Of a DNA stretch of 64,000 nucleotides, positions 1-64,000 are shown piece by piece. Location of the stretch: the NCBI RefSeq assembly GCF_040812015.1, contig NZ_JBFNXJ010000013.1:1-64000 (forward strand). The letters are read 5' to 3'. Position 1 is the stretch's first letter, and every line of letters begins with the position of its first letter. The notes under the pieces are model-generated. The model saw nothing but the letters and a program-made list of their open reading frames with translations. It was not told where the DNA came from and ran no database searches. The translations under genes were made by a program, and so were the position numbers. This DNA comes from Chitinivorax sp. PXF-14. GTDB taxonomy: Bacteria > Pseudomonadota > Gammaproteobacteria > Burkholderiales > SCOH01.

Positions 1-18
1 GGGGGGGGGTGGCTGCGA

Positions 19-40
19 GGGCGGGAGGGAACCCCCGCCC
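19..40 (-). terminator. Weak GC-rich hairpin after prpE
   Basis: A 7-bp inverted repeat (GGGCGGG / CCCGCCC, 8-nt loop) lies just beyond the prpE stop codon. Read on the minus strand it has no following T-run, and the window ends in a G9 tract, so it is only a possible transcript end. Confidence 0.25.
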
Positions 41-61
41 AGCAAGGTGTTGCAGCGATTG

Positions 62-1954
62 TCAGCCGGCGACCACGGCCCCGCGGATCTGTTCGAGCGC
101 GGATGGGTCGTCCAGCGTGGTCAGGTCGCCCGGGTCACGCCCTTCCGCCAGCGCCTGGATCGAGCGCCGCAGCAGCTTGCCCGAGCGGGTCTTGGGCAGC
201 AGCGCGACGAAATGCACCCGTACCGGCCGCGCGATTGCGCCCAACTGGGCATCCACGGTGGACATGATCTCCTTCTCGAGCGCCACCCTGCCCTCGGCAT
301 CCGCCACCCGTGCCGGGTCGCGCACCACGGCGAAGGCCACCACTGCCTGCCCCTTCAGCTCGTCGGCCACGCCGACCACCGCCACCTCGGCCACCGCCGC
401 GTGGCAGGAGATCGCTTCTTCGATCTCGCGCGTGCCGAGCCGGTGGCCGGCGACGTTGATCACGTCGTCGGCGCGGCCGAGGATGAAGTAATAGCCGTCA
501 GCATCGCACCGCGCCCAGTCGAAGCTCGAATAGACGAGATCGTTGAAGTTGCTGAAATAGGTGTTGACGAAGCGTTCGTCGTTGCCCCAGATCGTCTGCA
601 GGCAGCCCGGCGGTAGCGGCGGCACCAGTACCAGCACGCCCTTCTCGTCGGTGCCGACGGGCTTGCCCGTACCCTCGTGCAGCAGCCGCACGTTGAAGCC
701 GTAGACCGGGAAGCCGGGGGAGCCGAATTTCTTGTCGGATTTCTCGATGCCGGGCTGGGCAGAGAGGATCGGCCAGCCGGTTTCGGTCTGCCAGTAGTTG
801 TCGATCACCGGCACCTTGAGTGCATCGCTGATCCAGCGCGAGGTCGGCTCGTCGAGCGGCTCGCCGGCCAGGTACAGCGCGCGCAGGCTCGTTACGTCGT
901 GGCGGCTCAGGCAGGCTGGGTCTTGCTTCTTGAGCACGCGGATCGCCGTCGGGCTCGAAAACATCACGTTGACCTTGTGCTGCTCGACGATCTTCCACCA
1001 GATCGCCGCGTCGGGATTGATCGGCAGCCCTTCGTAAACCACCGTGGTCATGCCGGCGATCAGCGGGCCGTAGACGATATACGAGTGGCCGACCACCCAG
1101 CCGATATCGGAGGTGGTGAACATCGTGTCGCCGGGCTTGCCGCAATAGATATATTTCATCGAGGCCGCCAGCGCCACGGCATAGCCGCCCGTGTCGCGCT
1201 GCACGCCCTTGGGCTTGCCGGTGGTGCCCGAGGTGTAGAGGATATAGCTCGGATCGCTGGATTCGAGCCATTCCACGCTCACGCGCGCGCCCTCGTGTTC
1301 GGCGCGCAGCGTGGCGTAATCAACATCGCGTCCATCGACGCGCTGCATGCCCTGGTCGAGCCCGCGATTCACGATCACCACCTTGGCCGGCGGATGTTCG
1401 GCCAGCCGCAGCGCCTCGTCCACCAGCGGCTTGTAGGCGATCACCCTGCCGCCGCGCATGCCGGCATCGGCGGTGAACATCAGCTTCGGCCGGGCATCGT
1501 CGATACGGCTCGCCAGGCTGTGGGCGGCAAACCCGCCGAACACCACCGAGTGCACCGCGCCGATGCGCGCGCAGGCAAGCATGGCGAAGATCGCCTCCGG
1601 CACCATCGGCATGTAGATGACCACGCGATCACCCTTGCCGACGCCTTGCGACTTGAGCACCGCCGCGCAGGCATTGACCTCGGCGTGCAGCTCTGCAAAA
1701 CTGTAATTTATTTCAGTATTGGTTTCGGTCGAAATATAGACGAGCGCGTTTTGCTGCGCGCGCTCCGCCAGGTGGCGGTCGACCGCGTTGTGGCACAGGT
1801 TGGTGCGCCCGCCGACAAACCAGCGGGTGAACGGCGGGTGCTGGTAGTCGAGCGTGTGATTGAACGGCACATGCCAGTCGACCAGCTCGGCTTGTTGCGC
1901 CCAGAAACTGTCGGGGTCGGAAATCGACCATTGGTGGAATTCTTGGTAATTCAT
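62..1954 (-). CDS. prpE: Propionate--CoA ligase (PrpE-type acyl-CoA synthetase)
   Basis: This 630-residue enzyme activates propionate (or another short acyl group) to its CoA thioester through an acyl-adenylate. It is cytosolic and feeds the methylcitrate route. The N-terminus has the acetyl/propionyl-CoA synthetase cap with the YQEFHQWSI opening. The AMP-binding P-loop YTSGTTGKPKG lies near residue 245, a YWQTETGWPI acetyl-CoA-synthetase-type motif near residue 390, and the C-terminal catalytic lysine region is KTRSGKLLRR. Length matches PrpE. I chose the ATG at 1954 because GGAG sits 5 nt upstream; a TTG six codons earlier is open but has no better ribosome site. No other prp genes lie alongside, so substrate is assigned by family resemblance; acetate could also be used. 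Confidence 0.9.
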   Translation of the reverse strand: MNYQEFHQWSISDPDSFWAQQAELVDWHVPFNHTLDYQHPPFTRWFVGGRTNLCHNAVDRHLAERAQQNALVYISTETNTEINYSFAELHAEVNACAAVLKSQGVGKGDRVVIYMPMVPEAIFAMLACARIGAVHSVVFGGFAAHSLASRIDDARPKLMFTADAGMRGGRVIAYKPLVDEALRLAEHPPAKVVIVNRGLDQGMQRVDGRDVDYATLRAEHEGARVSVEWLESSDPSYILYTSGTTGKPKGVQRDTGGYAVALAASMKYIYCGKPGDTMFTTSDIGWVVGHSYIVYGPLIAGMTTVVYEGLPINPDAAIWWKIVEQHKVNVMFSSPTAIRVLKKQDPACLSRHDVTSLRALYLAGEPLDEPTSRWISDALKVPVIDNYWQTETGWPILSAQPGIEKSDKKFGSPGFPVYGFNVRLLHEGTGKPVGTDEKGVLVLVPPLPPGCLQTIWGNDERFVNTYFSNFNDLVYSSFDWARCDADGYYFILGRADDVINVAGHRLGTREIEEAISCHAAVAEVAVVGVADELKGQAVVAFAVVRDPARVADAEGRVALEKEIMSTVDAQLGAIARPVRVHFVALLPKTRSGKLLRRSIQALAEGRDPGDLTTLDDPSALEQIRGAVVAG

Positions 1955-2118
1955 GAAGCTCCATCCTCGCAAGTGGGCCCGTGTTCCAGATAAAGCGGTA
2001 ACAGGGCTTAGACTGTTGTTATATGTCTTTGCCGGCCTCGTGGCCGGTTACTCGGAAAAAGCTCCAGCGGCCCCGTTTTTATACGCCGGTTTTTTCGGCT
2101 TTTGCGGAAAATATTCTG

Positions 2119-2703
2119 ATGGACATCATCAAACGTTGTGATTGGTGCAATGGCAGCGCCGCCTATCAGGCCTACCACGATCAGGAATGGGGCGTGCCGG
2201 TGCACGACGACCAGACGCTGTTCGAATACCTGATACTCGAGGGCGCGCAGGCCGGCCTGTCGTGGTCGACCATACTCAACAAGCGCGACAACTACCGGCG
2301 CCTGTTCGACCACTTCGACATCGCCACGGTCGCGGCCTACGACGACGCGAGACAGGCAGCCCTGCTGCAGGATGCCGGCATCGTGCGCAATCGCCAGAAG
2401 GTGGCCGCGGCGGTGATCAACGCCCAGGCCAGCCTGCGCGTGCAGGACGAATTCGGCAGCCTCGATGCCTACCTGTGGCGCTTCGTCGGCGGCAGCCCGA
2501 TCCAGAACCGCTGGGCGGACCGCAGCGAGGTGCCGGCGAAGACGGCGCAATCCGACACGATGAGCCGTGAGCTGCAGAAACGCGGCTTCAAGTTCGTCGG
2601 CAGCACCATCTGCTACGCTTTCATGCAGGCCACCGGCATGGTCAACGACCACCCTGTCGGCTGTTTCCGCCATGAGCAGGTCCGAGCATTGAGCTGCCGA
2701 TAA
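2119..2703 (+). CDS. tag: DNA-3-methyladenine glycosylase I
   Basis: The 194-residue product is the Tag base-excision-repair glycosylase, which removes 3-methyladenine from alkylated DNA in the cytoplasm. The family opening RCDWCNGSAAYQAYHDQEWG is complete and includes the zinc-ligand cysteines and conserved YHDxEWG. LILEGAQAGLSWSTIL and the C-terminal FKFVGSTICYAFMQATGMVNDH with its zinc-binding H/C residues are also recognisable. The ATG at 2119 starts exactly at the family N-terminus; the frame stays open upstream but that part is not Tag-like. It is divergent from prpE and sits 12 nt before a GST gene, so the two probably share a transcript. Confidence 0.95.
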   Translation: MDIIKRCDWCNGSAAYQAYHDQEWGVPVHDDQTLFEYLILEGAQAGLSWSTILNKRDNYRRLFDHFDIATVAAYDDARQAALLQDAGIVRNRQKVAAAVINAQASLRVQDEFGSLDAYLWRFVGGSPIQNRWADRSEVPAKTAQSDTMSRELQKRGFKFVGSTICYAFMQATGMVNDHPVGCFRHEQVRALSCR

Positions 2704-2715
2704 CAGGGAGATGAA

Positions 2716-3348
2716 ATGAGCTACCACCTGATTTGCGGCATCGGCTGCGGCTCCGCCATCGTCGAGGCGGCGCTGGTGCTGAGCGGCCTGCCCTTCACCA
2801 TCGAAGATACCGAGTACTGGAACGAAGGCCCGAGCCGCGAGCGGCTATTGAGCGTGAATCCGCTGGGCCAGGTGCCGGTGCTGCAATTGCCCGATGGGCA
2901 GTGGATCAGCGAGAGCGCGGCGATGCTCCTCCATCTTGGCGATGTTTCACCTGAGGCGGGCTTGGTGCCGCCTGCCGGGCACCCGGCGCGTGCCCGTTTC
3001 CTGCATTGGCTGCAGTTCCTGGTTTGCGCGATCTACCCCACCTTCACCTATGGCGACGACCCGGCCAGATGGGTCGGCAGCGAGGCCACGGGGCGCGCCC
3101 TGAAGCAAAGCACGGACGAACACCGCAAACGGCTGTGGGTGCAACTCGAACATCAGCTCGGCGACGGCTCATGGTGCCTCGGCGACAGCTTCTCCGCACT
3201 CGACCTGTATCTGACCGTGATGAGCCAGTGGCGGCCGGGACGGGACTGGTTTGCCGGCAATTGCCCGAAGATCGCGGCCATCGCCGCGCGTGGCGACGCG
3301 ATCGCGGCATTGGCGCCGGTGTGGCAGCGCAATTTCTCCGACAGCTGA
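2716..3348 (+). CDS. Glutathione S-transferase family protein
   Basis: A 210-residue protein with a two-domain GST layout. An N-terminal thioredoxin-fold half (about residues 1-80) carries the cis-proline and glutathione-binding signatures VNPLGQVPVL and SESAAMLLHL. An all-helical C-terminal half follows, with the conserved SALDLYLTVMSQW N-capping/hydrophobic-staple region. The likely role is conjugating or reducing electrophilic compounds in the cytosol; the substrate cannot be read from sequence. Cysteines near the N-terminus (CGIGCG) could serve as the catalytic residue in place of Ser/Tyr. GGGAG lies a few bases before the ATG. It follows tag by 12 nt, which suggests co-expression with DNA alkylation repair, although that functional link is inferred. 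Confidence 0.85.
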   Translation: MSYHLICGIGCGSAIVEAALVLSGLPFTIEDTEYWNEGPSRERLLSVNPLGQVPVLQLPDGQWISESAAMLLHLGDVSPEAGLVPPAGHPARARFLHWLQFLVCAIYPTFTYGDDPARWVGSEATGRALKQSTDEHRKRLWVQLEHQLGDGSWCLGDSFSALDLYLTVMSQWRPGRDWFAGNCPKIAAIAARGDAIAALAPVWQRNFSDS

Positions 3349-3416
3349 AGTCCGAGCGGCAACTAAAGACCAGCCGGAGCCGGAAGGCTGGCCGGCACTA
3401 GATAGCGAGAGGTACG

Positions 3417-3440
3417 ACAAGACGATGAACAAGACGATGA
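3417..3440 (+). repeat. 12-bp perfect tandem duplication
   Basis: The unit ACAAGACGATGA occurs twice back to back in the non-coding gap before the unknown gene at 3.5 kb. It lies about 30 bp upstream of the sigma-28-like promoter and is probably a slippage duplication without function. Confidence 0.6.
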
Positions 3441-3468
3441 ATCGGCAGAAAAATTTTTAGAGCTGGGC

Positions 3469-3495
3469 TCAAGTATTGCCGTCGATTGCCGATGA
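3469..3495 (+). promoter_or_regulatory. Candidate sigma-28 (FliA) promoter
   Basis: TCAA, exactly 15 nt of spacer, then GCCGATGA. This matches the flagellar sigma-28 pattern (T(A/C)AA-N15-GCCGATAA) with one mismatch in the -10 element, and also resembles the Pseudomonas-type TCAAG/GCCGATA form. Predicted transcription starts about 10-20 nt before the next gene's start codon. Confidence 0.6.
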
Positions 3496-3522
3496 CATGT
3501 CATCCCCTCCGGAATGACTGCC

Positions 3523-4326
3523 ATGAACACGCTGCCCATCTCATCCACTGGCGCGTCTGGGCTTGCTTCCTACCCGCTCGCGCAACCCACCGACACCAGC
3601 AGGCTGGCCCGCGCCAGTAGCAACCAGGCGCAGGCGACACCGCAGAACAGCCCGCTCGGCCAACGGGTAAATCACCTCGGCGTGGCGACGCTCGACATGG
3701 CGCAGCAGTTTCTCGGCAGCTTTGCCCAGCAACTGTTTGGCGACCAGGCCAAGGGCATGAAGGTCAGCTTCGACTCGTTCGAGCTATCGGCGTCGAGCAC
3801 CGCCAGCGCGGCGGCAACACTGAGCAAGACCAGCCAGGGCACCGATGTGGCGGCGGCATTCCGCCTTGAGGACAGCAGCAGCTTCACCGGCCACGGCACG
3901 CTGACGACAGCCGACGGCCAGAGCTTCGAATTCGAGATCGAGGTCCGCTACGCCTCGGTGCAGGAGGCGGCCTACGCGGCCAGCCAGCAGCGCTCCTTGC
4001 CAGCGGCGGGGAACGCGCAGCAGGCAGCCCAGCCGCAGACAGCCGGCAACACTCAGCAAGCCGCCTTACCGCAGACCAGCACGCAGGATAGCTTGCGCAG
4101 CCAGTTTGCCGGGACGGCGGACGACCTGCTGTCGCAACTGTCGGCCGAGCCGGTGCGCCAGCCCTTCCAGCTCGATCTGACACAGGACAACGGCAACCCG
4201 CTCAAGCTGCTGGGCGATCTCGCGCTGAAATTACTCGACCTGCCCGGCGGGCCGCGCCACGTCGATCTGCCCCAGGTCGGCAAGGACGACGCAAACGGCA
4301 AGAAGGGCCTGTCGGTTCAGGCTTGA
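3523..4326 (+). CDS. Unknown protein, Ala/Gln/Ser-rich, possibly in the flagellar regulon
   Basis: I do not recognise this 267-residue protein. It has no signal peptide or membrane segment. Residues about 1-45 are a low-complexity Ser/Ala/Pro-rich leader. A conserved-looking core (about 50-155) contains LGVATLDMAQQFLGSFAQQL and the alternating beta-like stretch GQSFEFEIEVRYASVQEAAY. A Gln/Ala linker (NAQQAAQPQ and NTQQAALPQ repeats) leads to a C-terminal segment with LKLLGDLALKLLDLPGG. The ATG at 3523 has CCGGA 9 nt upstream; the ATG at 3514 is also possible but overlaps that site. The sigma-28-like promoter just upstream suggests late flagellar or chemotaxis expression, an inference only. 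A strong hairpin follows the stop. Confidence 0.7.
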   Translation: MNTLPISSTGASGLASYPLAQPTDTSRLARASSNQAQATPQNSPLGQRVNHLGVATLDMAQQFLGSFAQQLFGDQAKGMKVSFDSFELSASSTASAAATLSKTSQGTDVAAAFRLEDSSSFTGHGTLTTADGQSFEFEIEVRYASVQEAAYAASQQRSLPAAGNAQQAAQPQTAGNTQQAALPQTSTQDSLRSQFAGTADDLLSQLSAEPVRQPFQLDLTQDNGNPLKLLGDLALKLLDLPGGPRHVDLPQVGKDDANGKKGLSVQA

Positions 4327-4340
4327 GCCAGCCAGCAACG

Positions 4341-4372
4341 ACAAGGGGTCGCCCGAATAGGCGGCCCCTTGT
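4341..4372 (+). terminator. Hairpin between convergent genes
   Basis: A 13-bp stem (ACAAGGGGTCGCC with GGCGGCCCCTTGT, one G-T type mismatch) around a 6-nt loop lies between two convergent genes. There is no T-run on either side, so termination strength is uncertain. Confidence 0.5.
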
Positions 4373-4448
4373 CAGGCCAGGCAAGCCGGCGCGGCCGGTT
4401 TGAAGCTGGCATTCGGGTATGGCTGCGACCACGCCCGGCAACGCTGCT

Positions 4449-6143
4449 TCAGGCCGTCTTTTGCTCCGCCAGGCCGAGCTCATCGGCGAAGCGCTTGCGC
4501 AGCATGTGCTTCTGGATCTTACCGGTGATGGTCATCGGGAACTCGGTCACGAAACGCACATAGCGCGGCACCTTGTAGTGCGCAATCTGGCCCCGGCAGA
4601 ACTCGCGTATTTCCTCCTCGCTCGCCGCCGTGCCGTCCTTGAGGATGATGCAGGCGCACAGTTCCTCGCCGTATTTCGCATCGGGCACACCGACCACCTG
4701 CACGTCGCGCACCTTGGGATGGCGATAGAGAAATTCTTCGAGCTCTCGCGGGTAGATGTTCTCGCCACCGCGGATCACCATGTCCTTGGCGCGGCCGACG
4801 ATATTGCAGTAGCCGTCGGCGTCGATCACGCCCAGATCGCCTGTGTGCATCCAACCGTCCGGGTCGATCGCCTCGGAGGTCTTGGCCGGCGCATTCCAGT
4901 AGCTCTGCATCACCGAGTAGCCGCGCGTCAGCAACTCGCCCGGCTCGCCGCAGGGCAGCGTGCTGCCGTCCGGGCCGACGACCTTGACCTCGACATTGGG
5001 GTGGATGCGCCCCACGGTGGACACCCGCTTTTCGATCGGATCGTCGAGCGCGCTCTGAAAGCTCACCGGCGAGGTTTCTGTCATGCCATAGGCAATCGTT
5101 ACCTGACTCATGTGCATCTGCCCGATCACGCGTTTCATCACCTCGATTGGACACGGCGAGCCGGCCATGATGCCGGTACGCAGGCTGGCCAGGTCGAAGC
5201 GGGCGAAATCGGGGTGATCGAGCTCGGCGATGAACATCGTCGGCACGCCATAGAGCGCGGTGCAGCGCTCCTCGGCCACCGTCTGCAACACGGCGAGCGG
5301 GTCGAAGCCCTCACATGGGTAGACCATGGTCGCACCGTGCGTGATGCAGCCGAGATTGGCCATGACCATGCCGAAGCAGTGGTACAGCGGCACCGGGATG
5401 CACATGCGGTCGTGCTCGGTCAGCGCGATGGCCTCGGTGACGAAATAGCCGTTGTTGAGGATGTTGCGATGCGTCAGCGTTGCGCCCTTGGGCGAGCCGG
5501 TGGTGCCCGAGGTGAACTGGATGTTGATCGCGTCGTTGCGGTCGAGCGTGTCGGCAAGTGCCGCCAGCCGGGCAAGCTCATCGGGGCCGGCGGGGGTCAA
5601 GAGCTCGTCGAAATTCAGCATGCCGGGTGTGCGCTGCGGGCCCATGCGGATCACCCATTGCAGTGCCGGCAGCCGCGCGGCCCCGAGCTGGCCCGGCGTG
5701 CCCGTAGCCAGCTCCGGTGCGAGCTCGGCGAGTATCGCCAGGTAATCGCTGCTCTTGAACTGCGGCGACAGGATCAGCGCCTTGCATTCGACCAGGTTCA
5801 GCGCGTATTCGAGCTCGAACACGCGGTACGAGGGGTTGATGTTGACCAGCACCAGCCCGGCCTTGGCCGTGGCGAACTGGGTGATCGCCCATTCCGCGTT
5901 GTTCTGCGACCAGATGCCGATGCGGTCGCCGGGCTGCAGGCCGAGCCGCAACAAGCTCGCGGCCAGTTGCTCGACCTTGTCACCGAGCTCGCGATAGCTG
6001 AGCCGCACGTTCTGGTGGCGCACCACGAGCGCCTCGCGTTCGCCGAAACGGGCGACAGTCTTGTCGAAATAGCGGCCGATGGTGTCCTCGATCAGCGGCA
6101 GATCGCGCCGGCCGACGACATGGCTGAGCTTGTCTTGCGTCAT
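4449..6143 (-). CDS. Medium/long-chain acyl-CoA synthetase (AMP-binding, ACSF2-like)
   Basis: A 564-residue ANL-superfamily ligase that should activate a fatty or other carboxylic acid to its CoA ester in the cytosol. The P-loop [11 protein letters not shown] is near residue 205, the acyl-binding [10 protein letters not shown] near 330, the adenylate-binding [10 protein letters not shown] near 420, the hinge [18 protein letters not shown] near 435, and the C-terminal catalytic lysine in [14 protein letters not shown]. Length and motif order fit the AMP-binding/ACSF2 group more than FadD. GAAGGA precedes the ATG. It is followed on the same strand by nothing close, and the metallo-hydrolase gene ends 66 nt upstream, so the two may be co-transcribed. 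The true acyl substrate is not determined. Confidence 0.88.
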
Positions 6144-6209
6144 TTGCTTTCCTTCTTCGGGTTGGATGGCGGGTCTGGCGCCCGCCTGCTACAAATCGAA
6201 AACAGGCGC

Positions 6210-7166
6210 TCAGGCCGCGACCAGCGGCACGAGCCAGTCGCCCTGGCGATCGAGCGCACGCACGCGCAGCAGCTCGCCGACCAGCATCTCGGCCAGCTCG
6301 CGGTGATCGAGCCCGAGGTATAGCCGGTTCATGTCGCGGTAGAAGGCCAGGCCGTCGAGATAGGCCGGCATGTCGGCCAACGGCATGCGCTGCTTTTCCA
6401 GCAGGTTGAACATCAGCAGCGCCTTCATCATCGCCTTGGCCCGCTTCACCGGGTCGCCCTCCAGCGCGCGCAGCCGGCTTCGTGCGCGATCCAGCGCGGC
6501 GGGCACGTCGCCAAACAGGCGGCCATGGCCGGGGATGACCCAATCCACGTCGAGCTCGCCGATCACGTCCAGCGTGTCGATGGCGGCGTCGAGAAAGCGC
6601 TCGTCGGTCGGCTCGACCACGCCGAGCCCGTTCTCCCACAGGGCATCACCCGAGATCAGCAGCCTGAATTCGGGTGAATGGAACATCAGCGCTTCCATGC
6701 GGTGGCCGGGGGCCGCGACGGCCTGCCACTCGGTGCCGCCGAGCAATAGCGTGTCGCCGGCGCGGATCAGGCCATCGACGCGGAACGGCTCGGCCTGCTG
6801 GCCCGCGACATCGAGCCACAGGGCCTGCCCGTCCCAGTGTTCGAGATGCGCGCGCTCGCCCTCCGGCACCCAGACTTCGCAGCCATACTCGGCCTGCAGC
6901 CTGGCGTTGCCGCCCATGTGGTCGCTATGGCAGTGGGTATTGAGCACGCGTGCCAGCGGCGCATCGCCGAGCGCGCCCGGTTCGCGCAACAGCTTGACGG
7001 TGGCATCGGCATGGGTGCAGTAGGCGCTGTCGATCAGGACATTGCCGTCGCGATGCAGGAACAGCACATGGTTGGCATTGAGCCAGCCGCGTTCGATGAA
7101 ACGCAGCGATGCGGGGAGTGTGGGCAAGATGTTGTCTCGTGTGGCGAGGTGTGCTGCTTGTGGCAT
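6210..7166 (-). CDS. MBL-fold metallo-hydrolase
   Basis: A 318-residue soluble metallo-beta-lactamase-fold enzyme. The metal-binding signature THCHSDHMGG is near residue 80, followed by the second-shell PGHRMEA, the bridging aspartate in LISGDALWENG, and the last histidine in VIPGHGRL. This is the dinuclear zinc or iron hydrolase pattern. A C-terminal helical extension of about 80 residues (from roughly 235) is typical of the quinoprotein-relay/MBL subgroup that acts on thioesters or lactones. It lies upstream of the acyl-CoA synthetase on the same strand, which fits acyl or thioester metabolism, but no substrate can be assigned. It is divergent from the kdp operon. Confidence 0.85.
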   Translation of the reverse strand: MPQAAHLATRDNILPTLPASLRFIERGWLNANHVLFLHRDGNVLIDSAYCTHADATVKLLREPGALGDAPLARVLNTHCHSDHMGGNARLQAEYGCEVWVPEGERAHLEHWDGQALWLDVAGQQAEPFRVDGLIRAGDTLLLGGTEWQAVAAPGHRMEALMFHSPEFRLLISGDALWENGLGVVEPTDERFLDAAIDTLDVIGELDVDWVIPGHGRLFGDVPAALDRARSRLRALEGDPVKRAKAMMKALLMFNLLEKQRMPLADMPAYLDGLAFYRDMNRLYLGLDHRELAEMLVGELLRVRALDRQGDWLVPLVAA

Positions 7167-7253
7167 GCCGCCTCTTTGTCTTGCACCAAGATAGCGCTAC
7201 TGCCGCCGTGCGGCAACTGCCGGCGCGTCGGCACGACGACTGGCAGTTGCTGG

Positions 7254-7308
7254 TTTTACACATTCTTTATACGCCGCGGCCAAGCTTTTACCCGTTCTTT
7301 ACCCGCCG
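7254..7308 (+). promoter_or_regulatory. Candidate KdpE operator (23-bp direct repeat)
   Basis: Two 23-bp copies at 7254-7276 and 7286-7308 match at 19 of 23 positions with a 32-bp period, about three helical turns. Each reads TTTTAC, a short variable step, TTCTTTA, then a C-rich GCCG end. This resembles the T-tract followed by C-rich block described for the KdpE site upstream of E. coli kdpFABC. It lies about 100 bp before the first kdp reading frame. Confidence 0.5.
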
Positions 7309-7401
7309 CCGCCTAGCATGTAAATGCCCTGATTCGGGCGCTTGGCGCGGGGGCCGGCGCGATGCGCCGAGCCTCGTCGCGCCCACACTGAGCGAGATGA
7401 A

Positions 7402-7494
7402 ATGGACATCTTATACATTGCATTGACGGCAGCCTTCGGCTCGGCCATCTGGCTGTTCGCGAGGGGCTGCGGCAACCTGGAGACCCCACGATGA
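7402..7494 (+). CDS. 30-residue membrane peptide at the head of the kdp operon
   Basis: An ATG-initiated 30-codon frame, [12 protein letters not shown] onwards, encodes one hydrophobic helix (about residues 2-20) followed by a short polar tail ending ETPR. Its stop codon overlaps the kdpF start as ATGA (7491-7494), so kdpF translation is probably coupled to it. Similar mini-genes beginning MD-LY-ALT are common directly before kdpF in Proteobacteria and are usually left unannotated. It may be an additional small subunit or stabiliser of the Kdp ATPase, or merely a translated leader. It is too short for standard gene calling. Confidence 0.65.
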
Positions 7495-7580
7495 GCTTTC
7501 TCTACCTGATGTCGGGCATCGGCGTGGCGCTACTGCTCGCTTACCTGATTTTTGCGCTACTCAAGCCGGAGAAATTCTGA
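7491..7580 (+). CDS. kdpF: Potassium-transporting ATPase small subunit KdpF
   Basis: A 29-residue single-span membrane peptide beginning [19 protein letters not shown] and ending LLKPEKF. The closing KPE(K/R)F and the single helix are the KdpF hallmarks. KdpF stabilises the inner-membrane KdpABC complex. GGAGA lies 7 nt upstream. The start overlaps the preceding mini-gene's stop (ATGA), and its own stop shares one base with the kdpA start (TGATG), indicating translational coupling through the operon. Confidence 0.93.
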
Positions 7581-9382
7581 TGACCATGCAGGCCTGGCTA
7601 CAACTCTTGCTTTATCTCAGCGCGCTGCTGGCGCTGGCCTGGCCCTTGGGCCGCTACATGGCCGGCGTGCTCGAAGGCAGGCCGTCGCTGGCGACCCGGA
7701 TCGCGGGGCCGGTCGAGCGCCTGGCGTACCGCGCCGCCGGCGTGAAACCTGAGGCAGAAATGGGCTGGAAGGCCTATGCCGTCGCCCTGATCGTGTTCAA
7801 CCTGATCGGCGTGGTGGCAGTCTACGCGCTGCAACGCACGCAGGGCATGCTGCCGCTCAACCCGCAGGGGATGGGCGCGGTCTCGCCCGATTCATCGTTC
7901 AATACCGCGATCAGCTTCGTCACCAACACCAACTGGCAGGGCTACGGTGGCGAGACCACGATGAGCTACCTGACGCAGATGGCAGCGCTGGCGGTGCAGA
8001 ACTTCCTCTCCGCCGCCACCGGCATTGCCGTGGCCATCGCGCTGATCCGCGGTTTTGCGCGCCATAGCACGCAGACATTGGGCAACGCCTGGGTCGACCT
8101 GATGCGTTCCACCCTCTACATCCTGCTGCCGATCTCGCTGGTGATCGCCGTGGTGCTGATGGGCCAGGGCATGATCCAGAACGTCGATGGCTACAAGACG
8201 GTGCACACCGTGCAGCCCGTCACCTATGAGCAACCGAGGCTCGACGCGGCCGGCCAGCCGGTCAACGGCGCCGACGGCAAGCCGCAGATGGAATCGGTCA
8301 CCACGCAGCAGCAGATGCTGGCGATGGGCCCGGTGGCCTCGCAGGTAGCGATCAAGATGCTCGGCACCAATGGCGGTGGCTTCTTCAACGCCAATGCGGC
8401 GCATCCCTATGAAAACCCGACGCCGCTGTCGAATTTCGTACAGATGCTTGCGATTTTCCTGATCCCGGCGGCGCTGTGCTTCGTGTTCGGCCGCGTGGTC
8501 GGCGACGCGCGCCAGGGCTGGGCGATACTCGGCGCGATGACGGTGATCTTCGTCGTCATGTACGCCGTGGCGGTGTGGGCCGAGGCGCGCGGCAACCCGG
8601 GCGCGCTGGCCGGCACCGATCAGCTGGCGAGCGCACTGCAGGCCGGCGGCAATATGGAAGGCAAGGAAACGCGTTTCGGCATCGTCGCTTCCAGCCTGTT
8701 CGCGACGATCACCACGGCGGCATCGTGCGGCGCGGTCAATGCGATGCACGACTCGTTCACGCCGCTGGGCGGCCTGGTGCCACTATGGCTGATGCAGCTC
8801 GGCGAGGTGGTGTTCGGCGGCGTCGGCTCGGGCCTCTACGGCATGCTGATCTACGCCGTCATGGCCGTGTTCCTGGCCGGGCTGATGATAGGTCGCACGC
8901 CGGAATACCTGGGCAAGAAGATCGAAGCCTTCGACATCAAGATGAGCTCGCTGGCCATCCTGATCACCCCGGCGCTGGTCTTGATCGGCACCGCGATCGC
9001 CGTCGCCGCCGCCGATGGCAAGGCCGGCATCTTGAACCCCGGCGCGCATGGCTTCAGCGAGGTGCTGTATGCCTTCTCGTCGGCCGCCAACAACAATGGC
9101 AGCGCCTTTGCCGGGCTGTCCGCCAACACCCCGTTCTACAACATCCTGCTTGCCATCGCGATGTGGTTCGGCCGTTTCGGCGTGATCGTGCCCGTGCTGG
9201 CCATTGCCGGCTCGCTGGCCGCGAAGAAGCGGCTGGCCATCACCTCGGGCACCATGCCCACGCACGGGCCGCTGTTCATCTGCCTGCTGGTCGGCACGGT
9301 GATCCTGGTCGGTGCGCTGACCTATGTACCCGCACTGGCACTCGGGCCGGTGGCGGAACACGTGACCCTGTTCGCGCGCTGA
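7580..9382 (+). CDS. kdpA: Potassium-transporting ATPase, channel-like subunit KdpA
   Basis: The 600-residue integral inner-membrane subunit of the KdpFABC pump. It binds and translocates K+ through a channel-like pore with four filter repeats. The selectivity-filter-like loops are visible as [14 protein letters not shown] (about residue 115), [15 protein letters not shown] (about 260), [15 protein letters not shown] (about 380) and [14 protein letters not shown] (about 500). About ten hydrophobic segments are spread along the chain. The start overlaps the kdpF stop by one base. Length is somewhat above the E. coli protein (557) because of a longer periplasmic loop near residues 205-255, but all core motifs are intact. 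Confidence 0.97.
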
Positions 9383-9395
9383 GCGGAGGAAAAAC

Positions 9396-11534
9396 ATGAA
9401 TCCCAAGGATCAACGACATCTGGCAGCCCTCGCGGGCCACCAGCAACACGACACGCCCCCGCCGCGCAGCCACAGGCCCCGCCAGGGCCTGTGGGACCCG
9501 ACACTGCTGAAACCCGCACTGATGGATTCGTTCAGGAAACTCGACCCGCGTATCCAGCTCCGTAACCCGGTGATGTTCGTCGTCTATCTCGGCAGCATCC
9601 TGACCACCGGCCTGTTCGTGCAGGCGCTCGCGGGGCACGGCGAGGCGCCGGCCGGCTTCATTCTGGCAACCGCCGTCTGGCTGTGGTTCACCGTGCTGTT
9701 CGCCAACTTCGCCGAGGCACTGGCCGAGGGCCGCAGCAAGGCACAGGCGGCAGCCCTGCGCGGCGCCAAGCAAAACGCCATCGCCAAGAAACTGCGCGGC
9801 CAGACCCGCGAATCCGGTGTCGAGCTGACTGACGGCAACAGCCTGCGCAAGGGCGATGTCGTGCTGGTCGAGGCGCATGACGTGATTCCCGCCGACGGCG
9901 AGGTGATCGACGGCGTGGCTTCGGTCGATGAATCGGCGATCACCGGTGAATCGGCGCCGGTGATCCGCGAATCGGGTGGCGACTTCTCGGCCGTCACCGG
10001 CGGCACGCGCGTGCTGTCGGACTGGATCGTGATGCGCGTCACCGTCAACCCGGGCGAGGCCTTTCTCGACCGCATGATCGCCATGGTCGAAGGCGCCAAG
10101 CGCCAGAAGACGCCGAACGAGATCGCGCTGACGATCCTGCTCGTGGCGCTGACCATCATCTTCCTGCTGGTGACGGTGACGCTGCTGCCGTTCTCGATCT
10201 TCAGCGTCGGCGCCGCCGGTGCCGGCAGCCCGGTCACGATTACCGTGCTGACGGCGCTGCTGGTGTGCCTGATCCCGACTACGATAGGCGGGCTGCTGTC
10301 GGCCATCGGCGTGGCCGGCATGAGCCGCATGATGCAGGCGAACGTGATTGCCACCTCGGGACGCGCGGTCGAGGCTGCCGGCGACGTCGACGTGCTGCTG
10401 CTCGACAAGACCGGCACGATCACGCTCGGCAACCGCCAGGCCAGCGCCTTCATCGCCGCACCTGGCGTGGCCGAGCAGGTACTGGCCGACGCCGCGCAGC
10501 TCGCCTCATTCGCCGACGAGACGCCCGAGGGCCGCTCGATCATCGTGCTGGCCAAGCAGCGCTTCAATCTGCGCGGCCGCGAGCTGCATGAACTGCACGC
10601 CAGTTTCATCCCGTTCACGGCGCAGACGCGCATGAGCGGCGTCGACCTGCCCGATCGGCAGATCCGCAAGGGCGCGGTCGATGCGATGCGGGCGCATGCC
10701 AAGCAGCTGGGCCATCCCTTCCCGAAGGAGGTCGAGCAGGCGGTCAGCGATGTCGCACGCCGCGGCAGCACCCCGCTGGTGGTGTCGGACGATCAGCGCG
10801 TGCTCGGCGTGGTCGAGCTGAAGGACATCGTCAAGGGCGGTATCAAGGAGCGCTTTGCCGAGCTGCGCCGGATGGGCATCAAGACCGTCATGATCACCGG
10901 TGACAACCCGCAGACGGCGGCGGCCATCGCGGCTGAGGCGGGCGTGGATGACTTCCTTGCCGAAGCCACGCCGGAAGCCAAGCTCAAACTGATCCGCAGC
11001 CATCAGGGCGAGGGCAAGCTGGTGGCGATGACCGGCGACGGCACCAACGATGCCCCGGCGCTGGCGCAGGCCGATGTCGCGGTGGCGATGAACACCGGCA
11101 CGCAGGCGGCGAAAGAGGCCGGCAATATGGTCGACCTCGATTCGAACCCGACCAAGCTGATCGAGATCGTCGAGATCGGCAAGCAGATGCTGATGACACG
11201 CGGCTCATTGACAACCTTCAGCATCGCCAACGACGTGGCCAAGTTCTTCGCCATCATCCCGGCCATGTTCGCGACGACCTATCCGCAGCTCGACGCGCTC
11301 AACGTGATGGGGCTCAACAGCCCGTCGAGCGCGATCATGTCGGCGGTGATCTTCAATGCGCTGATCATCGTCGCGCTGATCCCGCTGGCGCTGAAGGGGG
11401 TGACCTACCGCGCCCTCGGCGCCGCCACGCTGCTGCGGCGCAACCTGCTGATCTACGGCCTGGGCGGCATCATCGTGCCCTTTGCCGGCATCAAGGTGAT
11501 TGATATGGCGCTCGGGCTCTTGGGTCTGGCATGA
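9396..11534 (+). CDS. kdpB: Potassium-transporting ATPase, catalytic subunit KdpB
   Basis: A 712-residue P-type ATPase that drives K+ import through KdpA. The phosphorylation motif DKTGT places the catalytic aspartate at residue 337. The actuator-domain ITGES lies near 185, and the hinge [16 protein letters not shown] near 550 completes the phosphatase triad. The N-terminus is about 30 residues longer than E. coli KdpB, with a basic, proline-rich cytosolic leader ([17 protein letters not shown]). The gene begins 13 nt after kdpA with GGAGG upstream. Nothing is truncated, so the pump should be functional. Confidence 0.97.
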
Positions 11535-11591
11535 CAACGTGTGGCAGGCCGGCGTGTCCCCGGCCTGTCGATGAATCAGGAGTGATATGTG

Positions 11592-12167
11592 ATGAAACAA
11601 ACCTTACGCCCCGCGGTGACATTGTTTGTGCTGCTGACAGCGCTGACCGGCCTTGCCTACCCGCTACTGACGACGGGAATCGGCAAATTGCTGTTCCCCG
11701 CCCAGGTGGCAGGGAGTCTGATCGTTCAGGACGGCAGAACAGTCGGCTCTGAACTGATCGGCCAGCAATTCACCGAGCCGCGGTATTTCTGGGGCCGCCC
11801 CTCCGCCACCATCCCGATGCCCTACAATGCAGCCGCCTCCGGCGGCACCAACCTGGGCCCGCTGAACCCGGCGCTGGCCGACGCGGTCCACACCCGTATC
11901 GCCGCGCTCAAGGCAGCCGACCCGGGCAACACCGCGCCGATACCGGTCGACCTGGTCACCGCCTCGGCCAGCGGCCTCGATCCGCACATCAGCCCGGCGG
12001 CGGCGCAGTATCAGGCCGCGCGCGTTGCCCGGGCACGCCAGCTGGCGCCGGCCGAGGTAGCAGCGCTGATCGGCCGCCATACCGAGCCGCCGCAGTGGGG
12101 GCTGTTCGGCGAAGCGCGGGTCAATGTGCTGAAATTGAACCTGGCCCTCGATGCATTGAAACGCTAG
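11592..12167 (+). CDS. kdpC: Potassium-transporting ATPase subunit KdpC
   Basis: A 191-residue single-span subunit of KdpFABC with an N-terminal membrane anchor (about residues 7-27, ending LAYPLLTTG) and a periplasmic domain. Family signatures are [29 protein letters not shown] and, near the C-terminus, [18 protein letters not shown]. KdpC is thought to help couple ATP hydrolysis to K+ binding at KdpA. AGGAG at 11578-11582 is 9 nt from this ATG; an adjacent GTG one codon earlier is also possible. The gap after kdpB is 57 nt. Confidence 0.96.
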
Positions 12168-12275
12168 CCTGCGAGGCAATGCCGACGCGCCCTGCAGCCG
12201 TGCCGGGAGCCGCGCCGGCATTGGCGCTGCAGCCCTGGCAGGCCCCGGCCTGCCGCACACACGACACGAAGAACG

Positions 12276-14990
12276 ATGCAAGACACCCGCCCAGACCCCG
12301 ATCAACTGCTCGAGAAAGTGATGCTCGAGGAAGCCCGCCAGCACCGCGGCCGCCTGAAGATCTTCTTTGGCGGCTGTGCCGGCGTCGGCAAGACCTATGC
12401 GATGCTCAATGCCGCGCGGCAAGCCCACGCGAAGGGGCTGGACGTGGTTGTCGGCATCGTCGAGACCCATGGCCGGGCCGAGACGGCCAGGCTGCTCGAC
12501 GGCCTGGCGCGGCTGCCGCCACGGCAGGTCGATCACCGCGGCCGACAGTTGCCGGAATTCGATCTCGACGCGGCGCTCGCACGCCAGCCGCAACTGATCC
12601 TGATCGACGAGCTGGCCCACACCAACGTCGAGGGCTCGCGCCACACCAAGCGCTGGCAGGATGTCGAGGAACTGCTCGGCGCCGGCATCGATGTCTACAC
12701 CACGGTCAACGTCCAGCACCTCGAGCGGCTCAACGACATCGTCGGGCAGATCACCGGCATCCGCGTGTGGGAGACGGTGCCCGACCGCATCTTCGACGAG
12801 GCCGACGAGATCTCGCTGGTCGACCTGCCGCCCGACGAGCTGCTGCTGCGCCTCAAGGAAGGCAAGGTGTATGTGCCGCACCAGGCCGAGCGCGCGGCCA
12901 GACACTTCTTCCGCAAGGGCAACCTGATCGCGCTGCGCGAGCTGGCGCTGCGGCGCACCGCCGACCGCGTTGATGCACAGATGCGCGACTACCGGGCCGA
13001 TCAGTCGATCAGCCAGGTGTGGCAGGCCAAGGAACGGCTGCTGCTGTGCGTCGGGCCCGGCCCGGCCGGCAACACGCTGGTACGCAGCGCGGCGCGGCTC
13101 GCGGCCAGCCTCAAGGCCGACTGGATCGCCGTCTACGTCGAGACCCCCAGGCTGCAGCGGTTGTCCGACGCTCATCGCGAGCGCATTTTGCAGACGCTGA
13201 AACTGGCGCAGGAGCTCGGCGCCGAGACCGCCACGCTGGCCGGCCCAGATGTCAGCAGCGTGCTGCTCGGCTACGCCGGCAGCCGCAATGTCTCCAAGCT
13301 GGTGGTCGGCAAGAGCCAGCGCCGCTACTGGACGGCAATCGGGCGGCCATCGCTGGCCGACGAGCTGGGCCGGCACTCGATCGACGTCGATGTGTATGTC
13401 GTCGGCCATGAGCTGCCCGAGCAGCCGGCGGACGCGCGCGCCAGCACCGACACCATCAGCCTGGAATTCGAAGAGGTGGTCGAGGCGCGCAAACGCGGCT
13501 ACCTGTGGGCGCTGGCCGTGAGCGTCGCCACCACGCTGATCGCCTCCCCGCTCGCCAGCTTTCTCTACCTGCCCAACGTCGTCATGCTCTACCTGCTCGG
13601 GGTGGTGCTGGTGGCGGTGCGCTACGGCCACGGGCCGGCGGTGCTGTCGTCCTTCCTCAGCGTGGCGGCTTTCGACTTCTTTTTCGTGCCGCCGCGCCTG
13701 TCGTTTGCCGTCTCGGATACGCAATACCTGCTGACTTTCGCCGTGCTGCTGGTGGTGGCGCTGGTGATCAGCCAGCTCACCGCCAGCCTGCGCTACCAGG
13801 CGCATATCGCCACCTATCGCGAACGCCGCACCAGCGCGCTGTACAGTATGGCGCAGGCGCTCTCGGCCGCGCTCGCCACCTCGCAGATCATCGAGATCGC
13901 CAGCCGCCACCTGTGCGCCACCTTCCACGCCAAGGTGGCCGTGCTGCTGCCCGACAGCCACGAGGCGGTGCGCCAGCCGCTGCAGGAGATGAGCGCCGAG
14001 GTGCTCGAAACGACCGACCTGGGCGTGGCGCAGTGGGTCTACGACCATCAGGAGGTCGCCGGCCTCGGCACCTACACCCTGCCGGCCCACGCCGCCCGTT
14101 ACCTGCCACTGAAGGCGCCGATGCGCACGCGTGGCGTGCTCGCCATCCAGCCCGACAACCCGCGCCACATCATGTCGCCGGAGCAGCAGCGCCTGCTCGA
14201 TACCTTTGCCGCGCAGATCGCGCTGGCGCTGGAACGGGTTCATTACGTCGAGGTGGCGCAGGACGCGGTGGTGACGATGGAGGCCGAGCGCCTGCGCAAT
14301 TCGCTGCTGTCGGCCATCTCGCACGACCTGCGCACGCCGCTGACGGTGATCGTGGGCCTCGCCTCCACGCTGGCTTCCGATGCCGGCCTCAACGACGAGA
14401 CACGGCGCGAGCTGGCGACGTCGATGCAGGAAGAGGCCATGCGCATGAGCGGGCTCGTCACCAACCTGCTCGACATGGCGCGGCTGCAGGCTGGCGGCGT
14501 GCAGCTGTCGAAGCAGTGGCAGTTGCCGGAGGAAGTGATCGGCAGCGCCCTGCGTGCCAGCGAACGGCTGCTGCGCGAGCATCGGGTGACGGTCGAGGTC
14601 GCCCCCGAGGTGCCGCTGGTGTCATTCGACGCGGTGCTGGTGGAGCGCGTGTTGTGCAACCTGCTCGAGAACGCGGCCAAGTACACGCCGCCGGGCAGCA
14701 CCATCCGCATCGCGGTGCAGCCGGCCGAGCACGATGTCCACCTGGTGGTCGAGGACAACGGGCCGGGGCTGCAGGCCGGCATGGAAGAAAAGGTGTTCGA
14801 CAAGTTCACGCGCGGCGAAAAGGAGTCGGCCAAGCCCGGCGTCGGGCTTGGTCTCGCCATCTGCCGTGCCATCGTCGAGGCGCATGGCGGTAGAATCTGG
14901 GCCGATAGCCGCCCCGGCGGCGGCGCGCGCTTCACTGTCGCGCTGCCCGCCAGCGAACCCCCAGCGCTGGAAACCGCAGAGGCCAGCTGA
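12276..14990 (+). CDS. kdpD: Potassium/turgor sensor histidine kinase KdpD
   Basis: A 904-residue sensor kinase that phosphorylates KdpE under K+ limitation. The order is: N-terminal KdpD cytosolic domain with Walker A GGCAGVGKT (residues 32-40) and the Walker B-like LILIDELAHTN; a Usp-like domain (about 245-385); four closely spaced membrane helices (about 405-505); a GAF region (about 520-655); HisKA with the phospho-acceptor His683 in SAISHDLRTPLT; and an HATPase domain with NLLENAAKYTPP, DNGPGLQ and GVGLGLAICR boxes. All catalytic elements are present. It follows kdpC by 108 nt without a visible terminator and precedes kdpE by 23 nt. Confidence 0.96.
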   Translation: MQDTRPDPDQLLEKVMLEEARQHRGRLKIFFGGCAGVGKTYAMLNAARQAHAKGLDVVVGIVETHGRAETARLLDGLARLPPRQVDHRGRQLPEFDLDAALARQPQLILIDELAHTNVEGSRHTKRWQDVEELLGAGIDVYTTVNVQHLERLNDIVGQITGIRVWETVPDRIFDEADEISLVDLPPDELLLRLKEGKVYVPHQAERAARHFFRKGNLIALRELALRRTADRVDAQMRDYRADQSISQVWQAKERLLLCVGPGPAGNTLVRSAARLAASLKADWIAVYVETPRLQRLSDAHRERILQTLKLAQELGAETATLAGPDVSSVLLGYAGSRNVSKLVVGKSQRRYWTAIGRPSLADELGRHSIDVDVYVVGHELPEQPADARASTDTISLEFEEVVEARKRGYLWALAVSVATTLIASPLASFLYLPNVVMLYLLGVVLVAVRYGHGPAVLSSFLSVAAFDFFFVPPRLSFAVSDTQYLLTFAVLLVVALVISQLTASLRYQAHIATYRERRTSALYSMAQALSAALATSQIIEIASRHLCATFHAKVAVLLPDSHEAVRQPLQEMSAEVLETTDLGVAQWVYDHQEVAGLGTYTLPAHAARYLPLKAPMRTRGVLAIQPDNPRHIMSPEQQRLLDTFAAQIALALERVHYVEVAQDAVVTMEAERLRNSLLSAISHDLRTPLTVIVGLASTLASDAGLNDETRRELATSMQEEAMRMSGLVTNLLDMARLQAGGVQLSKQWQLPEEVIGSALRASERLLREHRVTVEVAPEVPLVSFDAVLVERVLCNLLENAAKYTPPGSTIRIAVQPAEHDVHLVVEDNGPGLQAGMEEKVFDKFTRGEKESAKPGVGLGLAICRAIVEAHGGRIWADSRPGGGARFTVALPASEPPALETAEAS

Positions 14991-15013
14991 GCCGCGCCCC
15001 TCAAGACCGAGCC

Positions 15014-15712
15014 ATGAACGATATCGCCGCCACCGTTCTCGTCATCGAGGATGAAAAGCAGATCCGCCGCTTCCTGCGCGTTACGCTGGAGGCCGCCGGC
15101 TTCGCCGTGCACGAGGCCGACAACGCGCGCCAGGGGCTGATCGAGGCCGGCACGCGGCAACCCGACCTGCTGATCGTGGACCTCGGCCTGCCCGACCGCG
15201 ACGGCGTTGATCTGATCCGCGATCTGCGCAGCTGGAGCAGCGTGCCGGTGATCGTCCTGTCAGCCCGCACGCAGGAGACGGACAAGGTCACCGCGCTCGA
15301 CGCCGGCGCCGACGACTATCTCACCAAGCCGTTTGGCAGCCCCGAGCTGCTGGCCCGCATCCGCGCCCACCTGCGCCGGCGCACCGTAACACCCGACAGC
15401 GAGCACCCCAGCGCCCGCTTTGGCGAGGTCGTCGTCGATCTGGCCAGCCGCGAGGTGACGCGCGCGGGCAGCGCGGTCCACCTGACGCCGACCGAGTTCC
15501 GGCTGCTGGCGACGCTGATCCGCCACAGCGGGAAAGTGCTCACCCACCGGCAATTACTGCGCGAGGTATGGGGGCCGAGCCATATCGAGCAACACCACTA
15601 CCTGCGCATCTATATGGGCAACCTGCGGCAGAAGCTCGAGCGCGACCCGGCGCAACCGGCGTTTCTGCTGACCGAGACCGGCGTCGGCTATCGCCTGGCA
15701 GCCGGCAACTGA
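15014..15712 (+). CDS. kdpE: Response regulator KdpE
   Basis: A 232-residue OmpR-family response regulator. The receiver domain (about 7-120) has the acidic pair in VIEDEKQ, the phospho-acceptor Asp56 in LLIVDLGLPD, and the conserved lysine in YLTKPFG. The C-terminal winged helix (about 135-230) ends with the HYLRIYMGNLRQKLE recognition region and GVGYRL. It should activate the kdp promoter, probably through the duplicated element at 7254-7308. It closes the operon; no clear T-run terminator lies directly after it, and the next terminator belongs to the small RNA downstream. Confidence 0.96.
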   Translation: MNDIAATVLVIEDEKQIRRFLRVTLEAAGFAVHEADNARQGLIEAGTRQPDLLIVDLGLPDRDGVDLIRDLRSWSSVPVIVLSARTQETDKVTALDAGADDYLTKPFGSPELLARIRAHLRRRTVTPDSEHPSARFGEVVVDLASREVTRAGSAVHLTPTEFRLLATLIRHSGKVLTHRQLLREVWGPSHIEQHHYLRIYMGNLRQKLERDPAQPAFLLTETGVGYRLAAGN

Positions 15713-15784
15713 CGCGGCCCCATGGCCAAGCCCGGCGGGCGGAGCCTGATGCGCGGCCCGCGCGGGGCGGCGCTTCCGGATTGC

Positions 15785-15798
15785 TTGATCTTGATCAA
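15785..15798 (+). promoter_or_regulatory. FNR/ANR box, perfect consensus
   Basis: TTGATCTTGATCAA is an exact TTGAT-N4-ATCAA site, the binding motif of FNR-type oxygen-sensing activators. Its centre (15791.5) is 41.5 bp before 15833, the position expected for class II activation. A TATACG -10-like element sits at 15824-15829, and no gene starts downstream on this strand, which points to a non-coding transcript. Confidence 0.8.
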
Positions 15799-15832
15799 AC
15801 CATAACCCCACACATAGTGGGACTATACGTTC

Positions 15833-15904
15833 CAGAAGGTTCTGCCTTCTGCTTGTGTATCTCCAGTGGTTAATTCGACCCGCACGTGATGCGGGTCTTT
15901 TTTT
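15833..15904 (+). ncRNA. Candidate FNR-activated small RNA, about 72 nt
   Basis: The segment folds into a 5' hairpin (CAGAAGG 15833-15839, 5-nt loop, CCTTCTG 15845-15851), then about 25 nt predicted unpaired (15852-15876), then an intrinsic terminator with a perfect 8-bp stem and seven T's. The unpaired part contains TATCTCC, complementary to a GGAGATA ribosome-binding site, as in Hfq-dependent regulators that block translation. The 5' end predicted from the FNR site coincides with the first base of the hairpin. There is no start codon with a ribosome site and no meaningful open frame. By architecture and control it is comparable to FnrS of E. coli and AniS of Neisseria; I cannot confirm sequence homology. 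Confidence 0.7.
15877..15904 (+). terminator. Intrinsic terminator of the small RNA
   Basis: GACCCGCA, loop CGTGA, TGCGGGTC, then seven T's (15898-15904). It reads out only on the plus strand, so it does not serve the minus-strand gene ending at 15921. Confidence 0.9.
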
Positions 15905-15920
15905 GCCCGGCCGCCACGGG

Positions 15921-16337
15921 CTAGCGCTCGAACCAGTGCGGGCACCAGGCATGCGGGTTGCGCCAGATGCCGCCGGGGCAATCGCCGTAGCCCTCGACGA
16001 AACGGGCACGCAAGCCGGCCTCCATGCCCTTGAGAAAGGCACGTTCGCCCTCCCCCTCGCAGACGCCAAAGTAGGCGTAGCCGAGATAGCCCTCGCGATA
16101 ACCGGTGGATTCGCTGCAATACAGCCGCAGGCCCTGAGCGTAGGCCGTGCGATAGGCTGCTTCGTCCAGCGCCACGCCGGCGCGGCGGCAGCTGTCGCGA
16201 TGCTGTTCGAGGCGCCAGCCGGGCCACCCCTCCCTCCCGTCCTTGTTGCCGATGCCGGCCGGCGCGCGGCACTCGTCGCCGTTCATGGTGGCGCAGGCGG
16301 ATAAACAAATCGTCAGCAACAGCAGCAGCTTGCGCAT
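15921..16337 (-). CDS. DUF2799-type lipoprotein
   Basis: A 138-residue secreted protein with a lipoprotein signal peptide (MRKLLLLLTICLSAC, lipid-modified cysteine about residue 15). The mature part has six or more conserved cysteines and the spaced pattern GREGW, HRDSC, GVALDEAAYRTAY, GLRLYC and GYREGYLGYAYFGVC, which fits the DUF2799 family of unknown function. It is probably anchored in the periplasm or outer membrane with disulfides. GAGGAGG precedes the ATG. The gene begins with no gap after the Mut7-C gene, so the two form one transcript. Confidence 0.75.
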   Translation of the reverse strand: MRKLLLLLTICLSACATMNGDECRAPAGIGNKDGREGWPGWRLEQHRDSCRRAGVALDEAAYRTAYAQGLRLYCSESTGYREGYLGYAYFGVCEGEGERAFLKGMEAGLRARFVEGYGDCPGGIWRNPHAWCPHWFER

Positions 16338-17066
16338 TCATTCCTCCTCGGCCGCGAGGGTGCGGCTCACTTCGGCCCGGATCCGCTCGACGTGGCTGCC
16401 TTCCCAGTAAACCTGGTGACAACCCTGGCAGCAGAAATAGCGCGTCTGCCAGGCCTGGACGCGGGCCGGCACGCGCTCGCGCACCGCGTCGAGCGTGCTG
16501 GGCACGAGCAGATCGTTGCACTGGCTGCAACGGCTGAACGGATGCAGGTGATGGCGCAAGCCGAAACGCAGAAACAACTCCCGCAACTGTCCCGCGAGAT
16601 CGGTGTGATAGACAAACGCGCCCACGCTGACGACACTGTGCTTGAGCACACCCACGTCGCGCGTCAGCACGATGCGCTGCTCGGCCACCGCTTGCGCGAT
16701 CAGCTCGGGGTCATCGATGTCGGGCCGGTAGGCGCAATCGAGGCCCAGCAGGCGCAGACGGCGGGCCAGCCGCCCCAGGTGCGCATCAAGGATGAAGCGT
16801 GGCGCCGCCGCACCCGTCGGCTGCAGACCCGCCCAGGGCGATACCTCGACCGTCTCACCGCCATCGAGACGTGCGGACAGTGCGGCCGCCCGGCCATCGA
16901 TCAGCAGGCGGCCGACCTCGGTATGCGGCACGCCGAGCGACTCGACCCTATCCTTGACGGCGGGCCGGCCGGCAACGGGCACCCGCAAGGGGCCGTCGCG
17001 CCGCAGCGGTGGCAGAAAGCGGACGAGCTTGCCGCCTATCAGGAAAGTGCTACAGGGCATCTCCAT
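16338..17066 (-). CDS. Mut7-C ubiquitin-like plus Mut7-C RNase-domain protein
   Basis: A 242-residue cytosolic protein with two parts. Residues about 8-78 form a ThiS/MoaD-like ubiquitin-fold domain (LVRFLPPLRR, EVGRLLIDG, VEVSPW). Residues about 85-235 form a Mut7-C (former DUF82) PIN-like domain: FILDAHLGRLARRLRLLGLD with the leading acidic residue, IVLTRDVGVLK, and a C-terminal zinc ribbon with paired CSQC and CCQGC cysteines ending QVYWEGSH. Mut7-C is predicted to be an RNase by relationship to exonuclease Mut-7; the bacterial substrate is unknown. The ATG at 17066 gives the family N-terminus but lacks a strong ribosome site. Confidence 0.8.
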   Translation of the reverse strand: MEMPCSTFLIGGKLVRFLPPLRRDGPLRVPVAGRPAVKDRVESLGVPHTEVGRLLIDGRAAALSARLDGGETVEVSPWAGLQPTGAAAPRFILDAHLGRLARRLRLLGLDCAYRPDIDDPELIAQAVAEQRIVLTRDVGVLKHSVVSVGAFVYHTDLAGQLRELFLRFGLRHHLHPFSRCSQCNDLLVPSTLDAVRERVPARVQAWQTRYFCCQGCHQVYWEGSHVERIRAEVSRTLAAEEE

Positions 17067-17124
17067 GGTCGAGATGAGCGTGCAATTGTCGAGGTTGCTT
17101 TCTAAGCTTAATGGGCCGTCGCGA

Positions 17125-17370
17125 CTACTGCGCGGCGTCGGGCGGCACGGGCGCGGCATCGGCGCCCTGGCTGCTCGCCGCGTCGATGGCGGCCCCGGTC
17201 ACCTTGGCGGCTCCCTTGACGGTGCCGACGGCAACATCGGTGGCCACGCTGGCTGCCGTCACGCCGACGCTGACCGCCGTTGACGCCACCGCCGCGGTCG
17301 CGGTTACCACTGCGCAGCCGTTGAGCCAGGCGAGTGGCAGGCAAAGGCATAGAAATAGAATACGTAGCAT
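17125..17370 (-). CDS. Small Ala/Val-rich lipoprotein
   Basis: An 81-residue protein starting MLRILFLCLCLPLAWLNGC, a lipoprotein signal with the lipid-modified cysteine at about 19. The mature part is almost entirely Ala/Val/Thr/Ser in a quasi-repeat (TAVSVGVTAASVATDVAVG) followed by VKGAAKVTGAAID, suggesting an amphipathic helix against a membrane. Tiny lipoproteins of this composition are common in Beta- and Gammaproteobacteria and have no known function. It lies 58 nt upstream of the Mut7-C gene on the same strand and is divergent from the DUF2252 gene. Confidence 0.65.
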   Translation of the reverse strand: MLRILFLCLCLPLAWLNGCAVVTATAAVASTAVSVGVTAASVATDVAVGTVKGAAKVTGAAIDAASSQGADAAPVPPDAAQ

Positions 17371-17538
17371 ATTGATACTCGGGCACCGCGAAAGCCGCCA
17401 CGAGCAGGCGAAGTCCAGCACAACCCGCAAGCCAGGGTGGGCTGACGACGCAGGATGCCGCTCGTGCAAGCGCTGTTTCGAGGTGCCAGCTCCAGGCAGA
17501 CACAAAAGGCCAGTATACCCCCGGATCACCAATCAGCC

Positions 17539-18951
17539 ATGACTAAGCAAGCCAGCGAAACCCATCAACTGCGCGGCAAGACGCTGCGCCAGGGCTGCCC
17601 GCGCAGCAGCCATGCCGAGCACCAGGCCGCGGTCAAACGCGACCCCATCGCGCTGATCGAGCGCAGCAGCATCGGCCGCGTGCCGGCCCTGCTGCCGATG
17701 CGCTATGGCCGCATGCTGCAATCGCCGTTCACCTTCCTGCGCGGCACGGCAATGCTGCAGGCCTTCGATCTGGACAGCACGCCCAGCACCGGCATGACGG
17801 TGCAGTGCTGCGGCGACGCGCACCTGATGAACTTCGGCGCCTTCGCCACGCCGGAGCGCAATCTGATCTTCGACATCAACGATTTCGACGAAACCCTGCC
17901 CGCACCCTGGGAGTGGGATCTCAAGCGGCTTGCCGTCAGCGCGGCCGTCGCGGCACGCCACTTGGGGCTTGGCGACAGGCAGGCGATGGATGCCGCGTTG
18001 AGCTGCGCCGCCAGCTACCAGCAGCATATGCAGGACTACGCGGCGATGAGCCTGATCGATGTCTGGTATGACAAGCTGACCTTCGACCGGCTCCACACCG
18101 AGTTCGACGCCCCGGATTTGCACAGGCGCTTGGACAAGGCCCAGCAGCGTGCCAGCGGGCGCACTCACGAAAGCCTGCTCGACAAGCTCACCACGCGCGT
18201 GGGTGGCGAGCTGCGCCTGCGCGACGCCCCGCCGAGCCTGTTCCACATCCACAGCCCGAGCTCCATGCTGCCAAATCACGACAGATGGCTCGAAACGGAA
18301 AACTGGCAGGCGCTGCTCGCCGACATGTTCAAGGGCTATGGCGCCACGCTGCAGGACGACCGGCGCCGCTTGCTCGGCCACTACCGGGTGCTCGACGCAG
18401 CGTTCAAGATGGTCGGCGTGGGCAGCATCGGCACGCGCTGCCTCGTGGTGCTGATGATGGACGACCACGGCCAGCCGCTGTTCATGCAGATCAAGGAGGC
18501 ACGGCCATCGGTGCTGGCGCCCCACGTCGATCACCCGCGGATACGCCACGAAGGCCAGCGCGTGATTCAGGGCCAGCGGCTGATGCAGGCGGCCAGCGAT
18601 GCATTTCTCGGCTGGTGCACCGGCCCGTTCGGGCGGCACTTCTACGTGCGCCAGCTGCGCGACATGAAGGCATCCGCGCAGATCGAGACCTACGACGCGG
18701 ACATGCTCAATGCCTACCTTCGTGGCTGCGCCTGGGCACTCGCCAGGGCACACGCCAAATCGAGCGCACTGGCCCCGGACATCGCCGCCTATCTGGGCAG
18801 CAGCATCACCTTTGCGCAGGCAATCGGCCAATACGCGATGCGCTACGCGGATCAGGTCGAGGCCGATTACGAGGCCTTCCGCAAGGCCGTCGCCCGTGGC
18901 AGGCTGCCGGTCGACACGCTCGACGATCCGCTGCACGAGGTGCAGCCCTGA
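17539..18951 (+). CDS. DUF2252 family protein
   Basis: A 470-residue cytosolic protein of the DUF2252 family, a distant relative of the protein-kinase/aminoglycoside-phosphotransferase fold with unknown function. Diagnostic blocks are RGKTLRQGCPRSSHA at the N-terminus, the FLRGTAMLQAFDL region near 70, the catalytic-loop-like CCGDAHLMNFGAF followed by FDINDFDE, and WEWDLKRLAVS. C-terminal FYVRQLRDMKAS and AHAKSSALA complete the family signature. The HGD-like GDAHxxNFG motif suggests nucleotide-dependent activity, which is inferred. The ATG at 17539 matches the family start. Confidence 0.85.
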   Translation: MTKQASETHQLRGKTLRQGCPRSSHAEHQAAVKRDPIALIERSSIGRVPALLPMRYGRMLQSPFTFLRGTAMLQAFDLDSTPSTGMTVQCCGDAHLMNFGAFATPERNLIFDINDFDETLPAPWEWDLKRLAVSAAVAARHLGLGDRQAMDAALSCAASYQQHMQDYAAMSLIDVWYDKLTFDRLHTEFDAPDLHRRLDKAQQRASGRTHESLLDKLTTRVGGELRLRDAPPSLFHIHSPSSMLPNHDRWLETENWQALLADMFKGYGATLQDDRRRLLGHYRVLDAAFKMVGVGSIGTRCLVVLMMDDHGQPLFMQIKEARPSVLAPHVDHPRIRHEGQRVIQGQRLMQAASDAFLGWCTGPFGRHFYVRQLRDMKASAQIETYDADMLNAYLRGCAWALARAHAKSSALAPDIAAYLGSSITFAQAIGQYAMRYADQVEADYEAFRKAVARGRLPVDTLDDPLHEVQP

Positions 18952-19003
18952 GCCAGGCCAGGGCTGATAAAATGCCGGCTCATTTACCCCCATTGGAGCG
19001 CAC

Positions 19004-19384
19004 ATGAGCGATCAATTCGAGCAGGGCCTGGCCAAGCGCCGGCAGGTGATGGGCGATGCCTTCGTCGACCGTGCCTTCGCCAACGCGGACGACTTCACGC
19101 GGCCGCTGCAGGAGTTCGTCACCTCGCAGGCCTGGGGCACGGTATGGTGCCGCGACGGGCTCGACCTGAAGACGCGCAGCTTCATCACCCTGGCCATGCT
19201 GGCGGCGCTCGGCCGCACGCAGGAGCTCAAGGGGCATGTCCGCGGGGCGCTGAACAACGGTGCAACTATCGACGAGATTCGCGAGGTGCTGATGCACAGC
19301 GCCATCTATTGCGGCGTACCGCTCGCGATCGACGCCTTCCGCGCGGCGCAGGAAGTCCTGAAGGAAATCCAGGCCAGCGCGTAA
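19004..19384 (+). CDS. Carboxymuconolactone decarboxylase family protein (PcaC-like)
   Basis: A 126-residue AhpD/CMD-fold protein. It closely follows the PcaC pattern: RRQVMGDAFVDRAFANADDFT, WGTVWCRDGLDLKTRSFITLAMLAAL, then the ELKGHVRGALNNGAT and EVLMHSAIYCGVPLAIDAFR helices. PcaC decarboxylates 4-carboxymuconolactone in the protocatechuate branch of the beta-ketoadipate pathway. No other pca genes are nearby, so the true substrate is open. Only one cysteine is near the CMD active-site position (WCRDG), without a CxxC, which argues against AhpD-type peroxidase activity. Confidence 0.85.
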   Translation: MSDQFEQGLAKRRQVMGDAFVDRAFANADDFTRPLQEFVTSQAWGTVWCRDGLDLKTRSFITLAMLAALGRTQELKGHVRGALNNGATIDEIREVLMHSAIYCGVPLAIDAFRAAQEVLKEIQASA

Positions 19385-19421
19385 CGAGCCAGCCGCACGG
19401 CAACCCGCTCACGGCGGGCTA

Positions 19422-19610
19422 TTAGGCATCCTCGTCGAGCAACTTGCCGGCCAGGGCCCAGTTTTCCTCGGGCAACTCGTCGAAGCTGATCATGACGTAT
19501 TCGCGCGGCTTCTCGGCGATGCGTTCGAGCGTATCGGTGATCTCGCGCACGATCTGCTGTTTCTGCCGGCGCGACAGCTCGCCTGCGAGGCAAATATTGA
19601 CGTAAGGCAT
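19422..19610 (-). CDS. Tautomerase (4-oxalocrotonate tautomerase family)
   Basis: A 62-residue subunit of the tautomerase superfamily. After removal of the initiator methionine the chain starts with the catalytic Pro-1 (PYVNICLAG). The beta-alpha-beta unit continues with the helix RRQKQQIVREITDTLERI and the strand EYVMISFDELPEENWALAG. Such proteins oligomerise as trimers of dimers or hexamers and use Pro-1 as a general base for keto-enol chemistry. GGAGAGG sits just before the ATG. It is convergent with the PcaC-like gene and divergent from znuA; whether the two small enzymes share a pathway is speculative. Confidence 0.85.
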   Translation of the reverse strand: MPYVNICLAGELSRRQKQQIVREITDTLERIAEKPREYVMISFDELPEENWALAGKLLDEDA

Positions 19611-19658
19611 GGCCTCTCCAATCGCTGTGTCGACGGTTCCATTGTAGCCATAGCTGGC

Positions 19659-19714
19659 TTTGCGGCCATTCGATCATCTGGCTATAATGCAGCCTTCTTG
19701 CAACTTTGTTGCAA
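19659..19714 (+). promoter_or_regulatory. znu promoter with inverted-repeat operator (candidate Zur site)
   Basis: A perfect TATAAT -10 at 19683-19688 has a weak -35-like TTTGCG 18 nt upstream. Immediately downstream, overlapping the expected start point, is a perfect inverted repeat TTGCAAC-TTT-GTTGCAA (19698-19714). A palindrome at +1 ahead of znuACB suits a zinc-responsive repressor such as Zur, although it is not the E. coli Zur consensus. Confidence 0.6.
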
Positions 19715-19731
19715 ATACAGAGATTCCCATC

Positions 19732-20613
19732 GTGCGCTTTTCCTCCCGTCTGCTTGCCGTCGCGGCACTGGCTGCATTCGCCATGGCGCCGGCCTGGGCC
19801 AGGCAGACCGTATTCGTCAGCGTGATGCCGCAGAAACAGCTGGTGGAGGCCGTCGGCGGCGACAAGGTCACGGTCACCGCCCTGGTCAGCACCGGCAAGG
19901 ACCCGCACACCTTCGAGCCCACGCCGAGCCAGGTTGCGGGCCTGGCGCGCGCCAACGTGCTGTTCGCCATCGGCATGCCATTCGAAAAGGGCCTGCTGGC
20001 ACGCGTGGCGGCGGGCAACCCGGCGCTGCGCATCGTCGACAACAAGGCCGGCATCAAGCTCAGGCTGAGTGACGCCGTGCTCGAGTTGCCCGGTGAGGCC
20101 GGGCACGATCACGAGCATCGCGCCGGCGAGCCCGACCCCCATGTCTGGACCAGCCCGCCTCGGATGAAGCAGATGGCGGCGCAGATCCGCGATACGCTGG
20201 CCGCGCTGGAGCCTGCCTCGAAGGCCGAGTTCGAGCGCAACTACCAGCGCCTCGCGACGGAACTCGACCAACTCGACCAGTCCATCCGTACTACACTGCA
20301 GGCAGGCCAGGTGAAGCGCTTCATGGTATTCCATCCCGCCTGGGGCTATTTTGCCGACACCTACGGGCTGCAGCAGATCCCGATCGAATACGAAGGCAAG
20401 GAACCGGGAGCAAAAACCGTCAGCCGCATCATTCAACTCGCCAGGCAGAACCACATTCGCGCCATCTTCGTGCAGCCGCAATTCAGCCGCCGCGCGGCCG
20501 AGAACATTGCGCGCGCGGTGGACGCCCGGGTGCTGCCCATGGACGACCTGGCCCCCGACATGATCAGCAATCTCAAGCGCGTCGCCGCCGACCTCGCCAG
20601 CAACCAGCCATGA
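19732..20613 (+). CDS. znuA: Zinc ABC transporter, periplasmic binding protein ZnuA
   Basis: A 293-residue cluster 9 (TroA-like) metal-binding lipocalin-unrelated receptor that captures Zn2+ in the periplasm. A Sec signal peptide ends in APAWA before RQTVFVSVMPQ. Metal-ligand positions are visible as the His in DPHTFEPTPSQ, a short acidic/His loop (GHDHEHRAGEPDPHVWTSP), the FHPAWGYFADTYGL histidine and the terminal aspartate region MDDLAPD. The GTG at 19732 gives the proper signal-peptide length; an upstream in-frame ATG would bury the operator inside the coding region. Its stop overlaps the znuC start as ATGA. Mn2+ transport by the same family cannot be fully excluded. Confidence 0.9.
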   Translation: MRFSSRLLAVAALAAFAMAPAWARQTVFVSVMPQKQLVEAVGGDKVTVTALVSTGKDPHTFEPTPSQVAGLARANVLFAIGMPFEKGLLARVAAGNPALRIVDNKAGIKLRLSDAVLELPGEAGHDHEHRAGEPDPHVWTSPPRMKQMAAQIRDTLAALEPASKAEFERNYQRLATELDQLDQSIRTTLQAGQVKRFMVFHPAWGYFADTYGLQQIPIEYEGKEPGAKTVSRIIQLARQNHIRAIFVQPQFSRRAAENIARAVDARVLPMDDLAPDMISNLKRVAADLASNQP

Positions 20614-21338
20614 CACCATTGATCGCCGCCCGTGCCCTCGACTTCGCCTACGGCAGCACGCAGGTGCTCGACCGGGTCGACCTCGACGTCAATCCGGGCG
20701 ATTTCCTCGGCATCGTCGGCCCCAACGGCGGCGGCAAGAGCACCCTACTCAAGCTGCTGCTGGGCCTGCTGGCGCCGACCGGCGGCAGCCTGCAGGTGCT
20801 GGGCCAAGCACCGCAACAGGCGGCGCGCGAGATCGGCTATGTGCCGCAATATGCGAGCTTCGCCCGCGATTTCCCGATCAGCGTCGAACACGCCGTGCTG
20901 CTCGGCCGCATGCAACCGGGCCGCTGGCTGCAACGCTATAGCCGGCAGGACCGCGAGATCGGCGAGCGCTCGATGCGCGAAACCGACGTCTGGGAACTGC
21001 GCCAGCGTGCGGTGGGCGCCCTCTCCGGCGGGCAGCTGCAGCGGGTGCTGATTGCACGCGCCCTGGCGACCGAGCCCAAGCTGTTGCTGCTCGACGAGCC
21101 GACCGCCAGCGTGGACGTGCGTGCCGAAAAGAACATCTTCGAGCTGCTGCGCCAGCTCAACCGCCGCCTGACCGTCGTCGTGGTGTCGCACGACATCGGC
21201 TTCATCTCCGACTATGTGAACCGCATCGCCTGCCTCAACCGCCAGCTGGTGTGCCACGCGCCGGACGCGATCGACCCGGCGACGCTGGAGCGCATCTACG
21301 GCAAGCATGTGCACGCCATCGCGCACCACCATCATTAA
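20610..21338 (+). CDS. znuC: Zinc ABC transporter, ATP-binding protein ZnuC
   Basis: A 242-residue ABC ATPase that powers zinc uptake with ZnuB. Walker A is GPNGGGKST (about residue 36), Q-loop YVPQYASF, signature LSGGQLQRVLIARAL (about 140), Walker B LLLLDEPTASVD, and the H-loop histidine in VVSHDIGF. The His-rich C-terminus (HVHAIAHHHH) is common in this group and may bind metal. It overlaps znuA by 4 nt. Confidence 0.93.
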   Translation: MTPLIAARALDFAYGSTQVLDRVDLDVNPGDFLGIVGPNGGGKSTLLKLLLGLLAPTGGSLQVLGQAPQQAAREIGYVPQYASFARDFPISVEHAVLLGRMQPGRWLQRYSRQDREIGERSMRETDVWELRQRAVGALSGGQLQRVLIARALATEPKLLLLDEPTASVDVRAEKNIFELLRQLNRRLTVVVVSHDIGFISDYVNRIACLNRQLVCHAPDAIDPATLERIYGKHVHAIAHHHH

Positions 21339-21377
21339 TCGGGTGCCCACCGCGCGCCCCTTGCCAGCCCCCACCCC

Positions 21378-22202
21378 ATGACCGGTTTCCTCGACGCCCT
21401 GCTGCACGAACAATTCCTGCAATACGCCCTGCTCGGTGGCCTGCTCGCCAGCGTCTGTTGCGGCCTGATCGGCTCCTACGTGGTGGTCAAGCGCATCAGC
21501 TACCTGGCCAGCGGCATCGCCCACACCATCCTGGGCGGCATGGGCGTTGCCTACTTCCTCGGCCACAACCCGATGCGCGGTGCGCTGGTGGCGGCGCTGG
21601 GCGCCGCCCTGCTGATCGGCTGGATCAATCTGCGCATGAAGGAGCACGAGGACACGCTGATCGGCGCGCTATGGTCGGTCGGCATGGCGGTTGGTGTAAT
21701 TTTCGTCGCCAAGACACCGGGTTATGGCATCGACCTGATGAGCTACCTGTTCGGCAACATCCTGATGATCTCGAGCCAGGACCTGTGGCTGATGGCCGGG
21801 CTCGACGCCATCCTGCTGGCCCTCGTCTGGCTGTTTCGCGAGCCCTTCCTCGCCGTCTGCTTCGACGAAGAATTCGCGCGCCTGCGCGGCCTCAACGTCA
21901 CCTTCTATTACCTGCTGCTGCTGTGCCTGGTGGCCATTACCGTGGTGCTGCTGATTCAGGTGGTCGGGCTGATCCTGGTCATCGCGCTGCTCACGCTGCC
22001 GGCGGCCATTGCCAGCCAGTGGTCGCGCTCGCTGTCGAAGATCATGCTGATTGCCACCGTGCTCGGCAGCATCTTCACGCTGGGTGGGCTCGCGCTGTCT
22101 TACGAGCCCGATCTGCCGTCCGGCGCGACCATCATCCTGCTGGCCGGCCTGGGCTATGTGCTGAGCCTCGTCCTGTCTAAATTCAGGGCCGCGTCGCGGT
22201 AA
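21378..22202 (+). CDS. znuB: Zinc ABC transporter, permease ZnuB
   Basis: A 274-residue ABC-3 family inner-membrane permease with about eight hydrophobic segments. Family landmarks are the N-terminal LLGGLLASVCCGLIGSYVVVKR, SYLASGIAHTILGGMG, the conserved glycine-rich GYGIDLMSYLFGNIL and the C-terminal LLTLPAAIASQWSRS segment that contacts ZnuC. It lies 39 nt after znuC in the same operon. No ribosome site is obvious, so coupling to znuC is likely. Confidence 0.93.
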   Translation: MTGFLDALLHEQFLQYALLGGLLASVCCGLIGSYVVVKRISYLASGIAHTILGGMGVAYFLGHNPMRGALVAALGAALLIGWINLRMKEHEDTLIGALWSVGMAVGVIFVAKTPGYGIDLMSYLFGNILMISSQDLWLMAGLDAILLALVWLFREPFLAVCFDEEFARLRGLNVTFYYLLLLCLVAITVVLLIQVVGLILVIALLTLPAAIASQWSRSLSKIMLIATVLGSIFTLGGLALSYEPDLPSGATIILLAGLGYVLSLVLSKFRAASR

Positions 22203-22269
22203 CTCGCCGCGGCTGGCGCCCACCGGCCCCGGTGGCGCAACGGCCCCAAAAATCCGGAGATTGTTTGCC

Positions 22270-22629
22270 ATGACCGTCCGCATCTATCACAACCCACGCT
22301 GTTCCAAATCCCGCCAGACGCTGGCGCTGTTGACCGAACACGGCGAAACGCCAGAGATCATCGAATACCTGCAGACGCCGCCCAGCGCCGACGAGCTGCG
22401 CCACCTGCTGAGCCTTCTGGGCATTGCGCCGCGTGAATTGATGCGCACCGACGAGGATGAATACCGCGAACTCGGGCTCGATGCGCCGTCGCTGTCGTCC
22501 GAGCAGTTGATCGACGCGATGGTGGCGCATCCGCGCCTGATCCAGCGCCCGATCGTCGTATACGGCGAGCGTGCCGCAATCGGCCGGCCGCCGGAAAATG
22601 TGCTGGCGCTGCTCGGGCCGCGTTCCTGA
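22270..22629 (+). CDS. arsC: Arsenate reductase (glutaredoxin-type), ArsC family
   Basis: A 119-residue thioredoxin-fold reductase. The catalytic Cys11 lies in IYHNPRCSKSRQTL, and arginine anchors for the oxyanion occur in ELMRTDE and in LIQRPIVVYG. These features fit the glutaredoxin-coupled ArsC class rather than Spx. It reduces arsenate to arsenite in the cytosol, but no arsB, acr3 or arsR is adjacent, so it may be a housekeeping paralogue. GGAG lies 11 nt before the ATG; a TTG three codons upstream is also open. Confidence 0.85.
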   Translation: MTVRIYHNPRCSKSRQTLALLTEHGETPEIIEYLQTPPSADELRHLLSLLGIAPRELMRTDEDEYRELGLDAPSLSSEQLIDAMVAHPRLIQRPIVVYGERAAIGRPPENVLALLGPRS

Positions 22630-22760
22630 ACGTTCCGTTCATCTAATATTCATCGACGGCGCCGTACACTGCACGCCTAACTAGCCGCCTGGGGCAACTG
22701 TCCGCCAGCCCTCGATTGCCGCGGTAAAACAGGTTCAACAACGTCTGGAGTGCTTACGCT

Positions 22761-23138
22761 ATGAAGAAGATTCTTGCCCTGATCGCCGTCGCCACCATTG
22801 GTCTCGCTGCTTGCAGCAAGAGCAACGAGAATATCGAAGCCGCCAAGGAATCCGCTGAGAAGGCGGTAGACGCAAGCAAGGAAGCCGCCAGCAACGCCGC
22901 CGATGCAGCCAAGGCCGCCGGCCAGGCCGCAGGCGACGCAGCCAAGGATGCCGCCAAGACCACGGCGGACGCTGCCAAGGATGCGGCTCAAGGCGCGCAG
23001 CAGGCCGCCGAGACCGCCAAGGAGGCGACCAAGGACGCCGCCGTAACCGCGGTGGACAAGGCCAAGGAAGCCACCGCCACGGCAGCCGACAAGACCAAGG
23101 AAGCGGCTGACAAGGTCAAGGAAGCCGTCAAGAAGTAA
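22761..23138 (+). CDS. Ala/Lys-rich helical lipoprotein
   Basis: A 125-residue protein with a lipoprotein signal (MKKILALIAVATIGLAAC, modified Cys18) and a mature chain made almost only of Ala, Lys, Asp, Glu and Thr. The pattern (AAKDAAKTTADAAKDAAQ and related units) repeats with an 11-residue-like period and predicts one long amphipathic helix, resembling apolipoprotein or LEA-type repeats. There are no aromatic residues in the mature protein. It would be tethered to a membrane and extend into the periplasm. The function is unknown; envelope spacer or desiccation-type protection are guesses. A strong bidirectional terminator follows. Confidence 0.75.
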   Translation: MKKILALIAVATIGLAACSKSNENIEAAKESAEKAVDASKEAASNAADAAKAAGQAAGDAAKDAAKTTADAAKDAAQGAQQAAETAKEATKDAAVTAVDKAKEATATAADKTKEAADKVKEAVKK

Positions 23139-23157
23139 GGCACCGGCCATGCCGACA

Positions 23158-23185
23158 AAAAAGCCACGCAGATGCGTGGCTTTTT
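23158..23185. terminator. Bidirectional intrinsic terminator
   Basis: AAAAAGCCACGCA, a 2-nt loop, TGCGTGGCTTTTT: a 13-bp perfect stem with an A-run on one side and T-run on the other. It serves both the lipoprotein gene ending at 23138 and the convergent binding-protein gene ending at 23206. Confidence 0.9.
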
Positions 23186-23205
23186 GTTTTCCGGCGGCAG
23201 CAGCG

Positions 23206-24918
23206 CTAGCGCAACCGCCCTTCTCGCCATGCACGCAGCAGGGCTTCGTAGGCGACCGTCTCCGGCTTCGTGCGTTCATTGTCGAGCTTGGGTTTGGGTG
23301 AGCCGGGCTGTTTGAACCAGTATGACGGCTCCATCGGTTCCGACAGCTTGGGGATGCAATGTTGCATCCGCCCTTCCTTGGCAATATCGCCCATCACCTG
23401 TTCCATGTCGGTGGCCAGCTTGTCGAGCGCCTGCTGCGGCGTTTTGCGCCCGCTGACGGCGTCGTCGATATTGCGCCACCACAGCGGCGCCATACGCGGA
23501 TAATCGGGTACATTGGTGCCGGTTGGCGTCCAGGCCACGCGCGCCGGGCTGCGATAGAACTCGATCAGCCCGCCCAGCCTGGGCGCGAGCTGGGTCATTG
23601 CCTCGGACTGGATATCCGACTCGCGGATCGGTGTCAGCCCGACGATCGTCTTCCTCAGCGAGGTCGAATGCGCCACCACGAACTGCGCATACAGCCACGC
23701 GGCCTTGCGCCGGTTCAATGGCGTCGATTTGAGCATGGTCCAGGCGCCCGCATCCTGGTAGCCGAGCTTCATACCCTCCTCCCAATAGGCACCGTGCGGG
23801 CTTGGCGCATAGCGCCACTTGGGGTTGCCGTCGCGCCCGACCAGCACCGACCCCGGTTTGGTCATCGCCGCGGTATTCACCGTGTAAAGGAACACCATCT
23901 GGGCGACATTGCCTTTCAACAGGTAGTCGCCAATGTCGCCAAATGCCAGCTTGCGGATTTCCGGCGGGCCGTACTTGCGGTTCCAGTCGAGGTAGGTGGT
24001 CAGGGCATACACCGATGGCGGGCCATTGACGGCCCCGCCCCGCGCGACCGATGCTCCGATCGGCACGCAGCCATCGACACGAATCCCCCAGTCATCCACC
24101 GGGCGGCCATTTGGCAGGCCCTTGTCGCCCGTTCCCGCCAGCGACAGCCAGGCGTCGGAGAAGCGCCACCCCAGCGAGGGGTCGCTCGCCGCATAATCCA
24201 GGTGACCATAGACGCGGACGCCGTCGATCTCCTTCACCTGATTGCTGAAGAAGTCGGCGATGTCCTCGTAGGCCGACCAATTGATCGGCACGCCAAGCTC
24301 GTAACCATAGCGCTCCCTGAAGCGCTTTTTCAGGTCGGGCCGGCTGAACCAGTCGTGGCGGAACCAGTAGAGGTTGGCAAACTGCTGGTCCGGCAGCTGG
24401 TAAAGCTTGCCGTCACTGGCCGTACCGAACGTGCGCCCGATGAAGTCGTGCACATCGAGGGTCGGCAGCGTGACATCGCGCCCTTCGCCGAGCATGAAGT
24501 CGGACAGTGCCACCGTTCTGCCGTAACGGAAGTGGGCGCCGATCGAGTCGGTATCGTTGATGTACATGTCGTACAGGTTTTCGCCCGTCCGCATCTGCGT
24601 CAGCACCGAATCGACAACCTTGCTCTCGTGGATGACGTCGTGTTGCACCTTGATGCCGGTGATCTCGTAGAACGCCTTGGACATCACGTCGCGCTCGTAG
24701 CGATGCGTCGGAATATCCTCCGACGCCACCCGCACGGTGAGACTGGTATAGGGGCGGGCGGCGTCGATGAACCATTGCATCTCGGCCAGTTGCTGGTCGT
24801 AACTGTAGGTGCTCGGCGTGAATTCGCGCTTGAGCCAGCGTTTGGCCGCCACGATGTCCGCCGATGCCGGCGCAGTCAGGCCGAGCAGCAACAGTGCGGA
24901 CAAGAGGCGGGCCTTCAC
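23206..24918 (-). CDS. Long extracellular solute-binding protein (GlpV-like)
   Basis: A 570-residue secreted binding protein with a signal peptide ending TAPASA before DIVAAKRWL. It resembles the unusually long glycerol-type (GlpV) ABC receptors: FTPSTYSYDQQLAEMQWF, YEITGIKVQHDVIHESKV, DMYINDTDSIGAHFRYGR and DQQFANLYWFRHDW. The GTG at 24918 has GGAGG 7 nt upstream and overlaps the preceding kinase stop as GTGA. No ABC permease or ATPase genes are present anywhere nearby, so transport is doubtful; coupling to a sensor kinase suggests a ligand-presenting role, which is inference. The ligand is not determined; glycerol or a related polyol is the family precedent. Confidence 0.8.
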   Translation of the reverse strand: MKARLLSALLLLGLTAPASADIVAAKRWLKREFTPSTYSYDQQLAEMQWFIDAARPYTSLTVRVASEDIPTHRYERDVMSKAFYEITGIKVQHDVIHESKVVDSVLTQMRTGENLYDMYINDTDSIGAHFRYGRTVALSDFMLGEGRDVTLPTLDVHDFIGRTFGTASDGKLYQLPDQQFANLYWFRHDWFSRPDLKKRFRERYGYELGVPINWSAYEDIADFFSNQVKEIDGVRVYGHLDYAASDPSLGWRFSDAWLSLAGTGDKGLPNGRPVDDWGIRVDGCVPIGASVARGGAVNGPPSVYALTTYLDWNRKYGPPEIRKLAFGDIGDYLLKGNVAQMVFLYTVNTAAMTKPGSVLVGRDGNPKWRYAPSPHGAYWEEGMKLGYQDAGAWTMLKSTPLNRRKAAWLYAQFVVAHSTSLRKTIVGLTPIRESDIQSEAMTQLAPRLGGLIEFYRSPARVAWTPTGTNVPDYPRMAPLWWRNIDDAVSGRKTPQQALDKLATDMEQVMGDIAKEGRMQHCIPKLSEPMEPSYWFKQPGSPKPKLDNERTKPETVAYEALLRAWREGRLR

Positions 24919-27128
24919 AGCGAAGCCTCCATCAGGCGGGTGACCGGTTGCAGTGTAAAGTGGAAACATGCGCCCTCCCCTGGTTTGCCTTCTGCCCAGA
25001 TACGGCCGCCGTGGCGGTGTACGATACGTTGCACGGTGGCAAGGCCAACGCCGGTTCCCTCGAAGTCCTCGGGCTTGTGCAGGCGCTGGAACACCCCGAA
25101 CAGCTTGCTGGCGAACTGCGGGTCGAAGCCCGCGCCGTTGTCTTTGACGAAATAGGCATCGTAGCCTTCCTGGCGCTCGACACCGAATTCGATCACTGCA
25201 TGATCGATCTTGCCGCTGTATTTCCACGCATTTTCGAGCAGGTTCTGCAGCACGATGTGCATCATGTCCGGGTCGCACAGCGCGCGGACGCCCGGCGCGA
25301 TCTTCAGTTCTACTCGCCGCTCGGGTTCGCGCGCGCGCAGCTCGTCGGCCACACGGCTCACGATGGCCGACAGGTCGGTCTCCACCAGCCGGATATCGGT
25401 GCGGCTGACGCGCGCCAGGCGCAGCATGGCTTCGATCAATTCACCCATGCGCGATGCGGCCGCGCGGATGCGCTGCAGGTAGTCCTGGCCAGTCTGGTCG
25501 AGTACCGGCGCATAGTCTTCCTGCAATATCTGGCCGAAGCCTTCGATGGTGCGCAAAGGCGAACGCAGATCGTGCGAGACCGAGTAGCTGAATGCCTCGA
25601 GCTCCTTGTTGGCGGCCTCCAGGGCGACCGTGCGACGCTCCACGAGCTCTTCGAGCCTGCCACGATAGTCGGCCAGCTCAAGCTCACTCGCCTTGCGCGC
25701 CGAAATGTCGAGCAGGAAGCCTTGCAGCTTGGTCTCGCTATCGCCGCTCCAGATCCGCGAGACCAGGCAGGCAAACCAGATGAGCCGGCCGTCGCGGTGC
25801 CGCAGCCGGCATTCGAACTCCGCATTGGGGCGGGCGAATTGCTCGCGCGCCACCGTGCTGTCCTCCATCTCCATGACGGAAAACAGGAATGACTCCTCGA
25901 ACCAGCGGTCGATCGGATAACCGAGCAGTTGCTGGATCTGCGGCCCGATGTAACTGATGCGGCGGCCTTCCGATACGCTCTCCCAGGGCACCACCTGGGT
26001 GGATTCGACCAGGCGACGGTAGCGCTCCTCCGAGCGCAGCAGGGCAAGCCCGGCCTGCTTCTGCTGGCCGATATCCTGCACCACGAAGATGAAGTAGAGC
26101 GGCTCGCCCCGCTCGTCATACTGCAGCGATGCCGTCAGGCGGGACCACATCAGGCTGCCGTCGCCACGACGGATTTGCCACTCCACCTCGCGCATCTCCA
26201 GCTCGCCTTTCAGCAGCGCGCGGCGAGCCTCGCGCAGGTTTTCCAGGTCCTCCGGCCGGCACAGCTCGGCCAGTGTCATGTGTGACAGGCTGGCGTCGTC
26301 GTAGCCGAGTATCTGACGCAGCGTCCGGTTGACCCGCAGCCAGCGATCGCCGTCCAGCGTGATATGGGCGATACCGACCGCAGCCTGCTCGAACAGCGTG
26401 CGGTATTCGTTTTCGCTCGCATGCAGCGCGCCCATCTGCTTTTCGACCGCCTCGGCCATGTCGTTGAAGTTGCGCGCCAGCATGCCGAGCTCGTCATGGC
26501 CGATTTCCGGTACGCGCAGGTCATACCGCCCTTTGGCGATGGCCTGCGTGCTGTCGATCAGCTCGCCCAGGCTGCCGGTCACCCAGTAGGCAATCATGCT
26601 GAGCAGGATGAACGTCAGCGCCACCTCTATCGAGGCGATCACCATGCTCTGCCTGAGCAGCGACTGCCGCGCTTCGGACATGATGGCGGTGGAGAGGCCG
26701 AAACGCAGCACACCCAGCGTCTGCCCGCCCAGGCCAAGCCGGCGCTCGACGTGCATCACCCGCACACTGAGCGCCTCGGCTGCGCTCACCATGGGCGCCG
26801 GCAGCGCGTCGACGTTGGCAATGCCCGCGCTGGCGGCAACCCGGCCATCCTGATCGCGCACGACGACATACTCGATGCCGTTGCTGCCGACGATTTCATT
26901 GAGGTTGTCCTGCAAGGTGGCGTAGTCGCCTTCGAGCAGGTAGGGTGCGATCGCGATGTTGAGCAAGGGCTCATGCTGCGCGAGCGCACTTTCGGTGCTG
27001 GCCACCATGGCGGTGTCGATCAGGCGCATGCTGTTGCCGAGCAATAGGGCCAGCATCAGTACCTCGACCACGGTCGAGGCAAACATCAGCTTGAAGCGCA
27101 GGCTGCGGAACGGTATCGGGTTTTTCAC
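24915..27128 (-). CDS. Membrane sensor histidine kinase with two PAS domains
   Basis: A 737-residue hybrid-free kinase. The order is: TM1 (about 12-32), a periplasmic domain of about 135 residues, TM2 (about 170-190), HAMP (about 190-245), PAS 1 (about 250-365, ending with a PAC-like FVVQDIGQQK), PAS 2 (about 370-490), then a phytochrome-class HisKA (LEAFSYSVSHDLRSPLR, phospho-acceptor His519) and an HATPase domain (NLLENAWKYSG, DNGAGFDPQF, GTGVGLATVQRI). There is no receiver domain and no response regulator gene alongside. It starts with GTG overlapping the upstream gene's TGA, and ends overlapping the next start in the same way, so three proteins are made stoichiometrically. Confidence 0.88.
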   Translation of the reverse strand: MKNPIPFRSLRFKLMFASTVVEVLMLALLLGNSMRLIDTAMVASTESALAQHEPLLNIAIAPYLLEGDYATLQDNLNEIVGSNGIEYVVVRDQDGRVAASAGIANVDALPAPMVSAAEALSVRVMHVERRLGLGGQTLGVLRFGLSTAIMSEARQSLLRQSMVIASIEVALTFILLSMIAYWVTGSLGELIDSTQAIAKGRYDLRVPEIGHDELGMLARNFNDMAEAVEKQMGALHASENEYRTLFEQAAVGIAHITLDGDRWLRVNRTLRQILGYDDASLSHMTLAELCRPEDLENLREARRALLKGELEMREVEWQIRRGDGSLMWSRLTASLQYDERGEPLYFIFVVQDIGQQKQAGLALLRSEERYRRLVESTQVVPWESVSEGRRISYIGPQIQQLLGYPIDRWFEESFLFSVMEMEDSTVAREQFARPNAEFECRLRHRDGRLIWFACLVSRIWSGDSETKLQGFLLDISARKASELELADYRGRLEELVERRTVALEAANKELEAFSYSVSHDLRSPLRTIEGFGQILQEDYAPVLDQTGQDYLQRIRAAASRMGELIEAMLRLARVSRTDIRLVETDLSAIVSRVADELRAREPERRVELKIAPGVRALCDPDMMHIVLQNLLENAWKYSGKIDHAVIEFGVERQEGYDAYFVKDNGAGFDPQFASKLFGVFQRLHKPEDFEGTGVGLATVQRIVHRHGGRIWAEGKPGEGACFHFTLQPVTRLMEASL

Positions 27129-27952
27129 CGGCCGCCTCCTCCGTACAGCTCCTTGCGCACGAAGGCCAGCTGCGTGTCGTAGGCCGCCAGCTGGGCATCG
27201 TCGACCGGCACGATGTAAGACGAGGTCCGGTTGAAATAGGCGAGCCCGGGCTCGCTATAGGGAAAACGGTTCATCGCGTCACGCAGCGCCGCAACGACCG
27301 CTTCATCGAGCCGCGGATGAACCATCAATACCAGGCTGAGCGTGCTCGAGGTGCTGCCCAGCACACGCAGCTGCGCGGTGATGTCATTGGACATGCGCTC
27401 GTAAACGGCACGCGAGGTGGCCGCCACCGCATTGGGGGTGCGCAGCATCTCGAGGACGGCGTTGTTGTCCGTATTGTGGTAGCGCAGGCGAAGCTCGCGC
27501 TCGGGATCGATACCGAGCCCGCCGAGAAACGTGTTGACCTGCTGCACGACGAGCGACAGCCGATCCGGCATGTTGAGGGTGCGCCCCTTGATGTCGCTCA
27601 GCGTGGTCGCCGGGTCGTTGCGGTGTATCAGCAGCAGTGCGTAGAAATCCGACTTGATGCCCACAAGCGGGCGGAACCCCATCGACTGCTGCGCGAAACG
27701 GGCCAGGTGCGGTGGCGTCAGGATCAGATCGAAATCGCCGGCGTCGACACGCCGCAGATAATCGCGCAACGAGCCAGCCGTACCGATTCTGAGCTTCTGC
27801 GTCGTTTGCTGCGACAGGAAATCGCACATCGGCCCATATTCAAGTACCAGGGTCCGGGCACTCAGGTAGGGGGCAACGCCGAAATGCAGCGATGCCGCCT
27901 CGGCACATCCGGCAATACAGACCAGCAACAGCAAGTAGAAAAATCGACACAT
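27125..27952 (-). CDS. PhnD-like periplasmic substrate-binding protein
   Basis: A 275-residue protein with a signal peptide ending CAEAA (cysteines at 14-16 leave open a lipoprotein anchor) and a type II periplasmic-binding fold of the phosphate/phosphonate PhnD group. Blocks include LHFGVAPYLSARTLVLEYGP, FDLILTPPHLARF, SDIKGRTLNMPDRLSLV and AVAATSRAVYERM. It heads the three-gene operon with a histidine kinase and a GlpV-like protein, and lacks ABC transporter partners. This layout is typical of binding proteins that act as periplasmic input modules for a kinase. Its ligand cannot be read from sequence. Confidence 0.82.
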   Translation of the reverse strand: MCRFFYLLLLVCIAGCAEAASLHFGVAPYLSARTLVLEYGPMCDFLSQQTTQKLRIGTAGSLRDYLRRVDAGDFDLILTPPHLARFAQQSMGFRPLVGIKSDFYALLLIHRNDPATTLSDIKGRTLNMPDRLSLVVQQVNTFLGGLGIDPERELRLRYHNTDNNAVLEMLRTPNAVAATSRAVYERMSNDITAQLRVLGSTSSTLSLVLMVHPRLDEAVVAALRDAMNRFPYSEPGLAYFNRTSSYIVPVDDAQLAAYDTQLAFVRKELYGGGGR

Positions 27953-28178
27953 CGAGTCTCGAACCGTAGTGGGTGGCCAGCATTATTTCTGCATGCCCAC
28001 TGAATCATAGCAGGCCCACGCGCTTCAATCCCAGCAATACGGCCGAATATCAGAATTTACTGATGGCACTCTGGCCATGGTGTTTACATCTCACCTCCCC
28101 ATGGCGAGGGGCAGGCTCGCCGCAGCCAGGGCCGCGGGCCCACAGCAGGCAAGTACAGCCCTGCGCCAGACACGGCGT

Positions 28179-30506
28179 CTAGATCGGGCTACCGTGAACC
28201 TTGTTACGCCCGCCCTTTTTTGCCGCATAGAGCGCCTGATCGGCCCCATACAACAGGTAACCCTCGGCCATCGCCTCGGTTGGTGCCGTCGCGGCCACGC
28301 CGAGGCTCAGCGTCACATGCTCGGCCACGGTCGAACGCGCGTGCGGCAAGGCGATCGCGGCAACGGCCTTGAGCATGCTCTCGGCGATGAAGATCGCCCC
28401 CGCCAGCGAGGTGTTGGGCAGCAGGATGACGAACTCCTCCCCGCCGTAGCGCGCCAGCAGATCGGCCGGGCGGTGCAGCTGGCTGGCCAGCGCGGCGGCA
28501 ACCTTGCGCAGGCAATCGTCGCCTGCCTGATGGCCGTAGTGGTCGTTGTAGAGCTTGAAGAAATCGACGTCCGCAAAAATCAGCGCGATCGATTCGCCCT
28601 GGCGCGACGCGCGCCGCCATTCGAGCGCCAGGTATTCGTCGAAGTAACGGCGATTGGCGATGCCGGTCATGCCGTCCTGGTTGGCTTGGCGCAGCAATTC
28701 GGTGTTTGCCTGCTTGAGCTGGATATTGGCCCGCTCGGTGTCACTGCGCGCCGTCTCCAGCTGATCCAGCGCAGACTTGAGCTCATCCTCAGCCACCATG
28801 CGCTGCGTCACGTTGCGGCCGATGTAGGCGGCACCGCAGACGCCCCCAACCTCATCGCGCAGGGGGCAATAGCTGACTTCGTAGTACTCGACGTTGCTGC
28901 TGGTCCCTTCCCATACCTGGGTATCCTTGAATACGCCGCCAGACAGGGCGCGATACCAGTTGGTCAGCGCGCGCGCCATGTCTTCCGGACGGTCGACCAG
29001 CAGCTCGAGCAGGCTGATGCCGAGCTGGATCGGCGTGCCGAACTTGCGCTCGAACGCCTGTTTGAACGCAGAATTGAATGCAATCAAGCGGCACTCGCCA
29101 TCGAGTGCGGCGATCAGGTCGCTTGTGCCTTCGATGATGCCGAACAGCCTGTTGTGCAACAGCCGCAAGGCGCCGAGCGACTCGATTAGCTCGCGCTCCA
29201 TACGCCTGCGCTGCGACACATCGCGCACCGCAACCAGCATCAGGTTGCGCCCTTCCTGGCGGATCACGCTGAACAGCGCTTCGACGTCGATCGGCTCGCC
29301 TTCCGCCCCCATCTGCTGTGCCACGACCAGCACCTGCTCGCCACGGCTGATGCGCAGATAGATGTCCTGCAGGCCGGTCAGGGAGAAATCAGCCTCCGCT
29401 GTCGTCAACAGCTGCGCCAGCGGCGTGCCGATCAGCCAGCCGCGGCTCTTGCCCAGCCGTTCACAGGTATTGCGATTGACGTCGACAATGCGCCCGGCGC
29501 TGTCGATCAGCAGCAATTCATCGCGCGCCAGCTCGAACAATGCGCGAAAGCGCTCGGACTCGCGTTGTGCGGCTTCGGCCGCGTGACGCAAGGTGATGTC
29601 GCGCGTCACCGCCACGAAGCCGCGTGAGTTGCCCTGCTCGCCGGGCATCAGCCGGCCATAGAGCTCGACCCAGATATAGGCACCATCCTTGCGCCTGACA
29701 CGGCATTGGGCCGACTTGCCGTCGCCGCCGGTAATCGCCTCGGCGTGCTTGCGTATCATCACGAGACGATCATCCGGGTGGACGAGATCAAGCGGATTGA
29801 TGCCGATCATTTCTTCCTGCGAATAGCCCAGTATCCGGCTGCACGCGGCGGAAACGAACTCGATTCGCCCATCGAGGCTGTGAGACGAGATGATATCGTT
29901 GGCATGTTCGGCGATCAGGCGATAGCGTTGCTCGCTGTCTTCCAGCCCGATCAGGCGTTGATGCTGCTCGGTGGTATCGTGCAGTTGCAGCAGCAGGAGC
30001 CCGCCTTGAGCGGGCATGGCGTTGAGTGCCGTCCAGCGTTCCGACCCGTCACCGCACTTGACCCGGACATTGGGCACGCACAGCGGCCCGCTTGCCTCGA
30101 CCTGAGCGGCATCGATGACGTCGTCCACCAGGAAATCAGACAATGCTCGCCCGACGGCTCCCTCCTCGCTAGGCAGGCGGAAGATGACGGCAGCCGCCCC
30201 GTTTGCCTGGACAATATGCAAGGACTGGTCCACCAGCAAGGCTGCGGCAGAGGCGCGGCCGACCATGCCATGCCACGATATTTCCGTCGCCGCTGCCTGC
30301 ACGGGCTGTCCCTGCAGCGCCCACCACAGCACCGCGGCAGCGCCTGCGAAAGCCAAGGTACACACGACAGCCCAGGGCAATCCGCCCCATTCGCCGGACA
30401 CATAACCTGTCACGATTATTGACGCCAGCACAGCCAGCAGCTTCAGCATGCTTGCCTTGCGCTTCGGCAGGGGGCTAGCATCAAGAGTATCGGAGAGTAT
30501 CGTCAT
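28179..30506 (-). CDS. Diguanylate cyclase with four PAS domains
   Basis: A 775-residue membrane protein that should make c-di-GMP from GTP. Two N-terminal membrane helices (about 20-63) lead into four PAS domains (about 75-180, 190-305, 315-430, 445-570), a short coiled coil (about 575-605) and a C-terminal GGDEF domain with an intact active-site GGEEF near residue 690. An RPAD lies exactly five residues upstream, matching the RxxD inhibitory site, so product feedback is expected. PAS 2 has the aromatic NDIISSHSLDGRIEF and LVHPDD pattern of sensory PAS-3 folds. It is 226 nt upstream of the PhnD/kinase operon on the same strand. It may share their signal but appears to be a separate unit. Confidence 0.9.
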   Translation of the reverse strand: MTILSDTLDASPLPKRKASMLKLLAVLASIIVTGYVSGEWGGLPWAVVCTLAFAGAAAVLWWALQGQPVQAAATEISWHGMVGRASAAALLVDQSLHIVQANGAAAVIFRLPSEEGAVGRALSDFLVDDVIDAAQVEASGPLCVPNVRVKCGDGSERWTALNAMPAQGGLLLLQLHDTTEQHQRLIGLEDSEQRYRLIAEHANDIISSHSLDGRIEFVSAACSRILGYSQEEMIGINPLDLVHPDDRLVMIRKHAEAITGGDGKSAQCRVRRKDGAYIWVELYGRLMPGEQGNSRGFVAVTRDITLRHAAEAAQRESERFRALFELARDELLLIDSAGRIVDVNRNTCERLGKSRGWLIGTPLAQLLTTAEADFSLTGLQDIYLRISRGEQVLVVAQQMGAEGEPIDVEALFSVIRQEGRNLMLVAVRDVSQRRRMERELIESLGALRLLHNRLFGIIEGTSDLIAALDGECRLIAFNSAFKQAFERKFGTPIQLGISLLELLVDRPEDMARALTNWYRALSGGVFKDTQVWEGTSSNVEYYEVSYCPLRDEVGGVCGAAYIGRNVTQRMVAEDELKSALDQLETARSDTERANIQLKQANTELLRQANQDGMTGIANRRYFDEYLALEWRRASRQGESIALIFADVDFFKLYNDHYGHQAGDDCLRKVAAALASQLHRPADLLARYGGEEFVILLPNTSLAGAIFIAESMLKAVAAIALPHARSTVAEHVTLSLGVAATAPTEAMAEGYLLYGADQALYAAKKGGRNKVHGSPI

Positions 30507-30628
30507 GCAGGGATTCGGGGTGACCGCATCATGGCAGGCATGCCCCCAGCCTTTTATGCCTGGTCGACATTTGGAATGGTGCGGCAGCCTATGGAAACAG
30601 GCTATCAGTGTAGCTTGGATTGGACATT

Positions 30629-30931
30629 ATGCCATCGAGATGTTTGGGTTTGACTCGTTTCTCTATTCGCTGTTTCTTATATAGATGGCTCGCCGTTGCT
30701 CTGCTCGGATTTTCTGGGCCATTATCTGCCGCACCTGACACCCCGCCCCCAGCGCCCGCCAAGCAAGCACGGGCTACCTCGATGCGGCTCGCCCCGACAA
30801 ACGACAACACCTTGTTGTTCATCGGTTTTGGCGTGGCCGCGGTCGCGTTGATCATCGGCCCCCTTGCTGCGCTGCGGATCAAGGATGGACGCAAGCAACC
30901 CAAACCGGGCGAGGATCAGAAAAAGCAGTGA
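30629..30931 (+). CDS. Small membrane protein, uncharacterised
   Basis: A 100-residue frame with an N-terminal hydrophobic signal-like segment (WLAVALLGFSGPLSAAP, cleavage after SAA plausible), a Pro/Ala-rich linker (APDTPPPAPAKQARA), one clear membrane helix (NTLLFIGFGVAAVALIIGPL) and a charged tail ending EDQKKQ. The topology is coherent, which is unlikely by chance, but there is no strong ribosome site and no family I recognise. It is divergent from the diguanylate cyclase and ends 110 nt before the AlkK-type ligase. An antisense frame also exists here but has no protein-like composition. Confidence 0.45.
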   Translation: MPSRCLGLTRFSIRCFLYRWLAVALLGFSGPLSAAPDTPPPAPAKQARATSMRLAPTNDNTLLFIGFGVAAVALIIGPLAALRIKDGRKQPKPGEDQKKQ

Positions 30932-31041
30932 CGCCCGGCCCAGGCATCTGGCGCCGGCTCGTGGCCGCTCGCGTATAGTGGCCAATGGCGCCGCTTCGCA
31001 ACGCACATCACAACGACAAGCCACCCAATGGAGGAAACTAC

Positions 31042-32673
31042 ATGCTCACAGGCCTGATGATGCACGCCCCCCTGCAAATCTCGGCACTCATCCAGCATGC
31101 CGAGCGCTGGCACGGCGACACCGAGATTGTCAGCCGACGCACGGAGGGGGACATCCATCGCTATACCTGGCGCGATGCCCACCGTCGCACCCGCCTGCTG
31201 GCCAATGCACTGAAGCGGCTCGGCTGCCAGGCTGGCGACCGCATCGGCACACTGGCCTGGAATGGCTACCGCCACCTGGAAATCTACTTCGCCACCTCGG
31301 GTAGCGAGCTCGTCTGCCACACCATCAATCCACGGCTGTTTCCGGAGCAGATTGCCTATATCGTCAATCATGCACAGGATCAGTATCTGTTCTTCGACAT
31401 CACCTTCCTGCCATTGCTCGAAGCCCTGGCCCCGCAGCTTGGCGGGGTCAAGGCCTTCGTTGCCATGACCGATCGCGACCATCTGCCCGACAGCTCGCTG
31501 CCCAGGCTGCTGTGTTATGAAACGTTGCTGGAAGCAGAGGACGATCAGTTCGAGTGGCCAAGTTTCGACGAAAATACGGCATCATCGCTGTGCTACACGT
31601 CTGGCACCACCGGCAACCCCAAGGGCGTGCTGTACAGCCACCGTTCGACACTGCTGCACTCGCTGGCCATCGCCCTGCCCGACGCGCTGGACCTGTCGGC
31701 GCGCGATTGCGTGCTGCCGGTTGTGCCGATGTTCCACGTCAATGCCTGGGGCATCCCCTATGCCGCGCCGATGACCGGCTGCAAGCTGGTCTTCCCGGGG
31801 CCAAAACTCGACGGCGCCAGCCTCACCGAGCTGTTCGAGCAGGAAGGCGTCACCGTCACCGCCGGGGTGCCGACCGTATGGCTAGCCCTGCTGCAGCACT
31901 GGAAGCAAACCGATTATCGGCCAAGCACGCTGAACCGCGTCGTGATCGGCGGTGCGGCCCCCCCTGAATCGATGGTTCGCAGCTTTGTTCAAGACTACGG
32001 CTGCCATGTCCTGCATGCCTGGGGGATGAGCGAGATGAGCCCTGTCGGCACCGTCTATGCGCCCAAATTCAAGCACAAGGATGCCACGCAGGAACAGTTG
32101 CTCCCCTTGCAGCTGAAGCAGGGCAGGCCGGTGTTTGGCGTGGACATGCGGATTATTGATGCGAACAACACGCCGCTGCCCCACGACGGGGTTGCCTTTG
32201 GCGACCTGCAGGTTCGCGGCCCCTGGATCTGCAGCCAGTATTACGAACGCGAGCGGGGTGCTGAGCATAGCGACGATGGCTGGTTCTCGACCGGCGACGT
32301 CGCCACCATCGATAGCGACGGCTACATGCAGATCACCGACCGCTCGAAGGACGTGATCAAATCGGGTGGCGAGTGGATCAGCTCGATCGCGCTGGAAAAC
32401 ATCATGATGTCCCACCCGGCGGTCGCCGAGGCGGCGGCGATTGGCATACGCCACCCGAAATGGGATGAACGGCCGATTCTCGTCATCGTCCGCAAGAACG
32501 GCCAAAGCCTGAGCCGGGAAGAGGCCCTGGCATGGTTTGAAGGCAAGATTGCCAAGTGGTGGATGCCGAACGACATCGTGTTCCTCGATGAACTCCCCCA
32601 CACGGCCACGGGCAAGGTACAGAAGCTCAAGCTGCGGGAGCGCTTTCACGATTACGTGCTGCCCGATGCCTGA
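31042..32673 (+). CDS. Fatty-acyl-CoA synthetase, AlkK/DmdB type
   Basis: A 543-residue acyl-CoA ligase. It starts MLTGLMMHAPLQISALIQHA, the characteristic AlkK-type opening, and carries the P-loop YTSGTTGNPKG (about 180), VPMFHVNAWG, HAWGMSEMSP, WFSTGDVATID, and RSKDVIKSGGEWISSIALE. The C-terminal lysine motif is TATGKVQKLKLRE. This group activates medium-chain fatty acids, and members are also annotated as 3-methylthiopropionyl-CoA ligase. GGAGGA lies 6 nt before the ATG. It is the third acyl-CoA ligase in the window, with a different subfamily from the other two. A strong terminator follows. Confidence 0.9.
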   Translation: MLTGLMMHAPLQISALIQHAERWHGDTEIVSRRTEGDIHRYTWRDAHRRTRLLANALKRLGCQAGDRIGTLAWNGYRHLEIYFATSGSELVCHTINPRLFPEQIAYIVNHAQDQYLFFDITFLPLLEALAPQLGGVKAFVAMTDRDHLPDSSLPRLLCYETLLEAEDDQFEWPSFDENTASSLCYTSGTTGNPKGVLYSHRSTLLHSLAIALPDALDLSARDCVLPVVPMFHVNAWGIPYAAPMTGCKLVFPGPKLDGASLTELFEQEGVTVTAGVPTVWLALLQHWKQTDYRPSTLNRVVIGGAAPPESMVRSFVQDYGCHVLHAWGMSEMSPVGTVYAPKFKHKDATQEQLLPLQLKQGRPVFGVDMRIIDANNTPLPHDGVAFGDLQVRGPWICSQYYERERGAEHSDDGWFSTGDVATIDSDGYMQITDRSKDVIKSGGEWISSIALENIMMSHPAVAEAAAIGIRHPKWDERPILVIVRKNGQSLSREEALAWFEGKIAKWWMPNDIVFLDELPHTATGKVQKLKLRERFHDYVLPDA

Positions 32674-32680
32674 TGCAAAG

Positions 32681-32710
32681 CAAAAAGCCCGGTAAAAACC
32701 GGGCTTTTTG
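32681..32710. terminator. Bidirectional intrinsic terminator
   Basis: CAAAAAGCCCGGT, loop AAAA, ACCGGGCTTTTTG: a 13-bp perfect stem between two convergent genes with A/T runs on both arms, so it can stop transcription in both directions. Confidence 0.92.
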
Positions 32711-32725
32711 CTGGGCGATACCGGG

Positions 32726-34447
32726 TCAATAACCCAGCGCATGCTCCAGCGCGTCTGCCGCGATCTGGTTCAGCATGATCACAGGCGTGACACGCCCGGC
32801 CGGCGTACGCCAGGACGCCGTCGGTGAACTGCCGTCCATCGCCCCGGACAGCACGTACTGAGGCGGGTGCTGGTTGCTGGCGAAGACAGGATCTTTGTCC
32901 AGGCCCGCCATCAGCGATCGATACGCAGTCGGAATGGTCAGCGCCAATACCTTGCCGACCGACTCGCTGCTGACAGACCAGCTACCGGCGGTGTCAAGAC
33001 CCGTTGCGGTCGCCCCGTCGTAGCGCGAAAAACGAATGGTGCCGATAGTCTGCCCCGAGGTATCGACACCAGTGCGCGTGAAGCGCATGCCCAGCGCGCC
33101 GACGCGATAGTCCTGCCCCTGTTCGCTGCAACAAGCCAATATTGCATCAGGGAGCTTGCCTGTCAGCACCTGGGCATTGGCTGCACGACCATAGAAATCG
33201 GCAACATTGGTCATCAGCGCCTTGTAGACACGGGCCCCCGTCGGCCAGACGGCAGTGGAGCCAAGCGTGCGAACCGCATCGACGGTGTTGCCGATCTGAT
33301 CGCCGCCGACATCGTATGCGGCTACGCTGAATTGCAGTGCCGCCCCCCCCGGCCCGGCAATGGTGCTGCGGCCGGTAGTGCGTTCATAGCTATAGGCACC
33401 TTCAAACAGGCTGCCCACGCCGGCATAACTCACGACACTGTAGTCCCGCTGCTCCACCGCCCCCCCCGCCGACAGCAGGTAGTTGTGGGTACGCAATTGC
33501 ACGACGCCATATGAAGAGGCCAGATCCTGATACACGCGCAGCTTGACCCAGTTGCCTGCCGCATTCTGGTAGGGGTACACATATAGATCGGAAGCCTTGA
33601 GCGCCTCCCCCAGTGAAATATCGGTCGCCAGGCGCAGCTGACTGGCCGCAGCATCGAGACGCTGCACCGTGACAGAGGGCAAGGTCAGCTTGATGCTGGC
33701 AGGATCAAAGGTGGCATCGCCATCGGGGAGCTGGCCCGCAATCGTCGCAGCCTGCTGCAGCACCTCGTTGGCCAGCACGGCATAGATTGTACGGGCTTTG
33801 CCGCTCGGCAACTGGCCGCCATAAGCAGCCAATGCGGCCCCCTGCTGCTGTGCAAGGTAATACGCCAATACGCGCGCTACCTTGTGCATCTTGGCGGCAT
33901 CCGCGCGGTTCTGTTGATTCTGGGTCGTGGTCAGGCGGACGTTGTCCTGCGGGTTCAGATAGTCGGAAGTGAACAGGAACTTCGAATTCAGCTCGAATAC
34001 GTCACGCACATATGATTCGATATCCGCACTGGCCATGCCGGGGTGCGTCTCCAGTACGGCATGGAGCATGGTAGTAACCGGATTGATGGTGCCATATTGG
34101 CCCGGAATGGTGCTCAGCCGGTAGGGCCGCCCGACGGCCTGGCCAGTATCCTGGTCGACCGCCGTGGCGGGGACATCCACCAGCAGCGTCGGAACAATCA
34201 CATTCGACGGCATCTGCAGGGTAAATGCACCACCGCTGTCCGTTGTCGTCATGGGCTCGGTGTCATCCCTCACCCCGTTTTCATTCAAATCAGCGAATAC
34301 GACGGCGCCTTGCAGATAGCCGTCGGCCACGATGCCGGAAACCGATACTGTCGATGGCGCCGCATCGCCCCCCGAACTGCCCCCGCCGCCACAGGAAGCC
34401 AATAACAACGCGATGAGCGATACGGAAAGATTGCGCGACTTGGACAC
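32726..34447 (-). CDS. Large lipoprotein with calcium-loop-like motif
   Basis: A 573-residue protein with signal peptide and lipobox LLASC, followed by a Gly/Ser tether (GGGGSSGG). An N-terminal Ig-like/SdrD B-like domain (about 30-100: SVSGIVADGYLQGAVVFADL) contains DLNENGVRDDTEP, an EF-hand or dockerin-like calcium loop. The rest has no motif I recognise; it includes an INPVTTMLH segment and beta-rich C-terminal blocks ending with SWRTPAGRV. The GTG at 34447 is chosen because it starts right before the signal peptide; an ATG 15 codons upstream is an alternative. Probably anchored at the outer membrane and exposed. Function unknown. Confidence 0.72.
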   Translation of the reverse strand: MSKSRNLSVSLIALLLASCGGGGSSGGDAAPSTVSVSGIVADGYLQGAVVFADLNENGVRDDTEPMTTTDSGGAFTLQMPSNVIVPTLLVDVPATAVDQDTGQAVGRPYRLSTIPGQYGTINPVTTMLHAVLETHPGMASADIESYVRDVFELNSKFLFTSDYLNPQDNVRLTTTQNQQNRADAAKMHKVARVLAYYLAQQQGAALAAYGGQLPSGKARTIYAVLANEVLQQAATIAGQLPDGDATFDPASIKLTLPSVTVQRLDAAASQLRLATDISLGEALKASDLYVYPYQNAAGNWVKLRVYQDLASSYGVVQLRTHNYLLSAGGAVEQRDYSVVSYAGVGSLFEGAYSYERTTGRSTIAGPGGAALQFSVAAYDVGGDQIGNTVDAVRTLGSTAVWPTGARVYKALMTNVADFYGRAANAQVLTGKLPDAILACCSEQGQDYRVGALGMRFTRTGVDTSGQTIGTIRFSRYDGATATGLDTAGSWSVSSESVGKVLALTIPTAYRSLMAGLDKDPVFASNQHPPQYVLSGAMDGSSPTASWRTPAGRVTPVIMLNQIAADALEHALGY

Positions 34448-34643
34448 ACGTGCCTCGACTAGATGGATTACTCTAGTCAGCGAGTATGCCAACTGTCATG
34501 CTTTATGTCATTTGGTTTTTCTATCGGCAGGATCCTGTTCACCCCACAGGGCCGTGACTGCCCGGGCACCCCGCCTGGCCGTGCAGCCTTGGTCGCACGC
34601 GATGACGGGCCGAACGGTAAACCGATACGGCCTGCCTGGGGGG

Positions 34644-35408
34644 CTACAGCGGAATATCCGGCTGGCTGGCGGAACGGGTTCCGGCCGCGGCCAGGTTGTC
34701 GCCGGAGCGATAGGTAAATACGAGAGACAGCTTGTTTTGCGTCGTGCGGTTGTTGCCCGCGCAGTGAAACAGATTGCTGTGAAACAGCAGTACATCGCCC
34801 TTGTTCAATGGAACGAGTACGGCCTGCCCGATCAGGCTTTGGTTTTCAGGCAGGTCAGTTCTCAGGAACTGCGCCTGATCTAGTTGCGCTGTCGAAATCG
34901 TGGTGTGGTGCGACCCGGGAATCACCGACAAGCAGCCATTCTCCGGCGTTTCCTGCCCCAGCGCCAACCAGGCGGAGATCAATTCGGGGCGCTCGAAATG
35001 CCAGTAGCGAACATCCCGATGCCAACCGGTCAAACTGGAGAAGCGCGGCTGCTTGGTCATGATGCAATTGTGATGAGCCTGCACCAAATACGTTTGCGGC
35101 CCCAGCAGTTGCTTCAGTGGCCATGCGAGCGCCGCGCCAGTCGCCCAAGCAGAGATCATCGGGCTGCGCCCATAGGCCTGCAGCAAGCGGCGGGCAGTCC
35201 TGCCGCCTTCCGCTTGGCGCGAGCTCGGCGCGCCTGGGTACTGCGTATCCGCCTCGAACTCGATGGGCATGGCTTCCCGCGCCAACTCGTGGGCAGCGAA
35301 GCGCACCATCTCGTCACACTGGGCCGGGTCGGCAAGGCCGGGAAGAATCAGATAACCATGCTCGTCAAATGAGCGGAGCTGGTCGTCGGACAACATCAAA
35401 TCAGGCAT
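34644..35408 (-). CDS. Phytanoyl-CoA dioxygenase (PhyH) family protein
   Basis: A 254-residue Fe(II)/2-oxoglutarate-dependent oxygenase. The iron triad is recognisable as His-x-Asp in GWHRDVRYWHF (about 140) and the distal His in HSNLFHCAGNN (about 220), followed by an arginine in FTYRSGDN for 2-oxoglutarate. The N-terminus has FDEHGYLILPGLADPAQCDEM, typical of PhyH hydroxylases. Substrates of bacterial members range from ectoine to halogenation targets, and none can be inferred here. The ATG at 35408 fits family length. It is divergent from the DUF3149 gene; the FNR-like site lies between them. Confidence 0.85.
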   Translation of the reverse strand: MPDLMLSDDQLRSFDEHGYLILPGLADPAQCDEMVRFAAHELAREAMPIEFEADTQYPGAPSSRQAEGGRTARRLLQAYGRSPMISAWATGAALAWPLKQLLGPQTYLVQAHHNCIMTKQPRFSSLTGWHRDVRYWHFERPELISAWLALGQETPENGCLSVIPGSHHTTISTAQLDQAQFLRTDLPENQSLIGQAVLVPLNKGDVLLFHSNLFHCAGNNRTTQNKLSLVFTYRSGDNLAAAGTRSASQPDIPL

Positions 35409-35496
35409 GGCAGAGCCAACGGGGACAAAGCGCAACGCTAACCCGATGCAAGGTAGATTGCAATCTGCTCAATGACTCCGCACGCACCGTCCTAGC

Positions 35497-35536
35497 TTGA
35501 CTTAGGTCAAACCAGGCCGGCCTTCAAGCGTATAAC
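35497..35536 (+). promoter_or_regulatory. FNR/ANR-like site and -10 element before the DUF3149 gene
   Basis: TTGACTTAGGTCAA (35497-35510) is a perfect palindromic TTGAC-N4-GTCAA, one base per half-site from the FNR consensus. A TATAAC -10 at 35531-35536 predicts a start near 35543, putting the site centre at about -40, the class II activation position. A CRP-family regulator other than FNR is also possible. Confidence 0.6.
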
Positions 35537-35574
35537 CTTATTAATACAATGGTTATATCACCCAGGAGTACATC

Positions 35575-35724
35575 ATGGAATTGTGGAAAGAACTGCTGTC
35601 ATCCGACGTAGGCATCATGAGCGCCATCGTCATTGCCACCATCATCGGGATGGCGGGCTACTATGCTTGGTACTTCCACAAAATGGTCGTCGACGCAGAA
35701 AAAAATCAGAACAAACGTAGCTGA
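35575..35724 (+). CDS. 49-residue membrane protein, DUF3149 type
   Basis: A short gene with AGGAG 6 nt before the ATG. The product starts MELWKELLSSDVGIMSAI, has one membrane helix (about 13-32, ending GMAGYYAWYF) and a charged tail (KMVVDAEKNQNKRS). This is the DUF3149 pattern: a short amphipathic lead with SSDVG, then a single span. The role is unknown. Promoter layout suggests induction at low oxygen, which would fit a small accessory subunit of a respiratory complex, but that is speculation. Too short for routine gene calling. Confidence 0.8.
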   Translation: MELWKELLSSDVGIMSAIVIATIIGMAGYYAWYFHKMVVDAEKNQNKRS

Positions 35725-35792
35725 GCGCCTTGCGGTGGCTGGAAACGGCTGCAATCCAAACCCAGCCGCTGCCTCAACAACCCCGCTCGCCG

Positions 35793-36153
35793 GCAGGCAA
35801 GCTCGAAGCGTTGCCGGATCAGCTCGGCCCTCAGCCACGCGAGCAGGCCACGCCTGGTAACGAGTTTGCTCTCGAATCCAGCCCTGCCGAACACCCCAGC
35901 GGGCGTAGCAATAGATGCAGCCGTGCTCGCAGCCATGGTAAGGGTTGATCGACGGGCTGAAATAGATGTCAGGCGAGCGGTTGTGGCTGATCGCCGACTT
36001 TGCCTCGTGCCAGACAATCTAGGGTACGATGCTGGCCGCCTCCCCTACACCACCAGGCCAATCAGACTCTGCCGCTTCGCGAACCAGGTTGTTGAAGCAA
36101 TTAGGTGGATTGCCGTTGGCGCCACGGCCCTTGGCTACTGGTTCATTTCTCAT
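35793..36153 (-). pseudogene. Remnant of a PA0069-family radical SAM protein
   Basis: Reading from an ATG at 36153, the frame opens with VAKGRGANGNP, meets a TAG stop at codon 45 (36021-36019), and then continues in frame with HNRSPDIYFSPSINPYHGCE and the intact radical SAM cluster motif CEHGCIYC (CX3CX2C) and CYAR. About 20 nt further the frame shifts; the adjacent frame resumes with FESKLVTRRGLLAWLRAEL, which continues the same family. After roughly ELIRQRF homology ends, so the C-terminal half or more is gone. Stop codon, frameshifting deletion and truncation together show a dead gene. Family assignment is from memory of the PA0069/Rv2578c group. Confidence 0.8.
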
Positions 36154-36212
36154 TGCTGCATTTCATTACAGTTACGAAAGAATGCCAGCGCGGCCTTACT
36201 GTCGTCCACAAA

Positions 36213-36236
36213 AAAGCCGGGGAGGCCCCCGGCTTT
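36213..36236 (-). terminator. Intrinsic terminator of the chemoreceptor gene
   Basis: On the minus strand AAAGCCGGGG, a 4-nt loop, and CCCCGGCTTT are followed by further T's (TTTTTTG in all). It lies 20 nt beyond the stop of the chemoreceptor. Confidence 0.9.
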
Positions 36237-36256
36237 GGCTTCAAGCATCAACGCCG

Positions 36257-37915
36257 CTAGACGACAAAGCGCTTCACCGCCACTTCCAGCGCCTTCGCAT
36301 GGCGCTCCAGCTCGGCCACGATGGGATTGGTCTTGTCGATCTCACGGTTGCTCGCATCCGACATCTCGGCGATACGCCCAACTGACTTGACGATGTCGGT
36401 GCTGGTCTGCAGCTGGGCACGCGTGCTCGATACAAGCTCGACCAGGTCACGCTCCGCCGTCTCCGCACCACGCGCCAGGTTCTGGAAGGCCGGCACGAGC
36501 TCGTTGATATGGCCGATACCGACACTCACCTGGCGTGCGCCCGACTTCATGTCCGTGGCCACCGAGGCGGTCTCCTGCTGGACGGTATGCACCACGGACT
36601 GGATGCTGTTGGTCGCCTGCGTAGTCTTCTCCGCCAGCTTTCTGACCTCGTCCGCCACCACGGCAAACCCGCGGCCATACTCGCCGGCACGCGCCGCCTC
36701 GATTGCGGCATTGAGGGCGAGCAGGTTGGTCTGGTCGGCGATCTCTTTGATCACGCCGGCGATACCGCTGATCTCCTGCGAATGCTGTTCCAGCCGCGCG
36801 ATCCCCTCGACCGAGTCGTTGACGGCACGCGCCATGCGGTCGATCTCGGCTGTTGCGGCCGCCAGCACCGATTGTCCGTTATGCGCGAGCTCCACGGCTT
36901 CGGCCGAGCGCTGACGCGCCGATTCGGCCCGGTCATGGGCCTGCTCGAAACTGGCCCCCATGCCCTGGACCGACGAGGCAATGGAGGCAGCCGCCTCGCT
37001 CTGGCGCGAGGAGCCATCCTCGATATTGTGGTAGGCATGGGCCAGCGCCTCGGACGATTGGCTCAGCTCACCCGACGTTGTGCCCATATTGCGTATCATT
37101 GCCTGCAGTTGCCTCTGCATCTCCGCCAACGCCTTCAGTAGCAGGCCCACCTCATCGAGGTAGGTCGTGCGGATGTCATTGGTCAACGTGCCAGCCGCAA
37201 TCTTTTCCGCGGCGGAAATCGCGAAATTGAGCGGGCGCGTGATTGAACGGATGATCCAGAACGACAGCGGGATGGCGATCAGCAGGCCGGCCAGGGCAAT
37301 CCCCATGCTGACGGCCCTGATCTTGGTTGCCGCGGCCTCCGTTGTTTCGTACTGTGCCTTGGCCAGCTTTTCCTTGTAGGCAAAGGTGGCGTTGATGGTG
37401 TCGATCAGGGCATTGAAGGTCTCCATATAGGCACCGCGAAACAGGGTGATTGCGTCGGGGCGCATGGTGTCCTTGTATAGATTGACCACCTGCTCGCGCT
37501 GTTTCTGGTATTCGGCGAAACGCCGCGTAAAGGCCTGATACAGCATGGTGGCCTCCGGGTCGCCGCTTGCCTTGAGCAGCGTCGACATTTGCTCGAATAC
37601 ATGCGTTTCATGCTGCCCGATCGCCGCAAAATACTCATCCGCGGTTTTCACATATTGGGTTTCCAGCGCCAGATAGAGCTTGGTCTTGGCCTCGTTGATC
37701 TCGTTGATCGACTTGCCTAGCCCAACCATCGGCACGAGCTGATCCTGATACGTGGTACGAGTCGCCAGATTGGCGCGGCTGATGCCGATGCCCGAGAGCG
37801 CGCTGACGGCCATCAACAACGCAAGCAGCACGGTAACCAGGAAGATCAGCCGGTGACTGACCTTGAGCCCCCGTATCCTGGCCAAACCCTTGATGACGTC
37901 TTTTCTACTTTGCAT
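36257..37915 (-). CDS. Methyl-accepting chemotaxis protein
   Basis: A 552-residue transmembrane chemoreceptor. TM1 (about 24-46), a periplasmic four-helix-bundle domain of about 150 residues ([20 protein letters not shown] region), TM2 (about 202-222), HAMP (about 224-278) and a cytoplasmic signalling domain. The hairpin tip has the conserved [20 protein letters not shown] followed by [20 protein letters not shown]. No CheR-docking pentapeptide is visible at the C-terminus (ending VKRFVV). It couples ligand sensing to CheA/CheW. AGGAAGAG precedes the ATG. No che genes are nearby, so it is an orphan receptor. Divergent from trxB. Confidence 0.93.
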
Positions 37916-38001
37916 GTCTCTTCCTACTGGTTTTATTGATGGGAGCAAAGACGTGGGGAACTCGGATTATTGTTTAAATCAGCGTTTAATGAAATAGTTA
38001 A

Positions 38002-39057
<1,056 letters not shown>

Positions 39058-39081
39058 GCCGAGCCCGCTTGTGCGATGACG

Positions 39082-39104
39082 GGGCGGCTACGAGCCGCCC
39101 TTTT
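39082..39104 (+). terminator. Intrinsic terminator after trxB
   Basis: GGGCGGCT, loop ACG, AGCCGCCC then TTTT. It lies 25 nt after the trxB stop and just before the Smr-domain gene. Confidence 0.85.
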
Positions 39105-39110
39105 GACGTT

Positions 39111-39746
39111 ATGCCGACCATGGATGACAAGACACTCGCCCGCCTCAAGACATTGCGCAAGACGCTCGCCGCACCCAAGGCAGCGGCCCGGCCAGCCGCG
39201 ATCGACGCATCACCTGAGGTGCGTGACCGGGCAGCATTCAAGGCTGCGATGAAGGGTGTCAAGCGCCTGCCCGACACGGGCCGCCTCTATCTGCCGGCAG
39301 CCTTGCCCAAAGCCATACCACGGCAGCACATCAAGGACGAGCAGCAGGTTCTGATCGACTCGATGAGCGACTGGAACGAGTGGGAGGACGGGCCGGAGAC
39401 CGGTGTCGAGATCGCCTACCTGCGTGATGGCATGCGCAGCGACACACTGAAGAAGCTGCGTCGGGGGCACTGGGTGGTGCAGGCACAGATCGACCTGCAC
39501 GGCCACAATGTCGACGAGGCACGCTATGCGCTCGCGGCCTTCGTGATCCACAGCCGCCAGGAAGGCATCCGTTGCGTCCGCGTCATCCATGGCAAGGGGC
39601 TCGGCTCGAAAAACAAGGAGTCGGTACTCAAGGGCAAGGTCCCGGGCTGGCTCAGCCAGCGCGACGAGGTCCTGGCCTTTTGTCAGGCCCGCCATGTCGA
39701 CGGCGGCGGCGGTGCCCTGATCGTCCTGCTGCGCAGCGCACGCTGA
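39111..39746 (+). CDS. Smr-domain protein
   Basis: A 211-residue protein with a basic, variable N-terminus and a C-terminal Smr (MutS2-related nuclease) domain from about residue 120. The domain shows IDLHGHNVDEAR, RCVRVIHGKGLGSKN, and the closing GGGGALIVLLR. Both the LDLHG-like and HGKG motifs needed for nicking activity are intact. It is close to the YdaL/SmrA group and may act on branched DNA or on stalled-ribosome mRNA. The ATG at 39111 lies only 7 nt after the trxB terminator T-run; the ATG three codons later is an alternative. Confidence 0.85.
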   Translation: MPTMDDKTLARLKTLRKTLAAPKAAARPAAIDASPEVRDRAAFKAAMKGVKRLPDTGRLYLPAALPKAIPRQHIKDEQQVLIDSMSDWNEWEDGPETGVEIAYLRDGMRSDTLKKLRRGHWVVQAQIDLHGHNVDEARYALAAFVIHSRQEGIRCVRVIHGKGLGSKNKESVLKGKVPGWLSQRDEVLAFCQARHVDGGGGALIVLLRSAR

Positions 39747-39773
39747 CCGGCAGCACAGCCGTCAGATGGCATT

Positions 39774-39817
39774 CTTAAGCAAGCGCTAAGCCGGTTTACC
39801 GCCGGCGGTGTTAGAAT
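39774..39817 (+). promoter_or_regulatory. Candidate PmrA box and -10 element of the arn operon
   Basis: CTTAAG-N5-GCTAAG at 39774-39790: the first half-site is perfect and the second matches 4 of 6 for the PmrA (BasR) direct-repeat box (CTTAAG-N5-CTTAA). TAGAAT at 39812-39817, 21 bp further, is a good -10. The position ahead of arnT, in the short gap after the Smr gene, fits polymyxin- or iron-responsive control. Confidence 0.5.
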
Positions 39818-39843
39818 CGCCCCTTTTCGCAAACCCGCATATC

Positions 39844-41502
39844 TTGAAAGACGACGCTCTGACTAAACGCACCCTGTGGGCGCTGATCCTGGTTTTTGTG
39901 GCGATCTGGTTCGGCCAGCTCGACTACCGCAAGCTGGTCAAACCCGACGAGGGGCGCTACGCCGAGATTTCGCGTGAAATGGCGGCCAGTGGCGACTGGG
40001 TCACCCCTCGCCTGAACGGCCTCAAATATTTCGAAAAACCCCCGATGCAGTACTGGGCGACCGCTGTGGCCTACCATGTGGCCGGTGAGCACGAGTGGAC
40101 GGCCCGCCTGTGGACCGCGCTCACCGGGTTTCTCGGCATCGTCGCCGCGGCGTATGCCGGCTCGGTATTGTTCGGGCGTCGCGCGGGCCTGCTGGCGGCG
40201 CTGGTACTGGGCAGCAGCTTCTATTACCTCGCGCTCGGCCACATCAACACGCTCGACATGGGCGTATCCTTCTTTCTGGAGTTGGCACTGGTCGGCTTCC
40301 TCATGGCCCATCGCGATGGCGCATCGGCCAACACACAGCGCAACTGGATGTGGCTGACCTGGGCTGCCATGGCGGGTGCCATGCTGTCCAAGGGGCTGAT
40401 TGGCTTGGTACTGCCCGGTGCCGCGCTCGTGCTGTATGTGCTGGCCACCCGGCAATTCAGGCTGTTGCTCGGCATGCGCTGGCTCTCGGGGCTGCTGATC
40501 TTTGCCGCCCTGACCCTGCCCTGGTTTGCACTGGTGTCGGCGCGCAACCCGGAGTTCCTGCAGTTCTTCTTCATCCACGAGCATTTCCAGCGCTTCTCGA
40601 CCGATGCGGCAAGACGTTTGGCGCCGTGGTGGATTTTCGTGCCGATCCTTGCGATCGGCATCACGCCCTGGCTGACATGGCTGCCACAGAGCCTCATCGC
40701 CAGCATGCGCAAGCTGCCGACGGAACGCTTCCGCCCACAGCTACTGTTGCTGATCTGGAGCGTGTTCATCTTCGTGTTTTTCAGTACCTCCAAGTCCAAG
40801 CTGCCGGCCTACATCCTGCCCATCTTTCCCGCCGTCGCGATATTGCTGGGTGACTACCTGTCACGTGTAGAAGCGGCGAGCCTGCGCAGGCACGCGGCCC
40901 TGTTGCTCGCGGCAGCCATCGTCGTGGCCGCAATATTTGCGGTTGCTCCGCACTTTGCCAACTACGGCAGCGAGGCCACGCCACGTGCGATGATTGATGC
41001 CTACATCCAGTGGGGGCGTGTTGCCGCACTGGCCGGCGTAGCCGGCTTCGCGGTCGCCTATCTGCTTGCGCGGTCGGCCAAGGTGCTGCCGGCGTTTGTC
41101 GCGATGGGGTTTGCCTCCGTCATCGCCACCTCGCTCTTCCTGAACGGCCACAACGCCCTTGCCCGCTCGAACTCGGCATTCTTCCTGGCACAGGACATCA
41201 AGCCCCACCTCAAACCAGGCGTGCCGTTCTACAGCGTGAAGATGTATGATCAGACGCTGCCGTTCTACATCAAGCGCACGCTGACGCTGGTCGACTATCG
41301 CGACGAGCTGTCGTTGGGCATCGACCAGCAACCCGAGCTGGCCGTCGCCACACTGCGCGAATTCACTGATGCCTGGCAGCATCAGCCGGAGGCACTGGCG
41401 CTGATGTCCACCGAAACCTATGCCGACCTGGCAAAGAACCAACAACTGACCATGCGTGTCATTGCATCCGACACCCGCCGCGTCGTAGTGAGCAAACCTT
41501 GA
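39844..41502 (+). CDS. arnT: 4-amino-4-deoxy-L-arabinose lipid A transferase ArnT-like
   Basis: A 552-residue integral membrane glycosyltransferase of the PMT_2 family. It should move L-Ara4N from undecaprenyl phosphate onto lipid A on the periplasmic face. The first loop carries the catalytic acidic site in KPDEGRYAEISREM, followed by GDWVTPRLNGLKYFEKPP; about twelve hydrophobic helices follow. The end has DYRDELSLG and ETYADLAKN periplasmic segments. The TTG at 39844 gives the family N-terminus; a GTG at 39808 overlaps the -10 element and is unlikely. It heads the arn operon and overlaps the next gene as TTGA. Confidence 0.88.
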   Translation: MKDDALTKRTLWALILVFVAIWFGQLDYRKLVKPDEGRYAEISREMAASGDWVTPRLNGLKYFEKPPMQYWATAVAYHVAGEHEWTARLWTALTGFLGIVAAAYAGSVLFGRRAGLLAALVLGSSFYYLALGHINTLDMGVSFFLELALVGFLMAHRDGASANTQRNWMWLTWAAMAGAMLSKGLIGLVLPGAALVLYVLATRQFRLLLGMRWLSGLLIFAALTLPWFALVSARNPEFLQFFFIHEHFQRFSTDAARRLAPWWIFVPILAIGITPWLTWLPQSLIASMRKLPTERFRPQLLLLIWSVFIFVFFSTSKSKLPAYILPIFPAVAILLGDYLSRVEAASLRRHAALLLAAAIVVAAIFAVAPHFANYGSEATPRAMIDAYIQWGRVAALAGVAGFAVAYLLARSAKVLPAFVAMGFASVIATSLFLNGHNALARSNSAFFLAQDIKPHLKPGVPFYSVKMYDQTLPFYIKRTLTLVDYRDELSLGIDQQPELAVATLREFTDAWQHQPEALALMSTETYADLAKNQQLTMRVIASDTRRVVVSKP

Positions 41503-41870
41503 AACTCGTCGAATTCGCCCTGATCCTGACCGGCGTCCTGCTCAACGCAGTCGCCCAACTGGCGCTCAAGGCCGGCACCAATAGCGTCGGCCACATCGAT
41601 TTCCACGTCAGCAACGTGCTGCCCATGGGCTGGAAACTGGCAACCAACCCCTACATCATCGGTGGCCTGAGCTGCTATGTCGTCAGCGTGGTGGTCTGGA
41701 TCCTGGCGCTATCGCGCGTTGAAGTCAGCATGGCCTATCCGATGCTGTCCATTGGCTATGTCGTCAATGCCATCGCGGCCTGGTACCTGTTTGGCGAAGC
41801 ACTCGGCGCGATGCGCCTGAGCGGCATCGGCATCATCATCATCGGTGTTTATCTCGTGGCCCGGAGCTAA
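41499..41870 (+). CDS. arnE: SMR-type undecaprenyl-phosphate-Ara4N flippase subunit
   Basis: A 123-residue four-helix membrane protein of the EamA/SMR class. Recognisable are LLNAVAQLALKAGTN, YVVSVVVWILALSRVEVSMAYPM and FGEALGAMRLSGIGIIIIGV, as in ArnE/ArnF. It should flip undecaprenyl-phosphoryl-Ara4N to the periplasmic leaflet. Enterobacteria need an ArnE-ArnF pair, but only one subunit is encoded here. It starts with TTG overlapping the arnT stop and is 5 nt before arnB. Confidence 0.85.
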   Translation: MKLVEFALILTGVLLNAVAQLALKAGTNSVGHIDFHVSNVLPMGWKLATNPYIIGGLSCYVVSVVVWILALSRVEVSMAYPMLSIGYVVNAIAAWYLFGEALGAMRLSGIGIIIIGVYLVARS

Positions 41871-41875
41871 TCGGC

Positions 41876-43000
41876 ATGGACTATCTTCCTTTCACCCGCC
41901 CCACCCTCGACGAGGCCACGATCGCCGACGTCGGCGACGTGCTGCGCTCGGGCTGGATCACCAGCGGCCCCAAGGTCAAGCAATTCGAGGCAGCACTGTC
42001 AGAGTATTTCGGCGGCCGGCCGGTGCGCGTACTGAATTCGGCTACCGGCGGCATGGAAGTCGCCCTGCGCCTGATCGGCATACAAGCAGGCGACGAAGTG
42101 ATCACCACGCCGCTATCCTGGGTGGCCACCGGCAATGTCGTGCTCAACGCAGGCGCCAAGCCGGTTTTCGTCGATGTCGATCCGCACACCCGCAATATCG
42201 ACCTGGATCGTATCGAGGCGGCCATCACGCCACGCACCAAGGCCATCATGCCGGTCGACCTGGCCGGGCTGCCGGTCGATCGTGACCGTCTCAACGACAT
42301 CGCCGCACGCCACGGCCTGCGCGTGATCGAAGACGCGGCCCAGTCCATGGGCAGCACCTGGCGTGGCCGCCGTATTGGCAGTTTCGGCGACCTGATTTCG
42401 ATCAGCTTCCACGCCAACAAGAACCTCACCACCACCGAGGGCGGCTGCCTGGTGCTGCGCGACGAATCCGAGATTCCGCTGTTCGAAAAGCTGCGCTTGC
42501 AAGGTGTGGTGCGCTCCCCGGACGGGGGTATGGATGTGGACGTGACCGGCGGCAAATACAATATGACCGATGTCGCTGCGGTTATCGGGCTGCACCAGCT
42601 CAAGCATATCGAGGCCTTCAATGCGCAGCGCAAGGCGCTGGCACGCCACTATTTCGCCAAGCTCGACCGCACGCTGGGCCTGGGGCTGCCGGTCGAGGAC
42701 TTCGAGAACAGCAACTGGCACATGTTTCAGCTCACACTGCCACTCGACTCCTTGCGCATCAGCCGCGGCGAATTCATCCAGATCATGCATGCACGCGGCA
42801 TCGGCATTGGCGTGCACTACCCCGCCATGCACCTGTTCACACTGTATCGCGGCCTGGGCTGGAAAGAGGGCGACTACCCGCACGCCGAGAAAATCGGCCG
42901 CGAAACCGTGACGCTCCCCCTGTTCCCGCGGATGAGCGAGGCAGACGTCGAACGAGTCTGCCAGAATATCCATGAGGTTCTGTCAGCCAATATGCGCTAA
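41876..43000 (+). CDS. arnB: UDP-4-amino-4-deoxy-L-arabinose--oxoglutarate aminotransferase
   Basis: A 374-residue PLP-dependent DegT/DnrJ/EryC1 aminotransferase. It converts UDP-Ara4O to UDP-L-Ara4N. The N-terminus LPFTRPTLDEATIADVGDVLRSGWITSG, VITTPLSWVATGN, VIEDAAQSMGS and the PLP lysine in SFHANKNLTTTEGG are clear. The substrate loop QGVVRSPDGGMDVDVTGGKYNMTD and YPAMHLFTLYRGLGW match ArnB. All catalytic residues are present. Confidence 0.93.
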   Translation: MDYLPFTRPTLDEATIADVGDVLRSGWITSGPKVKQFEAALSEYFGGRPVRVLNSATGGMEVALRLIGIQAGDEVITTPLSWVATGNVVLNAGAKPVFVDVDPHTRNIDLDRIEAAITPRTKAIMPVDLAGLPVDRDRLNDIAARHGLRVIEDAAQSMGSTWRGRRIGSFGDLISISFHANKNLTTTEGGCLVLRDESEIPLFEKLRLQGVVRSPDGGMDVDVTGGKYNMTDVAAVIGLHQLKHIEAFNAQRKALARHYFAKLDRTLGLGLPVEDFENSNWHMFQLTLPLDSLRISRGEFIQIMHARGIGIGVHYPAMHLFTLYRGLGWKEGDYPHAEKIGRETVTLPLFPRMSEADVERVCQNIHEVLSANMR

Positions 43001-43058
43001 CTGCGTTATTGGCTGATTGCCCGCAACACAATTTTTGTTATCCATTCCAGACGTTCCC

Positions 43059-44006
43059 ATGGCGCAACCACAAGTTTCCGTCATCATCCCGGTCTACAAC
43101 GAAGAAGACGGGTTGCAGGCACTGTTCGACCGGCTCTACCCGGCGCTCGACAAGCTCGGGCGCAATTACGAGGTCATCTTCATCAACGACGGCAGCAAGG
43201 ACCGCTCGCCGGCGATTCTGCGCGAGCAGTTCCAGAAGCGGCCCGATGTGACGCGCGTGATCCTGTTCAACGGCAACTTCGGCCAGCACAAGGCGATTCT
43301 TGCCGGCTTTGCGCACGCACAAGGCGACTACGTGGTAACGCTCGATGCCGACCTGCAAAATCCGCCGGAGGACATCGCCACCCTGCTCGCCGAAATGGAC
43401 CGCGGACACGACTACGTCGGCTCGATCCGCCGCCAACGCAATGACAGCGCCTGGCGCCATGTCGCGTCTCGTGCGATGAACAGCCTGCGCGAACGCATCA
43501 CGCGCATCAAGATGACCGACCAGGGCTGCATGCTGCGTGCCTACCATCGTCATATCATCGATGCAATCAACCAGTGCAGCGAAATGAACACCTTCATTCC
43601 CGCGCTGGCCTATACCTTTGCCTCGAAGCCGACGGAAGTCATCGTCGGTCATGACGAGCGCGCCGCCGGCGAATCGAAATACTCGCTGTACAGCCTGATC
43701 CGCCTGAATTTCGACCTGATGACCGGGTTCTCGATCGTGCCGCTGCAGCTGTTCTCGATGCTCGGCATGCTGGTGTCGCTGGTCTCCGGCCTGCTCGTGA
43801 TCTATCTGGCTGGACGCCGTCTGATCATCGGGCCAGAAGAAGGCGGACTGTTCACGCTGTTTGCAATTGCCTTCCTGCTGATCGGCGTGGCGCTGTTCGG
43901 CATCGGCCTGCTCGGCGAGTACATCGGCCGCATCTACCAGGAAGTCCGCAACCGGCCGCGCTACATCATCCAGGCCGTGCTGGAAAACCGGGACGATCGC
44001 GCATGA
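43059..44006 (+). CDS. arnC: Undecaprenyl-phosphate 4-deoxy-4-formamido-L-arabinose transferase
   Basis: A 315-residue GT2-family glycosyltransferase with two C-terminal membrane helices (about 233-260 and 270-297). It joins formylated Ara4N to undecaprenyl phosphate on the cytosolic face. Motifs are SVIIPVYNEEDG, VIFINDGSKD, the DXD-containing TLDADLQNPPED, and GESKYSLYSLIRLNFD at the membrane interface. The ATG at 43059 starts right at the GT2 domain. It overlaps the formyltransferase gene as ATGA. Confidence 0.93.
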   Translation: MAQPQVSVIIPVYNEEDGLQALFDRLYPALDKLGRNYEVIFINDGSKDRSPAILREQFQKRPDVTRVILFNGNFGQHKAILAGFAHAQGDYVVTLDADLQNPPEDIATLLAEMDRGHDYVGSIRRQRNDSAWRHVASRAMNSLRERITRIKMTDQGCMLRAYHRHIIDAINQCSEMNTFIPALAYTFASKPTEVIVGHDERAAGESKYSLYSLIRLNFDLMTGFSIVPLQLFSMLGMLVSLVSGLLVIYLAGRRLIIGPEEGGLFTLFAIAFLLIGVALFGIGLLGEYIGRIYQEVRNRPRYIIQAVLENRDDRA

Positions 44007-44929
44007 GCCGCGCAGTCGTCTTCGCCTACCACAATGTCGGCGTACGCTGCCTGGAAGTGCTGCTCGCACAAGGCGTCGAAATCAGCCTCGTGGTGACACA
44101 TCAGGACAATCCCAACGAAACCATCTGGTTCGACGGCGTGGCCGACTTGGCCCGCCTGCACGACATCCCGGTGATCACGCCGGATGATCCGAACACGCCG
44201 GAAACCCTGGCTGCTGTCACTGCGGCGGCGCCCGACTTCCTGTTCTCGTTCTATTACCGCAACATGCTCAAGGCGCCGCTGCTGGCCGTGCCCAAGCGTG
44301 GCGCCTTCAATATGCACGGATCGCTGCTACCCCAATATCGCGGTCGCGTACCGGTGAACTGGGCCATCATCCGCGGGGAGCGCGAGACCGGCGCCACGCT
44401 GCACGTGATGAACGAAAAGCCTGACAACGGCGCCATTGTCGATCAGACGGCCGTGCCCATCCTGCCCAACGACACTGCCAGACAGGTATTCGACAAGGTC
44501 GTGGTGGCAGCGGAAATCACCCTCTATCGCTGCCTGCCGTCGCTGCTCGATGGCACAGCCCAGCTGACGCCACAAGACCTATCGCAAGGCGGTTACTTCG
44601 GCGGGCGCAAGGCGGAAGATGGCCGCATCGACTGGCAACAGCCTGCGCGGGATATTCACAACCTGGTGCGTGCCGTGGCCCCGCCCTACCCCGGCGCACA
44701 TTGCCGGCTTGCGGGGCTTCCCATGCTGGTGACGCGAACCCTGCCCGCACCCGCAGTGAAAGCCGCCACCGCGTACCCGGCGTTGTTCGTGGCAGGTGAC
44801 CGCATCTACGCGAGCTGCGGCGACGGCCAAGTGCTGCGCCTGCTCGAATTCACGCTTGCCGGCAAGCCGACCACGGCTGCCGATCTTATCGCACGCTTCG
44901 GCCACCAGCCGCGGGCGTTGACCGACTGA
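44003..44929 (+). CDS. UDP-Ara4N formyltransferase (stand-alone ArnA N-terminal domain)
   Basis: A 308-residue enzyme equal to the N-terminal half of E. coli ArnA: it transfers a formyl group from 10-formyl-THF to UDP-L-Ara4N. The active-site Asn-His-Asp triad is recognisable as FNMHGSLLPQYRGRVP and ERETGATLHVMNEKPDNG, and the C-terminal OB-fold-like linker extends beyond residue 200. In E. coli this is fused to the decarboxylase; here the two are separate consecutive genes, 20 nt apart. It overlaps arnC by 4 nt. Confidence 0.9.
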   Translation: MSRAVVFAYHNVGVRCLEVLLAQGVEISLVVTHQDNPNETIWFDGVADLARLHDIPVITPDDPNTPETLAAVTAAAPDFLFSFYYRNMLKAPLLAVPKRGAFNMHGSLLPQYRGRVPVNWAIIRGERETGATLHVMNEKPDNGAIVDQTAVPILPNDTARQVFDKVVVAAEITLYRCLPSLLDGTAQLTPQDLSQGGYFGGRKAEDGRIDWQQPARDIHNLVRAVAPPYPGAHCRLAGLPMLVTRTLPAPAVKAATAYPALFVAGDRIYASCGDGQVLRLLEFTLAGKPTTAADLIARFGHQPRALTD

Positions 44930-44949
44930 CAATACCAAGGACAACCACC

Positions 44950-45993
44950 ATGAAGAAGATTCTGATTCTCGGCGTGAACGGCTTTATCGGCCATCACCTC
45001 TCGAAGCGCATCATCGACACCACCGATTGGGAGGTGTACGGGATGGACATGTTCACCGACAAGATTTCGGGCCTGCTCGACAACCCGCGCTTCCACTTCT
45101 TTGAAGGTGACATCACCATCAACAAGGAGTGGATCGAGTACCACGTCAAGAAATGTGACGTCGTGCTGCCGCTGGTTGCCATCGCCACGCCGGCCACCTA
45201 TGTACAGCAGCCGCTGCGCGTGTTCGAGCTCGATTTCGAAGCCAACCTGCCGATCATCCGCCAGTGCGTGAAATACAAGAAGCGCGTGCTGTTCCCATCG
45301 ACCTCCGAGGTCTACGGCATGTGCAAGGATGGCGAGTTCGACCCGGAAGGCTCGGACCTGATCTACGGCCCGATCAACAAGCCGCGCTGGATCTACGCCT
45401 GCTCCAAACAGCTGATGGACCGCGTGATCCACGCCTACGGCATGCAGGAAGGCCTCGACTACACGCTGTTCCGCCCGTTCAACTGGATCGGTGCCGGCCT
45501 CGACAGCATCCACACACCGAAGGAAGGCTCGAGCCGCGTGATCACGCAGTTCCTCGGCCACATCGTGCGTGGCGAGGACATCAAGCTGGTCGACGGTGGC
45601 GAGCAGAAGCGTGCATTCACCTATATCAACGATGGCATCAACGCGCTGATGAAGATCATCGAGAACAAGGATGATCGCGCCTCCGGCAAGATCTACAACA
45701 TCGGCAACCCGGTCAACAACTTCTCCGTGCGTGAGCTCGCCGAGATGATGCTGGAACTCGCCCTGACCTACCCCGAGTACCGCGACAACGCGCTCAAGGT
45801 CAATCTGGTCGAAGTGACCTCGGCTGATTACTACGGCAAGGGCTACCAGGACGTGCAGAACCGTGTACCGAAGATCGAGAACACAATGCAGGATCTCGAA
45901 TGGAAGCCGCAATTCAGCATGAAGGAAGCGCTGCGCTACATCTTCGACGCCTACCGCACCCAGGTTGCCGAAGCACGCCGTCTGGTCGAGTAA
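44950..45993 (+). CDS. UDP-glucuronic acid oxidative decarboxylase (stand-alone ArnA C-terminal domain)
   Basis: A 347-residue SDR enzyme equal to the C-terminal half of ArnA: UDP-GlcA plus NAD+ gives UDP-Ara4O and CO2. The nucleotide fold is ILGVNGFIGHHLSKR, then LPLVAIATPATYVQQP, the catalytic Tyr-Lys pair in WIYACSKQLMDR, and the decarboxylase-specific arginine/serine region HTPKEGSSRVITQFLGH. GGACAA-type spacing and the ATG give exactly the decarboxylase N-terminus. A terminator follows, so this is the last gene before arnD's own promoter. Confidence 0.92.
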   Translation: MKKILILGVNGFIGHHLSKRIIDTTDWEVYGMDMFTDKISGLLDNPRFHFFEGDITINKEWIEYHVKKCDVVLPLVAIATPATYVQQPLRVFELDFEANLPIIRQCVKYKKRVLFPSTSEVYGMCKDGEFDPEGSDLIYGPINKPRWIYACSKQLMDRVIHAYGMQEGLDYTLFRPFNWIGAGLDSIHTPKEGSSRVITQFLGHIVRGEDIKLVDGGEQKRAFTYINDGINALMKIIENKDDRASGKIYNIGNPVNNFSVRELAEMMLELALTYPEYRDNALKVNLVEVTSADYYGKGYQDVQNRVPKIENTMQDLEWKPQFSMKEALRYIFDAYRTQVAEARRLVE

Positions 45994-46014
45994 GCATTCG
46001 CCGCTAGCGAATCG

Positions 46015-46040
46015 GGGGCTGCTTCAGGCAGCCCCTTTTT
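46015..46040 (+). terminator. Intrinsic terminator inside the arn cluster
   Basis: GGGGCTGC, loop TTCAG, GCAGCCCC, then five T's. It separates the main arn transcript from arnD, which begins 100 nt later. Confidence 0.9.
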
Positions 46041-46140
46041 CATGCGGCCAAGCCAAGCCCTGAGCCGCATAGGTTAGGCTTGTTCCTGCGCCGCTTTTGG
46101 CCGACAATCGCGACCTGTCTCAAACCCGCCATCCGCTTTC

Positions 46141-47049
46141 ATGAAACTCGCACTGAAAATCGACGTCGACACCTACCGCGGCACGCTGGAGGGCGTTCCA
46201 CGTCTGGTTGAAGTGCTGCAACGCCATCAGGCCGGAGCGACCTTCCTCTGGAGCCTGGGCCCCGACCACACCGGCCGGGCCATCAAGCGCGTATTCCGCC
46301 CCGGCTTCATGAAGAAGGTGTCGCGCACCTCGGTCGTCGAGCACTACGGCATCAAGACTCTGCTCTATGGCACGCTGCTACCCGGCCCCGATATCGGCCG
46401 CCGCTGCGGAGACCTGATGCGCTCGGTGCGTGATGCCGGTTTCGAGGTCGGCATCCACACCTACGATCACATCGACTGGCAGGACCATGTCGCGCAGCAG
46501 GATGCCGCCTGGACACGCAAGCAGATGGAGCGCGCCACCCGGCGTTTCCAGGAGATATTCGGCGAGGCGGCGCACACGCACGGCGCGGCCGGCTGGCAAA
46601 TGAACCGGCATGCCTATCGCCTCGAACAGGAGTTCGGTTTCGCCTACTGTTCCGACACGCGCGGCGACCATCCCTTCATCCCGATCTATCAAGGCGAAAT
46701 CATCGCCTGCCCACAACTGCCAACCACGCTGCCGACGCTCGACGAACTGATTGGTGTCGATGGCATCACCACAGCCAACGTTGCCGAGCGCCTGCTGGCA
46801 CTAACGGCCACACCCCCGGCAACCGGCCATGTCTACACCCTGCATGCCGAGCTCGAGGGGCAGAAGCTGCTACCCGTATTCGAGGCCCTGTTGACCGGCT
46901 GGCAACAGCAAGGCCACGAGCTGGTATCGTGCATCGACCTGTTCGACACCCTCGACCTTTCCACCCTGCCCTACCACGTGGTGGAAATGGGTGAACTCGA
47001 AGGGCGCAGCGGCACGCTTGCACTCCAGGGCAAGCCTTTCCTGGCCTGA
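46141..47049 (+). CDS. arnD: 4-deoxy-4-formamido-L-arabinose-phosphoundecaprenol deformylase
   Basis: A 302-residue polysaccharide-deacetylase-fold enzyme that removes the formyl group from undecaprenyl-phosphate-Ara4FN. The metal site is visible as KIDVDTYRGTLEGVP (catalytic Asp) and GIHTYDHIDWQDHV (His ligands); ARTRK-like ATRRFQEIFGE and AAGWQMNRHAYRLEQEFGF match ArnD, and the C-terminal HAELEGQKLLP contributes another histidine. It is set apart from the other arn genes by a terminator, so it probably has its own promoter within 46041-46140. Confidence 0.92.
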   Translation: MKLALKIDVDTYRGTLEGVPRLVEVLQRHQAGATFLWSLGPDHTGRAIKRVFRPGFMKKVSRTSVVEHYGIKTLLYGTLLPGPDIGRRCGDLMRSVRDAGFEVGIHTYDHIDWQDHVAQQDAAWTRKQMERATRRFQEIFGEAAHTHGAAGWQMNRHAYRLEQEFGFAYCSDTRGDHPFIPIYQGEIIACPQLPTTLPTLDELIGVDGITTANVAERLLALTATPPATGHVYTLHAELEGQKLLPVFEALLTGWQQQGHELVSCIDLFDTLDLSTLPYHVVEMGELEGRSGTLALQGKPFLA

Positions 47050-47213
47050 ATTACGGCTGCGTCGCCCGGCGAGCGGCCCGTCACCGAAGTTTCATCGGCA
47101 GGTGTATTGCCAAGCCGCAAGCTTTACACAACAATGCAGTAAGGCCGCACGCGAGAAAGCAGGCCACACGCTCTGCGGTGCGTTGCGGGTTTATCCACCC
47201 CTGTGTAAGGCGC

Positions 47214-47675
47214 ATGTCGATGCCGAATCAAGCTGCACCTGACTTTACCCTCCCCTCTACCGGCAACAAGACTTTCCAGCTGCAAGCCATCCGCGGCAAA
47301 CACCTCGTCATCTACTTCTACCCCAAGGACAGCACCCCCGGCTGCACCACCGAGGGGGCAGATTTCACTCAGCACTATGCGGATTTCCAGGCAGCCGGCT
47401 GCGACGTGGTCGGCATCTCCCGCGACAGCCTCAAATCCCATGAGAACTTCAAGCATAAGATGGGCTTCCCCTTCGAGCTGCTGTCCGATCCGGATGAGAC
47501 CGTCTGCGAGCTGTTTGGCGTGATGAAGCTGAAGAATATGTACGGCAAGCAGGTGCGCGGCATCGAGCGCAGTACATTCGTCATCGACAAGGAAGGAGCA
47601 ATCCGGCAGGAATGGCGTGGGGTCAAGGTCCCTGGCCACGTGGAAACAGTACTCAGCTTCGTGAAGACCCTGTAA
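47214..47675 (+). CDS. Peroxiredoxin (AhpC/TSA, Bcp-like)
   Basis: A 153-residue thiol peroxidase. The peroxidatic Cys44 is in YFYPKDSTPGCTTEGADF. The usual Bcp resolving cysteine five residues later is absent, so it should act as a 1-Cys or atypical enzyme, possibly resolved by the Cys at about 63 or by external thiols. Further family blocks are VVGISRDSLKSHENFK and IERSTFVIDKEG. The ATG at 47214 follows AAGG. The 164 nt upstream (47050-47213) show nothing besides a possible promoter. Confidence 0.9.
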   Translation: MSMPNQAAPDFTLPSTGNKTFQLQAIRGKHLVIYFYPKDSTPGCTTEGADFTQHYADFQAAGCDVVGISRDSLKSHENFKHKMGFPFELLSDPDETVCELFGVMKLKNMYGKQVRGIERSTFVIDKEGAIRQEWRGVKVPGHVETVLSFVKTL

Positions 47676-47678
47676 GGG

Positions 47679-47700
47679 AGCGGCTCAGGCCGCTTTTTTT
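47679..47700 (+). terminator. Intrinsic terminator after the peroxiredoxin gene
   Basis: AGCGGC, loop TCAG, GCCGCT, followed by six further T's. It lies directly after the stop codon and 27 nt before the PhoH gene. Confidence 0.85.
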
Positions 47701-47727
47701 GCGTTTTTAACCAGCTAGAGATCGATC

Positions 47728-49143
47728 ATGGCAGCCACCAAACAGAGCAAGACCAAAACGCGTCAGACCAAGCTGTTCGTGCTCGACACCAACGTGCTGA
47801 TGCACGATCCGACCAGTCTGTTCCGTTTCGAGGAGCATGACGTCTACCTCCCGATGATGACGCTGGAGGAACTCGACAACAACAAGAAGGGCATGTCCGA
47901 AGTCGCACGCAATGCACGCCAGGCCAGCCGTTTCCTCGATGAACTGGTCAGCGCCGCCGGCAGTGATATCGAAGATGGCATCGCGCTATCCACGCGCACC
48001 GAGCACGATGCCGCCGGCCACCTGTTCCTGCAGACCCAGGCCATTACCGCCGAATTGCCGTTGCGCCTGCCGGTCGGTAAGGCCGACAATCAGATTCTCG
48101 GCGTCGTCATGCACCTGCAGCAGGTGTACCCGAAACGTGAAGTCATCCTGGTGTCGAAAGACATCAATATGCGCATCAAGGCCCGCGCGCTGGGCTTTGC
48201 GGCCGAAGACTATTACAACGACAAGGTACTCGAGGACACCGACCTACTCTACACCGGCATGCTGGAACTGCCGGCCGATTTCTGGGACAAGCACGGCAAG
48301 GGCATGGAAAGCTGGCAGGAAAACGGCCGCACCTTCTATCGCCTCGGTGGCCCGCTGTGCAACTCGATGCTGGTCAATCAGCTGCTCTACCAGGAGGGCG
48401 AAAAACCGTTCTATGCGATGGTGCGCCAGCAGACGGCCAAACAGGCTGTACTGGAAATCCTCAAGGACTATTCCCACCAGAAAAATAATGTGTGGGGCAT
48501 TACGGCACGCAACCGCGAGCAGAATTTCGCGCTGAACCTGCTGATGAATCCCGACATCGACTTCATCACGCTGCTCGGCCAGGCCGGCACCGGCAAAACG
48601 CTGCTCACGCTGGCGGCCAGCCTGATGCAGACGCTCGAACACAAGACCTACAGCGAAATCATCATGACACGCGTCACCGTACCGGTTGGCGAAGACATCG
48701 GCTTTTTGCCCGGCACCGAGGAAGAAAAAATGCTGCCGTGGATGGGCGCACTGGAGGACAACCTCGACGTGCTGAACCAGAGCGACCAGGAGGCCGGCGA
48801 ATGGGGCCGCGCCGCCACACGCGACCTGATTCGCAGCCGCATCAAGGTGAAATCGCTGAATTTCATGCGCGGGCGTACTTTCATCAACAAATTCCTGATC
48901 ATCGACGAAGCGCAGAACCTCACGCCGAAACAGATGAAAACGCTCATCACCCGTGCCGGCCCCGGCACCAAGGTAGTCTGCCTCGGCAATATCGCGCAGA
49001 TCGACACGCCGTATCTGACGGAAGGGAGTTCTGGTTTGACATATGTCGTAGACCGCTTCAAGGGCTGGGGGCACAGCGGCCATATCACGCTGCAGCGCGG
49101 CGAGCGCTCGCGCCTTGCGGACTATGCGGCAGAAGTTCTATAA
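47728..49143 (+). CDS. PIN-PhoH fusion protein (PhoH2/YlaK type)
   Basis: A 471-residue cytosolic protein with an N-terminal PIN nuclease domain (about 10-150: FVLDTNVLMHDP, MMTLEELDNNKKG, ILVSKDINMRIKA carry the acidic metal ligands) fused to a PhoH ATPase (about 240-465: Walker A GQAGTGKT, VTVPVGEDIGFLPGTEEEK, Walker B LIIDEAQNLTP). Such PhoH2 proteins are ATP-dependent RNA helicase/RNases, best known from Mycobacterium where they have an antitoxin-like partner. No small partner gene is seen upstream here. The domain set is intact. Confidence 0.9.
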   Translation: MAATKQSKTKTRQTKLFVLDTNVLMHDPTSLFRFEEHDVYLPMMTLEELDNNKKGMSEVARNARQASRFLDELVSAAGSDIEDGIALSTRTEHDAAGHLFLQTQAITAELPLRLPVGKADNQILGVVMHLQQVYPKREVILVSKDINMRIKARALGFAAEDYYNDKVLEDTDLLYTGMLELPADFWDKHGKGMESWQENGRTFYRLGGPLCNSMLVNQLLYQEGEKPFYAMVRQQTAKQAVLEILKDYSHQKNNVWGITARNREQNFALNLLMNPDIDFITLLGQAGTGKTLLTLAASLMQTLEHKTYSEIIMTRVTVPVGEDIGFLPGTEEEKMLPWMGALEDNLDVLNQSDQEAGEWGRAATRDLIRSRIKVKSLNFMRGRTFINKFLIIDEAQNLTPKQMKTLITRAGPGTKVVCLGNIAQIDTPYLTEGSSGLTYVVDRFKGWGHSGHITLQRGERSRLADYAAEVL

Positions 49144-49236
49144 CGGTTGATAGAAATGCCCGATCGGTCAACAATGCAGGCCGATCGGGCCGCTTGGCGT
49201 CTACCGACAATTCGAACAATTCCGCCCCGAGGCGCT

Positions 49237-50010
49237 ATGACCATATTGGCCATCTTCAACCAGAAAGGCGGCGTGGGCAAAACCACGACCGCGATGAACC
49301 TCGCCGCCGCCATGGCGCACAACGGCATGGAACCGTTGATGATCGATCTTGACCCGCAGGCCCATTTGACGGCCACCTCTGGTGTCACGGTCAATTCGGA
49401 AGACAGCATCTTTGCCTTCTATCGAGATAACAAACCACTGACCGAACTGGTCAAGCCGCTACCCAACGGGGTCAACCTGATCCCCTCCCACGTCGAGCTG
49501 GCGAAGGTCGATACGCTGTATCGCAAGACCGGCAGCATCATCATGCGGCTACGTCACGCCCTCTACGACGAAATGCTCGCGGCTTCCGGCGTGCCGATCG
49601 TCATCGACTGCTGCCCTTTCCTCGGCATTCTCTCGATCAATGCCATTGCCGCCGCCGACGGCATGATCATTCCGATCGCCGCGGAATACCTGGCAATGAA
49701 AGGCGCTACGCAACTCGAAAACACGCTGGAAGCCATGTCGCGCTTGGCTGACAAGCGCATTCCCCGGCGTTTCGTGGTGACGCGCTATGTGCCGAGCCGC
49801 AGGCTGTCCGCGCACATCATCGGCGAAATGCGAGACCGCTACGGGCCTGAGCTATGCAAAACGAAAATTCAGGAAAACTCGTCGATCACCGAATCGGCCG
49901 GCTACAACCAGGACATCTTTGCCTTTGCCCCGAAAAGCAAGGGCGCCAAGGACTACGGCTTTCTGCTCGACGAGCTGGTCGAGTCGGGCTTCATCAAGCT
50001 GCCCGGTTAG
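49237..50010 (+). CDS. Orphan ParA-family ATPase
   Basis: A 257-residue MinD/ParA-type ATPase. The deviant Walker A is FNQKGGVGKTTT (about 8-16), Walker A' is IDLDPQAHLT, and VIDCCPFLG and the switch-like IPIAAEYLAMKGATQLE follow. No parB, parS-like site or replication initiator is nearby, so it is more likely to position a protein complex (chemotaxis, pilus, polysaccharide) than segregate DNA. GAGG lies 5 nt before the ATG. The gene ends 6 nt from the convergent dnaB gene. Confidence 0.85.
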   Translation: MTILAIFNQKGGVGKTTTAMNLAAAMAHNGMEPLMIDLDPQAHLTATSGVTVNSEDSIFAFYRDNKPLTELVKPLPNGVNLIPSHVELAKVDTLYRKTGSIIMRLRHALYDEMLAASGVPIVIDCCPFLGILSINAIAAADGMIIPIAAEYLAMKGATQLENTLEAMSRLADKRIPRRFVVTRYVPSRRLSAHIIGEMRDRYGPELCKTKIQENSSITESAGYNQDIFAFAPKSKGAKDYGFLLDELVESGFIKLPG

Positions 50011-50016
50011 GTTGGG

Positions 50017-51426
50017 CTATTCTTCACCCCACCCCGTCGGCCTGAAGGCAGCATTCTCGAAGCGGGAATACTGACCGAGGAAGGTCAGCGGCACGCTGCC
50101 GGTCGGGCCGTTACGATGTTTGCTGATGATGGCCTCGGCCTTACCCTTGAGCTCTTCGTTCTCACGATCATAGTACTCGGCTCGGAACATGAAGATAATG
50201 ATGTCCGCGTCCTGTTCGATCGCGCCGGATTCACGTAAGTCCGACATCATCGGGCGCTTGTCGGGGCGGCTCTCCACGTTACGCGACAGCTGCGACAGAG
50301 CGATGACCGGCACTTTCAACTCCTTGGCCAGGCTCTTCAGTGCACGAGAAATCTCGCTCACCTCGGCCGCACGGTTCGAATCGCGGCTGTTCGGATTGCC
50401 CGCCATCAGCTGGATGTAGTCGATCACGATCACGCCCAGCTGGCCATGCTGCCGCGCCAGCCGTCGAGCACGCGCGCGCAGCTCGAGCGCGGTCAAACCC
50501 GCCGATTCATCGATGAAGATAGGTGCCTCAGACAGCTTGCCCACAGCCGTCGTCAGCCGTTGCCAATCCTCGTCTTCCAGGCGGCCCGTCTTGATCTTGT
50601 GCTGGTCAAGCTTGCCGACGGAGCCGATCATCCGCATGACCAGCTGCGCCCCGCCCATTTCCATACTAAAGATGGCAACAGGGAGGGCCGAATCGACAGC
50701 GATGTTTTCGGCGATATTGACCGAGAAAGCGGTTTTACCCATCGACGGGCGCCCCGCAACGATGATCAGGTCGCCCCGCTGCAGCCCCGAGGTCATGTTG
50801 TCGAGGTCAATGAAGCCAGTAGGGATGCCGGTAATGTCGTTCGGGTTTTCACGGTTATACAAGGTGTCGATACGCTCGACCACCTCGGCCACCAGCTGTG
50901 GCATGGTCAGGAAGTCCTGCCTGCCACGAGCCGAATTTTCCGCAATCTCGAACACCTTGGCCTCGGCCTGGTCCAGTAGCGCGCCGGCATCCCGCCCCAT
51001 CGGATTGTAGGCGGAGTCCGCGATTTCGGTTCCGACCTCGACCAGCTTGCGCATGATCGCGCGCTCGCGCACGATCTGGGCGTAACGCCCAATATTGGCC
51101 GAGCTTGGCGTGTTCTGTGCAAGCCCCGCCAGGTAAGCCAGGCCACCAATTTCCTGTAGCTCCGCCGATTTCTCCAGCGACTCCGCCACCGTCACCACAT
51201 CCGCCGGGTGGCCAAGCTCCAGCAGCTTGTACAGATGGCGGAACACCAATCTATGGTCGTGGCGGTAGAAATCCCCCTCGCTGATGACTCCAGCCACATT
51301 GTCCCAGGCGCGGTTATCGAGCAGCAGGCCGCCAAGCACGGACTGCTCCGCTTCCACCGAATGGGGCGGCAGCTTGATCATCTGCATTTCCTGATCAGGA
51401 ATCGGGGAGAGGTCGAATTGGGGCAT
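50017..51426 (-). CDS. dnaB: Replicative DNA helicase DnaB
   Basis: A 469-residue hexameric helicase that unwinds the fork. The N-terminal domain starts LPPHSVEAEQSVLGGLLLDN, and the RecA core has Walker A GRPSMGKTAF, Walker B VIVIDYIQLM, and QLSRNVESRPDKRPMMSDLR with DnaB motif 4. The arginine finger region SGAIEQDAD is intact. No intein or frame disruption is present. It follows the ribosomal operon on the minus strand after a terminator, so it likely has its own promoter between 51427 and 51510. Confidence 0.97.
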   Translation of the reverse strand: MPQFDLSPIPDQEMQMIKLPPHSVEAEQSVLGGLLLDNRAWDNVAGVISEGDFYRHDHRLVFRHLYKLLELGHPADVVTVAESLEKSAELQEIGGLAYLAGLAQNTPSSANIGRYAQIVRERAIMRKLVEVGTEIADSAYNPMGRDAGALLDQAEAKVFEIAENSARGRQDFLTMPQLVAEVVERIDTLYNRENPNDITGIPTGFIDLDNMTSGLQRGDLIIVAGRPSMGKTAFSVNIAENIAVDSALPVAIFSMEMGGAQLVMRMIGSVGKLDQHKIKTGRLEDEDWQRLTTAVGKLSEAPIFIDESAGLTALELRARARRLARQHGQLGVIVIDYIQLMAGNPNSRDSNRAAEVSEISRALKSLAKELKVPVIALSQLSRNVESRPDKRPMMSDLRESGAIEQDADIIIFMFRAEYYDRENEELKGKAEAIISKHRNGPTGSVPLTFLGQYSRFENAAFRPTGWGEE

Positions 51427-51515
51427 AGGAGACTCTGTGAACAAAAGCCGATGGGCGCCGACACACTATTTTAATTTCAAGCACGCCATCTTCACAGCGA
51501 GCGGAATCCACAAAA

Positions 51516-51544
51516 GACAAGGGGCTGCATAGCAGCCCCTTGTC
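51516..51544 (-). terminator. Intrinsic terminator of the rpsF-rplI operon
   Basis: A perfect 13-bp stem (GACAAGGGGCTGC with GCAGCCCCTTGTC) and 3-nt loop, followed on the minus strand by TTTTG. It lies 20 nt after the rplI stop and separates rplI from dnaB. Confidence 0.9.
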
Positions 51545-51564
51545 ATCGTACAAGCTGACGAAGC

Positions 51565-52017
51565 TTAGTGTTCGCCAACCACAACGACGGTTACGTTAGC
51601 AACGACGTCATGGTGAAGCGCAACAGTAATTTCGTACTCACCGATCATCTTGAACGGGCCTTCCGGCAGGCGGACTTCAGCCTTGACGACCTCGATACCG
51701 CTAGCCTTGCTCAGGGCTGCAGCGATGTCGGCATTGGTCACGGAGCCAAACAGGCGGCCATCTACACCAGCCTTCTGAGCGACTTCGACACGTGCACCTT
51801 CCAGCTTTTCTGCACGAACTTGTGCAGCAGCCAGTTGCTCGGCTTGAGCCTTTTCCAGCTCAGCGCGGCGCACTTCGAATTCCTTCAGGTTAGCTTCGGT
51901 AGCACGCTTGGCCTTACCCGACGGGATCAGGAAGTTACGTGCAAAGCCGTCCTTGACCTTGACTACATCACCCAGTTGGCCCAGGTTAGCTACTTTTTCC
52001 AGCAGAATGATTTGCAT
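51565..52017 (-). CDS. rplI: 50S ribosomal protein L9
   Basis: A 150-residue L9. The N-terminal RNA-binding domain [19 protein letters not shown] with [15 protein letters not shown], the long charged connecting helix ([18 protein letters not shown]) and the C-terminal domain ([17 protein letters not shown]) are all present. It is the last gene of the S6 operon. Confidence 0.98.
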
Positions 52018-52033
52018 CGTTCAGGCCCCTTAA

Positions 52034-52261
52034 TTAGTGCAGGTCAGTGTAAGGCATGAGCGCGAGGAAGCGAGCACGCTTGATCGCGGTCGACAGCTGA
52101 CGCTGGTAACGAGCCTTGGTACCGGTGATACGGGCAGGAATGATCTTGCCGTTTTCGGTGACGAAATCCTTCAGGATATCGACATCCTTGTAATCGATTT
52201 GCTTGATGCCTTCGGCGGTGAAGCGGCAGAACTTCCGACGCTTGAACAGGTTACGGGACAT
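52034..52261 (-). CDS. rpsR: 30S ribosomal protein S18
   Basis: A 75-residue S18 starting [18 protein letters not shown] and continuing [19 protein letters not shown] and [25 protein letters not shown] precedes the ATG. It lies between priB and rplI; a zinc-binding set of cysteines is absent (single Cys), as in most Proteobacteria. Confidence 0.98.
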
Positions 52262-52272
52262 GTTTACCTCGT

Positions 52273-52569
52273 TTAACTGAATTCGATACTGGTTACGTGC
52301 AACACGAGCTGAGAACTTTTCAGGTTTTTCATGGCGATGAAGCCGCCGCACCTGGCATTGGCTTCGCCCCTGCTTCGGGCAATCTTTTCTGCCACAGCCC
52401 CCAAGGCCATTGCCTGGATGTGGCAGGAAACACTACGCTGTACGCCTGACTCCAATTGTTCGGATTGGTGTTCAATCGAGAAAGTCACGATTGGCACACC
52501 AGCTGGCGTATATCGAAGTGCTTCTAGATGATTTAGCCTGCCTTCAATCTCAACCCGGTTACGACTCAC
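52273..52569 (-). CDS. priB: Primosomal replication protein N (PriB)
   Basis: A 98-residue OB-fold protein that helps PriA restart replication forks by binding ssDNA and DnaT/DnaC partners. It shows [21 protein letters not shown] and [11 protein letters not shown]-like strands ([11 protein letters not shown]), plus CHIQAMALG and the C-terminal VLHVTSIEF. It starts with GTG 5 nt after the rpsF stop and is in the canonical S6-PriB-S18-L9 order. Confidence 0.93.
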
Positions 52570-52574
52570 ACACG

Positions 52575-52946
52575 TTACGCCGCAGCGGCGTCGCTCTTGG
52601 CTTCCTGGCCGAGCAGGGACTTGGACTTCTCTTCCTTCATCATCGGGGAAGGCTCAGTCACCGCTTCGCTCATCTTGATAGTGAGGTGGCGCAGAACAGC
52701 GTCGTTGAACTTGAACGCGTGCTCGATTTCGTCCAGTACTTCCTGGCCGCACTCGATGTTCATCAGAACGTAGTGTGCCTTGTGTACCTTCTGGATCGGG
52801 TAAGCCAGTTGACGACGACCCCAGTCTTCGAGGCGATGGATGGTACCGCCACCGTTTACGACCATGGTCTTGTAACGCTCAACCATCGCCGGCACCTGTT
52901 CGCTTTGATCAGGATGCACGATGAATACGATCTCGTAATGACGCAT
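52575..52946 (-). CDS. rpsF: 30S ribosomal protein S6
   Basis: A 123-residue S6: [21 protein letters not shown], the [20 protein letters not shown] core, and a charged C-terminal tail ([17 protein letters not shown]). GGAG lies just before the ATG; a GTG two codons upstream is less likely. First gene of the ribosomal operon. Confidence 0.97.
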
Positions 52947-53012
52947 AAACACTCCTTTTGGTTAAAGCCTTCCGTATGCGTTCCGGTAAGGCAAGGGGGT
53001 GGAAAACGAAGC

Positions 53013-53041
53013 AGTATAAACGGAAACGGGAACCCGCTCAA
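53013..53041 (-). promoter_or_regulatory. Sigma-70 promoter of the rpsF operon
   Basis: On the minus strand TTGAGC (53041-53036), a 17-nt spacer, and TATACT (53018-53013). This is close to the sigma-70 consensus, and its -35 overlaps the last codons of rlmB. The predicted start is near 53006, leaving a roughly 60-nt leader before rpsF. Confidence 0.75.
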
Positions 53042-53787
53042 GCCGGCTTGGCGGAAAGCACCCGCTGGCGCCGGCTCTCAGCCAGGCAGATGCCGGAGGC
53101 GACCGATACGTTCAGGCTCTCGACGGTACCAAACATGGGAATGTTGACCATGATGTCGCAGTGCTCACGCGTCAGGCGACGCAGGCCGCTGCCTTCGGCC
53201 CCCAGCACCCAGGCCAGCGGACCCGTCTGCTCGAAATGGAACAGGTCGGTATCGCCATCCGCCGCGGTTCCCGCTACCCAGACGCCACGCTCCTGCATCT
53301 CCCGCAGGCTACGAGCCAGATTGGTCACGGTAATGTATGGCAGCACCTCGGCGGCGCCACACGCCACTTTCGAGACTGTGGCGTTGAGCCCGACCGACTT
53401 GTCCTTGGGGGCGACCACGGCGTGCGCCCCCATTGCATCGGCCACCCGCAGGCAGGCGCCAAGATTATGGGGGTCCGTCACGCCATCGAGCACCAGCAAC
53501 AATGCCGGTTCGGCCAGCGTATCGAGCACATCGTCGAGCGTGACATGGGTCTTGCCGGCATCGATCAGCGCCGCCACGCCCTGGTGGCGCACGTGCCCAA
53601 CCAGGCCATCGAGACGGCGGCTGTCGACCGGCAACAGCCTGACCTGCTGCCGTGCAGCCTGTTGCTCGACATCACGTGCGCGTGGATCGGTGCGTTGCGC
53701 CAGTAGATACACCTCGAGAATGCTGTCGGGGCTATGGCGCAGGCGGGCGTTGACGGCGTGAAAGCCGAAGATGACTTTGGTACTCAA
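53038..53787 (-). CDS. rlmB: 23S rRNA (guanosine-2'-O-)-methyltransferase RlmB
   Basis: A 249-residue SPOUT methyltransferase that modifies G2251 of 23S rRNA. An N-terminal L30e-like domain ([18 protein letters not shown]) precedes the catalytic part with [39 protein letters not shown] and [18 protein letters not shown] (trefoil knot). It starts with TTG overlapping the stop of the preceding giant c-di-GMP gene (TTGA), so the rRNA methylase is translationally coupled to a signalling protein, an unusual pairing. Confidence 0.93.
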
Positions 53788-56700
53788 ACGATTTCCAAGG
53801 ATTGGGGTTTAACAACGAGAGGGAGCACATTCTGGCTTTGCTCCTGGTAAATGCCAAGTGCCGAGAACAATAATTCCACATCGGCGGCCGGTTTCGGGCG
53901 ACTGAACATATAGCCCTGGACCAGGTCGCAGCCATGTTCACGCAGGAATTCCAGCTGGTCGGCACGCTCCACCCCTTCCGCGATGACCTTGAGCCCCAGT
54001 TTCTTGGCCATGGAGATGATGACCTCAGTAATGGCCATGTCGTCGGCGTCGGTCGGAATCCCTTCGACAAAAGAACCATCGATCTTGAGGTTGTGAATCG
54101 GGAAATGCTTGAGGTTGTTGAGCGACGAGTAACCCGTGCCGAAATCATCGATCGACAGCTGCACCCCCATCTCCTTCAACTCGACCATGATCTGCACTGC
54201 CTCTTCGGCATTGCGCATGATCATGCTCTCGGTGATTTCGAGCTCGAGCCAGTTCGGCTCCAGCCCCGAATCGTTCAGGGCCTGGCGAACGACACGCACC
54301 AGATGCTCGGGCCGGAACTGGCGAGCAGACAGATTGATCGCCATGCGCAACGGAGGGTAGCCGGCATCCTGCCAAGCCTTGGCCTGGCGACAGGCAGTCG
54401 TGAGCACCCACTCGCCGATCGGCACGATCATGCCGCTTTCTTCGGCAAGCGGGATGAAGCGGTCCGGGGACACCAGACCGAGCTCCGGATGGCGCCAGCG
54501 TAGCAAGGCCTCCATGCCGATGATGCGATGCTGCAGAAGCTCGACCTGTGCCTGGTAATGCAACTCGAATTCGCCCCGTTCCAGTGCATAGCGCAGACTG
54601 TTCTCCATGACGAGATGTTCGAATGCCAGCGCATTCATTTCAGACGCAAAGAACTGATAGGTGTTCTTGCCGAGCTCCTTAGAGCGATACATGGCGATAT
54701 CGGCATTCTTGAGCAGGCTCAGCGCATCCTGCCCATCGCTCGGGAACATGCTGATGCCAATGCTGGCCGTCACGAACAGCTCCTGTGCCTCGAGCACGAA
54801 CGGTTGGCCCAGGGCATGCAGAATGCGCTCGGCAATCGCCGCAACATGCTGAGCATCAGGCACGTTCTCGAGCACGACGGTAAATTCGTCGCCGCCCAGC
54901 CGCGCGATCAGATCGTATTCCTTCACGCATCCCTGCAGGCGCTTGGCTACTGCCTGCAACAGCTTGTCGCCAGAGTGGTGGCCCAGCGTGTCGTTGATGT
55001 TCTTGAAGCGATCGAGATCGATGAACAGGACCGCCAGCGCCTGGTTGAATTCGCGAGCCCGGGCGAGCGACTGCGCCAGGCGTTCGTGCAGCAGACTGCG
55101 ATTGGGCAAACGCGTCAGCGAATCGTGGTTGGCGAGAAAATACAGCCGCTCCTCCGCCTCCTTGCGGCTGGTGATGTCGGAAAACACGCCGACATAGTTG
55201 GTGATGCTGCCTTGCGCATCGCGCACGGCACTAATGCTCAACCAGGCGGGGTAGCTGTCGCCGTTCTTGCGGCAATCGAGCAACTCTCCCTGCCAGAACC
55301 CGCCGACTTCAAGGCTCATCAGCATGTCGCGGTTGATGTCCTTGAGATTCGGCCCGGTGCGGAACATGCGCGATACCTTACCGACCGCTTCATCCACCGG
55401 ATAACCGGTGATCTTGCTGAACGCCGGGTTGACGGCAATGATTTCGGCATGGGCGTCGGTGATCAGAATCCCTTCCGTCGCGTTGTCGAATACCTTGGCC
55501 GCCAGCCGCAGCTCGCGCTCCTGCTTGACCCGATCACTGATGTCCATGAGCAGGCCGATGATTGCCGGGCGTCCGTTGAATTCAAATCCACGTCCATGGG
55601 CCTCGACATCGACATAACGGCCGTCGCGATGGCGGGCGCGATAGGTATAGCGCACGCTCTCGACCTCGCCGGACGCCCGTTTGCGATGGTTTTCGATCAG
55701 CACCGGCAGGTCTTCCTGCGCCGTCACCTGCGCGACATTCATGCCGACCATTTCGTCCTGCGTATAACCGACCGCTTCCGCCAGCGTCGGGTTCACATAT
55801 TGCAGCACCCCGTCCTGCACGATATAGAACCCCACCAGCGATAACTCCACCAGCGCGCGGAACTTGCGTTCGGCCTCGAGTCTGGCCGACTCGGCCTCCT
55901 TCAGCGAGGTGATGTCGCTGAATACCGTCACCAGGTTCGAGGTATGCCCGGCATCGGATCGCAGCGCGGATACGCTGATCCAGGCCGGATAGGTGTGGCC
56001 ATCCCGATGGCGCCCGATCAGCTCGCCCTGCCAATAGCCATCCTGCAGAATGCTCGCTCGCAAGTCGGACTGGCTCTTGGGGGAAATATCCCCGGACAGG
56101 TCACGTAGCTCCTTGCCCAGCGCTTCGTCCTGCCGGTAGCCGGTCACGCGGGAAAAGGCATTGTTGACGGCCACGATGCGCTCATCTGCGTCGGTGATGC
56201 AGATCGCATCAGTCGCGCTCTCGAACACCTTGGCAAACAGGCCCAGCTTGTATTCGGTCTGCAATTGCTGGCTGATGTCGAGCAGCAAGCCGATCACGGC
56301 AGTCTGGCCATTAAACTCAAAATGCCGGGTATGGAGCTCAACGGTGATCGGCCCTCCTGTACGGGGCCGAATACGCAAACGGGTACGCAGGTTCTGCGTG
56401 CGGCGATACTGGTCGGAGTCGATCTGCGACTTGAGCAAGGCCCAGTCAGCAGGCAGCACAAAGGGGTAGAAAGGCTTGCCGCTCAGCTCTTCGGGCCGAT
56501 AGCCCAGCATCGCCGCCAGCTCGGGGTTGCTATACACCAGCAGGTCGTTCTGGATGATGCAGATGCCTGCCAATGGCGACTCCACCAGCGCCCTGAACCT
56601 GGCTTGTGCGGCCACGAATTCGGACTCGGTGCGCTTGCGCTCGGAAATGTCGATGCCATTTGCACAAATGCCCGTGATCTTGCCGTCGCGATCGTAAACC

Positions 56701-57905
56701 GGGAATTTGTTGACGAGATAGGTATGCTGTTGCCCGAACAGCTCGAACGACTCCTCGAACTGGATATTTTTCCGTGTTTGCCGTACGGCATGCTCATTAT
56801 CGAGAAACCGCTTCGCCTCGGCGGTGGAGAACAGATCCTGCTCGGTCTTGCCGATCAGGTCGCGCACGGACATGCCGAACAGATTGGCAAACGCCCGATT
56901 GACGATCGAATAGCGCCCGTTGACATCCTTGATATAGAACAGTGTGGGAAGGTTGTTCAGTACCGACTGGATCTGCTTGCGATTTTCATCAAGCACCTCC
57001 AGTGTGCTGCGGCGCTCCTCGATCGAGGCGGACAGGATCATGCCTGCGCTCGCCATCACCGACATGAAGCCAAACAGGAAAAAAGTCGTGCCGATATGCG
57101 TCGTCGCAGGCGCCACGCCATGGACCAGCATGGTGGATGCCGCGATCACCGAGGCCAGGAACGCCACGATGCCGGTGCCGACATAGCCGAAGCGGATGGC
57201 CCCCCAGACGATCAGCGGGAAGATGACGAATTGAAAGGCCAGATTCTGGCTCGTCTGCAGCCATGCATTGCCAAACACCACGGCGCTGATTGCCGTCGTG
57301 AGCGTGGCGAGGAGCGCCAACTCCCCCCATCGCCGCTTCCACAGCAGGTTGAGTCGCCGATCCAGCAGCGCCAGCACCAGCGGCATGGTCAGCAAGATGC
57401 CCACCACTTCGGCCAGCCACCACATCAGCCAGACCTCGTTCAGCGAGCCAAGGCTCAGCATATGCGGCAGATAAAAGCCCAACGCGCCAAAGCAGGCAGA
57501 GACCGATGCATTGAACAGGGCACCGACGAGAATCATCGAGATCACATCACGCAGCGACTTGAGCTCGCTGCCCGCCGAGGTGTGCATGCGCAGCAGATGC
57601 GCGCTGAGCGCCGCCCCTAGCGATGACCCAAGGGAAAGACAAAGCCCTGTGAGCCAGTTGTCGCCGTGCAGCAACCCCGACACAAGCGAGGCCAGCGCCA
57701 CAACCCACCACAGACGGATGCCGCCGATCAGCAAGGCGGCCAGGGCAACCCCTGCGGGGGGCCACAGCAGGGGAATATTCGCCTCGCCATAGCGGAACAG
57801 ATAGCCGAATTCAGCTGCGCCAAGCAACACGATCAATAAGACCAGGGCATGCAGCACATGCCCGCCAGGAACGGCAAATCTGTCGCGCCCCATCGGCCCG
57901 CCCAT
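53784..57905 (-). CDS. MASE1-PAS5-GGDEF-EAL c-di-GMP protein
   Basis: A 1373-residue membrane protein. The order is: MASE1 sensor domain (about 15-300, eight or so helices), five PAS domains (about 305-425, 430-550, 555-670, 680-800, 805-925), GGDEF (about 930-1095) and EAL (about 1105-1350). The cyclase site is an intact LGGDEF but the RxxD inhibitory site is replaced by KEYD. The EAL domain has [33 protein letters not shown] and AEGVER, so phosphodiesterase activity is expected. Which activity prevails cannot be told. GGGAGAG precedes the ATG. It ends overlapping rlmB. Confidence 0.92.
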
Positions 57906-58011
57906 CGTACTCTCCCTTGGGGCGCAACACCGTCGACATGCCCCGTCGATTCACTGAATGGATGGCGTCCGGAATCGCCAACACAAATAGATGAATATTA
58001 TTATTTACCGC

Positions 58012-58027
58012 AATATCGGGCGATATT
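58012..58027. repeat. Perfect 16-bp palindrome in an AT-rich promoter gap
   Basis: AATATCG-GG-CGATATT, 107 bp upstream of the MASE1 gene start within an AT-rich region (about 57985-58030). It could be an operator. The rest of the 213-nt gap between waaF and the MASE1 gene shows no gene. Confidence 0.45.
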
Positions 58028-58118
58028 AACGCGTATCCCCTGACAAGGAAAACCAGATCGTCATGCCGGCCTGTTTGTGGAGGGATTGCCGCAGCGGCAA
58101 TTGAAAGTTTTGAGCAAT

Positions 58119-59147
58119 TTATTCCAGAGGAATACGCACGGACAGGCTCTGCTTGATGGCCCCCATCACGCTAAGCGGCATCAAATCGTTGAGGCATTTC
58201 ATATGTCCAAGCGGACATTCACGCTTGAAGCAGGGACTGCACTCAACATTGAGCGAGACAATTGTCGCCCGTTTGCTCAGTGGTGGCGTAAACGTGGCGC
58301 TGGAGGAGCCATACACGGCAACAAGCGGGCGTTGCAGCGCTGCGGCTACGTGCATCAAGCCCGAGTCGTTGGTCACAGCAACGTGCGCGAGCGCCAGCAA
58401 GTCGATTGCCTGATCGAGAGAGGTCCGCCCGCAAAGATTTTCAGCACCGGGGCCCGCAAGCCCGACAATCTCGGCGCCTAGCTCCCCTTCCTTTGACGAG
58501 CCCATCACCCAGACCGCGTAACCGTCCTCGATCAACAGCTTGGCCAAGGCGGCAAAATGCCTTGCCGGCCAACGCTTGGCAGGGCCGTATTCCGCCCCAG
58601 GGCAAAGCGCCGCCACCGGCCGCTCGAGACTGAGCCCCAGGCCCGCGGCCACAGCGCGGGCGTCAGCCGGGTTCACCGTCAAGCGTGGCTCCGGGGATAC
58701 CACTGGCCGGCGGTCGCGGCCGGGCTGCGCCAGCACCGAAAAACGATCGACCATCCTGGGTAAGGCCAGTTCGTCGAGCTTGCGCCAATCGTTCAGCAGG
58801 CCATATCGTTGTTCGCCCAGAAAGCCCGTACGCAGGGGAATGCTCGCAAGCCAAGGGATAAGCGCCGATTTGAGGGAGTTCGGCAGCACAATGGCCTGGT
58901 CGTAGCGTGCCTTGCGCAGCTCGCGCGCGAGCCGATACCGCTCGGCCAGGCGCAACTCACCATGGGCAAATGGATTGGCAATGGCCCGGCTCACCTCGGG
59001 CATACGCTGGAACAGCGGAAGCGTCCACGCCGGCGCAAACACGTCAAGCTCGAGCTTGGGATGGCGCTGCGCAAGCAGTTGGTACAGCGGCTGCGCCATG
59101 ACGCAGTCCCCCACCCAGGATGGGGCAACAACAAGAATTTTGGTCAT
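58119..59147 (-). CDS. waaF: ADP-heptose--LPS heptosyltransferase II
   Basis: A 342-residue GT9 glycosyltransferase that adds the second heptose to the LPS inner core on the cytosolic face. It starts KILVVAPSWVGDCVMAQPLY and has the family blocks FLGEQRYGLLNDWR, CPGAEYGPAKRWPARHFA, VTNDSGLMHVAAAL and YGSSSATFTPPLS, plus the late CSPCFKRECPLGHMKC cysteine cluster typical of WaaF. The ATG at 59147 gives the family start. It is the last gene of a unit with ilvE and a zinc-finger gene, separated from the latter by a hairpin. Confidence 0.93.
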   Translation of the reverse strand: MTKILVVAPSWVGDCVMAQPLYQLLAQRHPKLELDVFAPAWTLPLFQRMPEVSRAIANPFAHGELRLAERYRLARELRKARYDQAIVLPNSLKSALIPWLASIPLRTGFLGEQRYGLLNDWRKLDELALPRMVDRFSVLAQPGRDRRPVVSPEPRLTVNPADARAVAAGLGLSLERPVAALCPGAEYGPAKRWPARHFAALAKLLIEDGYAVWVMGSSKEGELGAEIVGLAGPGAENLCGRTSLDQAIDLLALAHVAVTNDSGLMHVAAALQRPLVAVYGSSSATFTPPLSKRATIVSLNVECSPCFKRECPLGHMKCLNDLMPLSVMGAIKQSLSVRIPLE

Positions 59148-59170
59148 ATGACGATGCGGGGTGACAAATG

Positions 59171-59196
59171 AGAACCGGCGCCTCAGCGCCGGTTCT
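59171..59196 (-). terminator. Hairpin between zinc-finger gene and waaF
   Basis: A perfect 11-bp stem (AGAACCGGCGC with GCGCCGGTTCT) and 4-nt loop without a proper T-run. It could reduce read-through from ilvE into waaF or protect the upstream mRNA end. Confidence 0.5.
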
Positions 59197-59204
59197 GGTT
59201 CCAC

Positions 59205-59411
59205 TCAGTGATGGCCACCCGCTTTGGGGCCACCCTTCAGCTTGTACAGCGTGCCGCAATAGGGGCACAGCGCCTCGCCGGTCTTCTCGATGGCCAGAAA
59301 GACGCGCGGGTGCGCGTTCCACTTCTGCATATCGGGCATCGGGCAATGCAAAGGCAAGTCTGTGTCGCTGATTTCAATGAAACGTTCGTCGAGCTGTTTG
59401 GTTTCTGCCAT
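59205..59411 (-). CDS. Zinc-finger domain-containing small protein
   Basis: A 68-residue protein with the zf-CHCC (NDUFS6-like) layout: LPLHCPMPDMQKWNAHPRVFL supplies Cys and His, and ALCPYCGTLYKLK supplies the CxxC knuckle. The C-terminus is GGPKAGGHH. The mitochondrial homologue is a complex I accessory subunit; the bacterial role is unknown. It sits 9 nt after ilvE and before waaF in one transcription direction. Confidence 0.85.
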   Translation of the reverse strand: MAETKQLDERFIEISDTDLPLHCPMPDMQKWNAHPRVFLAIEKTGEALCPYCGTLYKLKGGPKAGGHH

Positions 59412-59420
59412 GATGATTCC

Positions 59421-60344
59421 TCACTTTACCTGGGTGAGCCAGGCGCGGTGGCCCTCCGACTTGCCGGTCACGCAGTCGAAGTACATTTGCTGCAGCTTGG
59501 TCGTGATCGGCCCGCGCTTGCCCTCGCCAATGGCACGGTTGTCGAGCTCACGAATCGGAGTGACTTCGGCGGCCGTACCGGTGAAGAATGCCTCGTCTGC
59601 GGAGTAGACTTCATCGCGGGTGATGCGCTTCTCAATCACCTCAACCCCCAGCTCACCGGCCAGTTGTACGATCGTGTCACGCGTGATGCCTTCCAGCGCC
59701 GATGTCAGATCCGGCGTGTAAAGCTTGCCCTTGCGCACGATGAAGACGTTCTCACCGGAGCCTTCGGCAACAAAACCATCGACATCGAGCAGCAGCGCCT
59801 CGTCATAACCATCCTGCTCCGCTTCGCGGTTGGCGAGGATCGAGTTCATGTAATTGCCGTTGGCCTTGGCCTTGCACATCGTGATATTGACGTGGTGGCG
59901 GGTAAACGAGGAGGTCTTGACACGGATGCCCTTCTCCAGCGCCTCCGGCCCCAGATACGTGCCCCACGGCCAGGCTGCGACGATGACGTGAACCGACAGC
60001 GTACGAGCGGAAATCCCCATGGCTTCAGCGCCATAGAAAGCCATCGGGCGAATGTAACCCGACTCCAGCTTGTTGAGCTTGATCGCATCAAGCTGGGCCT
60101 GATTGAGCTGTTCCTTGGTGAACGGCAGCTTCATGCCAAGAATATGGGCCGAACGGAACAGACGATCCGTATGGTCCTGCAGGCGGAAGATCGCGGGCCC
60201 CTGATCCGTCTTGTACGCCCTCACCCCCTCGAACACACCCATTCCATAATGCAGCGTATGGGTCAGCACATGGGTGTTGGCCTCGCGCCACGGCACCATC
60301 TTGCCGTCGTACCAGATCAGGCCATCACGATCAGCCATCGACAT
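59421..60344 (-). CDS. ilvE: Branched-chain amino acid aminotransferase
   Basis: A 307-residue class IV PLP aminotransferase that interconverts Leu, Ile and Val with their keto acids. Signatures are WYDGKMVPWREANTHVLTH, HYGMGVFEGVRAY, the PLP lysine in CKAKANGNYMNSILAN and EGSGENVFIV. GAGGAG lies 6 nt before the ATG at 60344; an internal Met two codons later is less well placed. A large hairpin lies 77 nt upstream. Confidence 0.95.
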   Translation of the reverse strand: MSMADRDGLIWYDGKMVPWREANTHVLTHTLHYGMGVFEGVRAYKTDQGPAIFRLQDHTDRLFRSAHILGMKLPFTKEQLNQAQLDAIKLNKLESGYIRPMAFYGAEAMGISARTLSVHVIVAAWPWGTYLGPEALEKGIRVKTSSFTRHHVNITMCKAKANGNYMNSILANREAEQDGYDEALLLDVDGFVAEGSGENVFIVRKGKLYTPDLTSALEGITRDTIVQLAGELGVEVIEKRITRDEVYSADEAFFTGTAAEVTPIRELDNRAIGEGKRGPITTKLQQMYFDCVTGKSEGHRAWLTQVK

Positions 60345-60420
60345 AGTGGACTCCTCTTTCGTCTGTCTCGCAAAAGCAAGCATTGTAACCGAAAATGCCC
60401 CCCCTTTTCCTCAGCGGCAA

Positions 60421-60463
60421 CGCAAATGACAACACCCGGCAGTACCGGGCGTTGTCATTTGCG
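60421..60463 (-). terminator. Long hairpin after manC
   Basis: CGCAAATGACAAC pairs perfectly with GTTGTCATTTGCG, and an inner CCCGG/CCGGG stem is closed by a 5-nt loop after one mismatch: an 18-bp, 43-nt hairpin between manC and ilvE. No T-run follows, but its stability makes it a plausible transcript end. Confidence 0.65.
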
Positions 60464-60477
60464 CGATGAAGCAGGAA

Positions 60478-61902
60478 TTACTTTTCCCGGTGGTAGATGT
60501 CTTCGAAGCGGACGATGTCATCTTCTCCGAGATACGCGCCGGACTGCACCTCGATGATATCGAGCGGCAGCTTGCCCGGGTTCTCCAGCCGGTGCACCGC
60601 ACCGAGCGGAATGTAGGTTGACTGGTTCTCGGTCAGCAGCTGCACGCTATCATCGCAGGTCACCTTGGCAGTACCGCTGACCACCACCCAATGTTCGGCA
60701 CGATGGTGGTGCATCTGCAGCGACAGTTTTTGACCCGGCTTTACCGTGATGCGCTTGACCTGATGCCGCCCCCCCGCATCGATGCCCTCGTAACTGCCCC
60801 AGGGTCGATAGACGCGCCGATGGAAGGTGGATTCACTGCGCTTCTCAGCATTGAGCCTGTTGACGACATGCTTGACGTCTTGCGCGCGGTCCTTGTGGGC
60901 AACCAGGACAGCATCCGCCGTTTCCACGACGACTACGTCGTCGAGGCCGATGACCGTCACCATGCGCCCGTCGGCGCGCACATAGCTGTTACTGACGTCG
61001 TCGAGATACACGTCCCCACGGCAGGCATTGCCGTTTGCGTCGTGCTCGGCGACATCCCACAATGCACTCCAGGAGCCGACGTCATTCCAGCCGATTTGCG
61101 CAGGAACGACGACAGCAGCAGTCGTGTGCTCCATCACCGCGTAGTCGATCGATTCGGACGGGCAAGCACGGAATGCAGCAGCATCGACACGCGTGAAGTC
61201 GAGATCGTTCGAAGCGTTGGCCATCGACGCCATGCAAGCATCGAATATGTCGGGGCGCAACGCTTTGAGTTCATCGAGATAGTGCCTGGCCTGGAACAGG
61301 AACATCCCGCTATTCCAGGCATACTCGCCACTCGCTACGAATGACTGCGCCGTCTCGGCATTCGGCTTCTCGACGAAGCGCTCCACGGCATAAGCGCCGC
61401 TAACGTCAGCCATGGCCTTGCCACGCTTGATATAGCCGTAACCCGTGTGAGGGCTTTCCGGCTCGATACCGAACGTGACCAGCGCGCCACGCTCCACCGC
61501 CTGAAACGCCAGGCCGATGGCACGATGGAAAGCCGTCACATCACGAATCACATGGTCGGCCGGCAGCACGAGCATCACCGCATCCGGATCGGCCTGCAGC
61601 AGCTTGATGGCCGCCAGGGCTACCGCTGGCGCGGTGTTCCTGCCCTCGGGCTCGAGCATGATGGTGGAGGGAGTCACCCCGACCTCACGCAGCTGCTCTG
61701 CCACCAGAAAACGGTGCTCTTCATTGCAAACAACAATGGGGCGCCCCAGGGACGACGAAACGCCGCTCAAGCGCGTCAGCGTCTCCTGCACCATCGTCTG
61801 CTGCCCAACCAGCGAGAGAAACTGCTTGGGCATTGCTGCGCGCGACAGCGGCCACAGCCGGGTACCGCTGCCGCCACACAATACAACTGGATACAACGTC
61901 AT
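60478..61902 (-). CDS. manC: Mannose-1-phosphate guanylyltransferase / mannose-6-phosphate isomerase
   Basis: A 474-residue bifunctional enzyme of the ManC/AlgA/CpsB type making GDP-mannose. The N-terminal transferase has the pyrophosphorylase signature [14 protein letters not shown] and FVEKPNAE. The C-terminal type II isomerase cupin (from about 350) has [31 protein letters not shown] and the metal-binding histidines. The ATG at 61902 is preferred; a TTG four codons upstream is also in frame. It lies 19 nt after the UDP-sugar dehydrogenase gene in the same polysaccharide cluster. Confidence 0.93.
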
Positions 61903-61921
61903 ATCTGCTTTCAAATCACGA

Positions 61922-63202
61922 TTACAAACGCCAAACGGTCAGGCCGGCCTCTTTGAGCTTGCTCATGTCGAACTGACTCTTGACGTCGATAAACACACCG
62001 TTTTGCTTCACCTTGCCAAGGTAATCCGACAGCGGACGCGCCATGAACTCCTTGTGTGCGACTGCCATGACCATGGCGTCCGCCTGGGGCAGTTGCTCCC
62101 ACGCCGTCAACGACAGGCCATATTCGTGTTGAGCCTCGTCAGCCGGCGGCACCGGGTCGTGCACCACCACATCGACGCCGTAGGACTTCAGCTCGGCGAT
62201 GATGTCGACCACCTTGGAGTTGCGCAAATCGGGGCAGTTTTCCTTGAAGGTCAAGCCAAATACGATGACCTTGGCACCCTTCACGCTGCTGCCGTTGCGG
62301 ATCATGTGCTTGACGGTCTGCTCTGCAACAAACTTGCCCATGCCGTCGTTGATGCGGCGGCCAGCCAGAATGACCTGCGGGTGGTAGCCGATCTTGTCGG
62401 CCTTGTAGGTCAGGTAGTAAGGATCGACGCCGATGCAGTGGCCTCCGACCAGGCCCGGACGGAACGGCAGAAAGTTCCATTTGGTGCCGGCCGCTTTCAG
62501 TACTTCCACCGTATCGATGCCGATCTTGTCGAAAATCAGCGCCAATTCATTCATGAGTGCAATGTTCAGGTCGCGCTGGGTGTTCTCGATGACCTTTGCC
62601 GCCTCGGCTACCTTGATGCTGGAAGCACGGTAGACACCGGCGGTGATGACAGCACCGTAAACCTCCGCAACCCGCTCCAGCGTTTCGGGGTTATCACCCG
62701 ACACCACCTTCACAATACGCGTCAACGTGTGCTCTCTATCACCCGGGTTGATACGCTCAGGCGAATAGCCGACGAAGAAATCGGTGCCCCACTTCATGCC
62801 GGACTGGCGTTCCAGCTCTGGCACGCACTCTTCTTCCGTCGCACCGGGGTAGACGGTCGACTCGTAGACGACCGTCACACCACGCTTCATGTGCTTGCCC
62901 ACGCTGCGGCTTGCCGACAGCAAGGGGGAGAAGTCCGGCTGGTGGGCATCATCCACCGGCGTCGGTACGGCAACGATGATGAAGTCTGCCTCGCCCAACC
63001 GGCTGGCATCCGTTGTCGGCTCGAGGCCGGTCGATGCTTTCAGGTCTTCGGTGGTTACTTCACCGGTCGGATCGACAAACTGGCGATAGGCCTCGACCTT
63101 GGACTCGGACAAGTCAAAGCCAATGGTGCGGAATTTCTTGCCGAACTCGACCGCGAGCGGCAAGCCGACGTAACCCAAGCCCACAACTGCAATTACGCTC
63201 AT
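61922..63202 (-). CDS. UDP-N-acetylhexosamine 6-dehydrogenase (TviB/WbpA-like)
   Basis: A 426-residue nucleotide-sugar dehydrogenase that oxidises C6 of UDP-GlcNAc or UDP-GalNAc to the uronic acid. The NAD fold is [19 protein letters not shown]; catalytic lysine/asparagine lie in [20 protein letters not shown], and the thioester-forming Cys in [16 protein letters not shown] third domain follows ([15 protein letters not shown]). The type is that of TviB/WbpO-class enzymes used in capsule or O-antigen pathways. GAGGAAAC precedes the ATG. It lies 59 nt downstream of wecB. Confidence 0.9.
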
Positions 63203-63261
63203 TCTTGTTTCCTCGATGATTTCTCTATGATGATTGAATTCTGTGTCACGCCAATCCGGCT

Positions 63262-64000
63262 TCAGGCATTCAGCTGCTGCTGCAGCACGGCAACGATGCG
63301 CTCGGCCGCCTGCCCATCCCAGAACCGCGGCTGCCGGCCCTGTTTGCCAAGGCCGCTCAGCACCTGTTTCGCTTCGCGCACGATCGCATCGGGCGAGGTG
63401 CCGACCAGGGTATTGGTCCCTTCAGTCAGGGTGACCGGCCGTTCGGTATTTTCCCTGAGCGTGAGGCAGGGTATGCCGAGCCCGGTTGTCTCTTCCTGCA
63501 AGCCGCCGGAGTCCGTCAATACCAGCGAGGCATCGCGCCACAGATTCAGGAAGTCCATGTAGGACAGCGGTGGTGTGGTGATGATTCTTGGCCCGAGCTC
63601 GATGCCAAATCGCTCGATATTGCCTCGCGTACGCGGATGAACCGGGAAGATGATGGGGAGTTCCTCGGCGATCTCGCGCAAGGCGCCGACGAGTTTGGTC
63701 AGCGCCTCCTTGTCATCGACGTTGGACGGGCGATGCAGCGTGACGACCCCATAACGTGGGTGAGCCTGCTTGAGCGTGGTCGAGGCGAAGTCCGCCGTAC
63801 TCATTCGATCCAGCTGATCGCGTTGATGGAACAGATTGTCGATCATCACGTGGCCGACAAAGAACACCTTGTCGCGCGGCTGGCCTTCGCGCAGCAGATT
63901 GGCTTCGCCACTTTCCTCCGTCACGAAAAAATAGTCGGAAATGGCATCGGTCGCCAAGCGATTGATCTCTTCAGGCATGGTGCGGTCGCCGCTGCGCAGG
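63262..64000 (-). CDS. wecB: UDP-N-acetylglucosamine 2-epimerase, C-terminal part (gene cut by window end)
   Basis: The visible 246 codons run off the right edge in frame (LRSGDRTMPEEINR at the edge continues the family), so the annotated segment lacks about 130 N-terminal residues. The family blocks DYFFVTEESGEANLLREG, VTLHRPSNVDD, VFPVHPRTRGN, VLTDSGGLQEE and TERPVTLTEGTN are present; the last carries the catalytic GLQEE glutamate. It makes UDP-ManNAc from UDP-GlcNAc. The following UDP-sugar dehydrogenase could oxidise that to UDP-ManNAcA. Confidence 0.92.
   Translation of the reverse strand, partial: LRSGDRTMPEEINRLATDAISDYFFVTEESGEANLLREGQPRDKVFFVGHVMIDNLFHQRDQLDRMSTADFASTTLKQAHPRYGVVTLHRPSNVDDKEALTKLVGALREIAEELPIIFPVHPRTRGNIERFGIELGPRIITTPPLSYMDFLNLWRDASLVLTDSGGLQEETTGLGIPCLTLRENTERPVTLTEGTNTLVGTSPDAIVREAKQVLSGLGKQGRQPRFWDGQAAERIVAVLQQQLNA

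Follow-up and report, generated by a model that had tools for sequence, protein, structure and literature searches.

To our knowledge, FNR-controlled small RNAs (sRNAs) have been characterized in few groups. E. coli FnrS is a trans-acting repressor, and Rfam holds a model for it. Other examples come from Neisseria, which we take to belong to the same order, Neisseriales, as the bacterium studied here. As described, N. gonorrhoeae FnrS is an FNR-activated RNA of 108 nt that begins with AUG, lies beside the bacterioferritin genes bfrA and bfrB, and consists of a 5′ stem-loop, an unstructured region, and a terminator behind an FNR site at −41.5; the site of E. coli FnrS is cited there at the same position (PMC3032703). 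Two further reports describe meningococcal AniS as Hfq-bound and induced in anoxia (PMC11912907, PMC4423775). The RNAs of RF02278, NcS27, and S17 are presented as short two-hairpin RNAs with an open, CU-rich stretch that, by prediction, masks ribosome-binding sites; the reported or predicted action of RF02278 and S17 through pairing there resembles the one proposed below (PMC5688073, PMC11722255).

Here, we describe a putative sRNA gene in a 64,000-nt stretch of the Chitinivorax sp. PXF-14 genome (the window). Its plan is common with gonococcal FnrS and AniS, set beside each other by description, and the likeness is one of layout. In contrast to gonococcal FnrS, the predicted RNA is about 72 nt long and lies beside kdpE, or yciB in relatives, in place of the bacterioferritin genes; bfrA and bfrB were not found among the scanned neighbors, which were kdpE/DUF2799, yciB, NTP_transf_6/GNAT, and NlpC/P60. 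The FNR site has the same position as that of E. coli FnrS, but the Rfam model of the latter is unmatched: it is absent from the matches of the whole window at the cut-off and from those of 15770-15915 up to E = 10. Indeed, no Rfam family reaches its cut-off anywhere in the window. Thus, the parallel to FnrS and AniS drawn in the first-pass annotation stands for the layout and stops short of Rfam membership, with AniS compared by description only. A literature search, largely without subscription papers, returned no earlier report on an sRNA of Chitinibacteraceae. Taken with the results below, the sequence comparisons support a new family of a known kind, the FNR-activated, Shine-Dalgarno-blocking sRNA, set apart from AniS and gonococcal FnrS by description.

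The locus and its parts

All parts of the putative gene lie on the forward strand. The sequence TTGATCTTGATCAA at 15785-15798 (TTGAT-CTTG-ATCAA, center 15791.5) is a perfect FNR box, and its exact form occurs once in the window. When up to two mismatches are allowed, the pattern gives 40 window matches against 12.7 expected, so the box alone is little proof. The predicted transcription start is the first base of a 5′ hairpin, 15833, which places the box center at −41.5, just as the first-pass annotation had it. A −10 element, GACTAT (15821-15826), would be weak without an activator. The consensus scan found no sigma-70 consensus match at this promoter, as is expected where a promoter needs an activator. 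A dyad between the box and the −10 element (CCCAC-ACATA-GTGGG, 15807-15821) was considered as a second operator and rejected, being unconserved in relatives.

The 5′ hairpin, CAGAAGG...CCTTCTG (CAGAAGGTTCTGCCTTCTG, 15833-15851), is predicted to fold as eight pairs with a 3-nt loop, and not as the seven pairs annotated earlier. It is followed by an open core, CTTGTGTATCTCCAGTGGTTA (15852-15872), with the anti-Shine-Dalgarno stretch TATCTCC at 15858-15864. A rho-independent terminator then spans 15877-15904, with the stem at 15877-15897 and seven U's at 15898-15904; both the anti-Shine-Dalgarno stretch and the seven-T terminator were thus where they had been annotated. The stretch is flanked on one side by kdpE (15014-15712, NCBIfam KdpE) and on the other by a DUF2799 gene on the opposite strand (15921-16337). 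Immediately upstream of the sRNA gene, kdpD (12276-14990) and kdpE stand together.

Conservation and distribution

Searching 60 relatives, we found matches in all four other members of the window's family (E ≤ 1.6e-8). Three are 90-98% identical over 40 bases covering the hairpin and core, the fourth is 81% identical over 89 bases, and each has an FNR-like box in the same position. In the alignment of the five copies of this family (f1), the box is present, and an unbroken run of 29 columns, reaching from the 3′ arm of the hairpin through the core, is identical. Across 399 genomes of the order, the 15-mer TGTATCTCCAGTGGT occurs in 15 (f1, 5/5; f5, 9; f22, 1) and the reversed pattern in three. 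Named records identify f5 as Chitinibacteraceae, and the f22 carrier is Parachitinimonas. A covariance model built from 26 transcripts, with search filters that lose some weak matches, scored 53-86 bits in 16 of the 399 genomes (f1, 5/5; f5, 10/12; f22, 1/10) and at most 30.5 bits elsewhere; no match of at least 31 bits fell outside these three groups. Fifteen of the 16 genomes supplied or equal the model sequences and were known from the 15-mer, while G296 is independent and new.

In the 15 main copies, those of the 15-mer set, the best upstream box always agrees at 8 or more of the 10 consensus positions and hardly shifts in position; the remainder of these loci reaches that score at 25 of 42,952 positions. 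The conservation in the 60 relatives and the 399 genomes, along with the near-fixed boxes, rules out a chance origin of the unit. The first-pass annotation expected box, seed, and terminator to be conserved in related species, and the covariance search bears this out, with boxes of at least 8/10 in all 27 compared copies and a covarying terminator.

We also searched a named genome collection with the pattern TCAA-N46-62-GTGTATCTCCAGTGGT. It returned 27 stretches, 23 of which are complete units; the other four, which are without box, hairpin, or terminator, are chance matches. Eighteen units are in records of Chitinibacter, Formivibrio, Deefgea, Chitinilyticum, Jeongeupia, Iodobacter, Chitiniphilus, Chitinolyticbacter, and Parachitinimonas, and the remaining five are in one MAG labeled Janthinobacterium and four MAGs with a phylum-level label only. 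NCBI taxonomy places Parachitinimonas and Chitinimonas in Chitinibacteraceae, Neisseriales, and we presume the other named carrier genera to be Chitinibacteraceae as well. Separately, a genome of a second-family genus (G378, locus L235, C1:23432-23492) has a diverged form, in which an FNR-like box, TTGATCCCGGTCAA, is followed after 34 nt by the stretch GCGTCAGCGC; the terminator is kept, and the core is altered to GTGTTCCAGTGAGC with loss of UAUCUCC.

RNA fold and comparison with RF02278

The predicted fold of the RNA 15833-15904 comprises two hairpins plus a weak helix in the middle; its energy is −24.9 kcal/mol (z = −3.1), which 1 of 200 shuffles matched. The 16-nt core GTGTATCTCCAGTGGT (15855-15870) is invariant in 26/26 aligned transcripts, which are copies found using the core or part of it. 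In the 27th copy, that of G296 found by the covariance model, GGA stands in place of the final GGT. The core has a mean unpaired probability of 0.72 in the window RNA and 0.52 over the 27 copies, and many f5 copies can form a competing small stem-loop within it (UAUC-UCCAGU-GGUA). The 5′ hairpin is replaced by a different hairpin, at the same place, in the Chitinibacteraceae-type copies and in Parachitinimonas, where the predicted pairing begins two bases later. In two f5 copies (L035, L042), the minimum-energy fold differs.

In the terminator stem, all eight pairs vary on both sides among the 26 sequences; 49 of 500 shuffles likewise give eight. Covariation is scored at 0.628, compared to 0.218 for shuffled alignments (0/500 as high) and at most 0.15 when the stem is slid, and pairing holds in 92.5% of cells. 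The U-tail is 7-9 long in 26 of the 27 copies, compatible with predicted Hfq binding; that of Parachitinimonas is interrupted. A peptide-coding role was considered and rejected, as no frame with both start and stop is common to the eight copies whose frames were listed. The frame GTG-TAT-CTC-CAG-TGG is a consequence of core identity, and its ends differ among copies.

The RNA might instead belong, in diverged form, to the "toxic" or double-hairpin sRNAs of Betaproteobacteria (RF02278; Burkholderia NcS27, Bordetella S17). Kinship of this kind, which we regard as unlikely, does have several points in its favor. RF02278 is the nearest Rfam family; UCUCC, GGUGG, and a terminator are common to both, and RF02278 members are the next-best matches of our own model, four of six such loci scanned passing the RF02278 cut-off. 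Two of these four carry an 8-of-10 FNR-like match centered 43.5-44.5 bp before the RF02278 start. However, the other two confirmed loci are without a box above 7/10, and the scores of 27.6 bits at 15858-15904 and 23.8 bits for the f5 copy L021 are both far under the cut-off of 50. Unlike RF02278, the window sRNA has one anti-Shine-Dalgarno stretch, the second CU-rich block being absent, and an FNR-type promoter.

The confirmed RF02278 toxic sRNAs are L205, L206, L209, and L210 (f43, f35, f50; 50.5-61.6 bits), with an ATTAGAT(A/G)AT-like sequence upstream; the two with the 8-of-10 match are of f35. Similar RNAs with CCTCCAAAACCTCCTCCTTTGGTGGA and a terminator occur in four f46 genomes (L201-L203, L213), and L201 and L213, both scanned, are under the RF02278 cut-off.

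Promoter geometry and the Fnr regulator

The promoter geometry comes with a built-in check: lineages vary by 6-7 nt in the length of RNA ahead of the core, and the FNR box shifts accordingly. If the RNA ahead of TGTATC is given a length of 17 nt for f5, 23 nt for the window's family, and 24 nt for Parachitinimonas, the box center is 41.5 bp from the assigned hairpin base in 21 of 27 copies, 40.5 bp in three, and 43.5-44.5 bp in three of the Iodobacter type. Hence all 27 boxes stand within 3 nt of −41.5 relative to that base, the start itself being predicted. Over the same lineages, the gap from box to TGTATC varies (50-54 in f5, 56-57 in the window's family, 58 in Parachitinimonas). Because the box keeps its distance to the 5′ end of the hairpin while hairpin length changes, the start near 15833 proposed in the annotation gains independent support. 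Column counts over the 27 copies give conserved −10 bases, A at −11 (25/27), A at −8 (21/27), and T at −7 (23/27). The box spacing and these bases are hallmarks of class II FNR activation, with 15833 as the likely start.

Performing a PF00325 search, we found a Crp/Fnr protein in 15 of the 16 carrier genomes; the draft G002 was without one. The window's genome has a single match, which scores 255.7 bits against the NCBIfam Fnr model, above the cut-off of 228. Among PDB entries, its best relatives carry annotations as FNR-type regulators. This protein and one counterpart in each of the other 14 carriers have the C-x2-C-x5-C motif, a fourth cysteine, and the ETVSR helix, a helix that reads TTGAT. 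In the f5 carriers, ten in all, PF00325 matches number 3-5 per genome. At a distance of about 5-7 kb from the sRNA, G008, G057, G177, G207, G237, G267, G296, and G352 have an additional gene of the Crp/Fnr family.

Dnr/Nnr-type regulators read nearly the same box as FNR. A trans-acting transcript could therefore be under such a regulator and respond to nitric oxide, the signal not being oxygen itself, and the several PF00325 matches of the f5 carriers, including the eight with one near the sRNA, fit such control. We nevertheless judge it improbable, since the window box is a perfect FNR consensus, and the one PF00325 match of the window's genome, in a Crp-family search made with PF00325 alone, is a four-cysteine Fnr. 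As judged from these comparisons, the sRNA element of the window is real and conserved, and it is very probably controlled by FNR.

Gene neighborhood

In f5-type records, yciB (PF04279) follows the sRNA unit in 7/7 scanned, likewise in Parachitinimonas, on the same strand and about 100-150 nt from the core. The neighborhoods of the window's family, which cover the window's genome, G002, G003, and G004, are other: kdpE/DUF2799 in the window, a nucleotidyltransferase (NTP_transf_6) and a GNAT gene in G003, and an NlpC/P60 gene in G002 and G004, which are of one genus. The promoter and terminator are retained in these differing places, so the sRNA element is, by its sequence context, a free-standing gene of its own. 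A cis-acting leader or attenuator of the adjoining yciB, as the same-strand order in the Chitinibacteraceae-type records and Parachitinimonas might suggest, is highly implausible, since the core is unchanged beside the other neighbors of the window's family (in the window, the next gene is on the opposite strand) and the RNA closes with a terminator that has a long U-tail.

Proposed function and candidate targets

The most probable reading, in which we have considerable confidence, is a free-standing, FNR-activated, trans-acting sRNA that blocks Shine-Dalgarno sites. The box, geometry, conservation, covarying terminator, Fnr gene, and neighborhoods are read from the DNA, and we infer from them transcription, FNR dependence, Hfq dependence, and repression. 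In the proposed mechanism, Fnr would bind the box at −41.5 under low oxygen and activate, in the class II manner, a promoter with a weak −10 and no −35. The gene 15833-15904 would then yield a small RNA of about 72 nt with a 5′ hairpin, an invariant and largely open core, and a terminator U-tail of the Hfq-binding kind. In several mRNAs, the core would pair with the Shine-Dalgarno region (GGAGAUAC... just ahead of AUG), block ribosomes, and thereby lower expression when oxygen is scarce.

Candidate targets came from complementarity searches beside ATG with patterns made from the core, in which the counts for reversed controls are not comparable, as these controls carry no Shine-Dalgarno sequence. 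With up to three mismatches allowed, complements of a 16-nt stretch of the core were not enriched in 10 genomes (190, versus 255 with the reversed control). The genes thiC, DUF2282 (bufA), and yceI recurred in more than one genus, with Pfam used to check their identity. We tentatively propose these three and cytochrome bd oxidase as candidate targets, on computational evidence that is mixed.

The start region of thiC in the window's genome can form a 17-bp pairing with one bulge at −26.8 kcal/mol, and none of 337 background starts is as low; among these background starts are a candidate, cydA of G267, and some gene calls of doubtful quality. The median thiC pairing is −18.1 kcal/mol in carriers (n = 15) compared to −11.5 in non-carriers (n = 25; p = 4e-5) and −12.2 for the background (p = 6e-8). 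Dropping the five carriers with pattern matches leaves 10, with p = 8e-4 against non-carriers and 3e-5 against background. These p values, like those for bufA, ignore the relatedness of the genomes, and the comparison is without G267, G378, and G017 (starts not found), G336 (a fragment), and G013 and G014 (no thiC). There are counter-cases: the carrier G296 gives −7.0, and G101, where no sRNA was found, gives −20.9. In 4/4 genomes scanned, the thiC site has a TPP riboswitch aptamer 21-81 nt ahead of it, and this riboswitch alone could constrain the site.

For bufA, 14 copies in 10 of 15 genomes pair better than background (p = 0.0015, or 0.012 once the two behind its nomination are dropped); 7 of the 14 fall outside the lowest 11% of background. 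When the flanks of the core were shuffled with UCUCC kept, 0/500 paired as well as the real core, for thiC and bufA alike. The yceI pairing reaches −28.5 in G267 and −22.3 in G004, values that none of the 337 background starts matches.

The cytochrome bd oxidase start region pairs at −19.8 in G267 (5/337, one being itself) and at −15.2 in G237 (44/337), where the pattern match (L255) was rejected as a cydA site because it lies inside an upstream frame and not before cydA. The cydA start of G003 itself shows no pairing (−8.6). This genome has a 20-nt perfect complement of its own sRNA core (L032:1496-1515, contig C8), 235-254 nt upstream of cydA and known from sequence, not as a transcribed site; it may be a target, a decoy, or a partial duplicate. 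Taking L032 as a paralogue, with a second exact core copy and TTATTC, was rejected, as it has no box and no T-run and is better read as a complement. The complement adjoins a four-codon frame whose ATG starts at its end.

A wider reading is possible, and we offer it with clear reserve. It holds that the Chitinibacteraceae line (Neisseriales) has a hitherto undescribed family of FNR-driven sRNAs, with its 16-nt core frozen while hairpin, terminator, and place have changed. This family would tie oxygen loss to thiC (behind its TPP riboswitch), bufA bufferins, yceI, and bd oxidase as an independent counterpart of FnrS/AniS. Bufferins bind metal. If this were true, one RNA would re-set thiamine, metal, and respiratory genes jointly. 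The locus adds a putative FNR-controlled sRNA family in a little-studied branch of Betaproteobacteria and offers a way to test whether Neisseriales evolved oxygen-responsive sRNAs more than once; given the frozen core and the short candidate list, the regulon is open to direct tests in cultured species.

Some further genes had similar matches. A gene for a DUF2793 protein recurs, about 95% identical in G000, G003, and G237, and rpoC recurs in four f5 genomes via an identical start region, two of them read. Both show the same pairing patterns and no obvious oxygen link, and their recurrence may reflect close kinship only. In G267, a cytochrome b gene pairs at −20.1 (3/337), and in the window's genome a sensor kinase gene (PilJ, HAMP, GAF, and HisKA_3 domains) pairs at −19.5 (5/337).
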